Shown here: in pieces, positions 1 to 50,695 of the stretch | Layout of the letters: each line of letters opens with the position of its first letter | Numbering within the stretch: position 1 is the stretch's first letter | Assembly: GCF_018224925.1 (NCBI RefSeq) | Contig: NZ_JAGTUF010000017.1 | Location: forward strand, 24,186 to 74,880 | From: Magnetospirillum sulfuroxidans | GTDB taxonomy: Bacteria; Pseudomonadota; Alphaproteobacteria; Rhodospirillales; Magnetospirillaceae | DNA: 50,695 nt | Direction: 5' to 3' | Translations under genes and position numbers: made by a program | Notes under the pieces: model-generated | Database searches by the model: none | What the model saw: the letters and a program-made list of their open reading frames with translations, nothing else | What the model was told of the DNA's origin: nothing

Positions 1-546
1 GCGGCGGTCCCAATTATCCGAATATGTAAAAGCGGAAACCCGCCACCTTCGATTCATGACGATATCCCGGCTTCGCCGGGAAGGTGGCGGCGGTCCCAAT
101 TATCCGAATATGTAAAAGCGGAAACCCGCCACCTTCGATTCGTGACGATATCCCGGCTTCGCCAGGAAGGTGGCGGCGGTCCCAATTATCCGAATATGTA
201 AAAGCGGAAACCCGCCACCTTCGATTCATGACGATATCCCGGCTTCGCCAGGAAGGTGGCGGCGGTCCCCATTATCCGAATATGTAAAAGCGGAAACCCG
301 CCACCTTCGATTCGTGACGATATCCCGGCTTCGCCAGGACGGTGGCGGCGGCCCCCATTATCCGAATATGGAAAAGCGGAAACCCGCCACCTTCGATTCG
401 TGAGGATGTCCCGGCTTCGCCGGGAAGGTGGCGGCGGCCCCTATTATCCGAATATGTAAAAGCGGAAACCCGCCACCTTCGATTCGTGAGGATGTCCCGG
501 CTTCGCCGGGAAGGTGGCGGTGGCCCCATTATCCGAATATGGAAAA
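1..546. repeat. 86-bp tandem repeat array, six full copies plus a partial seventh
   Basis: Copies start at 1, 87, 173, 259, 345 and 431, and a partial copy runs from 517 to about 546. The array touches the window edge and probably continues to the left. Each unit has a spacer (…AATTATCCGAATATG…) followed by an interrupted inverted repeat: an outer arm CCGCCACCTTC pairs with GAAGGTGGCGG, and inside it CCCGGC-TTC-GCCGGG forms a small hairpin. The unit is not a multiple of three, so the apparent ORFs shift frame at every copy and are not coding. Copies differ at few positions: CAT/CGT in the loop, GCCGGG versus GCCAGG in the inner stem, TGT/TGG in the spacer. Copies 5 and 6 share changes that copies 1-3 lack, which suggests stepwise duplication. 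It is not a CRISPR array because there are no unique spacers. Confidence 0.95.
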
Positions 547-551
547 CAACG

Positions 552-585
552 ATCCCGCCGGATGGCTCTGGCGGGATTTTTGTTT
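552..585 (+). terminator. Intrinsic terminator after the repeat array
   Basis: An 8-bp GC-rich stem (ATCCCGCC at 552-559 with GGCGGGAT at 570-577) has a 10-nt loop and is followed by a T-rich run on the plus strand. It would end transcripts entering from the left through the repeat array, and it isolates them from the lipoprotein gene that follows. Confidence 0.75.
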
Positions 586-671
586 GTGCGTGGCACATCC
601 GGCTGAAATCGTTATTATGGATTTTTGCTCCGTGGACGCGGCTTGGCGTCCGTCAGAAGGCAAGGGTGACG

Positions 672-2405
672 ATGACGAGGTGGTGGAAGATGGCCACGAT
701 GCATTGGGCAGCGATGGCCATGATGGCCGGTGTGATGACAGCCTGCTCGCCGCAGGGTGCCCCTTCCAATCAGGGGCGCGACAACCGCCCGCCAGGGGGA
801 CTGACCAGCCATAGCGGATTGGGGGCTTTTCTGGCCGGGCGTCTGGCCCAGGGACAAGGCGACACCGACGATGCCGCGGATTTTTACGCTGCGGCCTTGG
901 CCAGCGATCCCGATAACGCCGATCTGTTACAGCGCACCTTTACCCTGATGGTGGCGGAAGGTCGGCTGGACAGCGCCATTCCCATGGCCCGACGCCTTCA
1001 GGATCTGGACGCCGAATCGGCGATGCCGGTTTTGGTCGCCGGCTTGGCCGATGTCCGTGGCGGTCTGTTGGGTCAGGCTGAAAGCCGCTTCGCCGGCCTG
1101 CCTCGGCGGGGACTTAACGGGTTGGTTGGGCCGTTGATGACAGCCTGGGCCTTGGCCGGCCAGGGACAGTACGAACCGGCCATCGCCGCCCTGGAACCAT
1201 TGTCGCAAACCAAGGGGTTCGCGGGCGTCAAAGCCTATCACGCGGCCCTGATCAATGATCTTGCCGGTCGGCCCGAAGCGGCCGAGGCCGGCTATGGCGA
1301 GGCTTTGTCCGGGCAATTGTCCATTCGCGGCATCGAAGCGGCGGGCAGCTTTTTTCAGCGCCACGGTCAGGCCGAGCGGGCCAAGGAATTGTACGACCGT
1401 TATCAACGCGAACATCCCGAAACCTTGCTGTTCGACGGCGCCTCCCTGCTGAAAGCCGGCCACGGCATCGCTCCGGCGGTGCCTGACGCCCAAGCCGGCA
1501 TGGCCGAGGCTTTGTTCGACGTCGCCACTTTGATGCGTCAAGGCAATGGCCAAGACGCCGCTATCGTTTTTTCCCGTCTGGCCTTGTACATGCGGGCGGA
1601 TTTTCCGCTGGCCGGCGCGGTGTTGGGGGACATGCTGTCGGCACAAGACCGCCGCGAGGCCGCCAACGCCGTCTATGGCGAGATTGCCCCGACGGCGGCC
1701 GCCCATGCCTATGGGCAATTACGCATCGCGGTGAACCTAGAGGAACTGGGCGACACCGCCTCTGCCTTGTCCCGTCTGGCCACGTTGGTCAAGGACCGCC
1801 CCGACAGCTTGGATCCGCTGGTGACCAAGGGCGACATCCTGCGGCGCAAAAAGCGCTTTGCCGAGGCGGCCGAAGCCTATGGCGAGGCCATCAATCGCGT
1901 CGGCGCCGATCTGTCGATGCAGCATTGGCCGCTGCTGTATAGCCGCGGCATCTGTCTGGAGCGGACCAAGCAATGGACCGGAGCCGAAGCCGATTTCAAA
2001 AAGGCGCTGGAGCTCAAGCCCGACCAGCCCGATGTGCTGAACTACCTTGGCTATACCTGGGTAGATGCCGGAATTAATCTGGAAGAAGGCCGGGCCATGC
2101 TGGAAAAGGCGGTTTCGCTGCGTCCGCGCGACGGCGCCGTCATCGACAGCCTGGGGTGGGCGCTGTATCGGCTGGGCGATTATCACAATGCGGTGAAATT
2201 TCTCGAACGCGCCGTTGAATTAAAGGCCGAGGACCCAACCCTCAACGACCATCTGGGCGACGCCTATTGGCAAGTCGGCCGCGTCTCCGAAGCCATGTTC
2301 CAATGGCAACGGGCCATGGGCCTGGACCCTGAACCGGAACAGATCGCGCCGTTGAAAGAAAAGCTGCGCAGCGGACAGGTGCCGGCCAATCCCGTGGTCA
2401 AGTGA
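672..2405 (+). CDS. TPR-repeat lipoprotein, probably envelope-anchored
   Basis: The protein is 577 residues from the ATG at 672; a GTG six bases upstream (666) is an equally possible start. The N-terminus is a short basic stretch, a hydrophobic segment and a lipobox-like MTAC, so it is probably a lipoprotein cleaved before Cys25. The rest is helical TPR-type repeats, clearest in the last third, where units with the W..LG-YA-YP spacing recur (residues about 380-560). TPR proteins of this kind serve as binding scaffolds; no catalytic motif is seen. Its stop overlaps the start of ispE (TGATG), so the two are probably translated together. Similar TPR-ispE pairs are familiar in Rhodospirillales, but the partner of this protein cannot be told from sequence. 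The longer reading frame upstream to 342 runs into the repeat array and is not believable. Confidence 0.85.
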   Translation: MTRWWKMATMHWAAMAMMAGVMTACSPQGAPSNQGRDNRPPGGLTSHSGLGAFLAGRLAQGQGDTDDAADFYAAALASDPDNADLLQRTFTLMVAEGRLDSAIPMARRLQDLDAESAMPVLVAGLADVRGGLLGQAESRFAGLPRRGLNGLVGPLMTAWALAGQGQYEPAIAALEPLSQTKGFAGVKAYHAALINDLAGRPEAAEAGYGEALSGQLSIRGIEAAGSFFQRHGQAERAKELYDRYQREHPETLLFDGASLLKAGHGIAPAVPDAQAGMAEALFDVATLMRQGNGQDAAIVFSRLALYMRADFPLAGAVLGDMLSAQDRREAANAVYGEIAPTAAAHAYGQLRIAVNLEELGDTASALSRLATLVKDRPDSLDPLVTKGDILRRKKRFAEAAEAYGEAINRVGADLSMQHWPLLYSRGICLERTKQWTGAEADFKKALELKPDQPDVLNYLGYTWVDAGINLEEGRAMLEKAVSLRPRDGAVIDSLGWALYRLGDYHNAVKFLERAVELKAEDPTLNDHLGDAYWQVGRVSEAMFQWQRAMGLDPEPEQIAPLKEKLRSGQVPANPVVK

Positions 2406-3268
2406 TGTCCGGGCTCAGCGTCGAGGCCTGGGCCAAGGTCAATCTGTACCTGCACGTCACTGGCCGGCGCGATGATGGCTATCACCTGCTGGATTCGCTG
2501 GTGGCTTTCGCCGGGATCGGCGACACCATCACCGTGTCGCCTTCTTCGGCGTTGTCCTTGACCGTCGACGGGCCAACCGCGGCCCGGTTAGACGTCGATG
2601 ACGACAATATCGTGCTGCGCGCCGCCCGCGCCCTGGCCCAAGCGGCGGGGCGCCCGCCCCAGGCTCATCTTCATCTGACCAAGCGCCTGCCGGTTGCCGC
2701 CGGCATTGGCGGCGGCTCCGCCGACGCTGCGGCCACCCTGCGGGCGCTGTCGCGGTTGTGGGGGGTGCGGCTGGCTCCGGCGGCGTTACACGCCCTGGCG
2801 CTGTCTCTGGGGGCCGATGTGCCGGTCTGTCTGCGCGGCCGGCCAACCCGAATGTCGGGTATTGGCGAGACCTTGGCCGATGCGCCGAGCTTGCCGCCGG
2901 CTTGGGTGGTGCTGGTCAATCCGCTGATTGGTTTGTCGACGCCGGCGGTGTTCAAAGCCCGCCAGGGCTGTTTTTCCGACCCCATGCCGCTGGAAAGCCG
3001 GCCCGCCGACGCGGCGGCGTTGGCGCGGATGCTGGCGGCGCGGGATAATGATCTCAGTGCCGCCGCCATTTCCTTAGTGCCTGAAATCGCGGTGATCTTG
3101 ACGGCGCTGAACCGGGATGGATGCCTGTTGGCGCGCATGTCGGGCAGTGGCGCCACTTGCTTTGGTCTGTTCCCCGATCCGGCGGCGGCGGCGGCGGCGG
3201 CGGCGGCGATTGCCGCTGATTATCCCGCTTGGTGGATCAAATCAGCGTCATTGATTTCCAGCACTTGA
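2405..3268 (+). CDS. ispE: 4-diphosphocytidyl-2-C-methyl-D-erythritol kinase
   Basis: IspE phosphorylates CDP-methylerythritol with ATP in the non-mevalonate (MEP) isoprenoid pathway. Its GHMP-kinase features are all present: N-terminal AKVNLYLHVTGRRDDGYH with Lys11, the glycine-rich ATP loop PVAAGIGGGSADAA at residues 96-109, catalytic Asp138 in GADVPV, and a C-terminal MSGSGATCFGLF. The length of 287 residues is normal for the family. The ATG at 2405 overlaps the upstream stop codon; a GTG at 2402 is the alternative. An alanine run near the C-terminus comes from a (GGC)n-like stretch around 3180-3210, which may be prone to slippage. tRNA-Gln follows 38 bases later. Confidence 0.97.
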   Translation: MSGLSVEAWAKVNLYLHVTGRRDDGYHLLDSLVAFAGIGDTITVSPSSALSLTVDGPTAARLDVDDDNIVLRAARALAQAAGRPPQAHLHLTKRLPVAAGIGGGSADAAATLRALSRLWGVRLAPAALHALALSLGADVPVCLRGRPTRMSGIGETLADAPSLPPAWVVLVNPLIGLSTPAVFKARQGCFSDPMPLESRPADAAALARMLAARDNDLSAAAISLVPEIAVILTALNRDGCLLARMSGSGATCFGLFPDPAAAAAAAAAIAADYPAWWIKSASLISST

Positions 3269-3306
3269 ATCATGGCGCAGTTCCTACTATGGTGCGGCCC
3301 CGCTGT

Positions 3307-3381
3307 TGGGGCGTAGCCAAGCGGTAAGGCAGCGGTTTTTGGTACCGCCATTCGGAGGTTCGATCCCTCCCGCCCCAGCCA
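3307..3381 (+). tRNA. tRNA-Gln (anticodon UUG)
   Basis: A complete 75-nt cloverleaf. The acceptor stem TGGGGCG pairs perfectly with CGCCCCA, the anticodon stem GCGGT/ACCGC encloses loop TTTTGGT with anticodon TTG, and the T-arm is GGAGG-TTCGATC-CCTCC. The discriminator base is G and the CCA end is encoded. It reads CAA (and CAG by wobble) glutamine codons. It lies on the same strand as ispE and could be part of the same transcript or have its own promoter. Confidence 0.97.
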
Positions 3382-3538
3382 AGCCTTTTACAGGGTGTGC
3401 GTCTTTTCATGGACGCGGTGAGCGCCCGAAAGGCACTTCCCGAATATTTTACAGCTTAGCTCCGCGCGACATCCGGTGCGGATAGGCATTTCAGCCCTGG
3501 CACCACGATGCCGTGGCCCGACTGATCGCGGAGAGTAG

Positions 3539-3940
3539 ATGCAAAAAATCGATAAGCGCGGCAAGAACAAGGCCGTTGCCGGCTTTGGCGAGCGCATGAA
3601 CACCGCCGCCGCTGCCAAAAAGGCGCTGGTGGCGTCCTATCTGGCCAACAAGGTTGATGTTAACGACCCGGCTTTTATCGAGCAGCAGGCTGCCCGTCAG
3701 GCCGCCGCCGCCGCTCGGGCTGAACGCGACGCGCAACGCAAGGCGGAAAAGCTGGCGGCTCAGGCTCAGGCCGTGGCCGATCGCAAGGCGGCGCAGGAAG
3801 CAGCCGAGGCGCAGGCCATCGCCGAACAAGCCGCGCGCGAGGCTGCGGCCATCGAAGAGGCCGAGGCTTTGGTCGCCCTGGAAGCCCAGCGCAAGGCAGC
3901 CCGTGACGCCCGCTACGCCGCTCGCAAGGCGCGTAAATAA
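3539..3940 (+). CDS. Ala/Arg-rich helical protein, DUF6481-like
   Basis: A 133-residue, highly charged, alanine-rich protein. The first 45 residues carry a conserved-looking segment (GFGERMNTAAAAKKALVASY); the remainder is a long predicted helix or coiled coil of A/E/R/K/Q ending in ARDARYAARKARK. That ending and the 'AAAAKKAL' segment match my memory of the alphaproteobacterial DUF6481 family, whose function is unknown. GGAGAG at 3530-3535 lies four bases before the ATG at 3539 and can serve as ribosome site. The basic C-terminus would permit nucleic-acid binding, but that is a guess. A minus-strand ORF over the same DNA is a codon-bias shadow. Confidence 0.7.
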   Translation: MQKIDKRGKNKAVAGFGERMNTAAAAKKALVASYLANKVDVNDPAFIEQQAARQAAAAARAERDAQRKAEKLAAQAQAVADRKAAQEAAEAQAIAEQAAREAAAIEEAEALVALEAQRKAARDARYAARKARK

Positions 3941-3945
3941 TTCGA

Positions 3946-3981
3946 CAAGCCCCGATGCATGCATTGCTGCATTGGGGCTTG
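3946..3981 (+). terminator. Stem-loop just after the DUF6481-like gene
   Basis: Fourteen-base arms (3946-3959 and 3968-3981) pair with a single G:T wobble around an 8-base loop, starting six bases past the stop codon. A strong T-tract is missing, so it may be a 3'-end stabiliser or weak terminator rather than a classic intrinsic terminator. Confidence 0.45.
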
Positions 3982-4092
3982 GTTTGACAGGGGGCGGAAA
4001 AGTCCCCCTGTGCATCTCGTCATGCCCGCGCAGGCGCATATCCGCTTTTGGCGGGTATTGTGGACATCGTGCAGGCGTTTTCACTCAGGTGA

Positions 4093-4145
4093 GAATCGAA
4101 AAAGCCGCGTTGATCGTTTCCCGATCAACGCGGCTTTTTCGATTC
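4093..4145. terminator. Bidirectional terminator with a perfect 24-bp stem
   Basis: The arms at 4093-4116 and 4122-4145 are perfect reverse complements around a 5-base loop. The stem contains AAAAAGCCGCG and its complement CGCGGCTTTTT, so a GC-rich core is followed by a T-tract on each strand. It sits between the plus-strand Ala-rich gene and the minus-strand helicase gene, exactly where a terminator for both converging transcripts is expected. The stem is unusually long. Confidence 0.85.
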
Positions 4146-4270
4146 CAGACCAAGACTTCAGCAGCCTCGGCCCATTTCAATACGGGTAAAGCTTCTCATC
4201 ACCCCACCGGTATCCGGCCACCATTACGGTGGCGGCCGGACCGACACGGCGAGAGTAAGTCAGCGGCCGA

Positions 4271-6082
4271 TTACGTGGCGCTGTTCGGTCGGCCCTTGGG
4301 CTTGGGCTGCCATTGCTTTTTCGGCGCCGACGGATCGGCCCGGCGCGGCGGCGGACGCGGTCCCCGCGATTCCGGGCGCTCGGCCTCGGCATGAGCGCCC
4401 TCGGCCAGCGGTTCAATGCGGACATCGCGCCGTTCGATCTGCCCGATCGCCGCCTGGAAACGCTCGGCAACAGCGGCGTCGATCTCGAACTTGGTTTCGC
4501 GTTCGAAAATACGGATCGAGCCGATTTCTTGTTTGGTGATCTTGCCGTGACGGCAGATCATCGGGATCAGCCACCGCGGATCGGCGTCCTTTTGCCGGCC
4601 GATATTGAGGCGGAACCACTTGCTGGGGCCGGGCAGCCCGCTGGGACGTTCGCCCCGCTGCTCACGCGGTTCACGCGGTTCACGTTGTTCCCGCGGGGCG
4701 CGGGCGTCGCGGGCGGTTGGGGCGGGAGCGCCGGAACCGGGATCGAACACCTCTTCGGCCGCCGGCAATTGCGCTTGGTACATGCGCACCAGGGCGGCGG
4801 CGATCTCTTCCGGCGACCGTTGGGCCAGCAGAGCCTTGGCCATGGCCAGATCGTCCTCGGACGGATCGGCGGCGATCAGCGGGCTTTGCAGCAGGCGTTC
4901 CTGATCCAGTTTGCGGATGTCGTCAGCCGAAGGCGGACCGCTCCACACCGCTTGGACGCCGATCGTTTGCAGCAGCATTTCCGCCTTACGACGGCGCGAG
5001 AATTGCACCAGCATGACGCTGACGCCCTTGCGCCCGGCCCGGCCGGTGCGGCCGCTGCGATGCTGCAAGGTGGCGCCGTTTTGCGGCAATTCGGCATGGA
5101 TGACCAAGCCGATATTGGGCAGATCGATACCGCGTGCCGCCACGTCGGTGGCGACGCAGACGCGAGCACGGCCGTCACGCAGGGCTTGCAACGATTGGTT
5201 CCGCTCGTTCTGGCCTAATTCACCCGACAGGGCGACGGCGGTAAAGCCGCGTTCCAGCAAGATGGCTTGCAGATGGCGGACTGAATCACGGGTATTGCAA
5301 AACACCAGGGCGGCCGGCGATTCAACATAGCGCAGCACGTTGACGACAGCGTGCTCGATTTCATTGGGGGCGACGCGGATGGCCCGATATTCAATATCGG
5401 CATGACCGTGCTGCCCGGCCGAGACGGCAATGCGCCAAGCATCCCGCTGATAGCGCTTGGCCATGGCGATGATCATCTTGGGCAGGGTCGCCGAGAACAA
5501 AAGGGTGCGGCGCTGCTGCGGCGTCGCTTCCAAAATGAACTCCAAATCCTCGCGGAAGCCCAGATCCAGCATTTCATCGGCTTCGTCCAGCACCACCGCC
5601 CGCAGCTTCGAGGTGCGCAAGCCGCCGCGTTCCAAGTGATCGCGCAAGCGGCCGGGCGTGCCGACGACGATATGGGCGCCGCGTCCCAGCATGCGCTGTT
5701 CGGCGCGCGAATCCATGCCGCCGACGCAAGATACCACCTGTCCGCCGGCATGCTGATACAGCCAAGTCAGTTCGCGCTGTACCTGCAAGGCCAGTTCGCG
5801 GGTGGGGGCGACGATCAGGGCCAGCGGCTCGCCGGCCGGCTCCAGGGTGAAGTTCTCGCCCAGCAAGGTGTTGGCGATGGCCAAACCGAAGGCAACGGTC
5901 TTGCCCGAACCGGTCTGGGCCGAAACCAGCAAGTCGCGGTCGCGGGCGGCGGGATCAAGAACCGCCGTCTGAACAGAGGTCAAATCGGTATAGCTGCGCT
6001 CGGTCAGCGCCTGGGTGAGCGGATGGCCCGCCGGGAAAAAGTCCATGGGAGGAACGATGCTTTCATTGCGTTTGCAGGTCAT
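4271..6082 (-). CDS. DEAD-box ATP-dependent RNA helicase with DbpA-type RNA-binding domain
   Basis: A 603-residue helicase that remodels structured RNA. Visible motifs: Q-motif region (TDLTSVQ, 32-38), Walker A AQTGSGKT (55-62), PTREL (93-97), TPGR (142-145), DEAD (166-169), SAT (197-199) and the arginine-finger motif HRSGRTGRAG (341-350). A linker rich in R/E/P (455-480) leads to a domain at 488-562 with the DbpA RNA-binding pattern (FRLNIGRQ, then KITKQEIGSIRIF). This architecture is that of the CsdA/DeaD branch, which acts in ribosome assembly and cold growth. A basic, low-complexity tail follows. The family-typical start may be the Met at 6046 (MDFFPAGHP), 12 residues downstream; neither start has a clear Shine-Dalgarno. 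The gene is transcribed alone, towards the bidirectional terminator. Confidence 0.95.
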   Translation of the reverse strand: MTCKRNESIVPPMDFFPAGHPLTQALTERSYTDLTSVQTAVLDPAARDRDLLVSAQTGSGKTVAFGLAIANTLLGENFTLEPAGEPLALIVAPTRELALQVQRELTWLYQHAGGQVVSCVGGMDSRAEQRMLGRGAHIVVGTPGRLRDHLERGGLRTSKLRAVVLDEADEMLDLGFREDLEFILEATPQQRRTLLFSATLPKMIIAMAKRYQRDAWRIAVSAGQHGHADIEYRAIRVAPNEIEHAVVNVLRYVESPAALVFCNTRDSVRHLQAILLERGFTAVALSGELGQNERNQSLQALRDGRARVCVATDVAARGIDLPNIGLVIHAELPQNGATLQHRSGRTGRAGRKGVSVMLVQFSRRRKAEMLLQTIGVQAVWSGPPSADDIRKLDQERLLQSPLIAADPSEDDLAMAKALLAQRSPEEIAAALVRMYQAQLPAAEEVFDPGSGAPAPTARDARAPREQREPREPREQRGERPSGLPGPSKWFRLNIGRQKDADPRWLIPMICRHGKITKQEIGSIRIFERETKFEIDAAVAERFQAAIGQIERRDVRIEPLAEGAHAEAERPESRGPRPPPRRADPSAPKKQWQPKPKGRPNSAT

Positions 6083-6340
6083 CGGCCCGGTACGGGCAGT
6101 GGTTCCGCGCTGTCACGGTCGGCCGATAGGGGTGAAATAACACGATTCCATCGCCGATTACCTCAAGAATGACGGTGCAAGGCTAATTCCCATGCTGGTT
6201 TTTGACATCCGCCGCCGTCGCCACCGTCGCCAGCCCCCCGCATGGGCCTGCCGACAGCCAGGATTCCCCGCCGGCCCCCTTGAATCGAATGATACGAATC
6301 ATATATGGTTCATACTTTCCACTGTTGCGGCGAGGATCCG

Positions 6341-6547
6341 ATGGGGATTGTGAAAATTGACGACGATCTGCACGAGGAGGTCCGCCGCGCCAGCACGGTT
6401 ATGTGCCGGTCAATCAATGCCCAGGCCGAGTTCTGGATAAAAATCGGAATGCTTGCCGAGGCCAATCCGACCCTGTCCTGCAACGAGATCATGAAAATGC
6501 AGTTGGCAGAAGCGCGAATCCGCGTGGCAGAGACGTTGGTCGCCTGA
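6341..6547 (+). CDS. ParD-like antitoxin-type protein
   Basis: A 68-residue protein starting MGIVKIDDDLHEEVRRAS. The GAGGA at 6332-6336 sets the start at 6341 rather than at an upstream GTG/ATG (6305). The pattern of a short N-terminal strand followed by two helices (residues 6-22 and 25-38, with SINAQAEFWIKIGMLAEANP) matches my knowledge of the ParD_like family (PF11903), a ribbon-helix-helix-type group annotated as antitoxins by similarity. No ParE/RelE toxin gene is next to it. Instead the stop codon is one base away from the start of a methionine aminopeptidase gene, so the two are co-translated. Role: probably a small DNA-binding regulator and/or binding partner of the peptidase; neither is shown. 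Confidence 0.75.
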   Translation: MGIVKIDDDLHEEVRRASTVMCRSINAQAEFWIKIGMLAEANPTLSCNEIMKMQLAEARIRVAETLVA

Positions 6548-6548
6548 A

Positions 6549-7307
6549 ATGGTCAAGACCGCCGACGAGCTGGCGCTCATGCGCCTGTCCGGCAAGTTGC
6601 TTGCGTCAGTCTTCGAGATGCTGGACAGGCTGGATTTTGTCGGGATGTCGACCATGCAGGTCAATGACCTGGTCGACCAATTCATCACCGTTGACATTGG
6701 CGCGCGGCCGGCAAGCAAAGGACAATACGGCTTCAAATATGTCCTGAATTGCTCGATCAACCATGTTGTCTGCCACGGCGTGCCCGATTCGGGCACGATC
6801 ATCGGGGATGGCGACATCATCAATCTCGACATCACCCTGGAAAAGAACGGCTTCATCGCGGATTCAAGCAAGACCTATCTTGTCGGCAATGCTCCGCCGG
6901 CCGCGCGGCGGCTGGTGCGGGTCGCGCAAGAAGCCATGTGGAAAGGCATAAAACAGGTGCGGCCCGGAGCGCATCTGGGCGATATCGGTTTCGCCATCGA
7001 ACGCCATGCCAAAAAGAACGGCTATTGCGTCGTACGGGAATATTGCGGGCATGGGATCGGCCGCAAGATGCACGAGGACCCCCACGTGCTCAATTTCGGT
7101 CGCCCCGGAACCGGCCTGAAATTAAAGCCGGGCATGGTGTTCACCATCGAGCCGATGGTCAATCAAGGGAGCGGGATGGTTTCGACCGACCCGGACGGAT
7201 GGACGGTTGTCACCCAGGACCGGAAGCTTTCCGCACAATTCGAGCACACTGTCGCGGTTACCGCAGAGGGCGTCGAGGTGCTGACCTTGCGCGGCGATGG
7301 AACCTGA
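6549..7307 (+). CDS. map: Type I methionine aminopeptidase, divergent paralogue
   Basis: A 252-residue metallopeptidase that removes the N-terminal Met from nascent proteins. All metal and catalytic residues of the family are present: His76 (HGVP), Asp94 (NLDIT), Asp105, His168 (GHGIG), Glu201 (TIEP) and Glu232 (FEHT), plus His175. It should therefore be active. The substrate-pocket loop differs from housekeeping MetAPs: GFIADSSKTYLVG replaces the usual G-[YF]-H-G-D-T-S pattern, and FKYVLNCSINH stands where KSxCTSVNH is common. It begins one base after the ParD-like stop codon with no clear ribosome site of its own, so it depends on translation of that gene. It is probably a second, accessory MetAP; whether the genome has a housekeeping copy elsewhere cannot be seen here. 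Confidence 0.93.
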   Translation: MVKTADELALMRLSGKLLASVFEMLDRLDFVGMSTMQVNDLVDQFITVDIGARPASKGQYGFKYVLNCSINHVVCHGVPDSGTIIGDGDIINLDITLEKNGFIADSSKTYLVGNAPPAARRLVRVAQEAMWKGIKQVRPGAHLGDIGFAIERHAKKNGYCVVREYCGHGIGRKMHEDPHVLNFGRPGTGLKLKPGMVFTIEPMVNQGSGMVSTDPDGWTVVTQDRKLSAQFEHTVAVTAEGVEVLTLRGDGT

Positions 7308-7335
7308 TCGCACTCGTTCGAGTGTCCCGGACTAT

Positions 7336-7377
7336 GGGCAATATCAGCGGCGCCACCAGGCACCGCTGATATTGCCC
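7336..7377. terminator. 15-bp perfect hairpin between map and yjdM
   Basis: The arms 7336-7350 and 7363-7377 are perfect reverse complements with a 12-base loop, lying between the convergent map (+) and yjdM (-) genes. There is no T-tract on either strand, so it could stop transcription weakly or protect the 3' ends of both mRNAs. Confidence 0.5.
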
Positions 7378-7398
7378 AAGCTCTGTCGCCAACAGGGC

Positions 7399-7743
7399 TT
7401 AGGCTTTCTTCACGAACTCTGACTTCAGATTCATGGCGCCGATGCCGTCGATTTTGCAGGCGATATTATGTCCATCGGTGGCGTCGACCAGACGGATACC
7501 CTTGACCTTGGTTCCGCCCTTGACCACCAGGGACGACCCCTTGACCTTAAGGTCCTTGATCACGGTGACGCTATCGCCATCGGCCAGCATGTTGCCGTTG
7601 GCATCGCGCACGCCCTCGGCCTCGGCGCCAGCGGCATCGGCTTCGGGGTTCCATTCATGGGCGCATTCCGGGCAAACCCACAGGTTGCCATCATGGTAAG
7701 CGTGTTCAGAGTTGCACTGAGGGCACTTCAAGCCATTGTCCAT
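7399..7743 (-). CDS. yjdM: Zinc-ribbon protein YjdM (PhnA family)
   Basis: A 114-residue cytoplasmic protein. Four cysteines in two CPxC-type knuckles (Cys7, Cys10, Cys24, Cys27) form a zinc ribbon, followed by a conserved PhnA domain with [17 protein letters not shown] and KGTKVK-type motifs. The family was once called alkylphosphonate-utilisation protein PhnA, but E. coli YjdM is not phosphonoacetate hydrolase and its role is not settled. Length and motifs are full and typical. It is a single-gene unit. Confidence 0.93.
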
Positions 7744-7841
7744 TGTTTACCTCGTCGATTGTGGCGAGATACTAATGCACTGGCGGATGCAGAGGAATCA
7801 TAAGCTTGGCTTGGCTGGAAATAGCGTGCGCCATCGCGCTG

Positions 7842-7922
7842 TCAGCCGCTGCGGACCTCGGTGAGAAAGGTGCCCACTTGCGCGGTCAGGGCGACGGCGT
7901 CCCACAAAGCTTGGGCAACCAT
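7842..7922 (-). pseudogene. Possible remnant of a chemoreceptor C-terminus
   Basis: Immediately after the gyrB stop, a 26-codon open frame reads MVAQALWDAVALTAQVGTFL and ends TEVRSG. The pattern L...A..L..QVG.FL.EVR is that of the last 20 residues of alphaproteobacterial methyl-accepting chemotaxis proteins; compare the end of the receptor at 18956-20695. There is no upstream chemoreceptor sequence, so if real this is a decayed remnant. It may also be chance. The rest of 7744-7927 holds nothing else I can identify. Confidence 0.2.
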
Positions 7923-7927
7923 AAACT

Positions 7928-10366
<2,439 letters not shown>

Positions 10367-11518
10367 TTAGGTTGCGGGTAAGACGATTGCATCGGCCACC
10401 CGGAAAAACTGTGCCCTTTCCCCGAAACCGGCGAACATGGATTCGTCGGTCCCGGTCATCCAGCTTTGGGCGTTCAGCCCCGCCAGTTCGTCGAACAAGG
10501 CGGTTCGGCGGATCTCGTCCAGATGCGCCACCACCTCGTCCAACAACAACAGCGGCGCCAGGCCGCTTAAACTTGTCCGCACGCGGGCCTGGGCCAGGAC
10601 GATGGACACCAGAACCGCCTTTTGCTCACCGGTGGAACATTCCCCCGCCGGCAAATCCTTTCCCCCGTGGCGCACCGCCAAATCGGATCGATGCGGTCCG
10701 ATGGTCGCCCCGCCCGCCGCCGCGTCACGCGCCCGCGCGCGTAAAAGAGCGCCCCGGAAACGATCCTCGGCCTCGGCCTCGGCCAATTCGGCCGTCCAGC
10801 CCTCGATCTCGCCGGCCAGGGCCAGACGGGCGGCGGGGAAAGCCCCGATCCCCAACCGACAGGCCGCATCCAGACGCGCCACCGTCGCCACCCTGGCCTT
10901 GGCCACCGCCACGCCGTGGCGGGCCATGGTATCTTCAAGCGCCGCCAGCCATTTGCCATCGGCGCCCCCCGCCCGCAGCAGCCGCGAGCGTTCGCGCATG
11001 GCGTGCTCGTAAGCCCCCGACCGGGCGGCGTGCCCTTCGTCTTGTCCCAGCACCAGACGATCAAGAAAGCGCCGCCGTCCCCCGGCGCCTTCGATGAACA
11101 GCCGGTCCATGGCCGGGGTCAACCACAAGGCCGACACCAGACCGGCCAAAGAGCGGGCCTTGGCCGGCTGACCGTCGATCCGGATCGCCCGGCGTTCCGA
11201 TCCTCCGTCGCGCCCGCTGCCGATTTCAACCCGGCCGGCGGGGCCGTCCAGAACCGCCGCCACCGCCCACGTCCGCGCCGCGCTGTCGCGCCGTCCCACA
11301 TCAGCCAAGGCGGCCCGGCGCATGCCCCGACCGGGGGCAAGAAAAGACAAGGCCTCCAACAGATTGGTTTTACCCGCCCCATTGGCGCCGGTCAGCACCA
11401 CTGGCCGGCTGTCGGTGTCGAAGCGCAGGTGGGCGTAACAACGAAAATCAGTCAGCGTCAGCCGGCGAACGGCCAGACGCGGCGACAGATCGGGTTCGCT
11501 CACGACGGCGCCGGTCAC
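10367..11518 (-). CDS. recF: DNA replication and repair protein RecF
   Basis: A 383-residue SMC-like ATPase that helps load RecA at single-strand gaps with RecOR. Walker A is GANGAGKT (44-51), the signature motif is STGEQKAVL, and Walker B is LLLLDEVVAHLD (323-334, Asp327). The DFRCY element near residue 24 is the usual RecF N-terminal motif. The GTG start at 11518 overlaps the dnaN stop by four bases (GTGA), giving translational coupling; a few residues before the conserved core may be dispensable. The gene follows the common dnaN-recF-gyrB order. Confidence 0.97.
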   Translation of the reverse strand: MTGAVVSEPDLSPRLAVRRLTLTDFRCYAHLRFDTDSRPVVLTGANGAGKTNLLEALSFLAPGRGMRRAALADVGRRDSAARTWAVAAVLDGPAGRVEIGSGRDGGSERRAIRIDGQPAKARSLAGLVSALWLTPAMDRLFIEGAGGRRRFLDRLVLGQDEGHAARSGAYEHAMRERSRLLRAGGADGKWLAALEDTMARHGVAVAKARVATVARLDAACRLGIGAFPAARLALAGEIEGWTAELAEAEAEDRFRGALLRARARDAAAGGATIGPHRSDLAVRHGGKDLPAGECSTGEQKAVLVSIVLAQARVRTSLSGLAPLLLLDEVVAHLDEIRRTALFDELAGLNAQSWMTGTDESMFAGFGERAQFFRVADAIVLPAT

Positions 11519-12633
11519 ACCCGCATGGGCATCAGCACATAGATGGCCCCGGCATTGACCCCATCGCGCACCACCGTCGGGCTGGCGGCATCGGCCATGG
11601 AGAAGCGGGCAGCCTCGCCCTCGACCTGGCCCAGGATATCGAGCAGGTAGCGGGAATTGAAGCCGATTTCCAGCGGCGTCGAATCGTATTGGGCCTCGAT
11701 TTCTTCGGTGGCCGAGCCGTTTTCCGGGCTGGACGCCGACAATGTCACCGTGCCTTTTTCCAAGCTCAGCTTGATGGCGCGGCTTTTTTCCGTCGAGATG
11801 GCCGAAACGCGATCCACCGCCTGGGCAAAGCTTTTGACGTCAACGTCCAGCTGCTTATCGTTGTCGGCCGGGATCACCCGTTCGTAATCGGGGAAGGTGC
11901 CGTCGATCAGCTTGCTGGTCAGCACCGCGTCGCCAAAGGCGAAGCGCAGCTTGGTTTCCGACAGCGACACCGTGACTTCGCCATCGGTTTCGTCAATCAA
12001 TTTGCGCATTTCCTGCACGGTCTTGCGCGGAATGATCACGCCGGGCATACCGGCCGCGCCTTCGGGCAGGGTGATTTCCACCCGCGCCAGCCGATGACCG
12101 TCGGTCGCCACCGCCCGCAGCACTTCGCCGCCGGGCGTGGTCGCCGCATGCAGATAGATGCCGTTGAGGTAATAGCGGGTTTCTTCGGTCGAGATGGCGA
12201 AGCGGGTGCGATCAACCAACGCCTTCAACTCGGCCGCGCTCATGCAGAAGGTAAAGGGCAGCTCGCCCCCCGACAGCACCGGAAAATCTTCCACCGGCAA
12301 GCACGACAGCGAGAATTTCGACCGCCCCGAACGCAAGGTCATGATGCCGGTATCGGCGTCATGCTCGATTTCCACCTGGGAACCGTCGGGCAGCTTGCGG
12401 ACGATTTCATAGAAGGTGTGGGCTGGCGCCGTGGTGGCGCCGGGACGGGTGACGTCCGCCGCCGCCGTCTCGATGATATCGAGATCCATGTCGGTGGCGT
12501 TCAGGCTCAGACTGCCGGGACGGCCTTCCAGCTTGACGTTGGACAGAATCGGAATCGTGTTGCGGCGTTCAACGACGCTTTGCACATGGGCCAGAGACTT
12601 CAGCAGCTGGGCGCGCTCGATGGTCAGCTTCAT
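11515..12633 (-). CDS. dnaN: DNA polymerase III sliding clamp (beta subunit)
   Basis: DnaN forms a ring-shaped dimer that tethers DNA polymerase III to DNA. The protein is 372 residues from the Met at 12633 (MKLTIERAQLLKSL), which matches the family start; an upstream in-frame Met at 12666 would add 11 atypical residues. The three-domain clamp fold is recognisable from NTIPILSNV, TDGHRLA, PRKTVQEMRKL and the C-terminal YVLMPMRV. It is coupled to recF by a 4-base overlap. Upstream, 12634-12856 is a 223-bp non-coding gap likely to hold its promoter, since the gene before it is an unrelated membrane protein. Confidence 0.97.
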   Translation of the reverse strand: MKLTIERAQLLKSLAHVQSVVERRNTIPILSNVKLEGRPGSLSLNATDMDLDIIETAAADVTRPGATTAPAHTFYEIVRKLPDGSQVEIEHDADTGIMTLRSGRSKFSLSCLPVEDFPVLSGGELPFTFCMSAAELKALVDRTRFAISTEETRYYLNGIYLHAATTPGGEVLRAVATDGHRLARVEITLPEGAAGMPGVIIPRKTVQEMRKLIDETDGEVTVSLSETKLRFAFGDAVLTSKLIDGTFPDYERVIPADNDKQLDVDVKSFAQAVDRVSAISTEKSRAIKLSLEKGTVTLSASSPENGSATEEIEAQYDSTPLEIGFNSRYLLDILGQVEGEAARFSMADAASPTVVRDGVNAGAIYVLMPMRV

Positions 12634-12856
12634 GACGTGTGGTAGATCCCGTTGATTGCCTGCCATTCCCTACCGATCAGGCAGGGGCGGCAGTATATCA
12701 CAGGGTTGACGGGGACAAAGCGCTTTCCAAAGCCGAGGGACCGGCGGGGCGCCGCTTGAGTTCAGACACCACGTTCTTTACCAAAACACATCACACACCC
12801 CTTTTTCCGCAGTTGGAATCATCCATCGTCAATACTACCGCAAACATGCCCACCCT

Positions 12857-14017
12857 TCAAGGCAAAGCAGAGGCAACCCCGCTTGCAGAGGACGACACCT
12901 CCAAACGAAACGAATAGGCGTTTTCCTCGGGGCTGCAATCATCCACGACGGGAATTTTCACCACACCGCCAGAAGACAGCGGATACACGATTTCCACCCC
13001 CCGAACCTTACACTTTAAAGTCACATCCGGTCCATTGCAGGTTCGTTCGATCTTGGTTTCGATTTTCTTGGCGAAGCGAGCCGGATCGAACACCTCGTTC
13101 TCGCCCAACTTGCACCAAACCCGGAACTTAACTTCGACGTTGATGGTCTCGCCCTTGCCGATATCGATTGACCATTTCTCATCGATTCCGGCCTGCGGCA
13201 AAATCGGCAGCCCCGCCGCCCCCACCTTCTTACGCACCACCCCGTCAGCGCCGGTCACCGTCACCGAAATCAGATGTCCCACCGGATTCTGGCCCGGCAC
13301 CAAATCGGGGACATAGGAAAATTCCAAAAACTCGGTCGATGCCACATCGCGGATGTAGTGACGGATACTCGCGCGATGCGAAACCGACATCAGGTAACAG
13401 TCCTGGGTGAAATCCATTTGCTCGATGCAGTAAACCCGCTCGATGAGGTCGGCGTAATAGCCGACCTTGGCCACCGCCCCGGCAATGTAATCAATATGGC
13501 GGCCCGTCTGCCCACCAAACAAAATACGGACACGACGGTCGAAATCGTCGTCCTCCGGTTTGGCCAGGGACGCCACGGTGGTGGCGACACCAAACAGCAT
13601 GAAAGCAACGAATCCGGCCGTCCAGGACTGGTAGAAACCCGGCCAGAACAACGCCTTCTCAACACTGAGCTGGGCGAAGAACAAGGTCAGGATCGCCGCG
13701 GCGGCACAGGCGGCGACGACCACCAGCTTGCGTTTGTCGCGCCAGAATTCCCGCAGCACTTCTCGTGGGCGCGGCCCGACGGCGAAGAAACGGCGCAAAC
13801 TGACCGCGCCGCCGCCAAGAACCACCCCGACCACCAGGGCCATGGCCGCGAAGCCCCAGCCCTGGCCGGAAATATGTGACAGCACGAACTGCAAGGCCGA
13901 ACTGGAAACGGCGGCGACGACCAAAATGCCGACGGCCTGACGCAAACCGAGAAAATGGCCCGAAATGAAGATACCCGCAGACAACACCACGACCAGCAGC
14001 AATGCGACCGTCAGCAT
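12857..14017 (-). CDS. Unknown membrane protein between dnaA and dnaN
   Basis: I do not recognise this 386-residue protein. The N-terminal 151 residues contain five probable membrane helices (about 2-17, 26-48, 53-75, 97-117, 128-151). The remaining 235 residues are soluble, with alternating beta-rich stretches and four to six cysteines (for example Cys197, Cys207, Cys302, Cys327, Cys336, Cys361). No catalytic motif is evident. A GGGAGGGGGG run lies directly before the ATG. It sits on the same strand between dnaA and dnaN, which are adjacent in many bacteria, so it looks like an insertion into a conserved block. The dnaA promoter could read into it. Confidence 0.75.
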   Translation of the reverse strand: MLTVALLLVVVLSAGIFISGHFLGLRQAVGILVVAAVSSSALQFVLSHISGQGWGFAAMALVVGVVLGGGAVSLRRFFAVGPRPREVLREFWRDKRKLVVVAACAAAAILTLFFAQLSVEKALFWPGFYQSWTAGFVAFMLFGVATTVASLAKPEDDDFDRRVRILFGGQTGRHIDYIAGAVAKVGYYADLIERVYCIEQMDFTQDCYLMSVSHRASIRHYIRDVASTEFLEFSYVPDLVPGQNPVGHLISVTVTGADGVVRKKVGAAGLPILPQAGIDEKWSIDIGKGETINVEVKFRVWCKLGENEVFDPARFAKKIETKIERTCNGPDVTLKCKVRGVEIVYPLSSGGVVKIPVVDDCSPEENAYSFRLEVSSSASGVASALP

Positions 14018-14089
14018 CCCCCCCTCCCGATAAACCCCTCAGAGGGGATACATATCAAAACGGGAATAACTTGGCCAGCCCGCAGCCCG

Positions 14090-15490
14090 TCAGTTTTGCA
14101 ACATGCGGCGCAGCAGTTCCACGTCCTCGGAGAAGCCGACATCGGACGAACGCAGCTCCTCGATCTTCTTGACCGCGTGCATCACCGTGGTGTGGTCGCG
14201 GCCGCCGAACTTGCGGCCGATCTCGGGTAGCGAGCGGCTGGTCAGTTGCTTGGCCAGATACATGGCCACCTGACGCGGCCGCGCCACCTGACGCGAACGC
14301 CGGGCCGAGGACATTTCCGCCAGCTTGATATTGAAATGCTCGGCCACCCGCTTTTGGATTTCCTCGATGGTGATGCGGCGATCCGAGGCCTTGAGCAGAT
14401 CGTGCAGCACATCTTGGGTGCTTTCCAGGGTGATGGAACGGCCCACCAATTGCGAATGGGCGACGACGCGATTCAGCGCCCCTTCCAATTCACGGACATT
14501 GCTGACGATCTTGTGGGCCAGGAACTCCATCACCTTTTGCGGCACCGCCGCCGCCATCTGCTCGGCCTTGGAATGCAAGATCCCCAGCCGCAGCTCATAG
14601 GTGGTGGCATGCAGGTCGGCGACCAGGCCGGAATTGAGGCGCGACCGCAACCGGTCCTCCATCCCTTCCAGGTCACTGGGGCTTTTATCGGCGGAAATGA
14701 CGATCTGCCGCCCCTGATCAACCAACGCGTTGAAGGTATGGAAAAACTCTTCCTGGGTCGCATCCTTGCCGGCAATGAACTGCACGTCGTCGACCATCAG
14801 AACATCGACCGAGCGGAATTGTTCCTTGAACGACATGGTGTCTTGCGAACGCAGCGCCCGGATAAAGCGATACATGAACTTTTCCGCCGACAAGTACAGA
14901 ACCCGGCGCGCCGGATTGTGGTCGCGGATGTGATGGGCAATGGCGTGCATCAGATGGGTCTTACCCAAGCCGACCCCGCCATAAAGAAACAGCGGATTGA
15001 ACGACACCGCCGAGGCCTCGGCGACGCGCAAGGCGGCGGCGTGGGCGAATTCGTTGGGCTTGCCGACGACGAAATTCTTGAAGGTGAAGCGCGGATCAAG
15101 CAGCGCCCCCAATTCGTCCTGATCCGCGGACGCCGCAGGAGCCGCCGAACGCGGACGCAACACACTGACCGTCGCCGTCGGCTTGGCCGATGCCACCGTC
15201 GTCGCATCCACCACCGGCGGCGGCGCCGCCGGTTCAGGGACACGGCTATTGGCGACAACAATCTCGATGGCGCTCAGGGCCGGATTTTCCGCCCCCCACA
15301 GCGTGCGGATACGCTCGCCGTAATGGGTCGCGACCCAGTCGCGCATGAACCGGGTCGGCAACCCCAGGCGAACCAAACCATCCGCCGCCTGATGCAGGGT
15401 AATCGGACGCAACCACGAACGATAAGCGGCATCCCCGACTTCGTCGCGCAAACGCCCCTTGATCCGATCCCATTCGGCATTGATCATCAT
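14090..15490 (-). CDS. dnaA: Chromosomal replication initiator DnaA
   Basis: DnaA binds origin DnaA boxes and opens the duplex. From the Met at 15490 (next Met 15487) it is 466 residues, normal for the family, with a GGGGAC ribosome-site-like stretch upstream. The open frame runs back to 15700 but those residues look non-coding; Met at 15568 is a less likely start. Domain I starts EWDRIKGRLRDEVG, a Pro/Ala linker covers about 85-130, AAA+ Walker A is GGVGLGKT (171-178) and Walker B has Asp234-Asp235. Domain IV carries the DNA-binding signature GRDHTTVMHAVKKIE. The upstream 560 bp are non-coding and may hold the promoter and origin. Confidence 0.97.
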   Translation of the reverse strand: MMINAEWDRIKGRLRDEVGDAAYRSWLRPITLHQAADGLVRLGLPTRFMRDWVATHYGERIRTLWGAENPALSAIEIVVANSRVPEPAAPPPVVDATTVASAKPTATVSVLRPRSAAPAASADQDELGALLDPRFTFKNFVVGKPNEFAHAAALRVAEASAVSFNPLFLYGGVGLGKTHLMHAIAHHIRDHNPARRVLYLSAEKFMYRFIRALRSQDTMSFKEQFRSVDVLMVDDVQFIAGKDATQEEFFHTFNALVDQGRQIVISADKSPSDLEGMEDRLRSRLNSGLVADLHATTYELRLGILHSKAEQMAAAVPQKVMEFLAHKIVSNVRELEGALNRVVAHSQLVGRSITLESTQDVLHDLLKASDRRITIEEIQKRVAEHFNIKLAEMSSARRSRQVARPRQVAMYLAKQLTSRSLPEIGRKFGGRDHTTVMHAVKKIEELRSSDVGFSEDVELLRRMLQN

Positions 15491-15995
15491 ATGTCCCCGA
15501 ACATTGGACTCAAGACAAAGGCCGCCCGGAGAAAACTTGGCGCGCGTATCGCCCCACGTCGTCGACATGGACCCGATGGAAACGCCACCTTCCCCTCCCC
15601 GAATCGGCCCAGCCGGCAGTTTCTCTTGCCCGCGAGCCCATCGAACATCACCGCGCCAACGGCCCCCAAAGCCGTATCCGACGCAGGACGCATCTTCCAC
15701 CCATCAGCATATTCACAAACCAACCGTGACACAATCGGCAAAACATAAGTATTTGTGATAACTAGCTGCACTTAGATGAAATCCAATAAAATAGAGATGC
15801 CGGCATCACCAGCAAAAAACTATCAAATTTTAACTAGATTTCCTGTCTATTCTTTTGAATAGGCTGGAGAGGGACGGACTCTAACGATGCGTCCGAGTCA
15901 ACACAACCGGACCGGAACAAGAACGCGGAAAATTTTTCCCTTGCTTTTCATCGGCAACAGGAATCCACAGTGCGGCGACGTGATTCAGTCACAGC
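15491..15995. other. Non-coding dnaA-rpsT interval; promoter and candidate oriC
   Basis: About 500 bp without a convincing gene. The part from about 15750 to 15870 is clearly AT-richer than anything nearby. Two 7-of-9 matches to the DnaA box TTATCCACA are seen: ATATTCACA at 15709-15717 and GAATCCACA at 15961-15969. The location next to dnaA is a common origin site, but alphaproteobacterial origins can lie elsewhere (for example near hemE in Caulobacter). The interval must at least contain the dnaA promoter, since rpsT upstream ends in a terminator. Confidence 0.4.
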
Positions 15996-16025
15996 AAAAG
16001 GCCGCGCCCCTGCGGGCGCGGCCTT
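15996..16025 (-). terminator. Intrinsic terminator of rpsT
   Basis: Arms 15998-16009 and 16014-16025 form a perfect 12-bp GC-rich stem with a 4-base loop, followed on the minus strand by TTTT. It lies 25 bases after the rpsT stop and separates rpsT from dnaA. Confidence 0.85.
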
Positions 16026-16050
16026 CCAACCGAATGAGTGCGACCAGGCC

Positions 16051-16323
16051 TTAGGCCAGCGGCAGCATGCTCTTGACGCGGGCGGCCAAGCGGCTAACCT
16101 TGCGCGAAGCGGTGTTCTTATGCAGCACGCCAGCCTGAGCACCCTTGACCAGTTCGGGCTGGGCGGCAGCCAGGGCAGCCTTGGCTTCCTCGGCATTGCC
16201 GCTGACGATGGCAAGCTCAACCTTCTTGACGAAGGTGCGGATACGGCTAACGCGAGCGCCGTTGACTTCGGTGCGACGCTCGGTCTGGCGAATGCGCTTC
16301 TTAGCCGACTGATGATGGGCCAT
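16051..16323 (-). CDS. rpsT: 30S ribosomal protein S20
   Basis: A 90-residue, very basic protein that binds 16S rRNA during 30S assembly. It has the family N-terminus [17 protein letters not shown] and the C-terminal [17 protein letters not shown] signature. Length is typical. It stands alone, upstream of dnaA on the same strand, with a strong terminator after it. Confidence 0.97.
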
Positions 16324-16475
16324 GGATCAAACCTGTCAGATCAAGAGTTCAATTGGAAATTCGAAGGCGCGTTTATAGGGACGAGTCGCCGCGTCCGTCA
16401 AGCAAGAATCGACGGCAACACCAAAACGCGCTAAAACCATGGCGTCCGCCGTGCCCCTTTGGAGAACTCGAGCCC

Positions 16476-16967
16476 ATGTTCGAGAACGTCGCCGGCTTGC
16501 CGCTGGACCTGCCCCACCCCGCCCGCCAAGCCTTGATCGCCGCCGGCATCGACTGGCACGACGAACGCGTCGCCGAGGCCCACGTCACCCACGCGCTGAT
16601 GCTGGCGCCGGAAGCCCTGGCCACCCGCATCGGCGCCTATAAATTTTATTTCTACCGCCATCGCCTGCAAGAGGCCCTGCCGCACGCCTTCTCTGTCCTT
16701 GAAATGGCGGCAAAGCGCCTGCAATTGCCCCATGATTGGCGCCAAATCCAACCCCATCACGGCGCTTTTGGCGAAATCGAGCCGTGGCCGCGCCTGTTCC
16801 TGCAAGCCCTGATCGCCTATGGCTATTGCCTGGCCCGGCTGGGACGATTGGACGAAGGCCGCGCCGCCCTGGTCAAAGCGACGGAGCTGGATGGCGGCGA
16901 CAAGCTGGGAGCCGGCCGGCTGATCGCGATCATCGACCGTGGCGGCCTGGATGACGAGGACGATTAA
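16476..16967 (+). CDS. Small TPR-like helical protein of unknown role
   Basis: A 163-residue protein. GGAGAA at 16461-16466 supports the ATG at 16476 instead of the long upstream extension to 16353. The sequence is helical, with an AYKFYFYRHRLQEALPHAFSV-type segment (near residues 50-70) and a second repeat with AYGYCLARLGRLDEGRAAL (about 112-130), consistent with two or three degenerate TPR units. It ends in an acidic DDEDD tail. I recall similar short TPR proteins near nitrogen-fixation genes in related bacteria, but no nif gene is present here, so no function is assigned. It is probably co-transcribed with the next gene. Confidence 0.7.
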   Translation: MFENVAGLPLDLPHPARQALIAAGIDWHDERVAEAHVTHALMLAPEALATRIGAYKFYFYRHRLQEALPHAFSVLEMAAKRLQLPHDWRQIQPHHGAFGEIEPWPRLFLQALIAYGYCLARLGRLDEGRAALVKATELDGGDKLGAGRLIAIIDRGGLDDEDD

Positions 16968-17042
16968 CCTTATTCCAGCCGGGGGTGACAGAGCGTCCGT
17001 CGCGACTTATCCTAATCGGACGGAGGAGCGAGGAGATCGACC

Positions 17043-17396
17043 ATGGGCGCCACAATCCGGCTCATGCCCAATCATGACCCCCATTGGCAAGACCGCCTGG
17101 AGGCCGCCAAGGCCCGGCAAGCCGAGTTGCTGCGCCGCGAGGGCATTCTGACCGAAGCCGAGCAATCCGAATTGCTGGCCCTGCGCCAGGAAGCCGACCG
17201 CGCCTTCAACGCCCGCTTCCGCACCACGGCGGAATATCGTGACTTTTACCTCGGCCGCGCCCGCGATCTTCTTGAGGAAGAGGGCATCGACATGCCCATC
17301 CCCGCTTTAGCCGACGACGCCACCGTCGAAGAAATCGACCGCGTCCTTGGCATGGTCTGGCAAGCGGTCGAAGTCACCAACTCGGAAACCTTTTGA
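17043..17396 (+). CDS. Unknown small charged protein
   Basis: A 117-residue protein I do not recognise. GAGGAG at 17030-17035, seven bases before the ATG, gives firm support for the start. The N-terminal half is a long charged helix (DRLEAAKARQAELLRREGI, then EAEQSELLALRQEADRAF), possibly coiled coil. The second half contains FRTTAEYRDFYLGRARDLL and a short acidic tail. No signal peptide, membrane segment, cysteine pair or enzyme motif is visible. It follows the TPR-like gene by 75 bases on the same strand and may belong to the same transcript. Confidence 0.65.
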   Translation: MGATIRLMPNHDPHWQDRLEAAKARQAELLRREGILTEAEQSELLALRQEADRAFNARFRTTAEYRDFYLGRARDLLEEEGIDMPIPALADDATVEEIDRVLGMVWQAVEVTNSETF

Positions 17397-17401
17397 ATCC
17401 C

Positions 17402-17431
17402 TTGCTTTCCCTGCCCCGCTTGCGTTAAAGA
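17402..17431 (+). promoter_or_regulatory. Possible promoter for the 35-residue ORF
   Basis: TTGCTT at 17402-17407 and TAAAGA at 17426-17431 are separated by 18 bases and lie 22 bases before the start codon at 17454. The match to a sigma-70-type promoter is fair, not strong. Confidence 0.3.
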
Positions 17432-17453
17432 TGCCCGGTTGACGGAGAATCTC

Positions 17454-17561
17454 ATGCGCTACCGGCATTTCAGTGCTGTACGTCATGACGCCCCGGCCCC
17501 CGTGGCCCCGGCGGCGTTCTTCGTCGCCACCACCAAAACCGGCACTAAGACCACCGCGTAA
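17454..17561 (+). CDS. Small ORF, 35 residues, with ribosome site and terminator
   Basis: The ATG at 17454 is preceded by GGAG at 17444-17447, six bases away. The frame encodes a 35-residue peptide that begins MRYRHFSAVRHDAPAPVAPA, continues through a short hydrophobic AFFVATT and ends in a Thr/Lys-rich tail (TKTGTKTTA) before TAA at 17559. An intrinsic terminator follows 24 bases later, so this could be a complete monocistronic unit. No family is recognised. The peptide has basic residues first and a Pro/Ala middle, but no clear signal peptide or membrane helix. It may instead be a leader of the asd transcript. Confidence 0.45.
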   Translation: MRYRHFSAVRHDAPAPVAPAAFFVATTKTGTKTTA

Positions 17562-17584
17562 GCGGGCCGGTTCGTCGTATTCGC

Positions 17585-17621
17585 ACGAAAAAGGCCCGCG
17601 GACGATCCCCGCGGGCTTTTT
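17585..17621 (+). terminator. Intrinsic terminator upstream of asd
   Basis: GCCCGCGG pairs with CCGCGGGC around 17593-17615, flanked by AAAAA on the left and TTTTT on the right, with one bulged G. It can act in both directions and separates asd from the small upstream genes. Confidence 0.75.
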
Positions 17622-17681
17622 CGCATGAAAACCCCGGGTACAAGCTACGGGCTTCGAGCTTTAGGAACGGAGAGAAAGAGC

Positions 17682-18701
17682 ATGGGTTACAAGGTTGCTG
17701 TGATCGGAGCCACGGGCAATGTGGGCCGCGAGATGTTGCAGACCCTGTCTGAGCGGAACTTTCCGGTCAGCGAAGTGGTGGCGTTGGCTTCGGCCCGCTC
17801 GGTCGGCCGCGAAGTCTCGTTCGGCGAAGACCAGGTGCTGAAGGTCAAGGACCTGGACACCTATGACTTCAAGGGCACCGACATCGCGCTGTCGTCACCG
17901 GGGGCCTCGGTTTCGGCCATCCACTCCCCCCGCGCCGCCGCCGCCGGCTGCGTCGTCATCGACAACACCTCGCATTTCCGCATGGATCCCAACGTGCCGC
18001 TGGTGGTCCCCGAAGTGAACCCAGAAGCCATCGCCGAGTACACCAAGTCCGGCATTATCGCCAACCCCAATTGCTCGACCATTCAGATGGTCGTCGCCTT
18101 GAAGCCGCTGCACACGCTCGGCACCATCAAGCGCGTGGTGGTCAGCACCTATCAATCGGTGTCGGGCGCCGGCAAGGAAGGCATGGACGAGCTGTTCGAG
18201 CAGACCCGTGGCGTTTTCGTCAACGATTCCCGCGATCCGAAGAAGTTCCCCAAGCCCATCGCCTTCAACCTGATTCCGCAGATCGACGTCTTCATGGATG
18301 ACGGCTCGACCAAGGAAGAATGGAAGATGACGGTGGAAACCAAGAAGATCTTGGATTCCACCATCGAAGTGCATGCCACCTGTGTGCGCGTGCCGGTGTT
18401 CGTCGGCCATTCCGAATGCATCAATGTCGAATTCGAAAAGCCGGTCTCGGTCGAAGCCGCCACCCGCGCCTTGTCCAAGGCTCCGGGCGTGATCGTTGTC
18501 GATAAGCACGAGCCGGGCGGTTATGTCACCCCCATCGAATGCGTCGGCGAAGACGCCGTCTATATCAGCCGCATCCGCAAGGACCCGACCATCGCCAACG
18601 GCATTTCGTTCTGGTGCGTGTCGGACAATCTGCGCAAGGGCGCGGCCCTGAACGCGGTGCAGATCGCCGAGGCGCTGGCCCGCGACTACCTGAAGAAGTA
18701 A
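17682..18701 (+). CDS. asd: Aspartate-semialdehyde dehydrogenase
   Basis: Asd reduces aspartyl phosphate to aspartate semialdehyde with NADPH, the branch point to lysine/diaminopimelate, threonine and methionine. The start at 17682 (MGYKVAVIGATGNVG) follows GGAGAG and gives 339 residues. The nucleotide-binding loop GATGNVG is at 9-15 and the catalytic cysteine is Cys131 in NPNCSTIQ. GAGKEGMDEL and HATCVRVPVFVGHSE are family motifs. It appears monocistronic, with terminators on both sides. Confidence 0.98.
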   Translation: MGYKVAVIGATGNVGREMLQTLSERNFPVSEVVALASARSVGREVSFGEDQVLKVKDLDTYDFKGTDIALSSPGASVSAIHSPRAAAAGCVVIDNTSHFRMDPNVPLVVPEVNPEAIAEYTKSGIIANPNCSTIQMVVALKPLHTLGTIKRVVVSTYQSVSGAGKEGMDELFEQTRGVFVNDSRDPKKFPKPIAFNLIPQIDVFMDDGSTKEEWKMTVETKKILDSTIEVHATCVRVPVFVGHSECINVEFEKPVSVEAATRALSKAPGVIVVDKHEPGGYVTPIECVGEDAVYISRIRKDPTIANGISFWCVSDNLRKGAALNAVQIAEALARDYLKK

Positions 18702-18727
18702 AGACTTCAGCACCACAACCAAAAGAC

Positions 18728-18758
18728 AAAGCCCTCGTCCTTCCGACGAGGGCTTTTT
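18728..18758 (+). terminator. Intrinsic terminator of asd
   Basis: A perfect 9-bp stem, GCCCTCGTC (18731-18739) with GACGAGGGC (18745-18753), extended by AAA/TTT and followed by TTTTT. It begins 30 bases after the stop codon. Confidence 0.9.
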
Positions 18759-18890
18759 CGTGCTCATCTTCAATCGTGAAAGTCGCGGGAAAGCACAATT
18801 CGGCATTTATGATAAATAAGGCCAAGACCTGACATCCATAACCTTTCCCCTATCGGATATCATCGGCATAAACGTGCGGAATGCTCCAAA

Positions 18891-18931
18891 AGAACTACAC
18901 CATCGTATAAAACAACTACGCACATAGTTCT
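18891..18931. promoter_or_regulatory. Inverted repeat in the chemoreceptor promoter region
   Basis: AGAACTA at 18891-18897 and TAGTTCT at 18925-18931 are perfect inverted copies 27 bases apart, in an AT-rich stretch that ends 25 bases before the chemoreceptor start. It could be a regulator's operator with half sites on two helical turns, but chance is possible. Confidence 0.25.
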
Positions 18932-18955
18932 TATTATTTTAGTGACATCTAGGTG

Positions 18956-20695
18956 ATGCGCAAAATCCGGCGTATGGTTTTCCATCTTTTTCAACCGCAA
19001 GCGTCGGCATCCACCATGAAGATCAAACTCGGAATTTCCGCGAAATTGATGACGACCATCCTGTTGATAGCGGTCGGCTTCATCACCCTGATCTCTCTCG
19101 CCAGTATTGAGCTGCGCAGTTCAATGATGGCCGACCGACAAGCCAAGCTGAAAAATCTGGTCGAATCCACCATCACAACCATCCAGTCGCTCCACGCGCT
19201 CAGCCAAAAGGGCGAGATGGACGAAGCGACGGCACAAAAGCTGGCGGCAAACGCAATCCGCAGCGCCCGCTACAACAGCACTGATTATTTCATCGTCTAT
19301 AACGACTCGACCTCCGTCATCGTTCATGGCGCCGACCCCAAGCGGGAAGGAATGAATTCTTCAGAAACCAAGGATGCCAACGGCGTCTATATTGGTCGCG
19401 GCATCATGGAGGCCGGAAGGCAAGGCGGGGGCTTCGTCGACTACGTCTATCCCCGTCCGGGGGAAAAGCAGCCGTCGCCGAAGCTGACCTATGCCCAGAC
19501 CTTCGCCCCCTGGAAATGGACAGTGGCGACCGGCATCTATGTCGATGACGTCGATACGGAATTCAACCGGGTCCTGATCCGTTTACTCATCGTCACCGCC
19601 TTGGTGATGGCGGCGGCCATCGGTCTGGTCTTGCTGATTTCACGCAATATCAGCGGCGGCATCACCCGATTGGTGCAGGTTACCGGCAAGCTGGCCCAGG
19701 GGCAGTTCGCCATCGACGTCCCCGGACAGGATCGCAGTGACGAAATCGGCACGTTGGCGCAGACGATCACCGTCCTGCGCGACGGCGCCGCTCAGGCGGA
19801 ACGCCTGCGCGGTGAACAAGACGCGATGAAGATCAAAGCCGAGCAAGACCGCAAGGCCAGCCTGAACAAGCTGGCGGAAGAGTTCGATCACAGCGTCATG
19901 GCGGTCGCCACCGGCATCAATTCCGCCGTCGGCGAACTTGAAGGCTCGGCTCAGGTGGTGTCCTCTGCCGTCAATACCGCCTCGGAACAATCAAGTTCCG
20001 TTGCGGCGGCGGCGGAACAAGCCTCGGCCAACGTCGCCACGGTGGCGACGGCAGCAGAGGAATTGTCGGCCTCGATCAGCGAGATCAGCCGTCAGGTCCA
20101 AGCCTCTTCGTCCATCTCGCGTGAGGCGGTGGACGAGGCCAAGCGCGCCAATGAACTGGTTGAGGGCTTGGCTCAGGCCGGCGACCGAATTGGCGAAGTG
20201 GTCAAGTTGATCAATGACATCGCCAGCCAGACCAATCTGCTGGCGTTGAACGCCACCATCGAGGCGGCCCGCGCCGGCGAAGCCGGCAAGGGCTTCGCCG
20301 TGGTCGCCAACGAGGTCAAATCGCTGGCCAATCAGACCGGCAAGGCGACCGAGGATATCTCGGCCCAAGTGATTTCCGTGCAATCGGCGACCCAACAGGC
20401 CGTCACCGCCATCCGCGCCATTGTCGGCACCATCAGCCGCATCAGCGAGATCGCCGGCTCCATCGCCTCGGCCGTCGAGCAACAAGGCGCCGCCACCCAG
20501 GAAATCGCCCGCAACGTCCAGCAGGCGGCGACCGGGACCAGCGAGGTCACCCGCCACATGGCCGATTTGAGCGGCGCCACCGGACAAGCCGGCACGGCGG
20601 CCGGCGGCATGCTGACCTCGACCCGCTATCTGGCCAGCGAGGCGCAGGGATTACGCAACCGGGTTGAATCTTTCCTGTCCAGCATTCGGAGCTAA
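18956..20695 (+). CDS. Methyl-accepting chemotaxis protein with single-Cache sensor
   Basis: A 579-residue membrane chemoreceptor. It has TM1 at about 32-50, a periplasmic sCache_2-type domain ([21 protein letters not shown], then [13 protein letters not shown] and [13 protein letters not shown]), TM2 at about 203-226, HAMP, and a cytoplasmic signalling domain. The conserved tip reads [20 protein letters not shown], which contacts CheA and CheW. The sCache motif is typical of receptors for small organic acids, but the ligand is unknown. There is no C-terminal CheB/CheR-binding pentapeptide. ATG 18956 is preferred; GTG 18953 and ATG 19016 are alternatives. No che genes are adjacent, so it works with a pathway encoded elsewhere. 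Confidence 0.95.
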
Positions 20696-20701
20696 ACTGA
20701 A

Positions 20702-20737
20702 ACAAGGCGGGGCCGCGCGGCCCCGCCTTGTTTCTTC
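20702..20737 (+). terminator. Intrinsic terminator of the chemoreceptor
   Basis: ACAAGGCGGGGCC at 20702-20714 pairs perfectly with GGCCCCGCCTTGT at 20719-20731 around GCGC, followed by a T-rich run. It starts seven bases after the stop codon. Confidence 0.88.
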
Positions 20738-20825
20738 CCCGAAAATCCGCCTGGACCATATCCCGCTCTGATCAGAACCGATCATCGCCCCCTTCAGGCG
20801 GCATAAGTCGTGCGGCCTCCGAGGC

Positions 20826-21311
20826 CTAGCCAAGCATGGCGCGCAGCATCCAGGCGGTCTTTTCGTGCACCTGCATGCGCTGGGTCAAAAGATCGGCGCT
20901 GGGCTCGTCATGGGCTTCATCGACGATGGGGAAGATGGAGCGAGCGGTGCGCACCACCGCTTCCTGGTCCTTGACCAAAAGCCGGATCATCTCTTCGGCG
21001 TTCGGCACGCCCTCTTCTTCCTTTAGGCTGGTCAGCTTGGCGAAGGCGGAATAGGTGCCGGGCGCCGGCAGCCCCAGGGCGCGAATGCGCTCGGCGATCA
21101 GATCGACGGCCAAGGCCAGTTCGGTGTACTGCGTCTCGAACATCAGATGCAGCGTGTTGAACATCGGACCAGTGACGTTCCAATGAAAATTGTGGGTCTT
21201 GAGGTACAAGGTATAGGTATCAGCCAACAGCCGCGACAACCCCTCGCCAATCTTCTGGCGGGTCTTTTCCTCGATGCCGATATCGATGTGCTCGGCTTTA
21301 TTCTTGGCCAT
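20826..21311 (-). CDS. dps: Dps-family DNA-protecting ferritin
   Basis: A 161-residue subunit of the 12-mer that oxidises and stores iron and protects DNA from peroxide. The intersubunit ferroxidase residues are all present with correct spacing: His43, His55, Glu59, Asp70, Glu74. A Lys/Glu-containing N-terminal extension ([19 protein letters not shown]) might bind DNA weakly. It is transcribed divergently from oxyR, the usual regulator of dps under peroxide stress, with which it shares a 219-bp intergenic region. Confidence 0.96.
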
Positions 21312-21530
21312 GACAATATCCTTTCATGGGTTTGATTGAAGGAGCCTACGCCCAAAGCTTATCCGGGTCCACGGCCACACTTTAAAATAATTCCAGACTT
21401 TCCCTGCCCTTCCACCGAAGATCGCGGGAAGAGACACGCCGTCGTCTGGCGACACGAAGGACCTTAGCCCCCTTCCATTCATCGATCTAACGAGTTATTT
21501 TGTTAATTGAAATCGATGGAGTCGATAGGA
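21312..21530. promoter_or_regulatory. Divergent dps-oxyR promoter region
   Basis: This 219-bp interval separates two divergent genes, one encoding OxyR and one a likely OxyR target. The stretch 21484-21530 is AT-rich (TAACGAGTTATTTTGTTAATTG) with repeated ATCGAT and GATAG elements, as expected of a LysR-type binding region. OxyR sites are too degenerate to place by eye, so no operator is assigned. Confidence 0.5.
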
Positions 21531-22427
21531 ATGCGCCCTCTCCCGACGCTGCGCCAGTTGCGCTATTTGACCGCCTTGGCCGAACATCTGCATTTCGGCC
21601 GCGCCGCCGAGGCATGTCTGGCCACCCAATCGACCCTGTCGGCGGGCTTGCAGGAACTTGAAACCATCCTGGGCGTCACCTTGGTGGAGCGGACCAAGCG
21701 CAAGGTCATGCTGACCCCGTTGGGGGAAGACGTGGTGGTGCGGGCCCGCGTCGTCTTGCGCGGGGCCGAGGATATCGCCGATCTGGCCGCCGCCTCGACC
21801 GAGGCGCTGTCCGGGCCGTTGCGCCTGGGAGTCATTCCCACCATCGCCCCCTATCTGCTGCCGCAAGTCCTGCCGCATCTGCGCCAAGTCCATCCCAATT
21901 TACGGCTATACCTGCGCGAGGATCTGACCGCCCGCCTGCTGGAACGGCTGGCCACCGGCGATTTGGACGCCGCCTTGATCGCCCTGCCCTGGGTCTCGGG
22001 CGAAATCGAAACCGTGCATATCGCCGACGATGCCTTTGTCCTGGCATGTCCGCCCGGCCATGCGCTGGCGGCCCGGCCCAATCTGCGCGCCGCCGATCTG
22101 ATCGGCCAAGACCTGTTGTTGCTGGAAGAAGGACATTGCCTGCGCGACCATGCCCTTTCAGCCTGCCACCTGCCCGGACCGGCCAAGGGCGAAGGGGTTC
22201 TGGGCACCAGCCTTGCCACCTTGGTGCAGATGGTCGCCAACGGCCTGGGCATCACCTTGTTGCCGGAGATGGCGGTGAAAAGCGGGGTCCTGGCCGGAAC
22301 CGAGGTGGTCACCCGCCCGCTCATGGATGCCGGTTCTCGCGGCATTGGCCTGGCATGGCGCCCCTCCAGCCCGCGCAAGGCGGAATTCCGCCTGCTGGCC
22401 GAGGCGCTGAAAGCCGGGCTTCAGTAA
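21531..22427 (+). CDS. oxyR: Hydrogen-peroxide-inducible transcriptional activator OxyR
   Basis: A 298-residue LysR-type regulator. The N-terminal winged helix-turn-helix spans about residues 5-64 (LTALAEHLHFGRAAEACLAT). The redox pair is Cys203 and Cys212 in EEGHCLRDHALSAC, with the same nine-residue spacing as Cys199-Cys208 of E. coli OxyR, so it is a true OxyR. The ATG at 21531 with GGAG at 21518-21521 is preferred over a TTG at 21507. Its 3' end overlaps that of the convergent SDR gene by seven bases. Confidence 0.94.
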   Translation: MRPLPTLRQLRYLTALAEHLHFGRAAEACLATQSTLSAGLQELETILGVTLVERTKRKVMLTPLGEDVVVRARVVLRGAEDIADLAAASTEALSGPLRLGVIPTIAPYLLPQVLPHLRQVHPNLRLYLREDLTARLLERLATGDLDAALIALPWVSGEIETVHIADDAFVLACPPGHALAARPNLRAADLIGQDLLLLEEGHCLRDHALSACHLPGPAKGEGVLGTSLATLVQMVANGLGITLLPEMAVKSGVLAGTEVVTRPLMDAGSRGIGLAWRPSSPRKAEFRLLAEALKAGLQ

Positions 22428-23164
22428 AGGTGCTGACCACCGGTGACGAAAACCTCCGAACCGGTGACATAGCCGAAATCGTCACCGCACAGACGGAAAA
22501 CCGTCCCGGCCACGTCTTCGGGGCTGCCCATGCGATCCAATGGGATGCGCGGCACCAGCGCCTCGTATTCGGCCGAAATCATCGCCGTGCTGATCTCGCC
22601 CGGCGCCACCGCGTTGACCCGAACGCCAAGTTGCGCCAGTTCCACCGCCATTTCCCGCGTCAGTCCCGACAGTGCCGCCTTTGAGGTCGAATAGGCCGAC
22701 CCGGCAAAAGGATGGACGTAATGGCCGGCGATCGAGGTGATGTTGACCACGGCGCCCTTGCCCCGGTGCAAGGCGCTGGCGAAGCCGCGGGCCAGACGCA
22801 AAGGGGCGAAGAAATTCAGCTCGAACACTTCTTTCCAGCCGTCGATGGAGCCATTGAGAACCCCCAGACGTTCCTTGTACGGCGTCTTGGGGCTGATGCC
22901 GGCATTGTTGACCAAGGCATGCAGCGGCGCCCCGGCCAGCAATTTGTTGGCCTCGACGACAAAGGCCTGGGTGCTGGCCGGGTCGGCCAGATCGGTGGGA
23001 ATATGGTGAACCCAATTGGGGTCGCGCCGGCATTCCGGCGGGGCCTCGGCCCGGGCGCAGGTAATGATGCGCCAGCCCTCGGCCAGGAACCGCCGGGCGA
23101 TGGCATGGCCAATCCCCCGACTGGCCCCGGTGATGACGACGGTGCGCGGGGCGTCCGCCGTCAT
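22421..23164 (-). CDS. Short-chain dehydrogenase/reductase (FabG-like)
   Basis: A 247-residue NAD(P)-dependent oxidoreductase. The cofactor loop TGASRGIG is at 12-19, NNAG at 86-89, and the catalytic Ser144, Tyr158 and Lys162 are present (YSTSK). The substrate cannot be deduced; the family includes 3-oxoacyl-ACP reductases and sugar or alcohol dehydrogenases. Its ATG overlaps the stop of sppA by four bases, so the two are translationally coupled. Confidence 0.9.
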   Translation of the reverse strand: MTADAPRTVVITGASRGIGHAIARRFLAEGWRIITCARAEAPPECRRDPNWVHHIPTDLADPASTQAFVVEANKLLAGAPLHALVNNAGISPKTPYKERLGVLNGSIDGWKEVFELNFFAPLRLARGFASALHRGKGAVVNITSIAGHYVHPFAGSAYSTSKAALSGLTREMAVELAQLGVRVNAVAPGEISTAMISAEYEALVPRIPLDRMGSPEDVAGTVFRLCGDDFGYVTGSEVFVTGGQHLY

Positions 23165-24921
23165 GGCCCGACCGGCGGCATGCGCAAGGCCCCGGCTTGC
23201 GGGGAGACGGCCTCCAGCTGTGCCGCCAGCGGCGCCATCACCTTGGCCACCCGCAACAGGGCGCGCATTCCCTCATCCTCGGCCAGCGAGCCGCCGCTCA
23301 ACGCTTGCGCCAGCTTTTGCCACGGCGCCTTGGCCTTGGGATAGGCGACCAGATCCAAGCTGGCATCGGGGGTCAGCTTCAGCAATTCGCGCACTTGGCC
23401 CTGGGCCACATCCCAGCCGCCAAGAACATCCACCAATCCCCGCGCCTGGGCATCCGAGCCGGCCCAGACCCGCCCCTTGGCCAGTTCTTCCAGCCGTTCG
23501 GGGGCGAGGTTGCGGCCCTTGGCCGCCTTGGCGGTGAAATCGCCATAAATAGCGTCGAGCATGCGGTTCAGACGCTCCCAGGCTTCGGGGCTGAACGGGG
23601 TGTTGGCGCTGAACATGTCGGCGTTGTCGCCGCGCTTGACGCCATCCCAGCTGATCCCCAGCTTGGCCCAGAAATCACGCAGCACCATCTTGCCCGAGAA
23701 CACGCCGATGGAGCCGGTGATGGTGCCGGGCTGCGCCACCACCCGATCGGCCCCCATGGCGACGAAATAACCGCCCGAGGCCGCCACCCCGGCCATGGAG
23801 GCGACCACCGGCTTGCCGGCGGCACGCGCCCGCCCAACCTCGTGCCAGACGGTATCGGACGCGACGTAAGAGCCGCCGGGGCTGTCGATGCGGAACAAGA
23901 TGGCCTTGACCGCCGGATCGTCGATGGCGGCGCGGAAGGCGCCGGCAATGGTGGCGGCGCCAAAGCCATCATCACCGCCAAAGGGGCTGTCGGCTTCCCC
24001 CCGGGTGATGGCGCCCGAGCCGGTGATCACGGCGATGCGCGGACCGCTGCCGCTGGGCAGATGGCCGGCATAGGCGGCCACGTCCACTTCCTCGCCCTTT
24101 TTGCTGGTGCCGCCTGCCGCCGCCCAAGCCTGATCGCGATAGCCCAGATGATCGACCAGACCGGACGACAAGGCTTCCACCGCCAGGAACGGCCCCTTGC
24201 CGAACAGGGCGCGGACCTTGTCCTCGCCCAAGCGCCGGCCCTGGGCGATGGCGGCGACGCTTTGCTCGGTCCAGGCGTCCAGCAGCGCCGTCACCGATTG
24301 ACGATGCGGCTCGCTGTAATGGGTCTCGGTAAAGGTCTCGATGGCGGATTTGTATTCCTTGCGCCCGGCCATTTGCGGCTCGATGCCCAACAAATCCAGA
24401 CTGCCCTTGATGAACGGCGTCTCGGCGGCGAAGCCGGTCAGGCCAACATCGCCCGATGGCTGCAACCATACTTGGGAAAAGGCCGAGGCCAGCACGTAAT
24501 CGACGGTCCCGTTGCCCGATTCGCCGATGGTTTCGGCAAAAGCCACCGCCGGCTTGCCGGAGGCGCGGAACCGGGTGATCGCGGCGCTGATTTCCTGTGT
24601 CGATGCCAGACTGAGATGACCACTGCCCAGGGTGGCGAACAATCCCTTGACCTTGCCGTCGGTCGCGGCGTGGTCGATGGCCGCCACCACTTGGCGCAGG
24701 ACGTAAGGATGTTCACCCGACAGGGCGGCCAGCGGATCGCTGACCGGGGTTTCGCGGAATTTCGTTTCCAGATCCAGGGACAGAACCATGGATTTGGGCA
24801 GGCTTGGTTCCAAGTGATCTTGGAAGGCGACCATCGCCCAGATCCCACCGCCGACGATCACGATGACGATCAGGCCGATACTGGCCAGGGTGGCGACGAG
24901 AATTCGGCCCAGACGACGCAT
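23161..24921 (-). CDS. sppA: Signal peptide peptidase SppA, 67-kDa type
   Basis: A 586-residue membrane-anchored serine protease that degrades signal peptides after their release. The anchor helix is at about 10-33. The long form contains two homologous halves; the general base is Lys191 (in GRKEYKSAIETF, the E. coli Lys209 motif) in the N-terminal half, and the nucleophile Ser382 (in ASGGYFVAMGADRV) is in the C-terminal half. Both are needed, so the enzyme should be active. It is coupled to the downstream SDR gene by an ATGA overlap. Confidence 0.96.
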   Translation of the reverse strand: MRRLGRILVATLASIGLIVIVIVGGGIWAMVAFQDHLEPSLPKSMVLSLDLETKFRETPVSDPLAALSGEHPYVLRQVVAAIDHAATDGKVKGLFATLGSGHLSLASTQEISAAITRFRASGKPAVAFAETIGESGNGTVDYVLASAFSQVWLQPSGDVGLTGFAAETPFIKGSLDLLGIEPQMAGRKEYKSAIETFTETHYSEPHRQSVTALLDAWTEQSVAAIAQGRRLGEDKVRALFGKGPFLAVEALSSGLVDHLGYRDQAWAAAGGTSKKGEEVDVAAYAGHLPSGSGPRIAVITGSGAITRGEADSPFGGDDGFGAATIAGAFRAAIDDPAVKAILFRIDSPGGSYVASDTVWHEVGRARAAGKPVVASMAGVAASGGYFVAMGADRVVAQPGTITGSIGVFSGKMVLRDFWAKLGISWDGVKRGDNADMFSANTPFSPEAWERLNRMLDAIYGDFTAKAAKGRNLAPERLEELAKGRVWAGSDAQARGLVDVLGGWDVAQGQVRELLKLTPDASLDLVAYPKAKAPWQKLAQALSGGSLAEDEGMRALLRVAKVMAPLAAQLEAVSPQAGALRMPPVGP

Positions 24922-24979
24922 GCGAAACCACCTTGCCAGAAAAAAGGGCGTTACAGATGTAAGCGCGCCCTTGGTTCAG

Positions 24980-25010
24980 GTCAAGGCGGAGCCGTCGTTC
25001 CGCCCTTGAC
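24980..25010. repeat. Hairpin between rhodanese and sppA
   Basis: GTCAAGGCGGA (24980-24990) pairs with TCCGCCCTTGAC (24999-25010) with one bulged base. No T-tract follows on either strand. It lies downstream of the rhodanese gene and upstream of sppA, so it might slow read-through. Confidence 0.4.
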
Positions 25011-25054
25011 GGTGGCGTGACCGCCGCCGGCAACCGGCCCCGTTCACGTCTTCG

Positions 25055-25161
25055 TCTAGACCAGTTTCAGCTAAAGCGGAAACTGGTCTAGATTTCAAAA
25101 GTGGCCCGTGACGGGCCGCTCCGGCGCCGCTCCGGCTTATCGCATGTCCACGCTTCGCGTG
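25055..25161. repeat. Compound intergenic palindromic element (REP/BIME-like)
   Basis: Several inverted repeats are packed into about 107 bp: a perfect 14-bp stem TCTAGACCAGTTTC/GAAACTGGTCTAGA (25055-25068 and 25079-25092), GGCCCGT/ACGGGCC (25103-25117), the self-complementary CCGGCGCCG region near 25121-25135, and CACGC/GCGTG (25149-25161). It stops nine bases before the rhodanese stop codon. This density is that of a mobile intergenic palindrome family, but only one copy occurs in this window. Confidence 0.6.
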
Positions 25162-25169
25162 AAAATGCT

Positions 25170-25505
25170 CTAATCCTGGGTAATGGTCGGCAAACCGGCG
25201 TCTTTCCAGGCGTTCAGTCCACCCTTCATATGGCTTACCCAGCCGTGGCCGGCCGAGATCAGCTTGTTGCCGATGGCGGCCGAGCGCACGCCGCCCAAGC
25301 ACGAGATAATCACCTTCTTGCCGGTGACGCTCGGCCACTTGTCCACCTCGAAATCGCTCATCGGATACAGCAGCGAGCCGGCGATGTGTTCTTCGGCGTA
25401 TTCGTCATCCTCGCGCACATCGACCAGCACGGCTTCGCCAGCGGTCAACAGGGTCTGGACGGTCGCCGGGTCCAATTCGATCAGGGCGGAATTAACAATG
25501 CTCAT
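25170..25505 (-). CDS. Rhodanese-like sulfurtransferase domain protein
   Basis: A single-domain, 111-residue rhodanese. The conserved start VLVDVRE(D)xEY(A)xxHI is at 27-41. The active-site loop is CLGGVRS with Cys69, which carries the persulfide; the six-residue loop has the CxxGxR shape of sulfur-specific rhodaneses such as GlpE/PspE. No partner gene indicates its pathway. Candidate roles are sulfur relay or cyanide/thiosulfate chemistry. It is transcribed as a single gene into the palindromic element. Confidence 0.92.
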   Translation of the reverse strand: MSIVNSALIELDPATVQTLLTAGEAVLVDVREDDEYAEEHIAGSLLYPMSDFEVDKWPSVTGKKVIISCLGGVRSAAIGNKLISAGHGWVSHMKGGLNAWKDAGLPTITQD

Positions 25506-25641
25506 GGCGGGCTCGCAAGTTTTACGGTGTTGTCATTCTATATCGCATTGCGGCAGCCAATTTCAACACAAGAATTTTGCTAATGACGTTATTTGCTTTA
25601 TAAACAACACTATTATTTTGTTAATTTTGCCGCTCAAAAAA

Positions 25642-26004
25642 TCACCCCAGCAATCCCGAGGCAACCTCGCGGTTGATGGCGATCAAGGGACGCACGTCGG
25701 CGGCGCCGCCGCTGATCAGCGCCTTGACCGTCTGGCGGTCGACAAACAGCGACAGACTGAGCAGATTGGCGCGCAAACTGATCGGCAGCGGATGGCTGTC
25801 GGGGGCAAGCAGGCGCTGCACCTGCGTCCACAGGCGCAGATTGCGTTTCAGCGCCGCTTCCAAGGCCGGCCGACCTTGCCCGCAACAGGTTTCAAGAAGA
25901 TTGGCGGCTTGGGAAAAGGCCAAGGAATCCGCTTGCCGCAGCGACAAGGCCGAACCCTGGGCGCGCCCATAGGCGCCATAGGGCGTATCCGGCGGCCGGA
26001 TCAT
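25642..26004 (-). CDS. flaF: Flagellar biosynthesis regulator FlaF
   Basis: A 120-residue protein with the FlaF pattern: N-terminal AYGRAQ, a central helix with NLRLWTQVQRLLAPD, then LPISLRANLLSLSLFVDRQT. In alphaproteobacteria FlaF acts with FlbT to control flagellin synthesis and secretion. It starts one base after the flagellin stop codon, so it is co-translated with it. The partner flbT, often adjacent, is not in this window. Confidence 0.87.
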   Translation of the reverse strand: MIRPPDTPYGAYGRAQGSALSLRQADSLAFSQAANLLETCCGQGRPALEAALKRNLRLWTQVQRLLAPDSHPLPISLRANLLSLSLFVDRQTVKALISGGAADVRPLIAINREVASGLLG

Positions 26005-26005
26005 G

Positions 26006-26821
26006 TCAGAACAAGGTCAGCAGCGACGATTGCGCCTGTTGCGACACGGTCTGACCGACCCGCGCCAATTTCTGCCGGGTCTGGGTCGCCACCAAAAGGG
26101 CGGCTTCCTCGTTCAGGTTGGCCTCGGTCAGCTTGCCCGCCCCCTCGGCCGCGATGTTGGCCTGATTTTGCACCGCCTCGGCACGAATGGACAAGGCGCT
26201 GATCGTGCTGCCCAGACTGGCTTGGGTGGCGTTGACGCTGCTGCGCGCCGTATCCAATTGGGACAAGGTGGCCGCGGAAAAAGTGCTGCCATCGGCAGCC
26301 ACCGCCGCCACCCCCAATCCAGTGGCGCTGACGTCTTGGGCTGCCACCGTCACATTGTCGCCGGTATTATTGCTGAACGCCACCGTCAAGGCCGAAGAGG
26401 ACGCGGACAGCAAGTTAACGCCGTTATAGCCGGAATCGGCGGCCAAGGAATCGATTTGCCCCCGCACCTGATTGTACTGCGTCGCCAACGAAGCCCGTTC
26501 ACTGGCGTTATCACTGCCGATGGCGGCGCTGGCGATGCCCTTCAACTGGTCGAGCAGGCTGTTGACGCCCTCGGCCCCGGCCTGGGCGGCATTGATGGTG
26601 GAAACCCCCTGCCCCACCGAATCCTTGACCGCCGCCAGATCGCCAGAGCGGTCGGTCAGGGCCCGCGCGGCGACAAAGGCCACCGCGTCATCGGTGACGC
26701 GACTGACTTTTTTGCCCGTCGACAGGTTTTGCGTCCGCTGTGTCGCCGCGCTGGCCAGACTTTGCTGCGTCGCCAAACTGGCACGCGCGCCCGCGGTCAG
26801 ATTGATGGAATCAACCGGCAT
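26006..26821 (-). CDS. Flagellin
   Basis: A 271-residue flagellin, the filament subunit. The N-terminal D0/D1 region (SINLTAGARASLATQQSL, then LSTGKKVSRVTDDAVAFVAA) and the C-terminal coiled coil (NLNEEAALLVATQTRQKLAR and the final SSLLTLF) are conserved. The variable centre (about 140-190) is short, giving a compact filament. There is no signal peptide, as expected for type III export. It heads a two-gene unit with flaF and is divergent from the secreted protein at 26933. No clear sigma-54 or sigma-28 site could be assigned upstream. Confidence 0.94.
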   Translation of the reverse strand: MPVDSINLTAGARASLATQQSLASAATQRTQNLSTGKKVSRVTDDAVAFVAARALTDRSGDLAAVKDSVGQGVSTINAAQAGAEGVNSLLDQLKGIASAAIGSDNASERASLATQYNQVRGQIDSLAADSGYNGVNLLSASSSALTVAFSNNTGDNVTVAAQDVSATGLGVAAVAADGSTFSAATLSQLDTARSSVNATQASLGSTISALSIRAEAVQNQANIAAEGAGKLTEANLNEEAALLVATQTRQKLARVGQTVSQQAQSSLLTLF

Positions 26822-26932
26822 CTTTCTGATCCCGTATAAAACGCCCGACAGCGATCATATCACATATGCGCGCACCGAAACAATTTGCCACGTTGACGTT
26901 GCAGTGCGGCGTTCCTATCTTGCCCATTGATC

Positions 26933-27406
26933 ATGCGCCACGCACACGCCCTCTTCGCCCTGTCATTGCTGCTGTCCCCGCCTGCCCAGGCGCAGGAGGA
27001 TCTGCCGCGTCCGGTAGCCCAAATCGCCCTGTTGCCAATCGGCGATGATGGCCGCGATGACGTCATCGCCCTGGTCAGCGCCCATTGGTCGCCGTATTTT
27101 CAAACCGCGCATCCGCAGGCCTTTGGCCGCGAGGCCATCCGTGCCGGTCGTTTCGACCTTGATGGCGATGGTCAGCCGGAATTGCTGCTGATGCTCAACA
27201 AGACGGGGTGGGAAGCCCAGTATGGGTTTCCCCTGGTGATCGCCAATTGGACCGACAAGGGCTGGAACGCGGTCGGGTGGTCCTGGGGCGATGAAGACAC
27301 CGTCTTCGCCACCGACGAAATCGTCGATGGCTGGCGCAGCGTCGATACCGGCACCCAGTTGCTGCGTTGGGATCGCGGCCTGTACAGCCGGGTGGAAAGA
27401 AAGTAG
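26933..27406 (+). CDS. Secreted protein with an EF-hand-like calcium loop
   Basis: A 157-residue protein with an N-terminal signal peptide (HALFALSLLLSPPAQAQ, cleavage probably after AQA-Q). The ATG at 26933 is preferred over a TTG at 26927; there is no good ribosome site. The mature protein has DLDGDGQPELLLML at about residues 81-94, an EF-hand/FG-GAP-type D-x-D-x-D-G loop that could bind Ca2+. It also has several Trp-rich strands (WTDKGWNAVGWSWGD). I do not recognise a family. It ends 12 bases before the convergent kinase gene. Confidence 0.72.
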   Translation: MRHAHALFALSLLLSPPAQAQEDLPRPVAQIALLPIGDDGRDDVIALVSAHWSPYFQTAHPQAFGREAIRAGRFDLDGDGQPELLLMLNKTGWEAQYGFPLVIANWTDKGWNAVGWSWGDEDTVFATDEIVDGWRSVDTGTQLLRWDRGLYSRVERK

Positions 27407-27418
27407 CCGGCAAACGGC

Positions 27419-30400
27419 CTAAGCCGGCAAGGCCACGCTGACCGTGGTGCCGCCCTCGTCGCCCTTGCCCAACCACATGTCGCCGCCATGCGCCTGTGCG
27501 ATGACCCGACAAATAGCCAGACCGATCCCGGTGGAATCAACCGATTGCCCGACCCCGGCCTCGAACGCCTGGGGATCATGGCTCAGTTGTTCCTGGGACA
27601 ATCCCGGCCCATCATCACAAATTTCCAGCACCCAGTCGCTTTCGCGTCGGCTCGCCCGCACCCGCACCCGCACCGCGTGATCACGGCCGCGATAGGTGAT
27701 GGCGTTGGCGAAAACCTGATTGAGCAATTCCATCAGCATGCCGCCATCGGCGTTCAGAACCGGCAAGGAATCGGCCTCGACCAGCAACACCGCCGGGCCA
27801 AACCGCCGGGCCATGTCGTCGGCCACCAGTCGGACCAAAGCGCTCAAATCCACCGGCGCCATTTGCGCCGACATGCTGATGATCGAGACAAAACGCTGGA
27901 AATCGCGCAACAGAACCGATAACCGGGTGATAGCCGTCGACACATAGATCACTTCATCTTGGCGATGCGGATCGCCGGCCTCCACCTCCAGCACGCCGGT
28001 CAGGATGCGAACATCGGCTTGCAGGGCGGCCAGCGGCACCTCAAGGTCGCGGGTGACCACGCCGAGCAAATCCCGCAATTGCCCGTTCAGACGTTCCAGA
28101 CTGGCGGCACGGGCATCGGACAAGGCACGGGCGGCTTCCAGTCCATGGGTTCGCCGCAAAACCTCGGCCGCCAATTCACCATGCTGCCGACGAATGCGGG
28201 TCATGCCGTGATCGACCATCCAGGCCAAACTCAACAACGCGATGGACAGCAGGGCGACAGCGCCGATCGCCACCCCCAATCCCTGGCGCCACGCGACCAG
28301 GGCCTTGTTGCGCGATACCGCCGACGTCACCACCAGCGGATAAGGCGACAGCAGGCGGTAAGCCAAATACTTGTCGTTGCCATCGGCCTTCGAGATCAGG
28401 TGCGCGGTGCCGATGGGGGATGCGGGCAGCCAGCGGGTGAACAAGTCGCTGGACGAAATATCCATGCCGAATTTTTCCACATGCGCCGGGGCGCGGGCGA
28501 TCATCTTTCCATCCGCCCCAATCAGGGCGGTACCGCCCTCACGATCCAGCAGAACCCGGTCGAGAAAACGGGCATAGAGATCGGGATCCACATTGGCGAA
28601 GACGATCCCGTTGAACCGCCCCTTGGGACTGCGCAACGGCCGCGCCACATGCAAAGAACGTTCATCGCCGATCCGGCCGCGCACCGGATCGCCGATGACC
28701 ATATTTGACTGGGCGGGATCGGCCTTGGCACGGGTGAAATAGCTCCGGTCCGTGATCGCGATACCGTTCTCGGGCAGCAGGCGGGGCGGCCAGACCAGAG
28801 TGGACATCTGACCGGCCGCATCCGCCAGACCGACATGGCGGATTTCGGGAAAGGCCCGCAAGATCGCTTCCATGCGGACAGAGAACGCCAGACTGAGGTG
28901 GTCCCCCTGTTCGATCGCCGCCGCCGCCTCGGCCAAAATGGTGTCGATGCCCCGCAATGACCCGGAAATCTGTTGATCGATGGAATTCGCCACCGCCCGC
29001 GTCAATACCTGAGCCGCATGAATGGCGCTATCGCGTTCCCGCTCGACTTGCCAAAATCCCGCCGCCGCCAAAGCCGCGATCAGCCCCAAGGCCTGAAACC
29101 GTGCGCCGAATTCGCCCCGCGTCGGTTCCGCCTGGGTGGGCGGCATCGCATCCGTTTCCTCGGCTTCCGAGGGCGGTAAATCCAGATAAAAGGTAGCGTC
29201 GGCAAAGGTCAGGGGCTGGTCATTCAGGCCGGCCAGGGACAGACAAACCCGAACCGCCACCGAATTTTCCGCCCCCTCGCGCAAGGCGCCGTCACCGCGG
29301 ACGACCAATTGCCACCCTTCCGGCCGATGCCGGGCGCCAACCGCGATGGAAGCCGCCCCCAAGCCGTCGAGAGTTCGGAAAATCTGCACCAGCAACTCGC
29401 CCGTGGCCTGACGCTGCACCGACAGCACCGGCAGCGATTCGGGCCTGATCGCCACCCCGGTTCCGGCATCGACCATGGCCCGCTGCATCACTTGCCGCAA
29501 TTCCGCCGCCTCGGCCGGGGCATCAATGCTGAGACTGGCCACACGCTGCTGAAACCCTTTCAGCAGCGCCTTCATGTCCTTGCCGCCCTGGATCAGGTGC
29601 GCCAGCACCTGTTGGCCGGTCAGCAAATCCCCCGGCAGACGCCGCCCCAGCATCTGGCTATAGCTGACCAACGGCCGTAACGGCTCTTGCAGATGATGCG
29701 CCGCCACCATGGACAGACGTTGCAATTCGCGGTTGGCGGCGCTGACTTGGCGCGCCCTTTGTTCCAAAACGGCACGCGCCTGCCGCACTTCGATCCCGCG
29801 TCGGACGACCAGTTCCTCTAATCCGTCACGGGCGGAAATCACCTGGCGCCAGGCCAAATCACCGCGCCGCGCCCACGCCAGAATGGCAAAGCAAAACAGC
29901 AAGAACAGGGCGATTTCCAAAGCGGCATTGACGCGCCAAAGCTGAAACGCGCTGTCGTGGCTGGCCGCCACCCAAACCCTGAGGTCCAGATTTTCCACCG
30001 GCAACGTCGCGCCGATCTGTTCGGGGCTGGCCACCGCCAAACGGGCAAAAAGGGTCTGGTGGTCAGGGGCCGCCGCCGCGATCAGGCCCGAGCCATGAAC
30101 CACCGCCACCATATCGGTCTCGACGACCCGCACCGTTTCCAAAAAGGCGGCAAGGCTGTTGGCGTCCGTCAGCGTCACCACTGCCGCCGGACCGCCATTA
30201 AGAACAAAGATACGGGCGACCACCATCAGACGCCGGCCTTGGCTTGCATCCACATAGGGCGGCCCAACCACCAGCCGGGCTTCGCCCCGCCCCATTTGCG
30301 ACAACAGCCACGTCACCTGCGGCAGCGCCAGTTGTTGGTCCCCCATCAACGACAGCGTCCGGCCGTTATTGTCCAGCACGATCAATTCGTCGATTTCGGG

Positions 30401-30712
30401 AAAAGCGGTCAGCCGCTCCCGCAGGTGGTTGAGAATGGCGGGGGTTTGGTGGTGATTGGCTTGGACCTGAGCGCCGGTCTCATCCAGCAATGCGGCGATG
30501 CCGCGCATCTGACCGCCCACATGCTGTTCGATGGCCTGAGCAAGGGTCGCGGCCATCAGCCGAGCATCGGCTTGCGCCTTGGTGTGGCTGCTCCACAGAT
30601 GAGCAATCAGCAGACCGCTCAGACACGCCAGCAAAAGCACCGCGACCACAGGCACCGGCCGCAACAGGCGTCTTGCTCCACTAATGATGGCGACAGACCC
30701 ATGGTTGTGCAC
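27419..30712 (-). CDS. Tandem two-module sensor kinase with complementary degenerate halves
   Basis: A 1097-residue membrane protein made of two successive sensor-kinase modules. Module 1: TM 21-40, a Cache-like periplasmic domain (about 45-258), TM 262-281, a coiled coil, a HisKA-type helix with AAHHLQEPLR (His339 in the phospho-acceptor position), then a degenerate ATPase region (424-512) without recognisable N, G1 or G2 boxes. Module 2: TM about 540-556, a Cache domain with ITDRSYF and VIGDPVRGR (570-800), TM 812-833, a HisKA-like helix in which the acceptor is Arg888 (TRDLEVPL), then an intact HATPase with Asn1003, DDGPG (1033-1037) and TGIGLAICR (1061-1069). No HAMP or receiver domain is seen and no response regulator is adjacent. 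The GTG at 30712 is the start. There is no frameshift across the module junction. Confidence 0.88.
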   Translation of the reverse strand: MHNHGSVAIISGARRLLRPVPVVAVLLLACLSGLLIAHLWSSHTKAQADARLMAATLAQAIEQHVGGQMRGIAALLDETGAQVQANHHQTPAILNHLRERLTAFPEIDELIVLDNNGRTLSLMGDQQLALPQVTWLLSQMGRGEARLVVGPPYVDASQGRRLMVVARIFVLNGGPAAVVTLTDANSLAAFLETVRVVETDMVAVVHGSGLIAAAAPDHQTLFARLAVASPEQIGATLPVENLDLRVWVAASHDSAFQLWRVNAALEIALFLLFCFAILAWARRGDLAWRQVISARDGLEELVVRRGIEVRQARAVLEQRARQVSAANRELQRLSMVAAHHLQEPLRPLVSYSQMLGRRLPGDLLTGQQVLAHLIQGGKDMKALLKGFQQRVASLSIDAPAEAAELRQVMQRAMVDAGTGVAIRPESLPVLSVQRQATGELLVQIFRTLDGLGAASIAVGARHRPEGWQLVVRGDGALREGAENSVAVRVCLSLAGLNDQPLTFADATFYLDLPPSEAEETDAMPPTQAEPTRGEFGARFQALGLIAALAAAGFWQVERERDSAIHAAQVLTRAVANSIDQQISGSLRGIDTILAEAAAAIEQGDHLSLAFSVRMEAILRAFPEIRHVGLADAAGQMSTLVWPPRLLPENGIAITDRSYFTRAKADPAQSNMVIGDPVRGRIGDERSLHVARPLRSPKGRFNGIVFANVDPDLYARFLDRVLLDREGGTALIGADGKMIARAPAHVEKFGMDISSSDLFTRWLPASPIGTAHLISKADGNDKYLAYRLLSPYPLVVTSAVSRNKALVAWRQGLGVAIGAVALLSIALLSLAWMVDHGMTRIRRQHGELAAEVLRRTHGLEAARALSDARAASLERLNGQLRDLLGVVTRDLEVPLAALQADVRILTGVLEVEAGDPHRQDEVIYVSTAITRLSVLLRDFQRFVSIISMSAQMAPVDLSALVRLVADDMARRFGPAVLLVEADSLPVLNADGGMLMELLNQVFANAITYRGRDHAVRVRVRASRRESDWVLEICDDGPGLSQEQLSHDPQAFEAGVGQSVDSTGIGLAICRVIAQAHGGDMWLGKGDEGGTTVSVALPA

Positions 30713-30769
30713 GATGCTCAGGCCTACCAGCGGTTAGGAGCAAGATGATCGGCCCATCGATACCTTTGG

Positions 30770-31858
30770 TCAAGAGGCTGCGCACTGTCCCCGCTGCCGC
30801 AGCAGATGATCGGCGATGGTCACCGCCATCATCGCCTCGGCCACCGGCACGGCGCGGATGGCGACGCAGGGGTCGTGCCGGCCCTTGGTGATGACCTCGA
30901 TTTCGGCGCCATGCCGGTCGACGCTTTTCTTTGGCGTCAGGATCGAAGACGTCGGCTTGACCGCCAGGCGCAGCACGATGTCCTGACCGGTGGAAATGCC
31001 GCCAAGAATGCCGCCGGCATTGTTGGACAGGAAGTGAACCTTGCCGTCGGCGCCCATGCGCATTTCGTCGGCGTTATCTTCACCCGACAATTGGGCGGCC
31101 AGGAAACCGGCGCCGATTTCCACGCCCTTGACGGCGTTGATGCTCATCATCGCCTTGGCCAGATCGGCGTCCAGCTTGTCATAGACCGGCGCCCCCAGCC
31201 CGACCGGGACGCCCGAGGCGGTCACCTCGACGATGCCGCCGGCACTGGAGCCGGCCTTGCGCACGCCATCGAGAAAGGTTTCCCACACCGGCACGGTCTC
31301 GGCATCGGGGCACCAGAACGGATTGGCGGCACGGCTGTCCCAATCCCAGCGGCCGGGATCAATGCAATGCGGCCCCATCTGGACCATGGCGCCGCGAATG
31401 ACGATCCCCGGCGCCAGCGTGTTCAACAGCACCCGCGCCACCGCGCCGACCGCCACCCGCATGGCGGTTTCCCGCGCGCTGGAACGTCCGCCGCCGCGAT
31501 AATCGCGGATCCCGTATTTCTGTTCATAGACCCAATCGGCATGACCGGGACGATAGGTGTCCTTGATGTCGCCGTAATCCTTGGACCGCTGGTCGGTGTT
31601 TTCGATCAGCAGCCCAATGGAGGTGCCGGTGGTGACGCCCTCGAACACGCCGGACAGGATGCGGACCTGATCCGCTTCCTGGCGCTGGGTGGTGAAACGG
31701 TTCTGGCCGGGCTTTCGTTGATCCAGCCATGGCTGGATATCCGCTTCCGACAGCTTCAGCAACGGCGGCACGCCATCGATGACACAGCCGATGGCCGGGC
31801 CGTGCGACTCGCCGAAGGTGGTGAAGCGGAAGGTGTGGCCGAAACCGTTTCCCGACAT
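30770..31858 (-). CDS. aroC: Chorismate synthase
   Basis: AroC converts EPSP to chorismate with reduced FMN, the last step of the shikimate pathway. Its 362 residues start at [25 protein letters not shown] at the end of fabI serves as ribosome site. Family signatures are present: [38 protein letters not shown] and [18 protein letters not shown]. It follows fabI after five bases, so the two form an operon. The longer open frame to 32050 runs into fabI and is a shadow. Confidence 0.97.
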
Positions 31859-31863
31859 CAAGT

Positions 31864-32682
31864 TCAGTCCTTGGATACGGTGATATCGGGGGCGTCCACC
31901 GCCTTCATGCCGACGACGTGATAGCCGCAATCCACATGATGGCATTCGCCCGACACGCCCGACGACAGATCGGACAACAGATACAGGCCCGAGCCGCCAA
32001 CGTCTTCCAAGGTGACATTGCGCTTGAGCGGGCTGTTGTACTCGTTCCACTTGAGGATATAGCGGAAATCGCCAATGCCCGAGGCGGCCAGGGTCTTCAT
32101 CGGACCGGCGGACAGGGAATTGACGCGGATGTTCTGCTTGCCCAGATCCACCGCCAGATAGCGCACGCTGGCTTCCAGCGCCGCCTTGGCCACGCCCATG
32201 ACGTTGTAATGCGGCATCACCCGCTCGGCGCCGTAATAGGTCAGCGTCAGCATGGAACCGCCATCGGGCATCATGTCGGCGGCGCGGCGGGCCACCGACG
32301 TGAACGAGAACACCGAAATATGCATGGTGTTCAAGAAATTATCCAAGGTGGTGTCGGCATAGCGGCCGCGCAGCTGTTCCTTGTCGGAATAGCCGATGGC
32401 GTGGACGATGAAATCCAGCTTGCCCCACTTGGCCTTCAACGCATCGAACATCTGGTCGATGGATTCTTCGGTTGAAACGTCGCACGGCAGCACGATATCG
32501 GAGCCAACCGACGCGGCCAGCGGACGCACGCGCTTTTCCAGCGCCTCGCCTTGGAAAGAGAAGGCCAACTCGGCCCCCTGTGCATGGGCGGCCTTGGCGA
32601 TGCCCCAAGCGATCGAGCGGTCGTTGGCGACGCCCATGATCAAACCCTTCTTGCCGGCCATCAACGGTGTGGGAGCGGTCAT
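31864..32682 (-). CDS. fabI: Enoyl-ACP reductase (NADH)
   Basis: FabI reduces trans-2-enoyl-ACP in each round of fatty-acid elongation. The 272-residue protein has the atypical SDR nucleotide site [14 protein letters not shown], and the catalytic Tyr and Lys in the Y-x6-K arrangement ([14 protein letters not shown], preceded by YYGAERV). Length and C-terminus ([11 protein letters not shown]) are typical. It is the first gene of the fabI-aroC pair. Confidence 0.97.
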
Positions 32683-32778
32683 TCAGTCCTCATCTGTCGC
32701 AATGTTGTCTTGTGGCCTGCGAAGGCGGCGGGCATCCTACACGAAGTAAGGTCTAAGACAAAAGGGGGAAGCGGTGCC

Positions 32779-34011
32779 ATGACCGCCAGGGGCACAGTCG
32801 GGATTGCCGCGGATTTTCTGCGCTTCGCCATCCGGCGGGGACGCGATGATGGCGTTTCACGCATGGCTGGGTCGCTTGCCTATACCTCGTTGCTGTCGCT
32901 GGTGCCGCTGTTCGCCATCGCCTTGGCCATGCTGGCCGCCTTTCCCGCCTTTGACACCGTGCGCCAGGATTTGGTGTCTTGGGCCTTTCGCACCTTTGCC
33001 CCTTCCATCGGCGAAGTGGTGCAATTGCAGATTCACCGCTTCATCGACAATGCCGGGCGCTTATCGGCCATCGGCATTTTGTCGCTGGTGATCACCGCCA
33101 TCATGCTGCTGGTCACCATCGAAGGCACCATGAACGCCATCTTCCGCGTCGCCAAGGCGCGCTCGGCTCTGTCCAAATTGCTGGTCTATTGGACCGCATT
33201 GACGCTGGGGCCGTTACTGATGGGGGCGGCGCTGTCCTTGCAGGGCTATGTCACCGCGCTGTCCCGCTGGTCGGTGACCAAGGTGGTGACGCCCTTCGTC
33301 GCCCTGCCCTTGCCCACCTTGCTGACCACACTGGCCTTCGCCGTCATGTTCGCCGCCATCCCCAACCGCCGGGTGGCGGTCAGGGACGCCTTGATCGGCG
33401 CCGCCACCGCCGCCTTGCTGTTCGCCGCCTTGCGATGGGGCTTTGGTCTCTACATCACCTCGTCTCGCACCTATGCCAGCCTGTACGGGGCGGTGGCGGT
33501 GCTGCCGGTCTTTCTGCTGTGGACCTATTTGTCCTGGCTGGCCATCCTGATCGGGGCCGAAATCACCGCCGCGCTGCCGGAATGGCGCTCGGGCCAACAT
33601 CTGGGCGGGGTCTCGTCCCGCCCCGCCCGGCGCCTGAGCCTGGCGCTGGAATTGCTGTCGATCCTCCATGATTTTTACCGTCGCGGAATCGTCGGCGCCA
33701 GCCGCCGCGACCTGCTGGCCCAGACCTCCTGCAATGAACGGGAACTGATCCGGCTGTTGGCGCGATTACAGGCCACCGGCTTCACCGCGCCAACCAGCCG
33801 CCGCCGGGTGGTGCTGGCCCGCGACCTTGAAACCACCACCTTGGCCGATCTGGTCGCCGCCCTTGATCTGGAATTGGGCCTGGAACCATCCTCCGCCAAC
33901 GCCCCGTGGCGGACCAAGGCGGAAACCCTGATCAACCAAGCAACGCAGCAAAGCCGGACGGAACTCTCTGTAAAATTGCGCGATCTGGTGGATTTCAGCG
34001 ATAAAGCGTAG
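32779..34011 (+). CDS. YihY/BrkB-family inner membrane protein
   Basis: A 410-residue protein. GGGGGAA at 32764-32770 supports the ATG at 32779; the frame extending to 32551 overlaps fabI and is discarded. The N-terminal 280 residues contain about six membrane helices with the family motif [15 protein letters not shown] and [31 protein letters not shown]. The cytoplasmic tail (about 290-410) has a winged-helix-like region, seen in longer members. The family was once called RNase BN by error; its role is unsettled. It is divergent from fabI. Confidence 0.93.
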
Positions 34012-34055
34012 TCCGTTTACAGCATTGCCCCCGACAGCGGAACGCGGCACTCTGA

Positions 34056-34069
34056 CATGCTTAAGCATG
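34056..34069. promoter_or_regulatory. 14-bp perfect palindrome before the second chemoreceptor
   Basis: CATGCTTAAGCATG is a perfect palindrome 13 bases before the ATG at 34082. Its position near the ribosome site (GGGGGTG) would allow a dimeric repressor to block expression, or a small hairpin to modulate translation. Confidence 0.3.
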
Positions 34070-34081
34070 GGGGTGCTGAAA

Positions 34082-36142
34082 ATGAAAATCCGCCACTTCT
34101 TCTTCTTGTGCATGTCCATGGTCGGCGCGCTGGCCTTGCTGTCGGCGCTGAGCATGGTCGTCGACGCCACCAGCAGCCGAACCCGCGTCATCAGCGCCAA
34201 GCAATTGGTCGCCGGCCAGGGGGCGTTGTTGCAATTGGCCGAACTGGTCAGCCTGGAGCGCGGATCGCACAACCTGGCCTTGACCCGCCCCCCGGCGGTG
34301 ACCGCCGACGAAGCCGCCAAACTGGCCAGCGAGCGTGACAGCACGGACAAGGCCTTTGCCGGCGCCATCGAGGTGCTGCCGCCGCTGTCGGCCAAGACCA
34401 TCGGCGACTGGCAGGCAAAGTTGCACGCCGCCCGCGCCCCCATGACCGCCGCTCTCGTCAAGCCGCTGGAGCAGCGCGAGCCCGGTTCCGCCAAAACCTG
34501 GACCACCGCCAATTTCGCTGTCGGCGACGCCGCCATCGCCGAAGGCGGACGGCTGCTCCAGGAACTCAACCGTCTGGACGGCAATGTCGGCGATTTCGTC
34601 ACCCAGGCCCACGCCGCCGCCAGCCTGCGCAACATCGTCGGCCAGCGCAACACCACCCTTCTCAACGTCATCGCCGCCGGCAAACCGATGAACATGGGAC
34701 AGGCGGAAAGGCACGCCCGCTTCAGCGGTCAGGTCGATCAATTGTGGGAAACCATCAAAAGCCAGACCGCCTTTCTCGAAAGCGGCAGCGATGTTCCGGC
34801 CAAGATCGCCGCGCTACAGGCCGCCATTTTCGGCGAGGTTCAGGCCGTCATCCACACCATGGAAGAAGCGTCACGGACGCAAGCTCCCTATCCCATGAGC
34901 GCCGGCGAGTTCCGCCAAAGCACGGTCAGCAAGTTCGCGGCCATCGCCGATCTGCGCGACGCCTATGTCGCCCGCGCCGATGCCCTGTGCGACGAGGAAC
35001 TCGGCGCCCTCAACCGCCGCCTGATGCTGGCGGTCGGCATGCTGGCGGTTCTGGCCGGCATGATCGTCATTGTCACCATCGTCTTCAATCGCCGGGTGGT
35101 GTCGTCCTTGATGCAGATGGCCCAGACCATCACCAGCATGGCCGGCAACGACCTGGGCGTGATCGTTCCCGGCCGTGATCGCCACGACGAAATCGGCCGC
35201 ATCGGCCAAGCGTTGGAAACCTTGCGGCTGAATGCCGTCACCGCCCGCGAGGCGGAAACCACGGTAACCGCCGAACGTGCCGCCCGCGATGTTTCGCGTC
35301 GTCAGACCGACGAAAAGCTGGAAGAATTCGCCACCCAGGTGGATGCGCTGATGGTGGCGGTGCACGACAATATCGGCGCCTTGCGGCGCAATTCCGATGA
35401 TTTGGGACGCTTGGCCAAGGATGCCTCGGATGGTTCGGGCGATGTCGCCCGCGCCGCCGAACAGGCCGCCGTCAACGTCCAGACCATCGCCACCGCCACC
35501 GAGCAATTGCTGGCCTCTATCGGCGAGATCAGTCAGGTGGTCGTCAACATGGCCAACGTCTCGGCCGAAGCGGTGCAACAAGCCCGGCAATCGCGCGAAA
35601 CCGTGCATGAATTGACGACCGCCGCCGATTGCATCGGTGAAATCGTCTCGCTGATCACCACCATCGCCAGCCAGACCAACCTGCTGGCGCTCAACGCGAC
35701 GATCGAGGCTGCGCGGGCCGGCGATGCCGGCAAGGGCTTCGCCGTGGTCGCCAACGAGGTCAAGGCCCTGGCCAATCAAACCGCCAAGGCGACCGAGCAG
35801 ATTCAAAATCAGGTCGCCGCCATCCAAAAAGGCTCGAACAGCGCCTATCGCGCCATCACCGGCATTGATCAGATCGTCGGCCAGATCAGCGAATTGGCCA
35901 CCTCGATCGCCTCGGCGGTCGAGGAACAAAATTGCGCCACCGCTGAAATCTCCCGTTCGATCCAACAGGCTTCCGACGGCGTCGGCGAAGTCGCCAACAC
36001 CATCGCCGTGGTCCGCGTCAGCGTCGATTCAACCGAACATTCCGCCTCGGAGGTCAGCCGTTTCACCTCGCAGGTGGCGAACGAAACCGACGGCCTGCAT
36101 CAGCGTTTTGGCAATCTGGTCACATTGCTGCGCCAGCATTAA
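34082..36142 (+). CDS. Methyl-accepting chemotaxis protein with helical periplasmic domain
   Basis: A 686-residue chemoreceptor starting [13 protein letters not shown]; the GGGGGTG ribosome site supports 34082 over 34025 and 34067. TM1 is at about 7-27. A long, mostly helical periplasmic domain follows (about 30-310, with [15 protein letters not shown] and [14 protein letters not shown]), possibly NIT-like. TM2 is at about 313-335, then HAMP and a signalling domain with the conserved tip [20 protein letters not shown]. The ligand is unknown. No CheR/CheB pentapeptide is present. It is separate from che genes. Confidence 0.95.
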
Positions 36143-36156
36143 AGTCTCGGCATTGG

Positions 36157-37503
36157 TCAAGCGGGTGGATAGACCGCATGCCACAGCACTGGTTGGAAAC
36201 TGCGGGTAAACCCGCGCTTGAACAACGCGATCGAGTTCAGCTTAGCGGAAAAACCGGCATCCACATGCAAGAAGCCGAAATGGAATCGCCGCAAACCGTC
36301 GTCACGCGCTTGCCGCATGGCGTGCGCGATCAGGGCGTGTGATTGCGGGCGTTTATCCCCCGGCGTGGTCAAGCCGGCGGCGTAATAGGCCGTATCGCCA
36401 TGGCGGGTGATGATCTGGGCGCAGACGGGAATACCGTCGAAAGCGCCGACATCCAGCCAGGCTTTCTGGTGTTCTAACAGCCCTTGCAGCGCTGCGGCGG
36501 GCATGGCGATGCGCTCGGCCCGTCGGCACAAATCGGCATATTGGTCGAGCATGGCGCAATCGGCCGGGCCGCGCCAACGGGCGATGGTCAGATGAGCCAT
36601 TCCCCAACGCACCTGTTGCCGATGGGTCTGGCGCATGTCCCGCAACAAGCTGGCGTCATCATCGGCAAGATCAACCCACGCCCAACCCAGCCGCCGCGAG
36701 ACCCGGCCATAAGCGGCAATCCAAGCGGTCAGCGGCTCGGGGTTGGGGTGGTCGCCATCGGTTTCCATCAAGATGAACGGCGCCCGCGCCCAGGTCCGGC
36801 AATCGGCCAAATGACGCAGGGCCAAGGCGATGACCCGGTCCCCGACCGGAACCAGCGGCATCAGCCGGATCGCCGTCTGGAAACACGATAACGGGCCGTC
36901 ACCCTCGACCCCGCAAGCCACCAGCAACAACGGGGTGTCGCCATCGGCGACGATGAAGGAAAAATCCTCGGCCCCGCCGGTCACCGGATCAAGTTTGACC
37001 AAACGCTCGGCCACGGCATTCGCGGACCGGACCGGGTCATTTCGCTGGGGATTGTCGGCGACGCCGTCACGCAAATCGCGGAACACCAGCGGCTCAAGCC
37101 GGATCGACACCACCCGCAACGTGCCGTCGCCCTGGGCTTGCAGCGGCTTGGGTGATGAAATCACCTGCCCCAGCAAACGCTGGCCATGGTGTTGGGCGGT
37201 GAGGGGATCACCGCCCAACCGGCGCCGAGCCTCGGCGATTTCCAGCCATATGCGCCCCCGCACCGGCGCGGCCACGGTCGATGCCGCCGCCCGCTCCAGC
37301 GCCGCCAAGGCCGCAACCGGCAAGCCGCCCCCTCCCAACACCCCGGCCAAGCCGTGCAATTGTTCGGCCGAGCCGCCGTTATTCCCCAGCAAGCGGGCGA
37401 TGGCGGTCAGAAAATCCTCCGGCAAGTCCCCGACCAGGGGGGACAGCAAGGCTGGATCGCCGGCGGCGATGGCCCCGGCCAACAGCGCGTCGGCGGATGT
37501 CAC
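36157..37503 (-). CDS. GNAT/FemAB-like acyltransferase-type protein
   Basis: A 448-residue soluble protein. The N-terminal 120 residues are helical repeats without a known family. The C-terminal part (about 270-445) resembles the FemAB/BioF2-like GNAT fold: [57 protein letters not shown], then [13 protein letters not shown]. Such proteins transfer amino acids or acyl groups to cell-wall or surface molecules; the substrate here is unknown. Its start overlaps the stop of the DnaJ-like gene by four bases, so both are made together. Confidence 0.68.
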
Positions 37504-38429
37504 TCCATTCCCGCTTTGGCGCGGGGGTCATAGCCATTGCGTGGCCCCCACTTTTCCACCAGCTTGGCGAATTCCGCGTCACCGTCGGGCAGAACCACCT
37601 TCAGCGTCACCAATTGATCGCCGCCATCAATCCCCTTGCCCTTAAGACGCATGACCGTGCCGCTATTGGCTCCGGCCGGGATGGTCAGCATCACCTTGCC
37701 GTGGACGGTCGGGACCGGCACCTTGCCGCCAAGCACCGCTTCTTGCACCGAAACCGGCAGTTCCAGCAGCACATCCTTGTCGCGGCGATTGAAATAAGCA
37801 TGCGGTTCGACCTTGAGGTCGATAAAGGCATCGCCATCGGCGTCGCCAAAGAAACTGGGATAGCCCTGCCCCTTCAAACGCAAGGATTGGCCATCGACAG
37901 TGCCAATCGGAATTTTCACATCCAGCGACTTCCCCGAGACCAAGGTGACGCGCTTGGTCGCCCCCACCGCCGCGTCAAGAAATGAAACCGTCAAGGCATG
38001 GTGGGCATCCTCGCCCTTGGTGCTGTGGCCGGCCTGGGCGCCGGTCCGGTGCGATTGCTGACGCCCCTTTTCCTTGCGCCGCATCATTTCGGATAAGATG
38101 TCGTCGACATCCTCGCCAAAGGAAAAGCCCGAGGAGCGGGCGTTGCGGAAACCACCGCCGCCGCCGGCCCCGGATGACCGCCACGTCTTGCGCTTGGCCG
38201 CGCCCGAGGCGTCGATCTCGTCATTGTCGTACTGACGGCGCTTTTCCGCATCGGACAGGAAATCATAGGCCGCGGTGATTTCCTTGAAGCGTTCCTCGGC
38301 CCGCGCGTCACCGGGATTGACGTCGGGGTGAAGTTTGCGCGCCAGCTTGCGATAGGCTTTCTTGATTTCGTCATCGGTGGTGGCCTTGGCCACCCCCAGC
38401 ACCTCATACGGATCCTTCACCGGCGTCAT
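37500..38429 (-). CDS. DnaJ-family co-chaperone without zinc finger (CbpA-like)
   Basis: A 309-residue J-domain protein. The HPD that stimulates DnaK is at 34-36, in an intact J domain (1-70). A Gly/Ser-rich linker with [10 protein letters not shown]-type sequence (about 85-140) replaces the zinc-finger region, followed by the two substrate-binding CTD barrels (about 145-300). This is the class II/CbpA architecture, distinct from DnaJ, which is usually next to dnaK. It is coupled to the acyltransferase-like gene downstream, so its client may be specific. Confidence 0.92.
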
Positions 38430-38447
38430 CCTTGGGTCAAACGATTA

Positions 38448-38465
38448 GGGCGGCAAAAGCCGCCC
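38448..38465. terminator. Short GC hairpin between lipoprotein and dnaJ-like genes
   Basis: GGGCGGC (38448-38454) and GCCGCCC (38459-38465) enclose AAAA/TTTT. On the minus strand no T-tract follows, so termination for the lipoprotein gene would be weak and read-through into the DnaJ-like gene is possible. Confidence 0.4.
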
Positions 38466-38489
38466 CTTTGTTCTGCCAGAAAAACGCGG

Positions 38490-38966
38490 TTACTTCACCA
38501 CCTTCCAACTGCCATCGGGCTGACGGCATGCGGTCCCATAGGCGCGCTCGCTTTGGCCGCCGATATTCACGCTGGTTTCGTATTCGCGACAATAATTCCC
38601 CGACTGATCCCGCCCGTCGCGGGTCGGCGTATAGCTGCCGGAATTGCCGCTATCGGGATTATTCCACGAAATGGTCTGGCCGACAGGGGCGGCATGGGCC
38701 CGGTTTTCCGCCTGCATGGCATATTGCTGGTCGGCTTTGTCCAGGCTTTTGCCCACTTCCGAACCGATGAACGCCCCCAAAAGCGTGCCGATGGCGGTCA
38801 TTGCCAGATTGCCCGTGCCCTTGCCGAACTGGGCCCCGGCAACGGCGCCGCCAACACCGCCCAACAAGGTTCCGCCGGTCTGCTTGGGGCCGTAATCGCT
38901 GGAACAGCCGGCGACCAAGGCGACGATCATCGCGGCGGGAAGGGTCTTCTTTATCAAACTGATCAT
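38490..38966 (-). CDS. Outer-membrane lipoprotein with glycine-zipper (17-kDa antigen type)
   Basis: A 158-residue lipoprotein. The signal peptide [21 protein letters not shown] has a clean LVAG-C lipobox (Cys21). A glycine-zipper domain follows ([20 protein letters not shown] and [15 protein letters not shown], about 32-75) and then a C-terminal domain with two cysteines ([23 protein letters not shown]). This matches the Rickettsia 17-kDa surface-antigen family. The start at 38966 is chosen by the signal peptide; the longer frame to 39215 is antisense to pdxH. Confidence 0.9.
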
Positions 38967-39081
38967 GACGAGCCTGCTTTTCCGAATTCGAGCATTACCA
39001 AAGTTACACGGAATTGGGGCTGTTTTTGGGCACTGCGCCAGGATAAAAAGAAGACCACCCCCTGCGGCGCCAAGGAGTCCC

Positions 39082-39669
39082 ATGTCCGCCATGGAAACCG
39101 ATCCGTTCTCGCTGTTCGGCAAATGGATGGCCGAAGCCGAAAAAAGCGAACCCAACGACCCCAACGCCATGGCCCTGGCCACCGTCGATGGCCTTGGCCG
39201 TCCGTCCGTGCGCATGGTGCTGCTGAAGGGGTGGGACGAAGCCGGCTTCGTTTTTTACACCAACCTGGAAAGCCGCAAGGGGGGCGAATTGGCCAACAAC
39301 CCCCATGTCGCCCTGTTATTCCACTGGAAAAGCCTGAAACGGCAAATCCGCATCGAAGGCGATGTGGTTCCGGTGACGACGGAAGAGGCCGATGCCTATT
39401 TCGCCTCCCGCCCACGCATCAGCCAGATCGGCGCCTGGGCTTCGGCCCAATCGCGGCCGCTGGAAGGCCGTTTCGAGCTGGAAAAGCGGGTGGCCGAATA
39501 CACCGCCAAATTCGGCCTGGGGGAAATCTGCCGCCCGGCCCATTGGTCAGGCTTCCGAGTGGTGCCCCAGGCCATGGAATTCTGGCATGACCGCCCCTTC
39601 CGCCTGCACGATCGCTTCGCCTATGGCCGCGACAATGATTCGTGGACCGCAAGGCATCTCTACCCATGA
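39082..39669 (+). CDS. pdxH: Pyridoxamine/pyridoxine 5'-phosphate oxidase
   Basis: PdxH makes pyridoxal 5'-phosphate using FMN and oxygen. The 195-residue protein starts after AAGGAG. Family motifs: [53 protein letters not shown] and the C-terminal [12 protein letters not shown]. Length is slightly short, as in other alphaproteobacteria. Its stop codon overlaps the start of the CDF transporter gene (ATGA). Confidence 0.97.
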
Positions 39670-40586
39670 GCGCACTGACCGTTCCGCCGGAAAATGAAAA
39701 GCTGATGCGTCAGGCCACCTATGCCTCGGTGGCCACCGCCTCGATCCTGATCGTCGCCAAATTGACCGCCTGGGCCATGACCGGCTCGGTGGCGATCTTG
39801 TCGACGCTGATCGATTCCACCTTGGACGCCGCCGCATCGCTGATCAATCTTTGGGCGGTGCGTCATGCCCTGACCCCGGCCGACCATGATCACCGCTTCG
39901 GCCACGGCAAGGCCGAGCCCCTGGCCGGGCTGGGCCAAGCCGCCTTTATCCTGGGGTCGGGCATCTTGCTGATGATCGAGGCGGTCAAGCGCTTATTTCA
40001 ACCCGAGGAAGTCACCCAAGGCTTGATCGGCATCGGCGTCATGGTGTTTTCCATCGTCATGACCTTTGCCCTGGTCGCCTTTCAAAAATACGTGCTGACC
40101 CGGGCCAAGTCGGTGGCTATCGCCGCCGATTCCCTGCATTACAGCGGCGACGTCCTGATCAACGGCAGCGTCATCATCTCGCTGAGCATGGGCATGTTTT
40201 CGGGCTGGACCTTCCTTGATCCGTTATTCGCCATCGCCATCGCCCTGTTCCTGCTGTGGAACGCCTGGAGCATCGCCCAAAGCTCCATGGACATGTTGAT
40301 GGATCGCGAACTGGCCGAGGATGACCGCAGCCGCATCATCGCCATCGCCCGCTCGCACCCCGAGGTGCGCGACCTGCACGATTTGCGCACCCGGCTGTCG
40401 GGCCAATTGGGCTTCATTCAATTGCATCTGGAACTGGAGCCGCAATTGCCATTGGTCCGCGCCCATGCCATCGCCGATTGGGTCGAACACGCCATCGAGG
40501 AAGCCTTCCCCAATTTCGAAGTGATCATTCACCAAGACCCGGCCGGTCTGCGCGAAAGCCATCCCGGCGCCGATGACCTGCCCTGA
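39666..40586 (+). CDS. Cation diffusion facilitator (FieF-like Zn/Fe exporter)
   Basis: A 306-residue inner-membrane proton-driven metal exporter with six predicted helices. The transport site D-x3-D in TM2 (Asp50, Asp54) and H-x3-D in TM5 (His158, Asp162) matches FieF Asp45, Asp49, His153 and Asp157. [12 protein letters not shown] follows TM2-TM3 as in the family. The C-terminal cytoplasmic domain (about 210-295) is the metal-sensing dimer domain. The DxxxD/HxxxD set fits zinc, iron or cobalt. In magnetotactic bacteria related MamB/MamM feed iron to magnetosomes, but this gene is not in a mam cluster. It is co-translated with pdxH. Confidence 0.94.
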
Positions 40587-40587
40587 T

Positions 40588-40623
40588 AAAAAGCCGCCCG
40601 GAAGATTTCCGGGCGGCTTTTTT
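40588..40623 (+). terminator. Intrinsic terminator of pdxH-CDF operon
   Basis: A perfect 11-bp stem, GCCGCCCGGAA (40593-40603) with TTCCGGGCGGC (40607-40617), is preceded by A's and followed by TTTTTT. It ends 25 bases before the convergent regulator gene and may act in both directions. Confidence 0.92.
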
Positions 40624-40648
40624 AAAACATCCCCTCAGCGTTACGCCG

Positions 40649-41131
40649 TCAGCCCTCGGCCTCCTCGGCCCCCCCCAGGGCACGGGCCAATTCCTGGACC
40701 TGGCGACGAACGTTGACGTCCTTGATGCGGGTATAGGCGCGCACCAGTTCCAAGGTTTCGCGCTGGGCCAAAATGGCTTCTTCCGATTCCGGCGGATCCT
40801 CGGTCGCCCGAACCATGTGGCGCGGGCTGGCCGCCATGGTTTCATCGTTCATGTCGTCAAAGAAATAGCTGACCGGCACGTCCAGAACCCGCGACAGGTC
40901 GTATAGACGCGATGCCCCCACCCGGTTGGCGCCGCGTTCGTATTTCTGCACCTGCTGAAAGGTCAAGCCCAAGGCCTCACCCAACCGCTCCTGACTCATT
41001 CCCAACAATGTGCGCCGCAGCCGCACCCGATTGCCCACGTGAACGTCGATGGGATTGGGCTTTCCCGATGGCGTCCGCCCCCGACTGGCACGACGCGATA
41101 CCCCAGAAGCCTTACGAACAGGTTGAACCAT
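40649..41131 (-). CDS. XRE-family transcriptional regulator, PraR-like
   Basis: A 160-residue regulator. The helix-turn-helix core at about 25-90 (NPIDVHVGNRVRLRRTLLGM, then LGLTFQQVQKYERGANRVGA) is the well conserved alphaproteobacterial type to which PraR of Azorhizobium and Rhizobium belongs; PraR controls adhesion and quorum sensing there. The acidic C-terminus is variable. The Met at 41131 is preferred over 41170. A perfect 9-bp inverted repeat lies just upstream. Target genes here are unknown. Confidence 0.9.
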   Translation of the reverse strand: MVQPVRKASGVSRRASRGRTPSGKPNPIDVHVGNRVRLRRTLLGMSQERLGEALGLTFQQVQKYERGANRVGASRLYDLSRVLDVPVSYFFDDMNDETMAASPRHMVRATEDPPESEEAILAQRETLELVRAYTRIKDVNVRRQVQELARALGGAEEAEG

Positions 41132-41151
41132 GCTGTTGTCCCTAAGCCGAT

Positions 41152-41178
41152 GGGAAGAATCGATCCCCAATTCTTCCC
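41152..41178. promoter_or_regulatory. Inverted repeat upstream of the PraR-like gene
   Basis: GGGAAGAAT (41152-41160) and ATTCTTCCC (41170-41178) are perfect inverted repeats nine bases apart, 21 bases upstream of the start codon. The position suits an autoregulatory operator for the dimeric regulator, though a leader hairpin is also possible. The remainder of the 41179-41372 gap shows no gene. Confidence 0.4.
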
Positions 41179-41372
41179 CAGTTTATCGTCCCGCCCCCGG
41201 CGAATCCCCCCCTTTAAGACGGGCACTGCCGACGACAACCATGCTTATTTCAGGCATCATATCGTTTGTGTGGTATGGCGGGTAGCCGGAAACGCACAAC
41301 CGAAACTTAGGAACTTCAACTATCCCAATGGATTAGAGGATAGACACGAGAGCTTCGATTGTTTTCCAACGC

Positions 41373-41400
41373 AAAACGCCCCCGGACAAGTCCGAGGGCG
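41373..41400 (-). terminator. Intrinsic terminator of ndk
   Basis: On the minus strand CGCCCTCGGA pairs with TCCGGGGGCG (one G:T pair) and is followed by TTTT. It lies about 30 bases after the ndk stop. Confidence 0.8.
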
Positions 41401-41432
41401 TCGCAAAAATCGGGGCGCAAAAGCCGATTGGC

Positions 41433-41855
41433 TTAGGCGACGATTTCGCTTTGCGCGAAGAAATAGGCGATTTCGATGGCGGCGTTTTCAGCCGAATCGG
41501 AACCGTGCACCGAATTGGCTTCCACCGATTCGGCGAAATCGGCGCGGATGGTGCCGGCGGCGGCATTGGCCGGATTGGTGGCGCCCATGATGTCGCGGTT
41601 CTTGAGGACGGCGTTTTCGCCTTCCAGAACCTGCACGACCACCGGACCGGAGATCATGAAGGCAACCAATTCGCCGAAGAACGAACGCTCGCGGTGAACG
41701 CCATAGAAGGCCTCGGCCTGTTCCTTGGTCAGGCGGACGCGCTTTTGAGCGACGATGCGCAGACCATTTTCCTCGAAGCGGGCGTTGATCTTGCCGGTCA
41801 GATTGCGGCGGGTGGCATCCGGCTTGATAATGGACAGGGTGCGTTCGGTGGCCAT
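41433..41855 (-). CDS. ndk: Nucleoside diphosphate kinase
   Basis: Ndk balances NTP and dNTP pools by transferring phosphate through a phospho-histidine. The protein is 140 residues. His117 in NSVHGSDS is the phosphorylated residue, and FxxGxxV/KPDA motifs are typical. AAGGAT nine bases before the Met at 41855 chooses this start over in-frame Mets at 41864 and 41888. It is a single gene with its own terminator. Confidence 0.97.
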
Positions 41856-42005
41856 GTTGGTCATATCCTTGAAGTGACGATCGGGCATGCGCCGGCCTTC
41901 GGGCCGGCATCAACAAAGCCCAGAGCGGGCGGGTTATAACTCTTATGCGCGCTTTCGGCAACAAGCTCGTGGCGAAGCGACGTTCTCCGTGTTAGACAGC
42001 CAGCC

Positions 42006-43895
42006 ATGCTGCATATCAACGACCTTGTTTTCCGCTTTGGCGGCCGCGTCTTGTTCGACCAGGCCAGTGTGCATATTCCGGCAGGGGCCAGGATTGGCTT
42101 GGTCGGCCGCAATGGCGCCGGCAAATCGACGCTGTTCAAGCTGATCTTGAACGAACTGGCCGCCGATGGCGGCGATATTTCCATCCGTCCGCGCGCCCGC
42201 ACCGGCTGCGTCGCCCAGGAAGCGCCCGAAGGCGAGACCAGCTTGCTGGATTGCGTGTTGGCGGCGGACATCGAACGCAGCCAGTTGTTGGCCGAGGCCG
42301 AACACAGCCACGACCCCCATCGTCTGGCCGAGGTGCATGAGCGCCTGAACGCCATCGACGCCCATTCGGCCCCGTCGCGGGCCGCCTCCATCCTGGCCGG
42401 CCTGGGTTTTGACGCCGTCCAGCAGGCGCGTCCGGTGTCGTCTTATTCCGGCGGCTGGCGCATGCGTGTCGCCCTGGCCGCCGTCTTGTTCATCCGCCCC
42501 GATCTGCTGCTGTTGGACGAGCCGACCAACCATTTGGATCTGGAAGCCACGCTGTGGCTGCAATCCTATCTCGGCAGCTATCCCGGCACCTTGCTGGTCA
42601 TCAGCCATGACCGTGAATTGCTGAACGAGGTGTGCAACCGGATCGTCCATCTGGAGCGGACCAAGCTGGTTTCCTATGGCGGCAATTACGACGATTTCGA
42701 ACGCACCCGCCGGGAAAAGATGGATCTGGCCGCCAAGGCCCAGGTCAAGCAATTGGAACAGCGCCGCAAGATTCAATCCTTTATCGACCGCTTCCGCGCC
42801 AAGGCCACCAAGGCCCGGCAAGCGCAAAGCCGGATCAAGATGCTGGAGCGCATGGGGCCGCCCATCTCGGTGATCGAGGATCGCAGCATAAGCTTCGACT
42901 TCCCCGACCCCGACGCCCTCAGCCCGCCGATCATCGCCATCGACAACGGCATCGCCGGCTATGGCGATAAGACGGTGCTGGCGGATCTGAACATCCGCGT
43001 CGACATGGACGACCGTATCGCCCTGTTGGGGGCCAACGGCAACGGCAAGTCAACGCTGTCCAAGGTGCTGTCGGGACGCCTGAAACTGCTGTCTGGCGAC
43101 ATGCATCGTCCCGCCAAGCTGCGCATCGGCTATTTCGCCCAGCACCAGACCGACGAGTTGGATCTGGGCCGCACGCCCTATGATCACATGCTCGATCTGA
43201 TGAAGGCGGCGCCCGAATCCAAGGTCCGCGCCCAATTGGGCCGTTTCGGTTTCGAGCAAGACCGCGCCGACGTCAAGGTCGAGAACCTGTCCGGCGGCGA
43301 AAAGGCCCGGCTTTTGTTCGCGCTGATGAGCCGCGACGCCCCGCATCTGATGATCTTGGACGAACCCACCAACCATCTGGACATCGATTCGCGCGAAGCC
43401 CTGGTGGCGGCGCTCAACGCCTATGAAGGCGCCGTGGTGCTGGTCAGCCATGACCCGCATCTGGTCGAACTGGTGGCCGATCGCCTGTGGCTGGTCGCCG
43501 ATGGCAAGGTTGCCCCCTTTGACGGCGATCTGGCCGATTACCGTAAATTCCTGCTTGATCAGGCCCGCGACGCCCGTCGTGGTGGTGGAGGGGGGGGTGA
43601 ACGCCCATCCGCCGCCACCCGCAAGAATGACCGCCGGGCCGCAGCCGAAGCCCGCGCGCAAACCGCGCCCTTGCGCAAGAAAGTGCAGGATGCGGAAAAG
43701 CGGCTGGAAAAACTGAACCAGGACAAGACCAAACTTGCGGCCAAGCTGGCCGATCCCAAATTGTACAGCGGCCCCGGCGAAACGGTCACCGCCTTGCAAA
43801 AGGAACTGGCCAATCTGGAGCGAGAGATCGCCGACACCGAAAGCCTGTGGCTTGAGGTGCATGAACAACTGGAAGCGGCGACCGCAAGCGCTTAG
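42006..43895 (+). CDS. ABC-F family ATPase (ribosome-associated type)
   Basis: A 629-residue protein with two ABC cassettes and no membrane domain. Cassette 1: GRNGAGKST, SSYSGGWRMRVALAAVL signature, LLLLDEPTNHLD. Cassette 2: GANGNGKST, LSGGEKARLLFAL, LMILDEPTNHLD. The P-site linker (about 220-300) with KAKQLEQRRK-like basic helices lies between, and a coiled-coil tail covers about 540-629. Both nucleotide sites look intact. Relatives (Uup, YheS, EttA) act on ribosomes; the tail resembles the Uup/YheS type. It is divergent from ndk. Confidence 0.94.
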   Translation: MLHINDLVFRFGGRVLFDQASVHIPAGARIGLVGRNGAGKSTLFKLILNELAADGGDISIRPRARTGCVAQEAPEGETSLLDCVLAADIERSQLLAEAEHSHDPHRLAEVHERLNAIDAHSAPSRAASILAGLGFDAVQQARPVSSYSGGWRMRVALAAVLFIRPDLLLLDEPTNHLDLEATLWLQSYLGSYPGTLLVISHDRELLNEVCNRIVHLERTKLVSYGGNYDDFERTRREKMDLAAKAQVKQLEQRRKIQSFIDRFRAKATKARQAQSRIKMLERMGPPISVIEDRSISFDFPDPDALSPPIIAIDNGIAGYGDKTVLADLNIRVDMDDRIALLGANGNGKSTLSKVLSGRLKLLSGDMHRPAKLRIGYFAQHQTDELDLGRTPYDHMLDLMKAAPESKVRAQLGRFGFEQDRADVKVENLSGGEKARLLFALMSRDAPHLMILDEPTNHLDIDSREALVAALNAYEGAVVLVSHDPHLVELVADRLWLVADGKVAPFDGDLADYRKFLLDQARDARRGGGGGGERPSAATRKNDRRAAAEARAQTAPLRKKVQDAEKRLEKLNQDKTKLAAKLADPKLYSGPGETVTALQKELANLEREIADTESLWLEVHEQLEAATASA

Positions 43896-43971
43896 AGTGT
43901 CTGATGTCTTCTCCCTTGCCCATAGCCGCGACGTGACCAACCAGGGCCAACGCCAATCCCTTCTGCCTCCG

Positions 43972-45657
43972 ATGAACGTGGCGCCGCGCCAGACGTTGCG
44001 GGCGCTGATCGTCAGCGTCACCGTGCTGATCGTCATCACCTGCGGCCTGTTCCTCGCATATTTGCGCGGCGAGGTCCTGCATGCCGCCGAGGAAAAAGCC
44101 GCCTCGGTCGCCCGCCTGCTGGAAGAACACATCTCTCGCACCTTCCGCACCGCCGACTTCATCGTCGAACAGGTCGCCCTGCTGGGCCGGACCATGCCCA
44201 TGGACCAATTGGGGGCATCGGAAGCGGCCTGGATGCACCTGACCGAACTCAAGCGCGGCATGCCTGAACCGGGCACCTTGTGGATCATCGACAACAAGGG
44301 CCGCGCCCGTTTGGGCACCCTGGCCTTCCCCATCCGCCCGATCTCGGTCAGCGACCGCTATTACTTCACCGCCCACACGGAAAAGCGCCGCGATCTGGTC
44401 ATCGGCCCGTTGGTGCAGACCAAGCAACGAGATTCCCAGGCCTTTCATCTCAGCCGCCGCATCGACGATGCCGACGGCAACCTTGCCGGTATCGCCGCCG
44501 CCGGCTTCGACGCCATCACCTTCACCGATTTCTATCGCAATCTTGGCCTGGGACCCCATTCGGTTCTCACCGTTTCCGGCCTGGACGGCCGCATCATCCT
44601 GCGCCAACCCGACCCCGAGCAATGGGCCGAAATCAGCGTGCCGACCGGGCCGCTGATGAGCGCGATAAATGCCGGCCGCACCCGCGGCATTTTGCGCACA
44701 GCCTCGCCCTTGGACGGGGTTGAGCGGGTGTTGGCCTATCGGGTTCTGCCCGATTTCGGTGTTGTCGTCTCCACCGGGGTGGCGCTGGACGACGTGCTGT
44801 CCAACTGGTGGGACACCGCGCTTTTGACCATAACGGCGGTTCTGTTGCTGATGGGTTTGCTCGGATGGCTGACCGCCATGGCCTTCGACAGCCTTAAGCG
44901 TGAAGAGGAACTGATCCAAGGCCTGGAAGAAACCGTCCGCGACCGAACCCACGAGGCCGAGCAACGGGCGGAAGAAGCGCGGCGGGCCAATGACAGCAAG
45001 ACCCGCTTCCTCGCCGCCGCCAGCCACGATTTGCGCCAACCGCTGCAAGCCGCCGGCATGTTCGTCGAAGCTTTGTCAGCACGGCTGGGCAACAGCCCGC
45101 ACCAGAACATTGTCGATAAGATGCGGCAAAGCGTCGATGCCACCCAGGCCCTGCTGGCCACCCTTTTGGATGTCTCGACACTCGAAGCCGGCCATATCGA
45201 GCCGGTCCCGACCACCTTCTCGGTAGCCCCCATGCTGACCGCCCTGGTCGAGCAACTCGAGCCCGAAGCCAGCAAACGCAATCTTGTTCTGCGACTGGTG
45301 CCCACCGACGCCGAAATAATCTCGGACCCGGTCCTGCTGGAACGGATGCTGCGAAACCTGCTGTACAACGCCTTGCGCTATACCAAGGAAGGCAAAATCC
45401 TGGTCGGCTGCCGCCATCGCGGCAACAAGATCGCCATTTGCGTCGTCGATACCGGTATCGGTATCCCCGAGGACAAATTCACCGCCATCTTCGAGGATTT
45501 CTCTCGCCTGGGGGTGAAGGGGCATGGCTCGGATCGCGGCTTGGGCCTGGGCTTGGCGGTGGTGCGACGCATGGCCGAACTGTTGGGGCATGGCATCGAA
45601 GTCCGATCCCAGGTGGATAAGGGGTCGTCTTTCGCGGTGATCGTCCCCCTCGCCTGA
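43972..45657 (+). CDS. Cache-domain sensor histidine kinase
   Basis: A 561-residue membrane kinase. TM1 is at about 8-28, then a dCache-like periplasmic domain (VSDRYYFTAHTEKRRDLVIG), TM2 at about 281-303, a coiled coil with RDRTHEAEQRAEEARRA, HisKA with the acceptor His352 (ASHDLRQPLQ), and an HATPase with an N box (LLYNALRYT), DTGIGIP and GLGLGLAVVRR. All key residues are present, in contrast with the tandem kinase at 27419-30712. No receiver domain is attached and no regulator is adjacent; the neighbouring HD-GYP gene has none either. The start at 43972 has a weak ribosome site; GTG at 43933 or 43897 is possible. Confidence 0.92.
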   Translation: MNVAPRQTLRALIVSVTVLIVITCGLFLAYLRGEVLHAAEEKAASVARLLEEHISRTFRTADFIVEQVALLGRTMPMDQLGASEAAWMHLTELKRGMPEPGTLWIIDNKGRARLGTLAFPIRPISVSDRYYFTAHTEKRRDLVIGPLVQTKQRDSQAFHLSRRIDDADGNLAGIAAAGFDAITFTDFYRNLGLGPHSVLTVSGLDGRIILRQPDPEQWAEISVPTGPLMSAINAGRTRGILRTASPLDGVERVLAYRVLPDFGVVVSTGVALDDVLSNWWDTALLTITAVLLLMGLLGWLTAMAFDSLKREEELIQGLEETVRDRTHEAEQRAEEARRANDSKTRFLAAASHDLRQPLQAAGMFVEALSARLGNSPHQNIVDKMRQSVDATQALLATLLDVSTLEAGHIEPVPTTFSVAPMLTALVEQLEPEASKRNLVLRLVPTDAEIISDPVLLERMLRNLLYNALRYTKEGKILVGCRHRGNKIAICVVDTGIGIPEDKFTAIFEDFSRLGVKGHGSDRGLGLGLAVVRRMAELLGHGIEVRSQVDKGSSFAVIVPLA

Positions 45658-45733
45658 TACGTCCTCATTTCTTCTTGATCGTTACGCACAAAAGGGCCAT
45701 CTACAGGTTGAGAAAAGTCGCCGGAGACGCGCC

Positions 45734-47002
45734 GTGAACGCCATGGAAAAAAACTCAGCGCCCCTGGGCGGGCTTTCCATCGATCTTGGCCGCGTCGCCC
45801 ATACGGTGACCAAGGCGCTGGATTATGTCGGCGTCGATGACAAAAGCCACGGCCGCCGGGTCGGCTTGGTCTGTCACCGGATCTCACATTATTTGGGCTG
45901 GGATCGCCAGACCCGGCATTTCATGCTGATCGCCGGCATGATCCACGATTGTGGCGTTTCCTCGACCGCGACCCACCAAAAACTGATCGACGAGATGGAA
46001 TGGGTCGGCGCCGACGATCATTGCCTGCGCGGGGCCGCCTTTTCCCGCAGCTTCGCCCCCTTCGCCCCCTATTCCACCGTGATCCGCCATCACCATGACC
46101 GCTGGATCAACCTTCCGGATCATCTGGACGCGCAAACCAAGGAATTCACCAATCTGGTGTTTCTTGCCGATCGTTTCGACGTGGTCCGCGCCGGTTTTCT
46201 TGCCGATCATCAAAACTTCGAGGTCTTGCGTGCCCGCGACCAATTGACCGGCTTGCTCGCCCCCCATGTGGGCACATTGTTTTCGCCGCGCCTGTTTGCC
46301 GGTCTGCTGGAAGCGGTGCAAAAGCATGCTTTTTGGATGGAGCTGGAAGACGAATTCCTTGACGGGGCCATCTTCGAGACCCTGGCCTATTGGGATCACT
46401 GGATAGATTTGGGTTTCGACGACATCATCGCCTTGGGCGAGATGGTCTCGCATATCGTCGATGCGAAAAGCCCGTTCACCCATTATCACAGCCTGCGTGT
46501 CGCCGACCTGACCCACGCCCTGACCGGGCTGTTGAATTATCCGCCTCAGCAGCGGCAATTGCTGCGCATGGCGGCGTTGTTGCACGATGTCGGCAAGCTG
46601 CGAACACCCGATGAAATTTTAGAAAAGCCCGGCGCCTTGAGCGAAAGCGAGCACGACCTGATGCTGCGCCACCCCCTGGACAGCAAGGTGGTGCTGACGG
46701 CGTTGTTCCCCAACACGCCCATCGCCAACTGGGCCGCCCACCATCACGAAAAACTGAATGGATCGGGCTATCCCTATGGCTGGAGCGGCGATCAAATCGA
46801 CGCCGAAACCCGAGTATTGACCATCTGCGACATCTTCCAGGCGCTCTGCCAAAAGCGCCCCTATCGCCCGCGCCTGCCGGTGGAAGAGGTGATTAAGATC
46901 ATGAGCCGCATGCAAGATAACGGCGAGATCGACGCGGACCTGTTCGCCCTGGTCCTGAGCCATCGGGATGTTTTGTACCAAATCGCCATCCGCGAGGGGT
47001 AA
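45734..47002 (+). CDS. HD / HD-GYP tandem phosphohydrolase, probable c-di-GMP phosphodiesterase
   Basis: A 422-residue cytoplasmic protein with two HD domains. The N-terminal HD (about 35-150) has His39, His71-Asp72, HHHD (119-122) and Asp146. The C-terminal one (about 250-400) has His252, His284-Asp285, Lys288, His313, HHH (336-338), GYP at 345-347 and Asp366, which is the HD-GYP signature for hydrolysing c-di-GMP to GMP. There is no receiver domain. A GGAG seven bases before the GTG at 45734 supports that start. It follows the Cache kinase by 76 bases on the same strand and may be controlled together with it. Confidence 0.9.
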   Translation: MNAMEKNSAPLGGLSIDLGRVAHTVTKALDYVGVDDKSHGRRVGLVCHRISHYLGWDRQTRHFMLIAGMIHDCGVSSTATHQKLIDEMEWVGADDHCLRGAAFSRSFAPFAPYSTVIRHHHDRWINLPDHLDAQTKEFTNLVFLADRFDVVRAGFLADHQNFEVLRARDQLTGLLAPHVGTLFSPRLFAGLLEAVQKHAFWMELEDEFLDGAIFETLAYWDHWIDLGFDDIIALGEMVSHIVDAKSPFTHYHSLRVADLTHALTGLLNYPPQQRQLLRMAALLHDVGKLRTPDEILEKPGALSESEHDLMLRHPLDSKVVLTALFPNTPIANWAAHHHEKLNGSGYPYGWSGDQIDAETRVLTICDIFQALCQKRPYRPRLPVEEVIKIMSRMQDNGEIDADLFALVLSHRDVLYQIAIREG

Positions 47003-47009
47003 AGGCGGC

Positions 47010-48092
47010 TTACCGACCTAACCGGCGCATCTGCCGCCCAACCACATCGCGAAACCAAGAGCTGTGCAGACAGATGCCGCCGACCAAGCCGACGAAACTG
47101 CCCAAGACGGTATCAAGCAAACGGGCGTGGATCAGAACCGAGGGCGAGCCATGCCCCAACGTCGCCGCCTCGGCCAACATGATGGCCAAGGGGGTGATGA
47201 AGATGGTGGCAAAGGCATAGTGGCGGACCACGGCGGTTTCGATGATGAAGGCCAGCACCATCATCAGCACGGACAAGCTCCAGCTGTTCAGCGGCAGCGA
47301 CAACAGGCCCCAAGACAGCAACAGACCGATCCCGGTGCCGACGACACGATGGATTTGCTTGGTCCATACAGCCCGTAACGATGCCCCTTGAATAACCGCC
47401 AAACAACTGACCGGCACCCAATAGGCCTTTTCCAGGTCCAAAACCTGCGCCAGGGCCAACGAGATGCCGACGAACACCCCGATCACCACCGGATCGAAGA
47501 CCATGGTCTCGAAGCTGGGCTGCGGCAGTGCCGGTACGGGCTTGGGGTCTTGCCGGCGCAAGATGTAGACGCTGTAGAAAAAGGCGATCAGGCAGGCCAG
47601 CAGCGCCCCCATGCTGATCAGGCCGACCATCAACGGCACCTGCAACACCTCAGTCGGCGCATAAGCCCCGATCGAGGCGGCCATGATGAAGAACAGACTG
47701 CCCGGCATGCCCACACCGTAAAAGCGGCACAGCATGGTGGTCAAAATGGCGATGAAAACCAGCACCGGCATCATCAATACCGGGACGAAATGACTCATCA
47801 CCCCCAGGGTGTAACAGGCGGTCATGGCAAAAGCGCAGGCCATCAACATGACCATGCGATGCGACAACGCCGTCGCCGGCATATACAAGAACACCAGCCC
47901 GCCCAACGATGACACCAAGCCATATTCCAGATGGCCGAACCACGAGCCGACCAATAGCGGCAGCCCCGTCGCCAGCGCGGCGGCAAACGGCATTTGCCAC
48001 GGCCGGTCACTGGGATTGATGGTGACCAGATGACGGAGTTCCGTCCCCAAAAAGCCCATCACCTTGGTCCACCGCTTGTCCGCACGGATCAT
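47010..48092 (-). CDS. FUSC-family membrane protein
   Basis: A 360-residue membrane protein with about ten to eleven hydrophobic helices and two similar halves, each with an HR[VM] segment after the helices (for example LSHRMVMLMACAFA and IHRVVGTGIGLLL). This is the fusaric-acid-resistance/YccS-like FUSC pattern, associated with efflux of aromatic acids. AGAAGG at 48100-48105 supports the ATG at 48092; a GTG at 48098 is an alternative. It is convergent with the HD-GYP gene, seven bases apart, and divergent from the EF-G-like gene. Confidence 0.85.
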   Translation of the reverse strand: MIRADKRWTKVMGFLGTELRHLVTINPSDRPWQMPFAAALATGLPLLVGSWFGHLEYGLVSSLGGLVFLYMPATALSHRMVMLMACAFAMTACYTLGVMSHFVPVLMMPVLVFIAILTTMLCRFYGVGMPGSLFFIMAASIGAYAPTEVLQVPLMVGLISMGALLACLIAFFYSVYILRRQDPKPVPALPQPSFETMVFDPVVIGVFVGISLALAQVLDLEKAYWVPVSCLAVIQGASLRAVWTKQIHRVVGTGIGLLLSWGLLSLPLNSWSLSVLMMVLAFIIETAVVRHYAFATIFITPLAIMLAEAATLGHGSPSVLIHARLLDTVLGSFVGLVGGICLHSSWFRDVVGRQMRRLGR

Positions 48093-48353
48093 GCCCACGC
48101 CTTCTCTTGCCTGCCGCCACGTTCAGTCTCTCGACGGGCCTCTTTTACGGCCCCTTTTAATGGCCGATCGCATAAAAGAGTCAAACACATGCTGCGCATG
48201 GCGTCTCCCCGCAAACCGAAAATCAAGACCGCGGCTCGACGTGACGTGGGCGCGCGCCATGCTCGTTCACCTCGGCCTTGCCTTGACTGGCCGCCTCGGC
48301 CTCGGTCGACGCTGCGGGAATCCCCCTTGCCAGCCCATTCGCCAAGGAGGACC

Positions 48354-48401
48354 ATGTTGGGCGACAAAATGAGATTTTGCTTGGGAGGGCCTGAATTATG
48401 A
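48354..48401 (+). CDS. Short leader ORF coupled to the EF-G-like gene
   Basis: The sequence AAGGAGG at 48344-48350 is a consensus Shine-Dalgarno three bases before ATG 48354. The frame encodes MLGDKMRFCLGGPEL and stops at 48399-48401, overlapping the ATG of the next gene (48398) by four bases. Its last codons also include the GGGAGG that serves the next gene. It has the form of an upstream leader that delivers ribosomes to the downstream start. A longer Arg/Pro-rich frame from 48189 in the same phase looks non-coding. Confidence 0.45.
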   Translation: MLGDKMRFCLGGPEL

Positions 48402-50431
48402 CTGGCAAGACAGTTTCGCTTCCGCGCGCCGCCGCTCTGGTGGGGCCGTTTTCCAGCGGCAAGACCAGCCTGCTGGAAGCACTGCTGTTCCGCGCGGAAG
48501 CCATCCCTCGCCAAGGCCGCATCAAGGACAGCAATACCGTCGGCGATTCCAGCGCCGAGGCTCGGGCCCGGATGATGAGCGTCGAGCCGAATTTGGTCGG
48601 CGTCGATTATCTGGGGGAAAAATGGACCTTCATCGATTGTCCCGGCTCGGTGGAATTCCAGCAAGATGCCTATAACGCGCTGATGGCGGTGGACGCCGCC
48701 ATCGTTGTCTGCGAACCCGATCCCGCCCGCGCGGTGATGGTGGCGCCGTTGCTGAAATTTCTCGACGACCGCAAGATTCCGCACCTTTTGTTCATCAACA
48801 AGATCGATACCGCCGGCACCCGCCTGCGGGAAACGCTGGAAGCCCTGCAAGCCGTCTCCGAGCGGCCGCTGGTGCTGCGCGAAGTGCCGATCCGCGACGG
48901 CGAGCAGATCACCGGATTCGTCGATCTGGTCAGTGAGCGGGCCTATCAATACCGCCCCGGCCAAGCCTCGGATCTGATCAAGATTCCCGATTCCATCAAG
49001 GACGATGAGCAAGTGGCCCGCCAGGAAATGCTGGAGCATCTGGCCGATTTCGACGACCACCTGATGGAAGAATTGCTGGAAGACATCGCGCCCCCCAAGG
49101 ACGAGCTCTACGACGATTTGGCCAAGGATCTGGCCGATGACCTGATCGTTCCGGTGTTCTTCGGCTCGGCCGAGCATGATGGCGGCGTGACCCGGTTGTG
49201 GAAGGCCTTGCGCCACGACGTGCCCGCCCCCACCGCCACCGCGGCCCGTCTGGGCTTTGCCAATGGCGGCGCCCCGGTCGCCCGGATTTTCAAGACCGTC
49301 CATGCCGCCCATACCGGCAAACTGTCATGGGCGCGGGTGTTGCGCGGCGAATTCGCCGATGCCCAAACCCTGGGCGATGGCAAAGTTTCCGGCCTCTACG
49401 TTCCCGCCATCGCCACCCCATCCAAGGTCCCCAAGGCAAGCCTGGGCGAGGTGGTCGCTTTCGGTCGTCTTGACCATGCGGCCACCGGCGATGTGCTGGG
49501 GGGAGACGGCCAAATCGCCAGCGATTGGCCCAAGCCGCTCGATTCCTTGTTCGCCTTGGCGTTGGAGGCGGAAAAGAAGGGTGACGACGTCAAATTGTCC
49601 GGCGCATTGACCAAATTGGCCGAGGAAGATCCGTCATACCGGTTGGAACAGAACGCCGAATTCGGCGAAACCGTGCTGTGGGGGCAAGGTGAAATCCACC
49701 TGCTGGTGGCTTTGGAGCGGCTGAAAAGCCGTTTTGGTCTGGGGGTTGTCACCCACAAGCCGACGGTGCCGCACAAGGAAACCATCCGCAAATCGGTACC
49801 GGTGCATGGTCGCCATAAAAAGCAATCGGGCGGTCACGGCCAATTCGGCGACGTCCATATCGAGATCCGGCCGCAACCGCGCGGCGCCGGTTTCGTTTTC
49901 GAAGACAAAATCGTCGGCGGCGCCGTCCCGCGCCAATACATCCCGGCGGTGGAAGACGGAATCGTCGATTTTCTCCGACAAGGCGCCCTTGGCTTCCCGG
50001 TGGTGGATATCGCCGTCACCTTGACCGACGGCTCGTATCACAGCGTCGACAGCTCGGACATGGCCTTCAAGACGGCGGCCCGCATCGCCATGGCCGAGGG
50101 CATGCCCCAATGCGACCCGGTCTTGCTTGAGCCGATCTTGGCGGTGGAAATCTCGGTTCCGGCCGATTTCACGTCGAAAGCCCAACGCATCATCACCGGC
50201 CGGCGCGGCCAGATTCTCGGCTTTGACGGCAAAGAAGGCTGGAACGGCTGGGATCAGGTTTCAGCCTATCTGCCACAGGCGGAAATGGGGGATTTGATCG
50301 TCGAATTACGCTCGTTGACCATGGGCGTCGGCACTTTCGGCTGGCGCTTCGATCACTTGCAGGAAGTCTCGGGCCGTGCGGCCGAAAAGGTGGTGGAAAC
50401 CCGCAAGGAAGCCCTGGCGAAAAAAGGCTGA
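48398..50431 (+). CDS. Elongation factor G-like GTPase, divergent
   Basis: A 677-residue EF-G relative with all five domains. The G domain has GPFSSGKT (16-23) in place of the usual GHVDHGKT, DCPG at 80-83 and NKID at 134-137. The residue after DCPG is Ser84, where translational GTPases have the catalytic His, and the switch I RGIT element is absent (ARARMMSVEP instead). Domain II-V signatures such as GKLSWARVLRG, GQGEIHLLVALERL, GGHGQFGDVHIEI and the C-terminal MGVGTFGWRFDHLQE are present. It belongs to the 'elongation factor G-like' family and is not the canonical FusA. It is coupled to a short leader ORF. Confidence 0.92.
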   Translation: MTGKTVSLPRAAALVGPFSSGKTSLLEALLFRAEAIPRQGRIKDSNTVGDSSAEARARMMSVEPNLVGVDYLGEKWTFIDCPGSVEFQQDAYNALMAVDAAIVVCEPDPARAVMVAPLLKFLDDRKIPHLLFINKIDTAGTRLRETLEALQAVSERPLVLREVPIRDGEQITGFVDLVSERAYQYRPGQASDLIKIPDSIKDDEQVARQEMLEHLADFDDHLMEELLEDIAPPKDELYDDLAKDLADDLIVPVFFGSAEHDGGVTRLWKALRHDVPAPTATAARLGFANGGAPVARIFKTVHAAHTGKLSWARVLRGEFADAQTLGDGKVSGLYVPAIATPSKVPKASLGEVVAFGRLDHAATGDVLGGDGQIASDWPKPLDSLFALALEAEKKGDDVKLSGALTKLAEEDPSYRLEQNAEFGETVLWGQGEIHLLVALERLKSRFGLGVVTHKPTVPHKETIRKSVPVHGRHKKQSGGHGQFGDVHIEIRPQPRGAGFVFEDKIVGGAVPRQYIPAVEDGIVDFLRQGALGFPVVDIAVTLTDGSYHSVDSSDMAFKTAARIAMAEGMPQCDPVLLEPILAVEISVPADFTSKAQRIITGRRGQILGFDGKEGWNGWDQVSAYLPQAEMGDLIVELRSLTMGVGTFGWRFDHLQEVSGRAAEKVVETRKEALAKKG

Positions 50432-50453
50432 GCCCACCGAATAGTGTTGACGG

Positions 50454-50487
50454 AAAAAGCCGAGGTGGACCCCGCCTCGGCTTTTTT
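50454..50487 (+). terminator. Intrinsic terminator of the EF-G-like gene
   Basis: GCCGAGG (50459-50465) and CCTCGGC (50475-50481) form a 7-bp stem with flanking A5/T6 runs. It lies about 25 bases after the stop and can act in both directions. Confidence 0.88.
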
Positions 50488-50516
50488 ATGGTTGACCCAG
50501 AATATGGAAATGCGCG

Positions 50517-50695
50517 TCAGTCGGTACAGACCTTGGCCGCAAAATCTTCAACGATTTGGTAAAGCATGAGCATGGCGTTAGTGCCTTCTCTTGCGAAGTT
50601 TATCCCTAAGATATCCTCTAATACCAATTCCCGATAATTGCGACTCATGGCGGGGATTCCCAAGGAGGCGCTGATCTGATTCAACATGGCAAACG
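50517..50695 (-). CDS. End of an unknown, AT-richer gene (partial at window edge)
   Basis: An uninterrupted minus-strand frame of 59 codons ends at TGA 50517-50519. It reads …MLNQISASLGIPAMSRNYRE… and ends in …MLMLYQIVEDFAAKVCTD. A Met at 50687 could be its start, giving 56 residues, or the gene may begin outside the window. Codons TTA, ATA, GTA and AAT are used often, unlike the C/G-ending codons of all neighbours, which suggests a foreign or recently acquired gene. The sequence is helical with no recognised family. It is convergent with the EF-G-like gene and shares its terminator. Confidence 0.4.
   Translation of the reverse strand, partial: FAMLNQISASLGIPAMSRNYRELVLEDILGINFAREGTNAMLMLYQIVEDFAAKVCTD

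Follow-up and report, generated by a model that had tools for sequence, protein, structure and literature searches.

A tandem membrane sensor protein of Magnetospirillum with conserved reciprocal losses in its two transmitter modules

Locus and domain organization

The whole stretch of DNA analysed (the window, 50,695 nucleotides of Magnetospirillum sulfuroxidans) carries on its minus strand a gene for a bacterial membrane protein in which the same signalling module occurs twice, as dCache-DHp-CA / dCache-DHp-CA. The following features have been identified:

27419..30712, minus strand: tandem dCache-DHp-CA x2 sensor transmitter gene, 1097 aa, GTG start at 30712
29858..30655, minus strand: TM1, Cache1 and TM2, residues 20-285, degenerate sensor
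29528..29734, minus strand: DHp1, residues 327-395, conserved phospho-acceptor / regulator-docking hairpin
29696..29698, minus strand: His339 in the phospho-acceptor column, codon CAT; His in 7/7 module 1 copies
29693..29695, minus strand: His340 at H+1; His in 7/7 module 1 copies
29177..29527, minus strand: pseudo-CA1, residues 396-512, HATPase relic that lacks the ATP lid and has no complete N, G1 or G2 box
28223..29107, minus strand: TM3, Cache2 and TM4, residues 536-830, intact dCache_1 sensor
27857..28084, minus strand: pseudo-DHp2, residues 877-952, acceptor His replaced (R x3, T x3, A x1)
28049..28051, minus strand: Arg888 in the phospho-acceptor column, codon CGC
27422..27856, minus strand: CA2, residues 953-1097, HATPase_c with Asn1003, DDGPG and TGIGL intact
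within 27422..27856, minus strand: CA2 deviations, Gln999 at N-4; lid residue Ala1052 in place of Arg/Lys

The reading frame, its length and the His339 and Arg888 codons agree with the original prediction, which was made from the DNA sequence alone; His340 beside the acceptor and the degeneracy of the first Cache domain had gone unnoticed in it. A Pfam HMM scan of the 1097-residue protein gave (i) a single HATPase_c stretch at residues 992-1096, in the second module, with none in the first; (ii) HisKA below the cut-off only, at residues 331-384; (iii) dCache_1 above the cut-off, its best stretch lying in module 2. No receiver family appeared among the Pfam matches of the seven tandem members at E up to 1. 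The full-length AlphaFold model (three sequences), with a mean pLDDT of 56.2 and a pTM of 0.37, was used for secondary structure alone. The promoter and terminator scan gave results close to expectation.

Distribution of the tandem homologues

The tandem architecture has been found in 7 of the 13 genomes of the genus. Besides the window gene there are five orthologues, full-length or nearly so (55-62% identity), and one distant homologue, G004; the term "six orthologues" refers to the tandem set minus the latter. The locus lies between aroC and an FG-GAP gene in six genomes. The G012 orthologue is broken over two contigs, and the G007 orthologue sits in a single-contig genome with the same pattern. 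In G004, CA1 is deleted altogether, His is kept in DHp1 and Ala replaces His in DHp2. Chance, a frameshift or an assembly fusion is rejected, since the architecture recurs unchanged at the syntenic locus of six genomes and is found in G004 as well.

Scanning of the named genome contigs confirmed three loci (L040, L041 and L042), the first two being the G005 and G012 orthologues already in the count; L042, from Methylomonas, matches the ATPase region at 30%. Outside the genus, no tandem was found at the cut-offs used in 55 genomes of the family (single-module query), nor in 317 genomes of the order, a class sample of 385 or a phylum sample of 398, in each of which two candidates per genome were scored, a depth at which distant tandems could be missed.

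Altogether 56 ORFs were recovered, and 46 were left after removal of the tandem rows and of L046, which contains two ordinary kinases of G004. These 46 may include proteins that are not single-module, one of them (L037) being by eye a hybrid with receivers. The relatives aligned are 28 of the 46, picked for closeness together with some outgroups; the remaining 18 enter no count.

Reciprocal losses in the two modules

In the aligned columns, module 1 keeps His339, has Thr in the N-box Asn column and is incomplete in both G1 and G2, though six tandem copies retain Gly in the central Gly column of G1. In module 2 the His column reads Arg, and the N, G1 and G2 boxes are all intact. These columns bear out what had been predicted, namely a first ATPase region without N, G1 and G2 boxes and an intact second HATPase (Asn1003, DDGPG, TGIGL). 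That the pseudo-CA1 region is a real HATPase relic follows from a profile-profile alignment with CA2, each profile built from five sequences (hhalign probability 92.7, E 4.4e-7 over 56 columns).

The predicted pattern of reciprocal losses in one polypeptide recurs in all seven tandem homologues, each having a DHp1 His without an intact CA1, and a DHp2 without His next to a CA2 with full boxes. Counted by element, the phospho-acceptor His of the H-box is present in 7/7 copies of module 1 and 0/7 of module 2, and the complete set of N, G1 and G2 boxes in 7/7 copies of CA2 and 0/7 of CA1. One unit without an acceptor and another without an ATP site, as in split kinases, are found within one chain in 7/7. 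Both the acceptor His and the ATP boxes are kept in 28/28 aligned relatives. Of the two residues proposed for an orthologue check, His339 proved invariant; position 888 varies (Arg in three, Thr in three, Ala in one). No tandem member has His at position 888 or an intact first ATPase, and none of the seven gave signs of an assembly fusion, the findings named beforehand as contrary to the prediction.

Since the reciprocal losses are conserved in 7/7, a cross-module transmitter is their natural reading. A single composite transmitter spread over the two modules of one chain and made up of DHp1 and CA2, with either direction of phosphate flow, is considered likely.

Mosaic conservation, selection and module trees

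Which copy is better conserved changes from domain to domain in the six orthologues: Cache2, DHp1 and CA2 are the favoured ones. By identity, DHp1 is closer than DHp2 against 26-28 of the 28 relatives, CA1 closer than CA2 against none of them, and Cache1 closer than Cache2 against 0 or 1. Invariant positions in the first DHp helix number 19 of 37 for DHp1 versus 6 of 37 for DHp2. Cache1 of the six orthologues has lost the DRxYF-like and DGNDKxLAYR-like motif columns present in Cache2. With these motifs gone from Cache1 in six of the seven members, the proposal that two separate Cache sensors feed the kinase is doubtful.

The dN/dS ratios were computed for six pairs. In each of the three closest (G007/G005, G008/G012 and G008/G011), DHp1, CA2 and Cache2 have lower values than pseudo-CA1 and pseudo-DHp2, and all folded domains stay below 0.4. 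The three more distant pairs are less clear: between the window gene and G008, pseudo-CA1 (0.25) lies below CA2 (0.28) and Cache2 (0.38), and between the window gene and G004 values reach 0.77. A decaying gene with both modules eroding, or a sequencing or assembly fusion of two genes, could be considered because two catalytic domains are clearly degenerate, as is one sensor in six of the seven members. The architecture is, however, the same in seven genomes, the CA2 and DHp1 motifs are invariant, the ratios of the three closest pairs are low, and six genomes share the site beside aroC; such an origin is very improbable.

The module 2 copies form one clade in the Cache+DHp tree (100/99) and in the DHp-only tree (99/94), and the module 1 copies form one in the DHp-only tree (92/91). 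In the Cache+DHp tree, module 1 of G004 joins the module 2 copies (95/80), apart from the other module 1 copies; AU tests do not reject module 1 as one clade (p 0.22), nor modules 1 and 2 together as one clade (p 0.15). The two modules may derive from different types, because their H+1 residues differ: His in 7/7 copies of module 1, Asp in 4/7 and Gln in 3/7 copies of module 2.

Residues bearing on kinase and phosphatase activity

In HisKA kinases the H+1 residue is usually Asp or Glu. The acidic residue expected of autokinases is replaced by His in all seven module 1 copies, each of which reads HHLQEPLR and so presents the H+1 His, H+4 Glu and H+7 Arg of the HH-type phosphatase box. At N-box -4, Asn is found in 20/23 HD-type relatives versus 0/5 HH/HQ-type relatives; CA2 has Gln there in 7/7 tandem homologues, and shares this loss of Asn with the HH-type phosphatase transmitter. 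The ATP-lid position aligned with the FxR of the relatives is Thr or Ala in 7/7 tandems and Arg or Lys in 28/28 relatives. At all three positions (H+1, N-box -4 and ATP lid), residues tied to autokinase activity are altered in all seven. CA2 could merely bind nucleotide or serve as a scaffold, because the basic lid residue is lost in 7/7.

The best solved match both of CA2 and of the DHp-CA region of a relative (L020) is 8sgk/8avv, annotated "Bacteriophytochrome", which we take to be DrBphP. DrBphP, which has an HHxxExxR box, is reported to lack kinase activity and to act as an ATP-dependent phosphatase activated by light; D529H at the H+1 position inactivated the kinase Agp1, and the reverse change H533D did not turn DrBphP into a kinase (excerpts of PMC8292422). 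On our reading of the alignments, His648 of DrBphP falls in the N-box -4 column. The chemistry of the tandem protein is predicted to be probably phosphatase-biased, with autokinase activity weak or absent, because its HHxxExxR box is that of DrBphP. The protein may remove phosphate rather than add it, and a phosphatase-dominant activity is held to be slightly the more probable of the two. The "one full kinase" of the original prediction is disfavoured by the same box and by the three altered residues in 7/7.

A true autokinase, a sub-case of the composite transmitter in which CA2 would phosphorylate His339 in the chain or across the dimer before transfer to a regulator, is possible, at odds well short of even. 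It would accord with the invariance of His339 and, in CA2, of Asn1003 and the residues of G1 and G2, with the conservation and low dN/dS of DHp1 in close pairs, and with the split kinases CheA3/CheA4, which operate in this way between two chains (excerpt of PMC3591291). Against it stand the His at H+1, the position at which D529H inactivated Agp1 (excerpt of PMC8292422), the Gln at N-box -4 and the lid without a basic residue.

The lid and H+1 changes would also suit a protein that is neither kinase nor phosphatase, with DHp1 (and CA2) as a regulator-binding sensor or scaffold controlling another kinase; DivL senses DivK-P through its transmitter with a non-phosphorylatable residue at the His site (excerpt of PMC4211667). 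Such a role is unlikely, given that His339, which DivL does not need, and the N, G1 and G2 boxes are kept in 7/7.

Proposed organization of the composite transmitter

We suggest that the gene arose within the genus, by tandem duplication of a dCache-DHp-CA protein or by fusion of two related ones. Module 1 would then have retained its DHp hairpin and lost its ATP-binding domain, and module 2 would have lost the phospho-acceptor but retained its sensor along with its ATP-binding domain. Cache2 would sense a periplasmic ligand, and CA2 would bind nucleotide and dock on DHp1 of the same chain or of the partner chain of a dimer, DHp1 providing the surface on which the response regulator is handled. 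The cooperation of CA2 with DHp1, the direction of phosphate flow and the participation of a regulator are what we infer. The composite transmitter is supported by G004, which has no CA1 yet keeps the DHp1 His, by the alternating domain identity and by the shared HHxxExxR box. Counting against it, seven sequences of one genus, with G004 the sole distant one, are few independent observations, the basic lid residue of CA2 is lost throughout, the more distant dN/dS pairs are less clear, the H+1 residues of the two modules differ, and module 1 of G004 groups with the module 2 copies in the Cache+DHp tree.

The absence of an adjoining CA domain at DHp1 of G004 would also fit a platform for HPt-like phosphotransfer or for regulator docking that receives its input from a different kinase or regulator, CA2 signalling through pseudo-DHp2 alone. 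Precedents are the second transmitter of TodS, which acts as a phosphotransfer domain (excerpt of PMC3018481), and the His1-Asp1-His2-Asp2 relay (excerpt of PMC4321377). However, there is no receiver domain in the chain, and Pfam found none among the scanned neighbours, a subset of the neighbouring ORFs of the window, G004 and G020 together with one from G003; the window gene was not seen to have a regulator gene next to it. CA2 would moreover be retained without a substrate, because DHp2 has no His, and this arrangement is quite unlikely.

Within the composite transmitter, a tentative arrangement is that DHp1 and pseudo-DHp2 of one chain form a mixed four-helix bundle, a single-chain pseudo-heterodimer that has a single acceptor and a single functional ATP domain and is probably phosphatase-dominant. 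The obligate histidine kinase dimer would thus have been fused into one asymmetric chain through tandem duplication and complementary degeneration. If DHp1 and DHp2 do pair in this manner, the protein would be a natural asymmetric transmitter with its acceptor and ATP site covalently separated, in which cis/trans and half-of-sites questions could be approached without engineered heterodimers.

Gene pairs are the usual setting in which duplication with subsequent complementary degeneration is argued; in the present case the process appears to have acted on two modules of one polypeptide, for which both a further decayed form, with CA1 deleted, and single-module relatives that are intact can be compared. 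The example also cautions that an intact-looking H-box (HH) does not have to imply a kinase.

Comparison with known systems

Two transmitters are rarely found in a non-hybrid kinase, with two cases among 15,704 (excerpt of PMC3018481), and among the matches listed in the literature searched, which covers few subscription journals, no reciprocal loss within one chain was recognised. TodS-type proteins of the TRTR phosphorelays likewise have two transmitters in one chain (excerpts of PMC4321377 and PMC3018481). Their two modules, however, both keep acceptor sites, with a receiver between them, PAS sensors and no transmembrane regions, whereas the window protein has no receiver in the chain and its losses are complementary. 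Module 2 resembles DivL of Caulobacter and relatives in its non-phosphorylatable His column and otherwise kept boxes (excerpt of PMC4211667); DivL, in contrast, is a separate protein with no linked module supplying the missing His. DrBphP of Deinococcus radiodurans shares the HHxxExxR box, but is a single module with a photosensor, and its N-box -4 residue, as read from the alignments, is His rather than Gln. In CheA3/CheA4 of Rhodobacter sphaeroides, acceptor and ATP functions also lie on different units, neither active alone, and CheA3 has phosphatase activity as well (excerpts of PMC3591291). These are two separate CheA-type proteins (P1, P3, P4), whereas HisKA modules with membrane sensors are joined here in one chain, and the window gene represents a new variation on the split-kinase theme.

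Domain matches and reciprocal losses

The tandem gene encodes two successive dCache-DHp-CA modules in one open reading frame:

27419-30712, minus strand: tandem sensor transmitter gene (ORF, 1097 aa)

It starts 57 bases after the stop codon of aroC (chorismate synthase), on the same strand. A Pfam search of the product returned HATPase_c at residues 992-1096 only and HisKA, below threshold, at 331-384, in agreement with the original prediction that the acceptor lies in the first module and the ATP-binding region in the second. The profiles dCache_1 and dCache_1_like were both above the cut-off, with the best stretches of both in module 2. Elsewhere in the window there are a second dCache-HisKA-HATPase kinase (43735-45657), in which HisKA and HATPase_c both pass the cut-off, with a gene of the HD domain type (HD_5; 45734-47002) after it, and chemoreceptor (MCP) genes (18953-20695 and 34025-36142).

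The gene was found at 55-100% identity in six of the 13 genus genomes searched, its own included, and genome G004 encodes a more distant tandem homologue of 1034 aa (38% identity over the matched part). In the aligned columns, the DHp1 histidine (His339) is present in all seven proteins and an intact CA1 in none, while the DHp2 histidine is absent throughout (Arg in three, Thr in three, Ala in one). The N, G1 and G2 boxes of CA2 (Asn, Asp-Gly-Gly and Gly-Gly) are kept in 7/7. Six proteins retain a CA1 relic, in which the N-box Asn is replaced by Thr (five) or Ala (one), G1 has lost its Asp with the middle Gly retained, and G2 has lost both Gly; in G004 CA1 is entirely missing and DHp1 runs through a Pro-rich linker into TM3. 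The 28 aligned relatives, a subset of the 46 ORFs remaining once tandem rows were removed, all possess the histidine and every box. At the level of aligned sequences, the complementary losses predicted for the two modules are confirmed and strengthened by the orthologues, none of the seven having a DHp2 histidine or an intact first ATPase. Conservation extends to His339; the column of Arg888 holds Arg in three of the seven proteins.

Mosaic conservation and constraint

Pseudo-CA1 is still recognizable in a profile alignment with CA2 (E 4.4e-7), and in the AlphaFold model, used for secondary structure alone, its predicted strands and helices succeed one another as they do in CA2; the stretch where an ATP lid would be expected has 10 residues vs 27 in CA2 (pseudo-CA1 block pLDDT 62-83). 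In the six orthologues, the copy with the higher identity to the 28 relatives switches along the chain: Cache2 surpasses Cache1, DHp1 surpasses DHp2 and CA2 surpasses CA1. In G004 the two Cache domains hardly differ (that of module 1 scores higher against 16/28 relatives) and DHp1 is ahead of DHp2 against 27/28. The first DHp helix has 19/37 invariant positions in module 1 vs 6/37 in module 2.

Simple pairwise dN/dS estimates for three close pairs (G007/G005, G008/G012, G008/G011) were 0.14-0.21 for DHp1, 0.13-0.20 for CA2, 0.15-0.20 for Cache2, 0.24-0.28 for pseudo-CA1 and 0.29-0.39 for pseudo-DHp2. Three more distant pairs are partly saturated and less clear; among them, the window's protein against G008 gave 0.25 for pseudo-CA1, below 0.28 for CA2, and against G004 values up to 0.77. 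The pseudo-domains thus remain under constraint and probably still fold.

The Cache1 domains of the six orthologues lack the columns reading DRxYF-like and DGNDKxLAYR-like in Cache2, motifs that many relatives share with some variation; versions of both are retained in the Cache1 of G004. The proposal that two working sensors feed the kinase is therefore weak for the window's protein.

Genomic neighbourhood and origin

The block fabI-aroC-kinase-FG-GAP gene-flagellin-FlaF is common to the six orthologues (in G012 the kinase gene is divided over two contigs); in the window the flagellin-like and FlaF genes lie at 25642-26821. One orthologue, at 62% identity, is on contig VBWB01000008.1 (L040, genome G005), deposited as Stygiobacter sp., a label that is possibly wrong. 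Seven genomes of the genus have no orthologue here, and no kinase match was seen on the aroC stretch examined in them (flanks up to 1.5 kb). The matches to aroC and to the FG-GAP gene lie close together in G001, G003, G004, G006 and G009, and an FG-GAP match was not seen in G002 and G010. The five adjoining pairs (loci L087, L088, L089, L092 and L093), which have no kinase match between them, form an empty site; this points either to gain of the kinase at this site or to its loss elsewhere. The G004 tandem gene lies at another place, as the middle member of a three-kinase array (L046:4574-13189) whose outer members are large PAS-domain sensor kinases of 1024 and 881 aa.

In the Cache+DHp tree all module 2 copies form one clade (100/99), near HH/HQ-type proteins of G003, G020 and G030. 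Module 1 copies of the six orthologues form a separate clade, and G004 module 1 groups with the module 2 copies (95/80). DHp columns alone gave a module 1 clade (92/91) and a module 2 clade (99/94), and AU tests rejected neither module 1 as one clade (p 0.22) nor both modules together (p 0.15). Position H+1, next to the phospho-acceptor, is His in all module 1 copies and Asp (4/7) or Gln (3/7) in module 2; since these residues differ, the tandem may equally well have come from a fusion of two types or from duplication of a single one. A single tandem origin within the genus with later complementary loss would be the simplest history, though it is not proven.

Kinase or phosphatase

All seven module 1 copies read HHLQEPLR. 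The best solved structure for CA2, and for the DHp-CA part of the relative L020, was a bacteriophytochrome (8sgk, 8avv), presumably DrBphP, with which the H-box spacing is consistent. CA2 carries Gln four residues before the N box in 7/7, vs Asn in 20/23 HD-type relatives, and its lid position is Thr (six) or Ala (one), vs Arg/Lys in 28/28 relatives. We equate this lid position with Arg430 of HK853. That arginine is important for autophosphorylation, according to PMC6429454.

According to PMC8292422, an acidic H+1 residue is the general base and His there is very rare; D529H abolished the kinase activity of Agp1, and H533D failed to turn DrBphP into a kinase. DrBphP is described there as an ATP-dependent phosphatase with His533 at H+1, Glu536 at H+4 and, in a subsidiary role, Arg539 at H+7, all three matched by HHLQEPLR. 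A pure phosphatase is opposed by the intact N, G1 and G2 boxes of CA2 and by the lid Arg retained in the four HH relatives. The composite DHp1-CA2 transmitter would stand in either case, since both activities would need the two domains to cooperate. The original prediction of one full kinase is thus partly supported: the composite reading is probable, and the kinase direction is put in doubt by the H+1 His, the N-box -4 Gln and the lid Thr/Ala in 7/7.

Single-module dCache transmitters with His (HH type: L019, L020, L077, L078) or Gln (HQ type: L015) at H+1 were also observed. They retain the lid Arg and the N-box Asn and are candidate natural phosphatase-type transmitters.

Comparison with known systems

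HisKA proteins without a HATPase domain number 1556 of 42,417 in SMART (3.66%; PMC3591291), and non-hybrid kinases with two transmitters 2 of 15,704 proteins (PMC3018481). DivL (PMC4211667) and TodS (PMC4321377) each have one feature in common with the window's protein. CpxA structures show transfer in trans, and a CpxA dimer is mostly phosphorylated once (PMC3904827), so that a single acceptor combined with a single ATP domain may in principle be enough. CheA3/CheA4 is the best functional parallel (PMC3591291). No description of reciprocal losses within one non-hybrid chain was recognised in the literature searched; the tandem protein is the split-transmitter theme in a new form.
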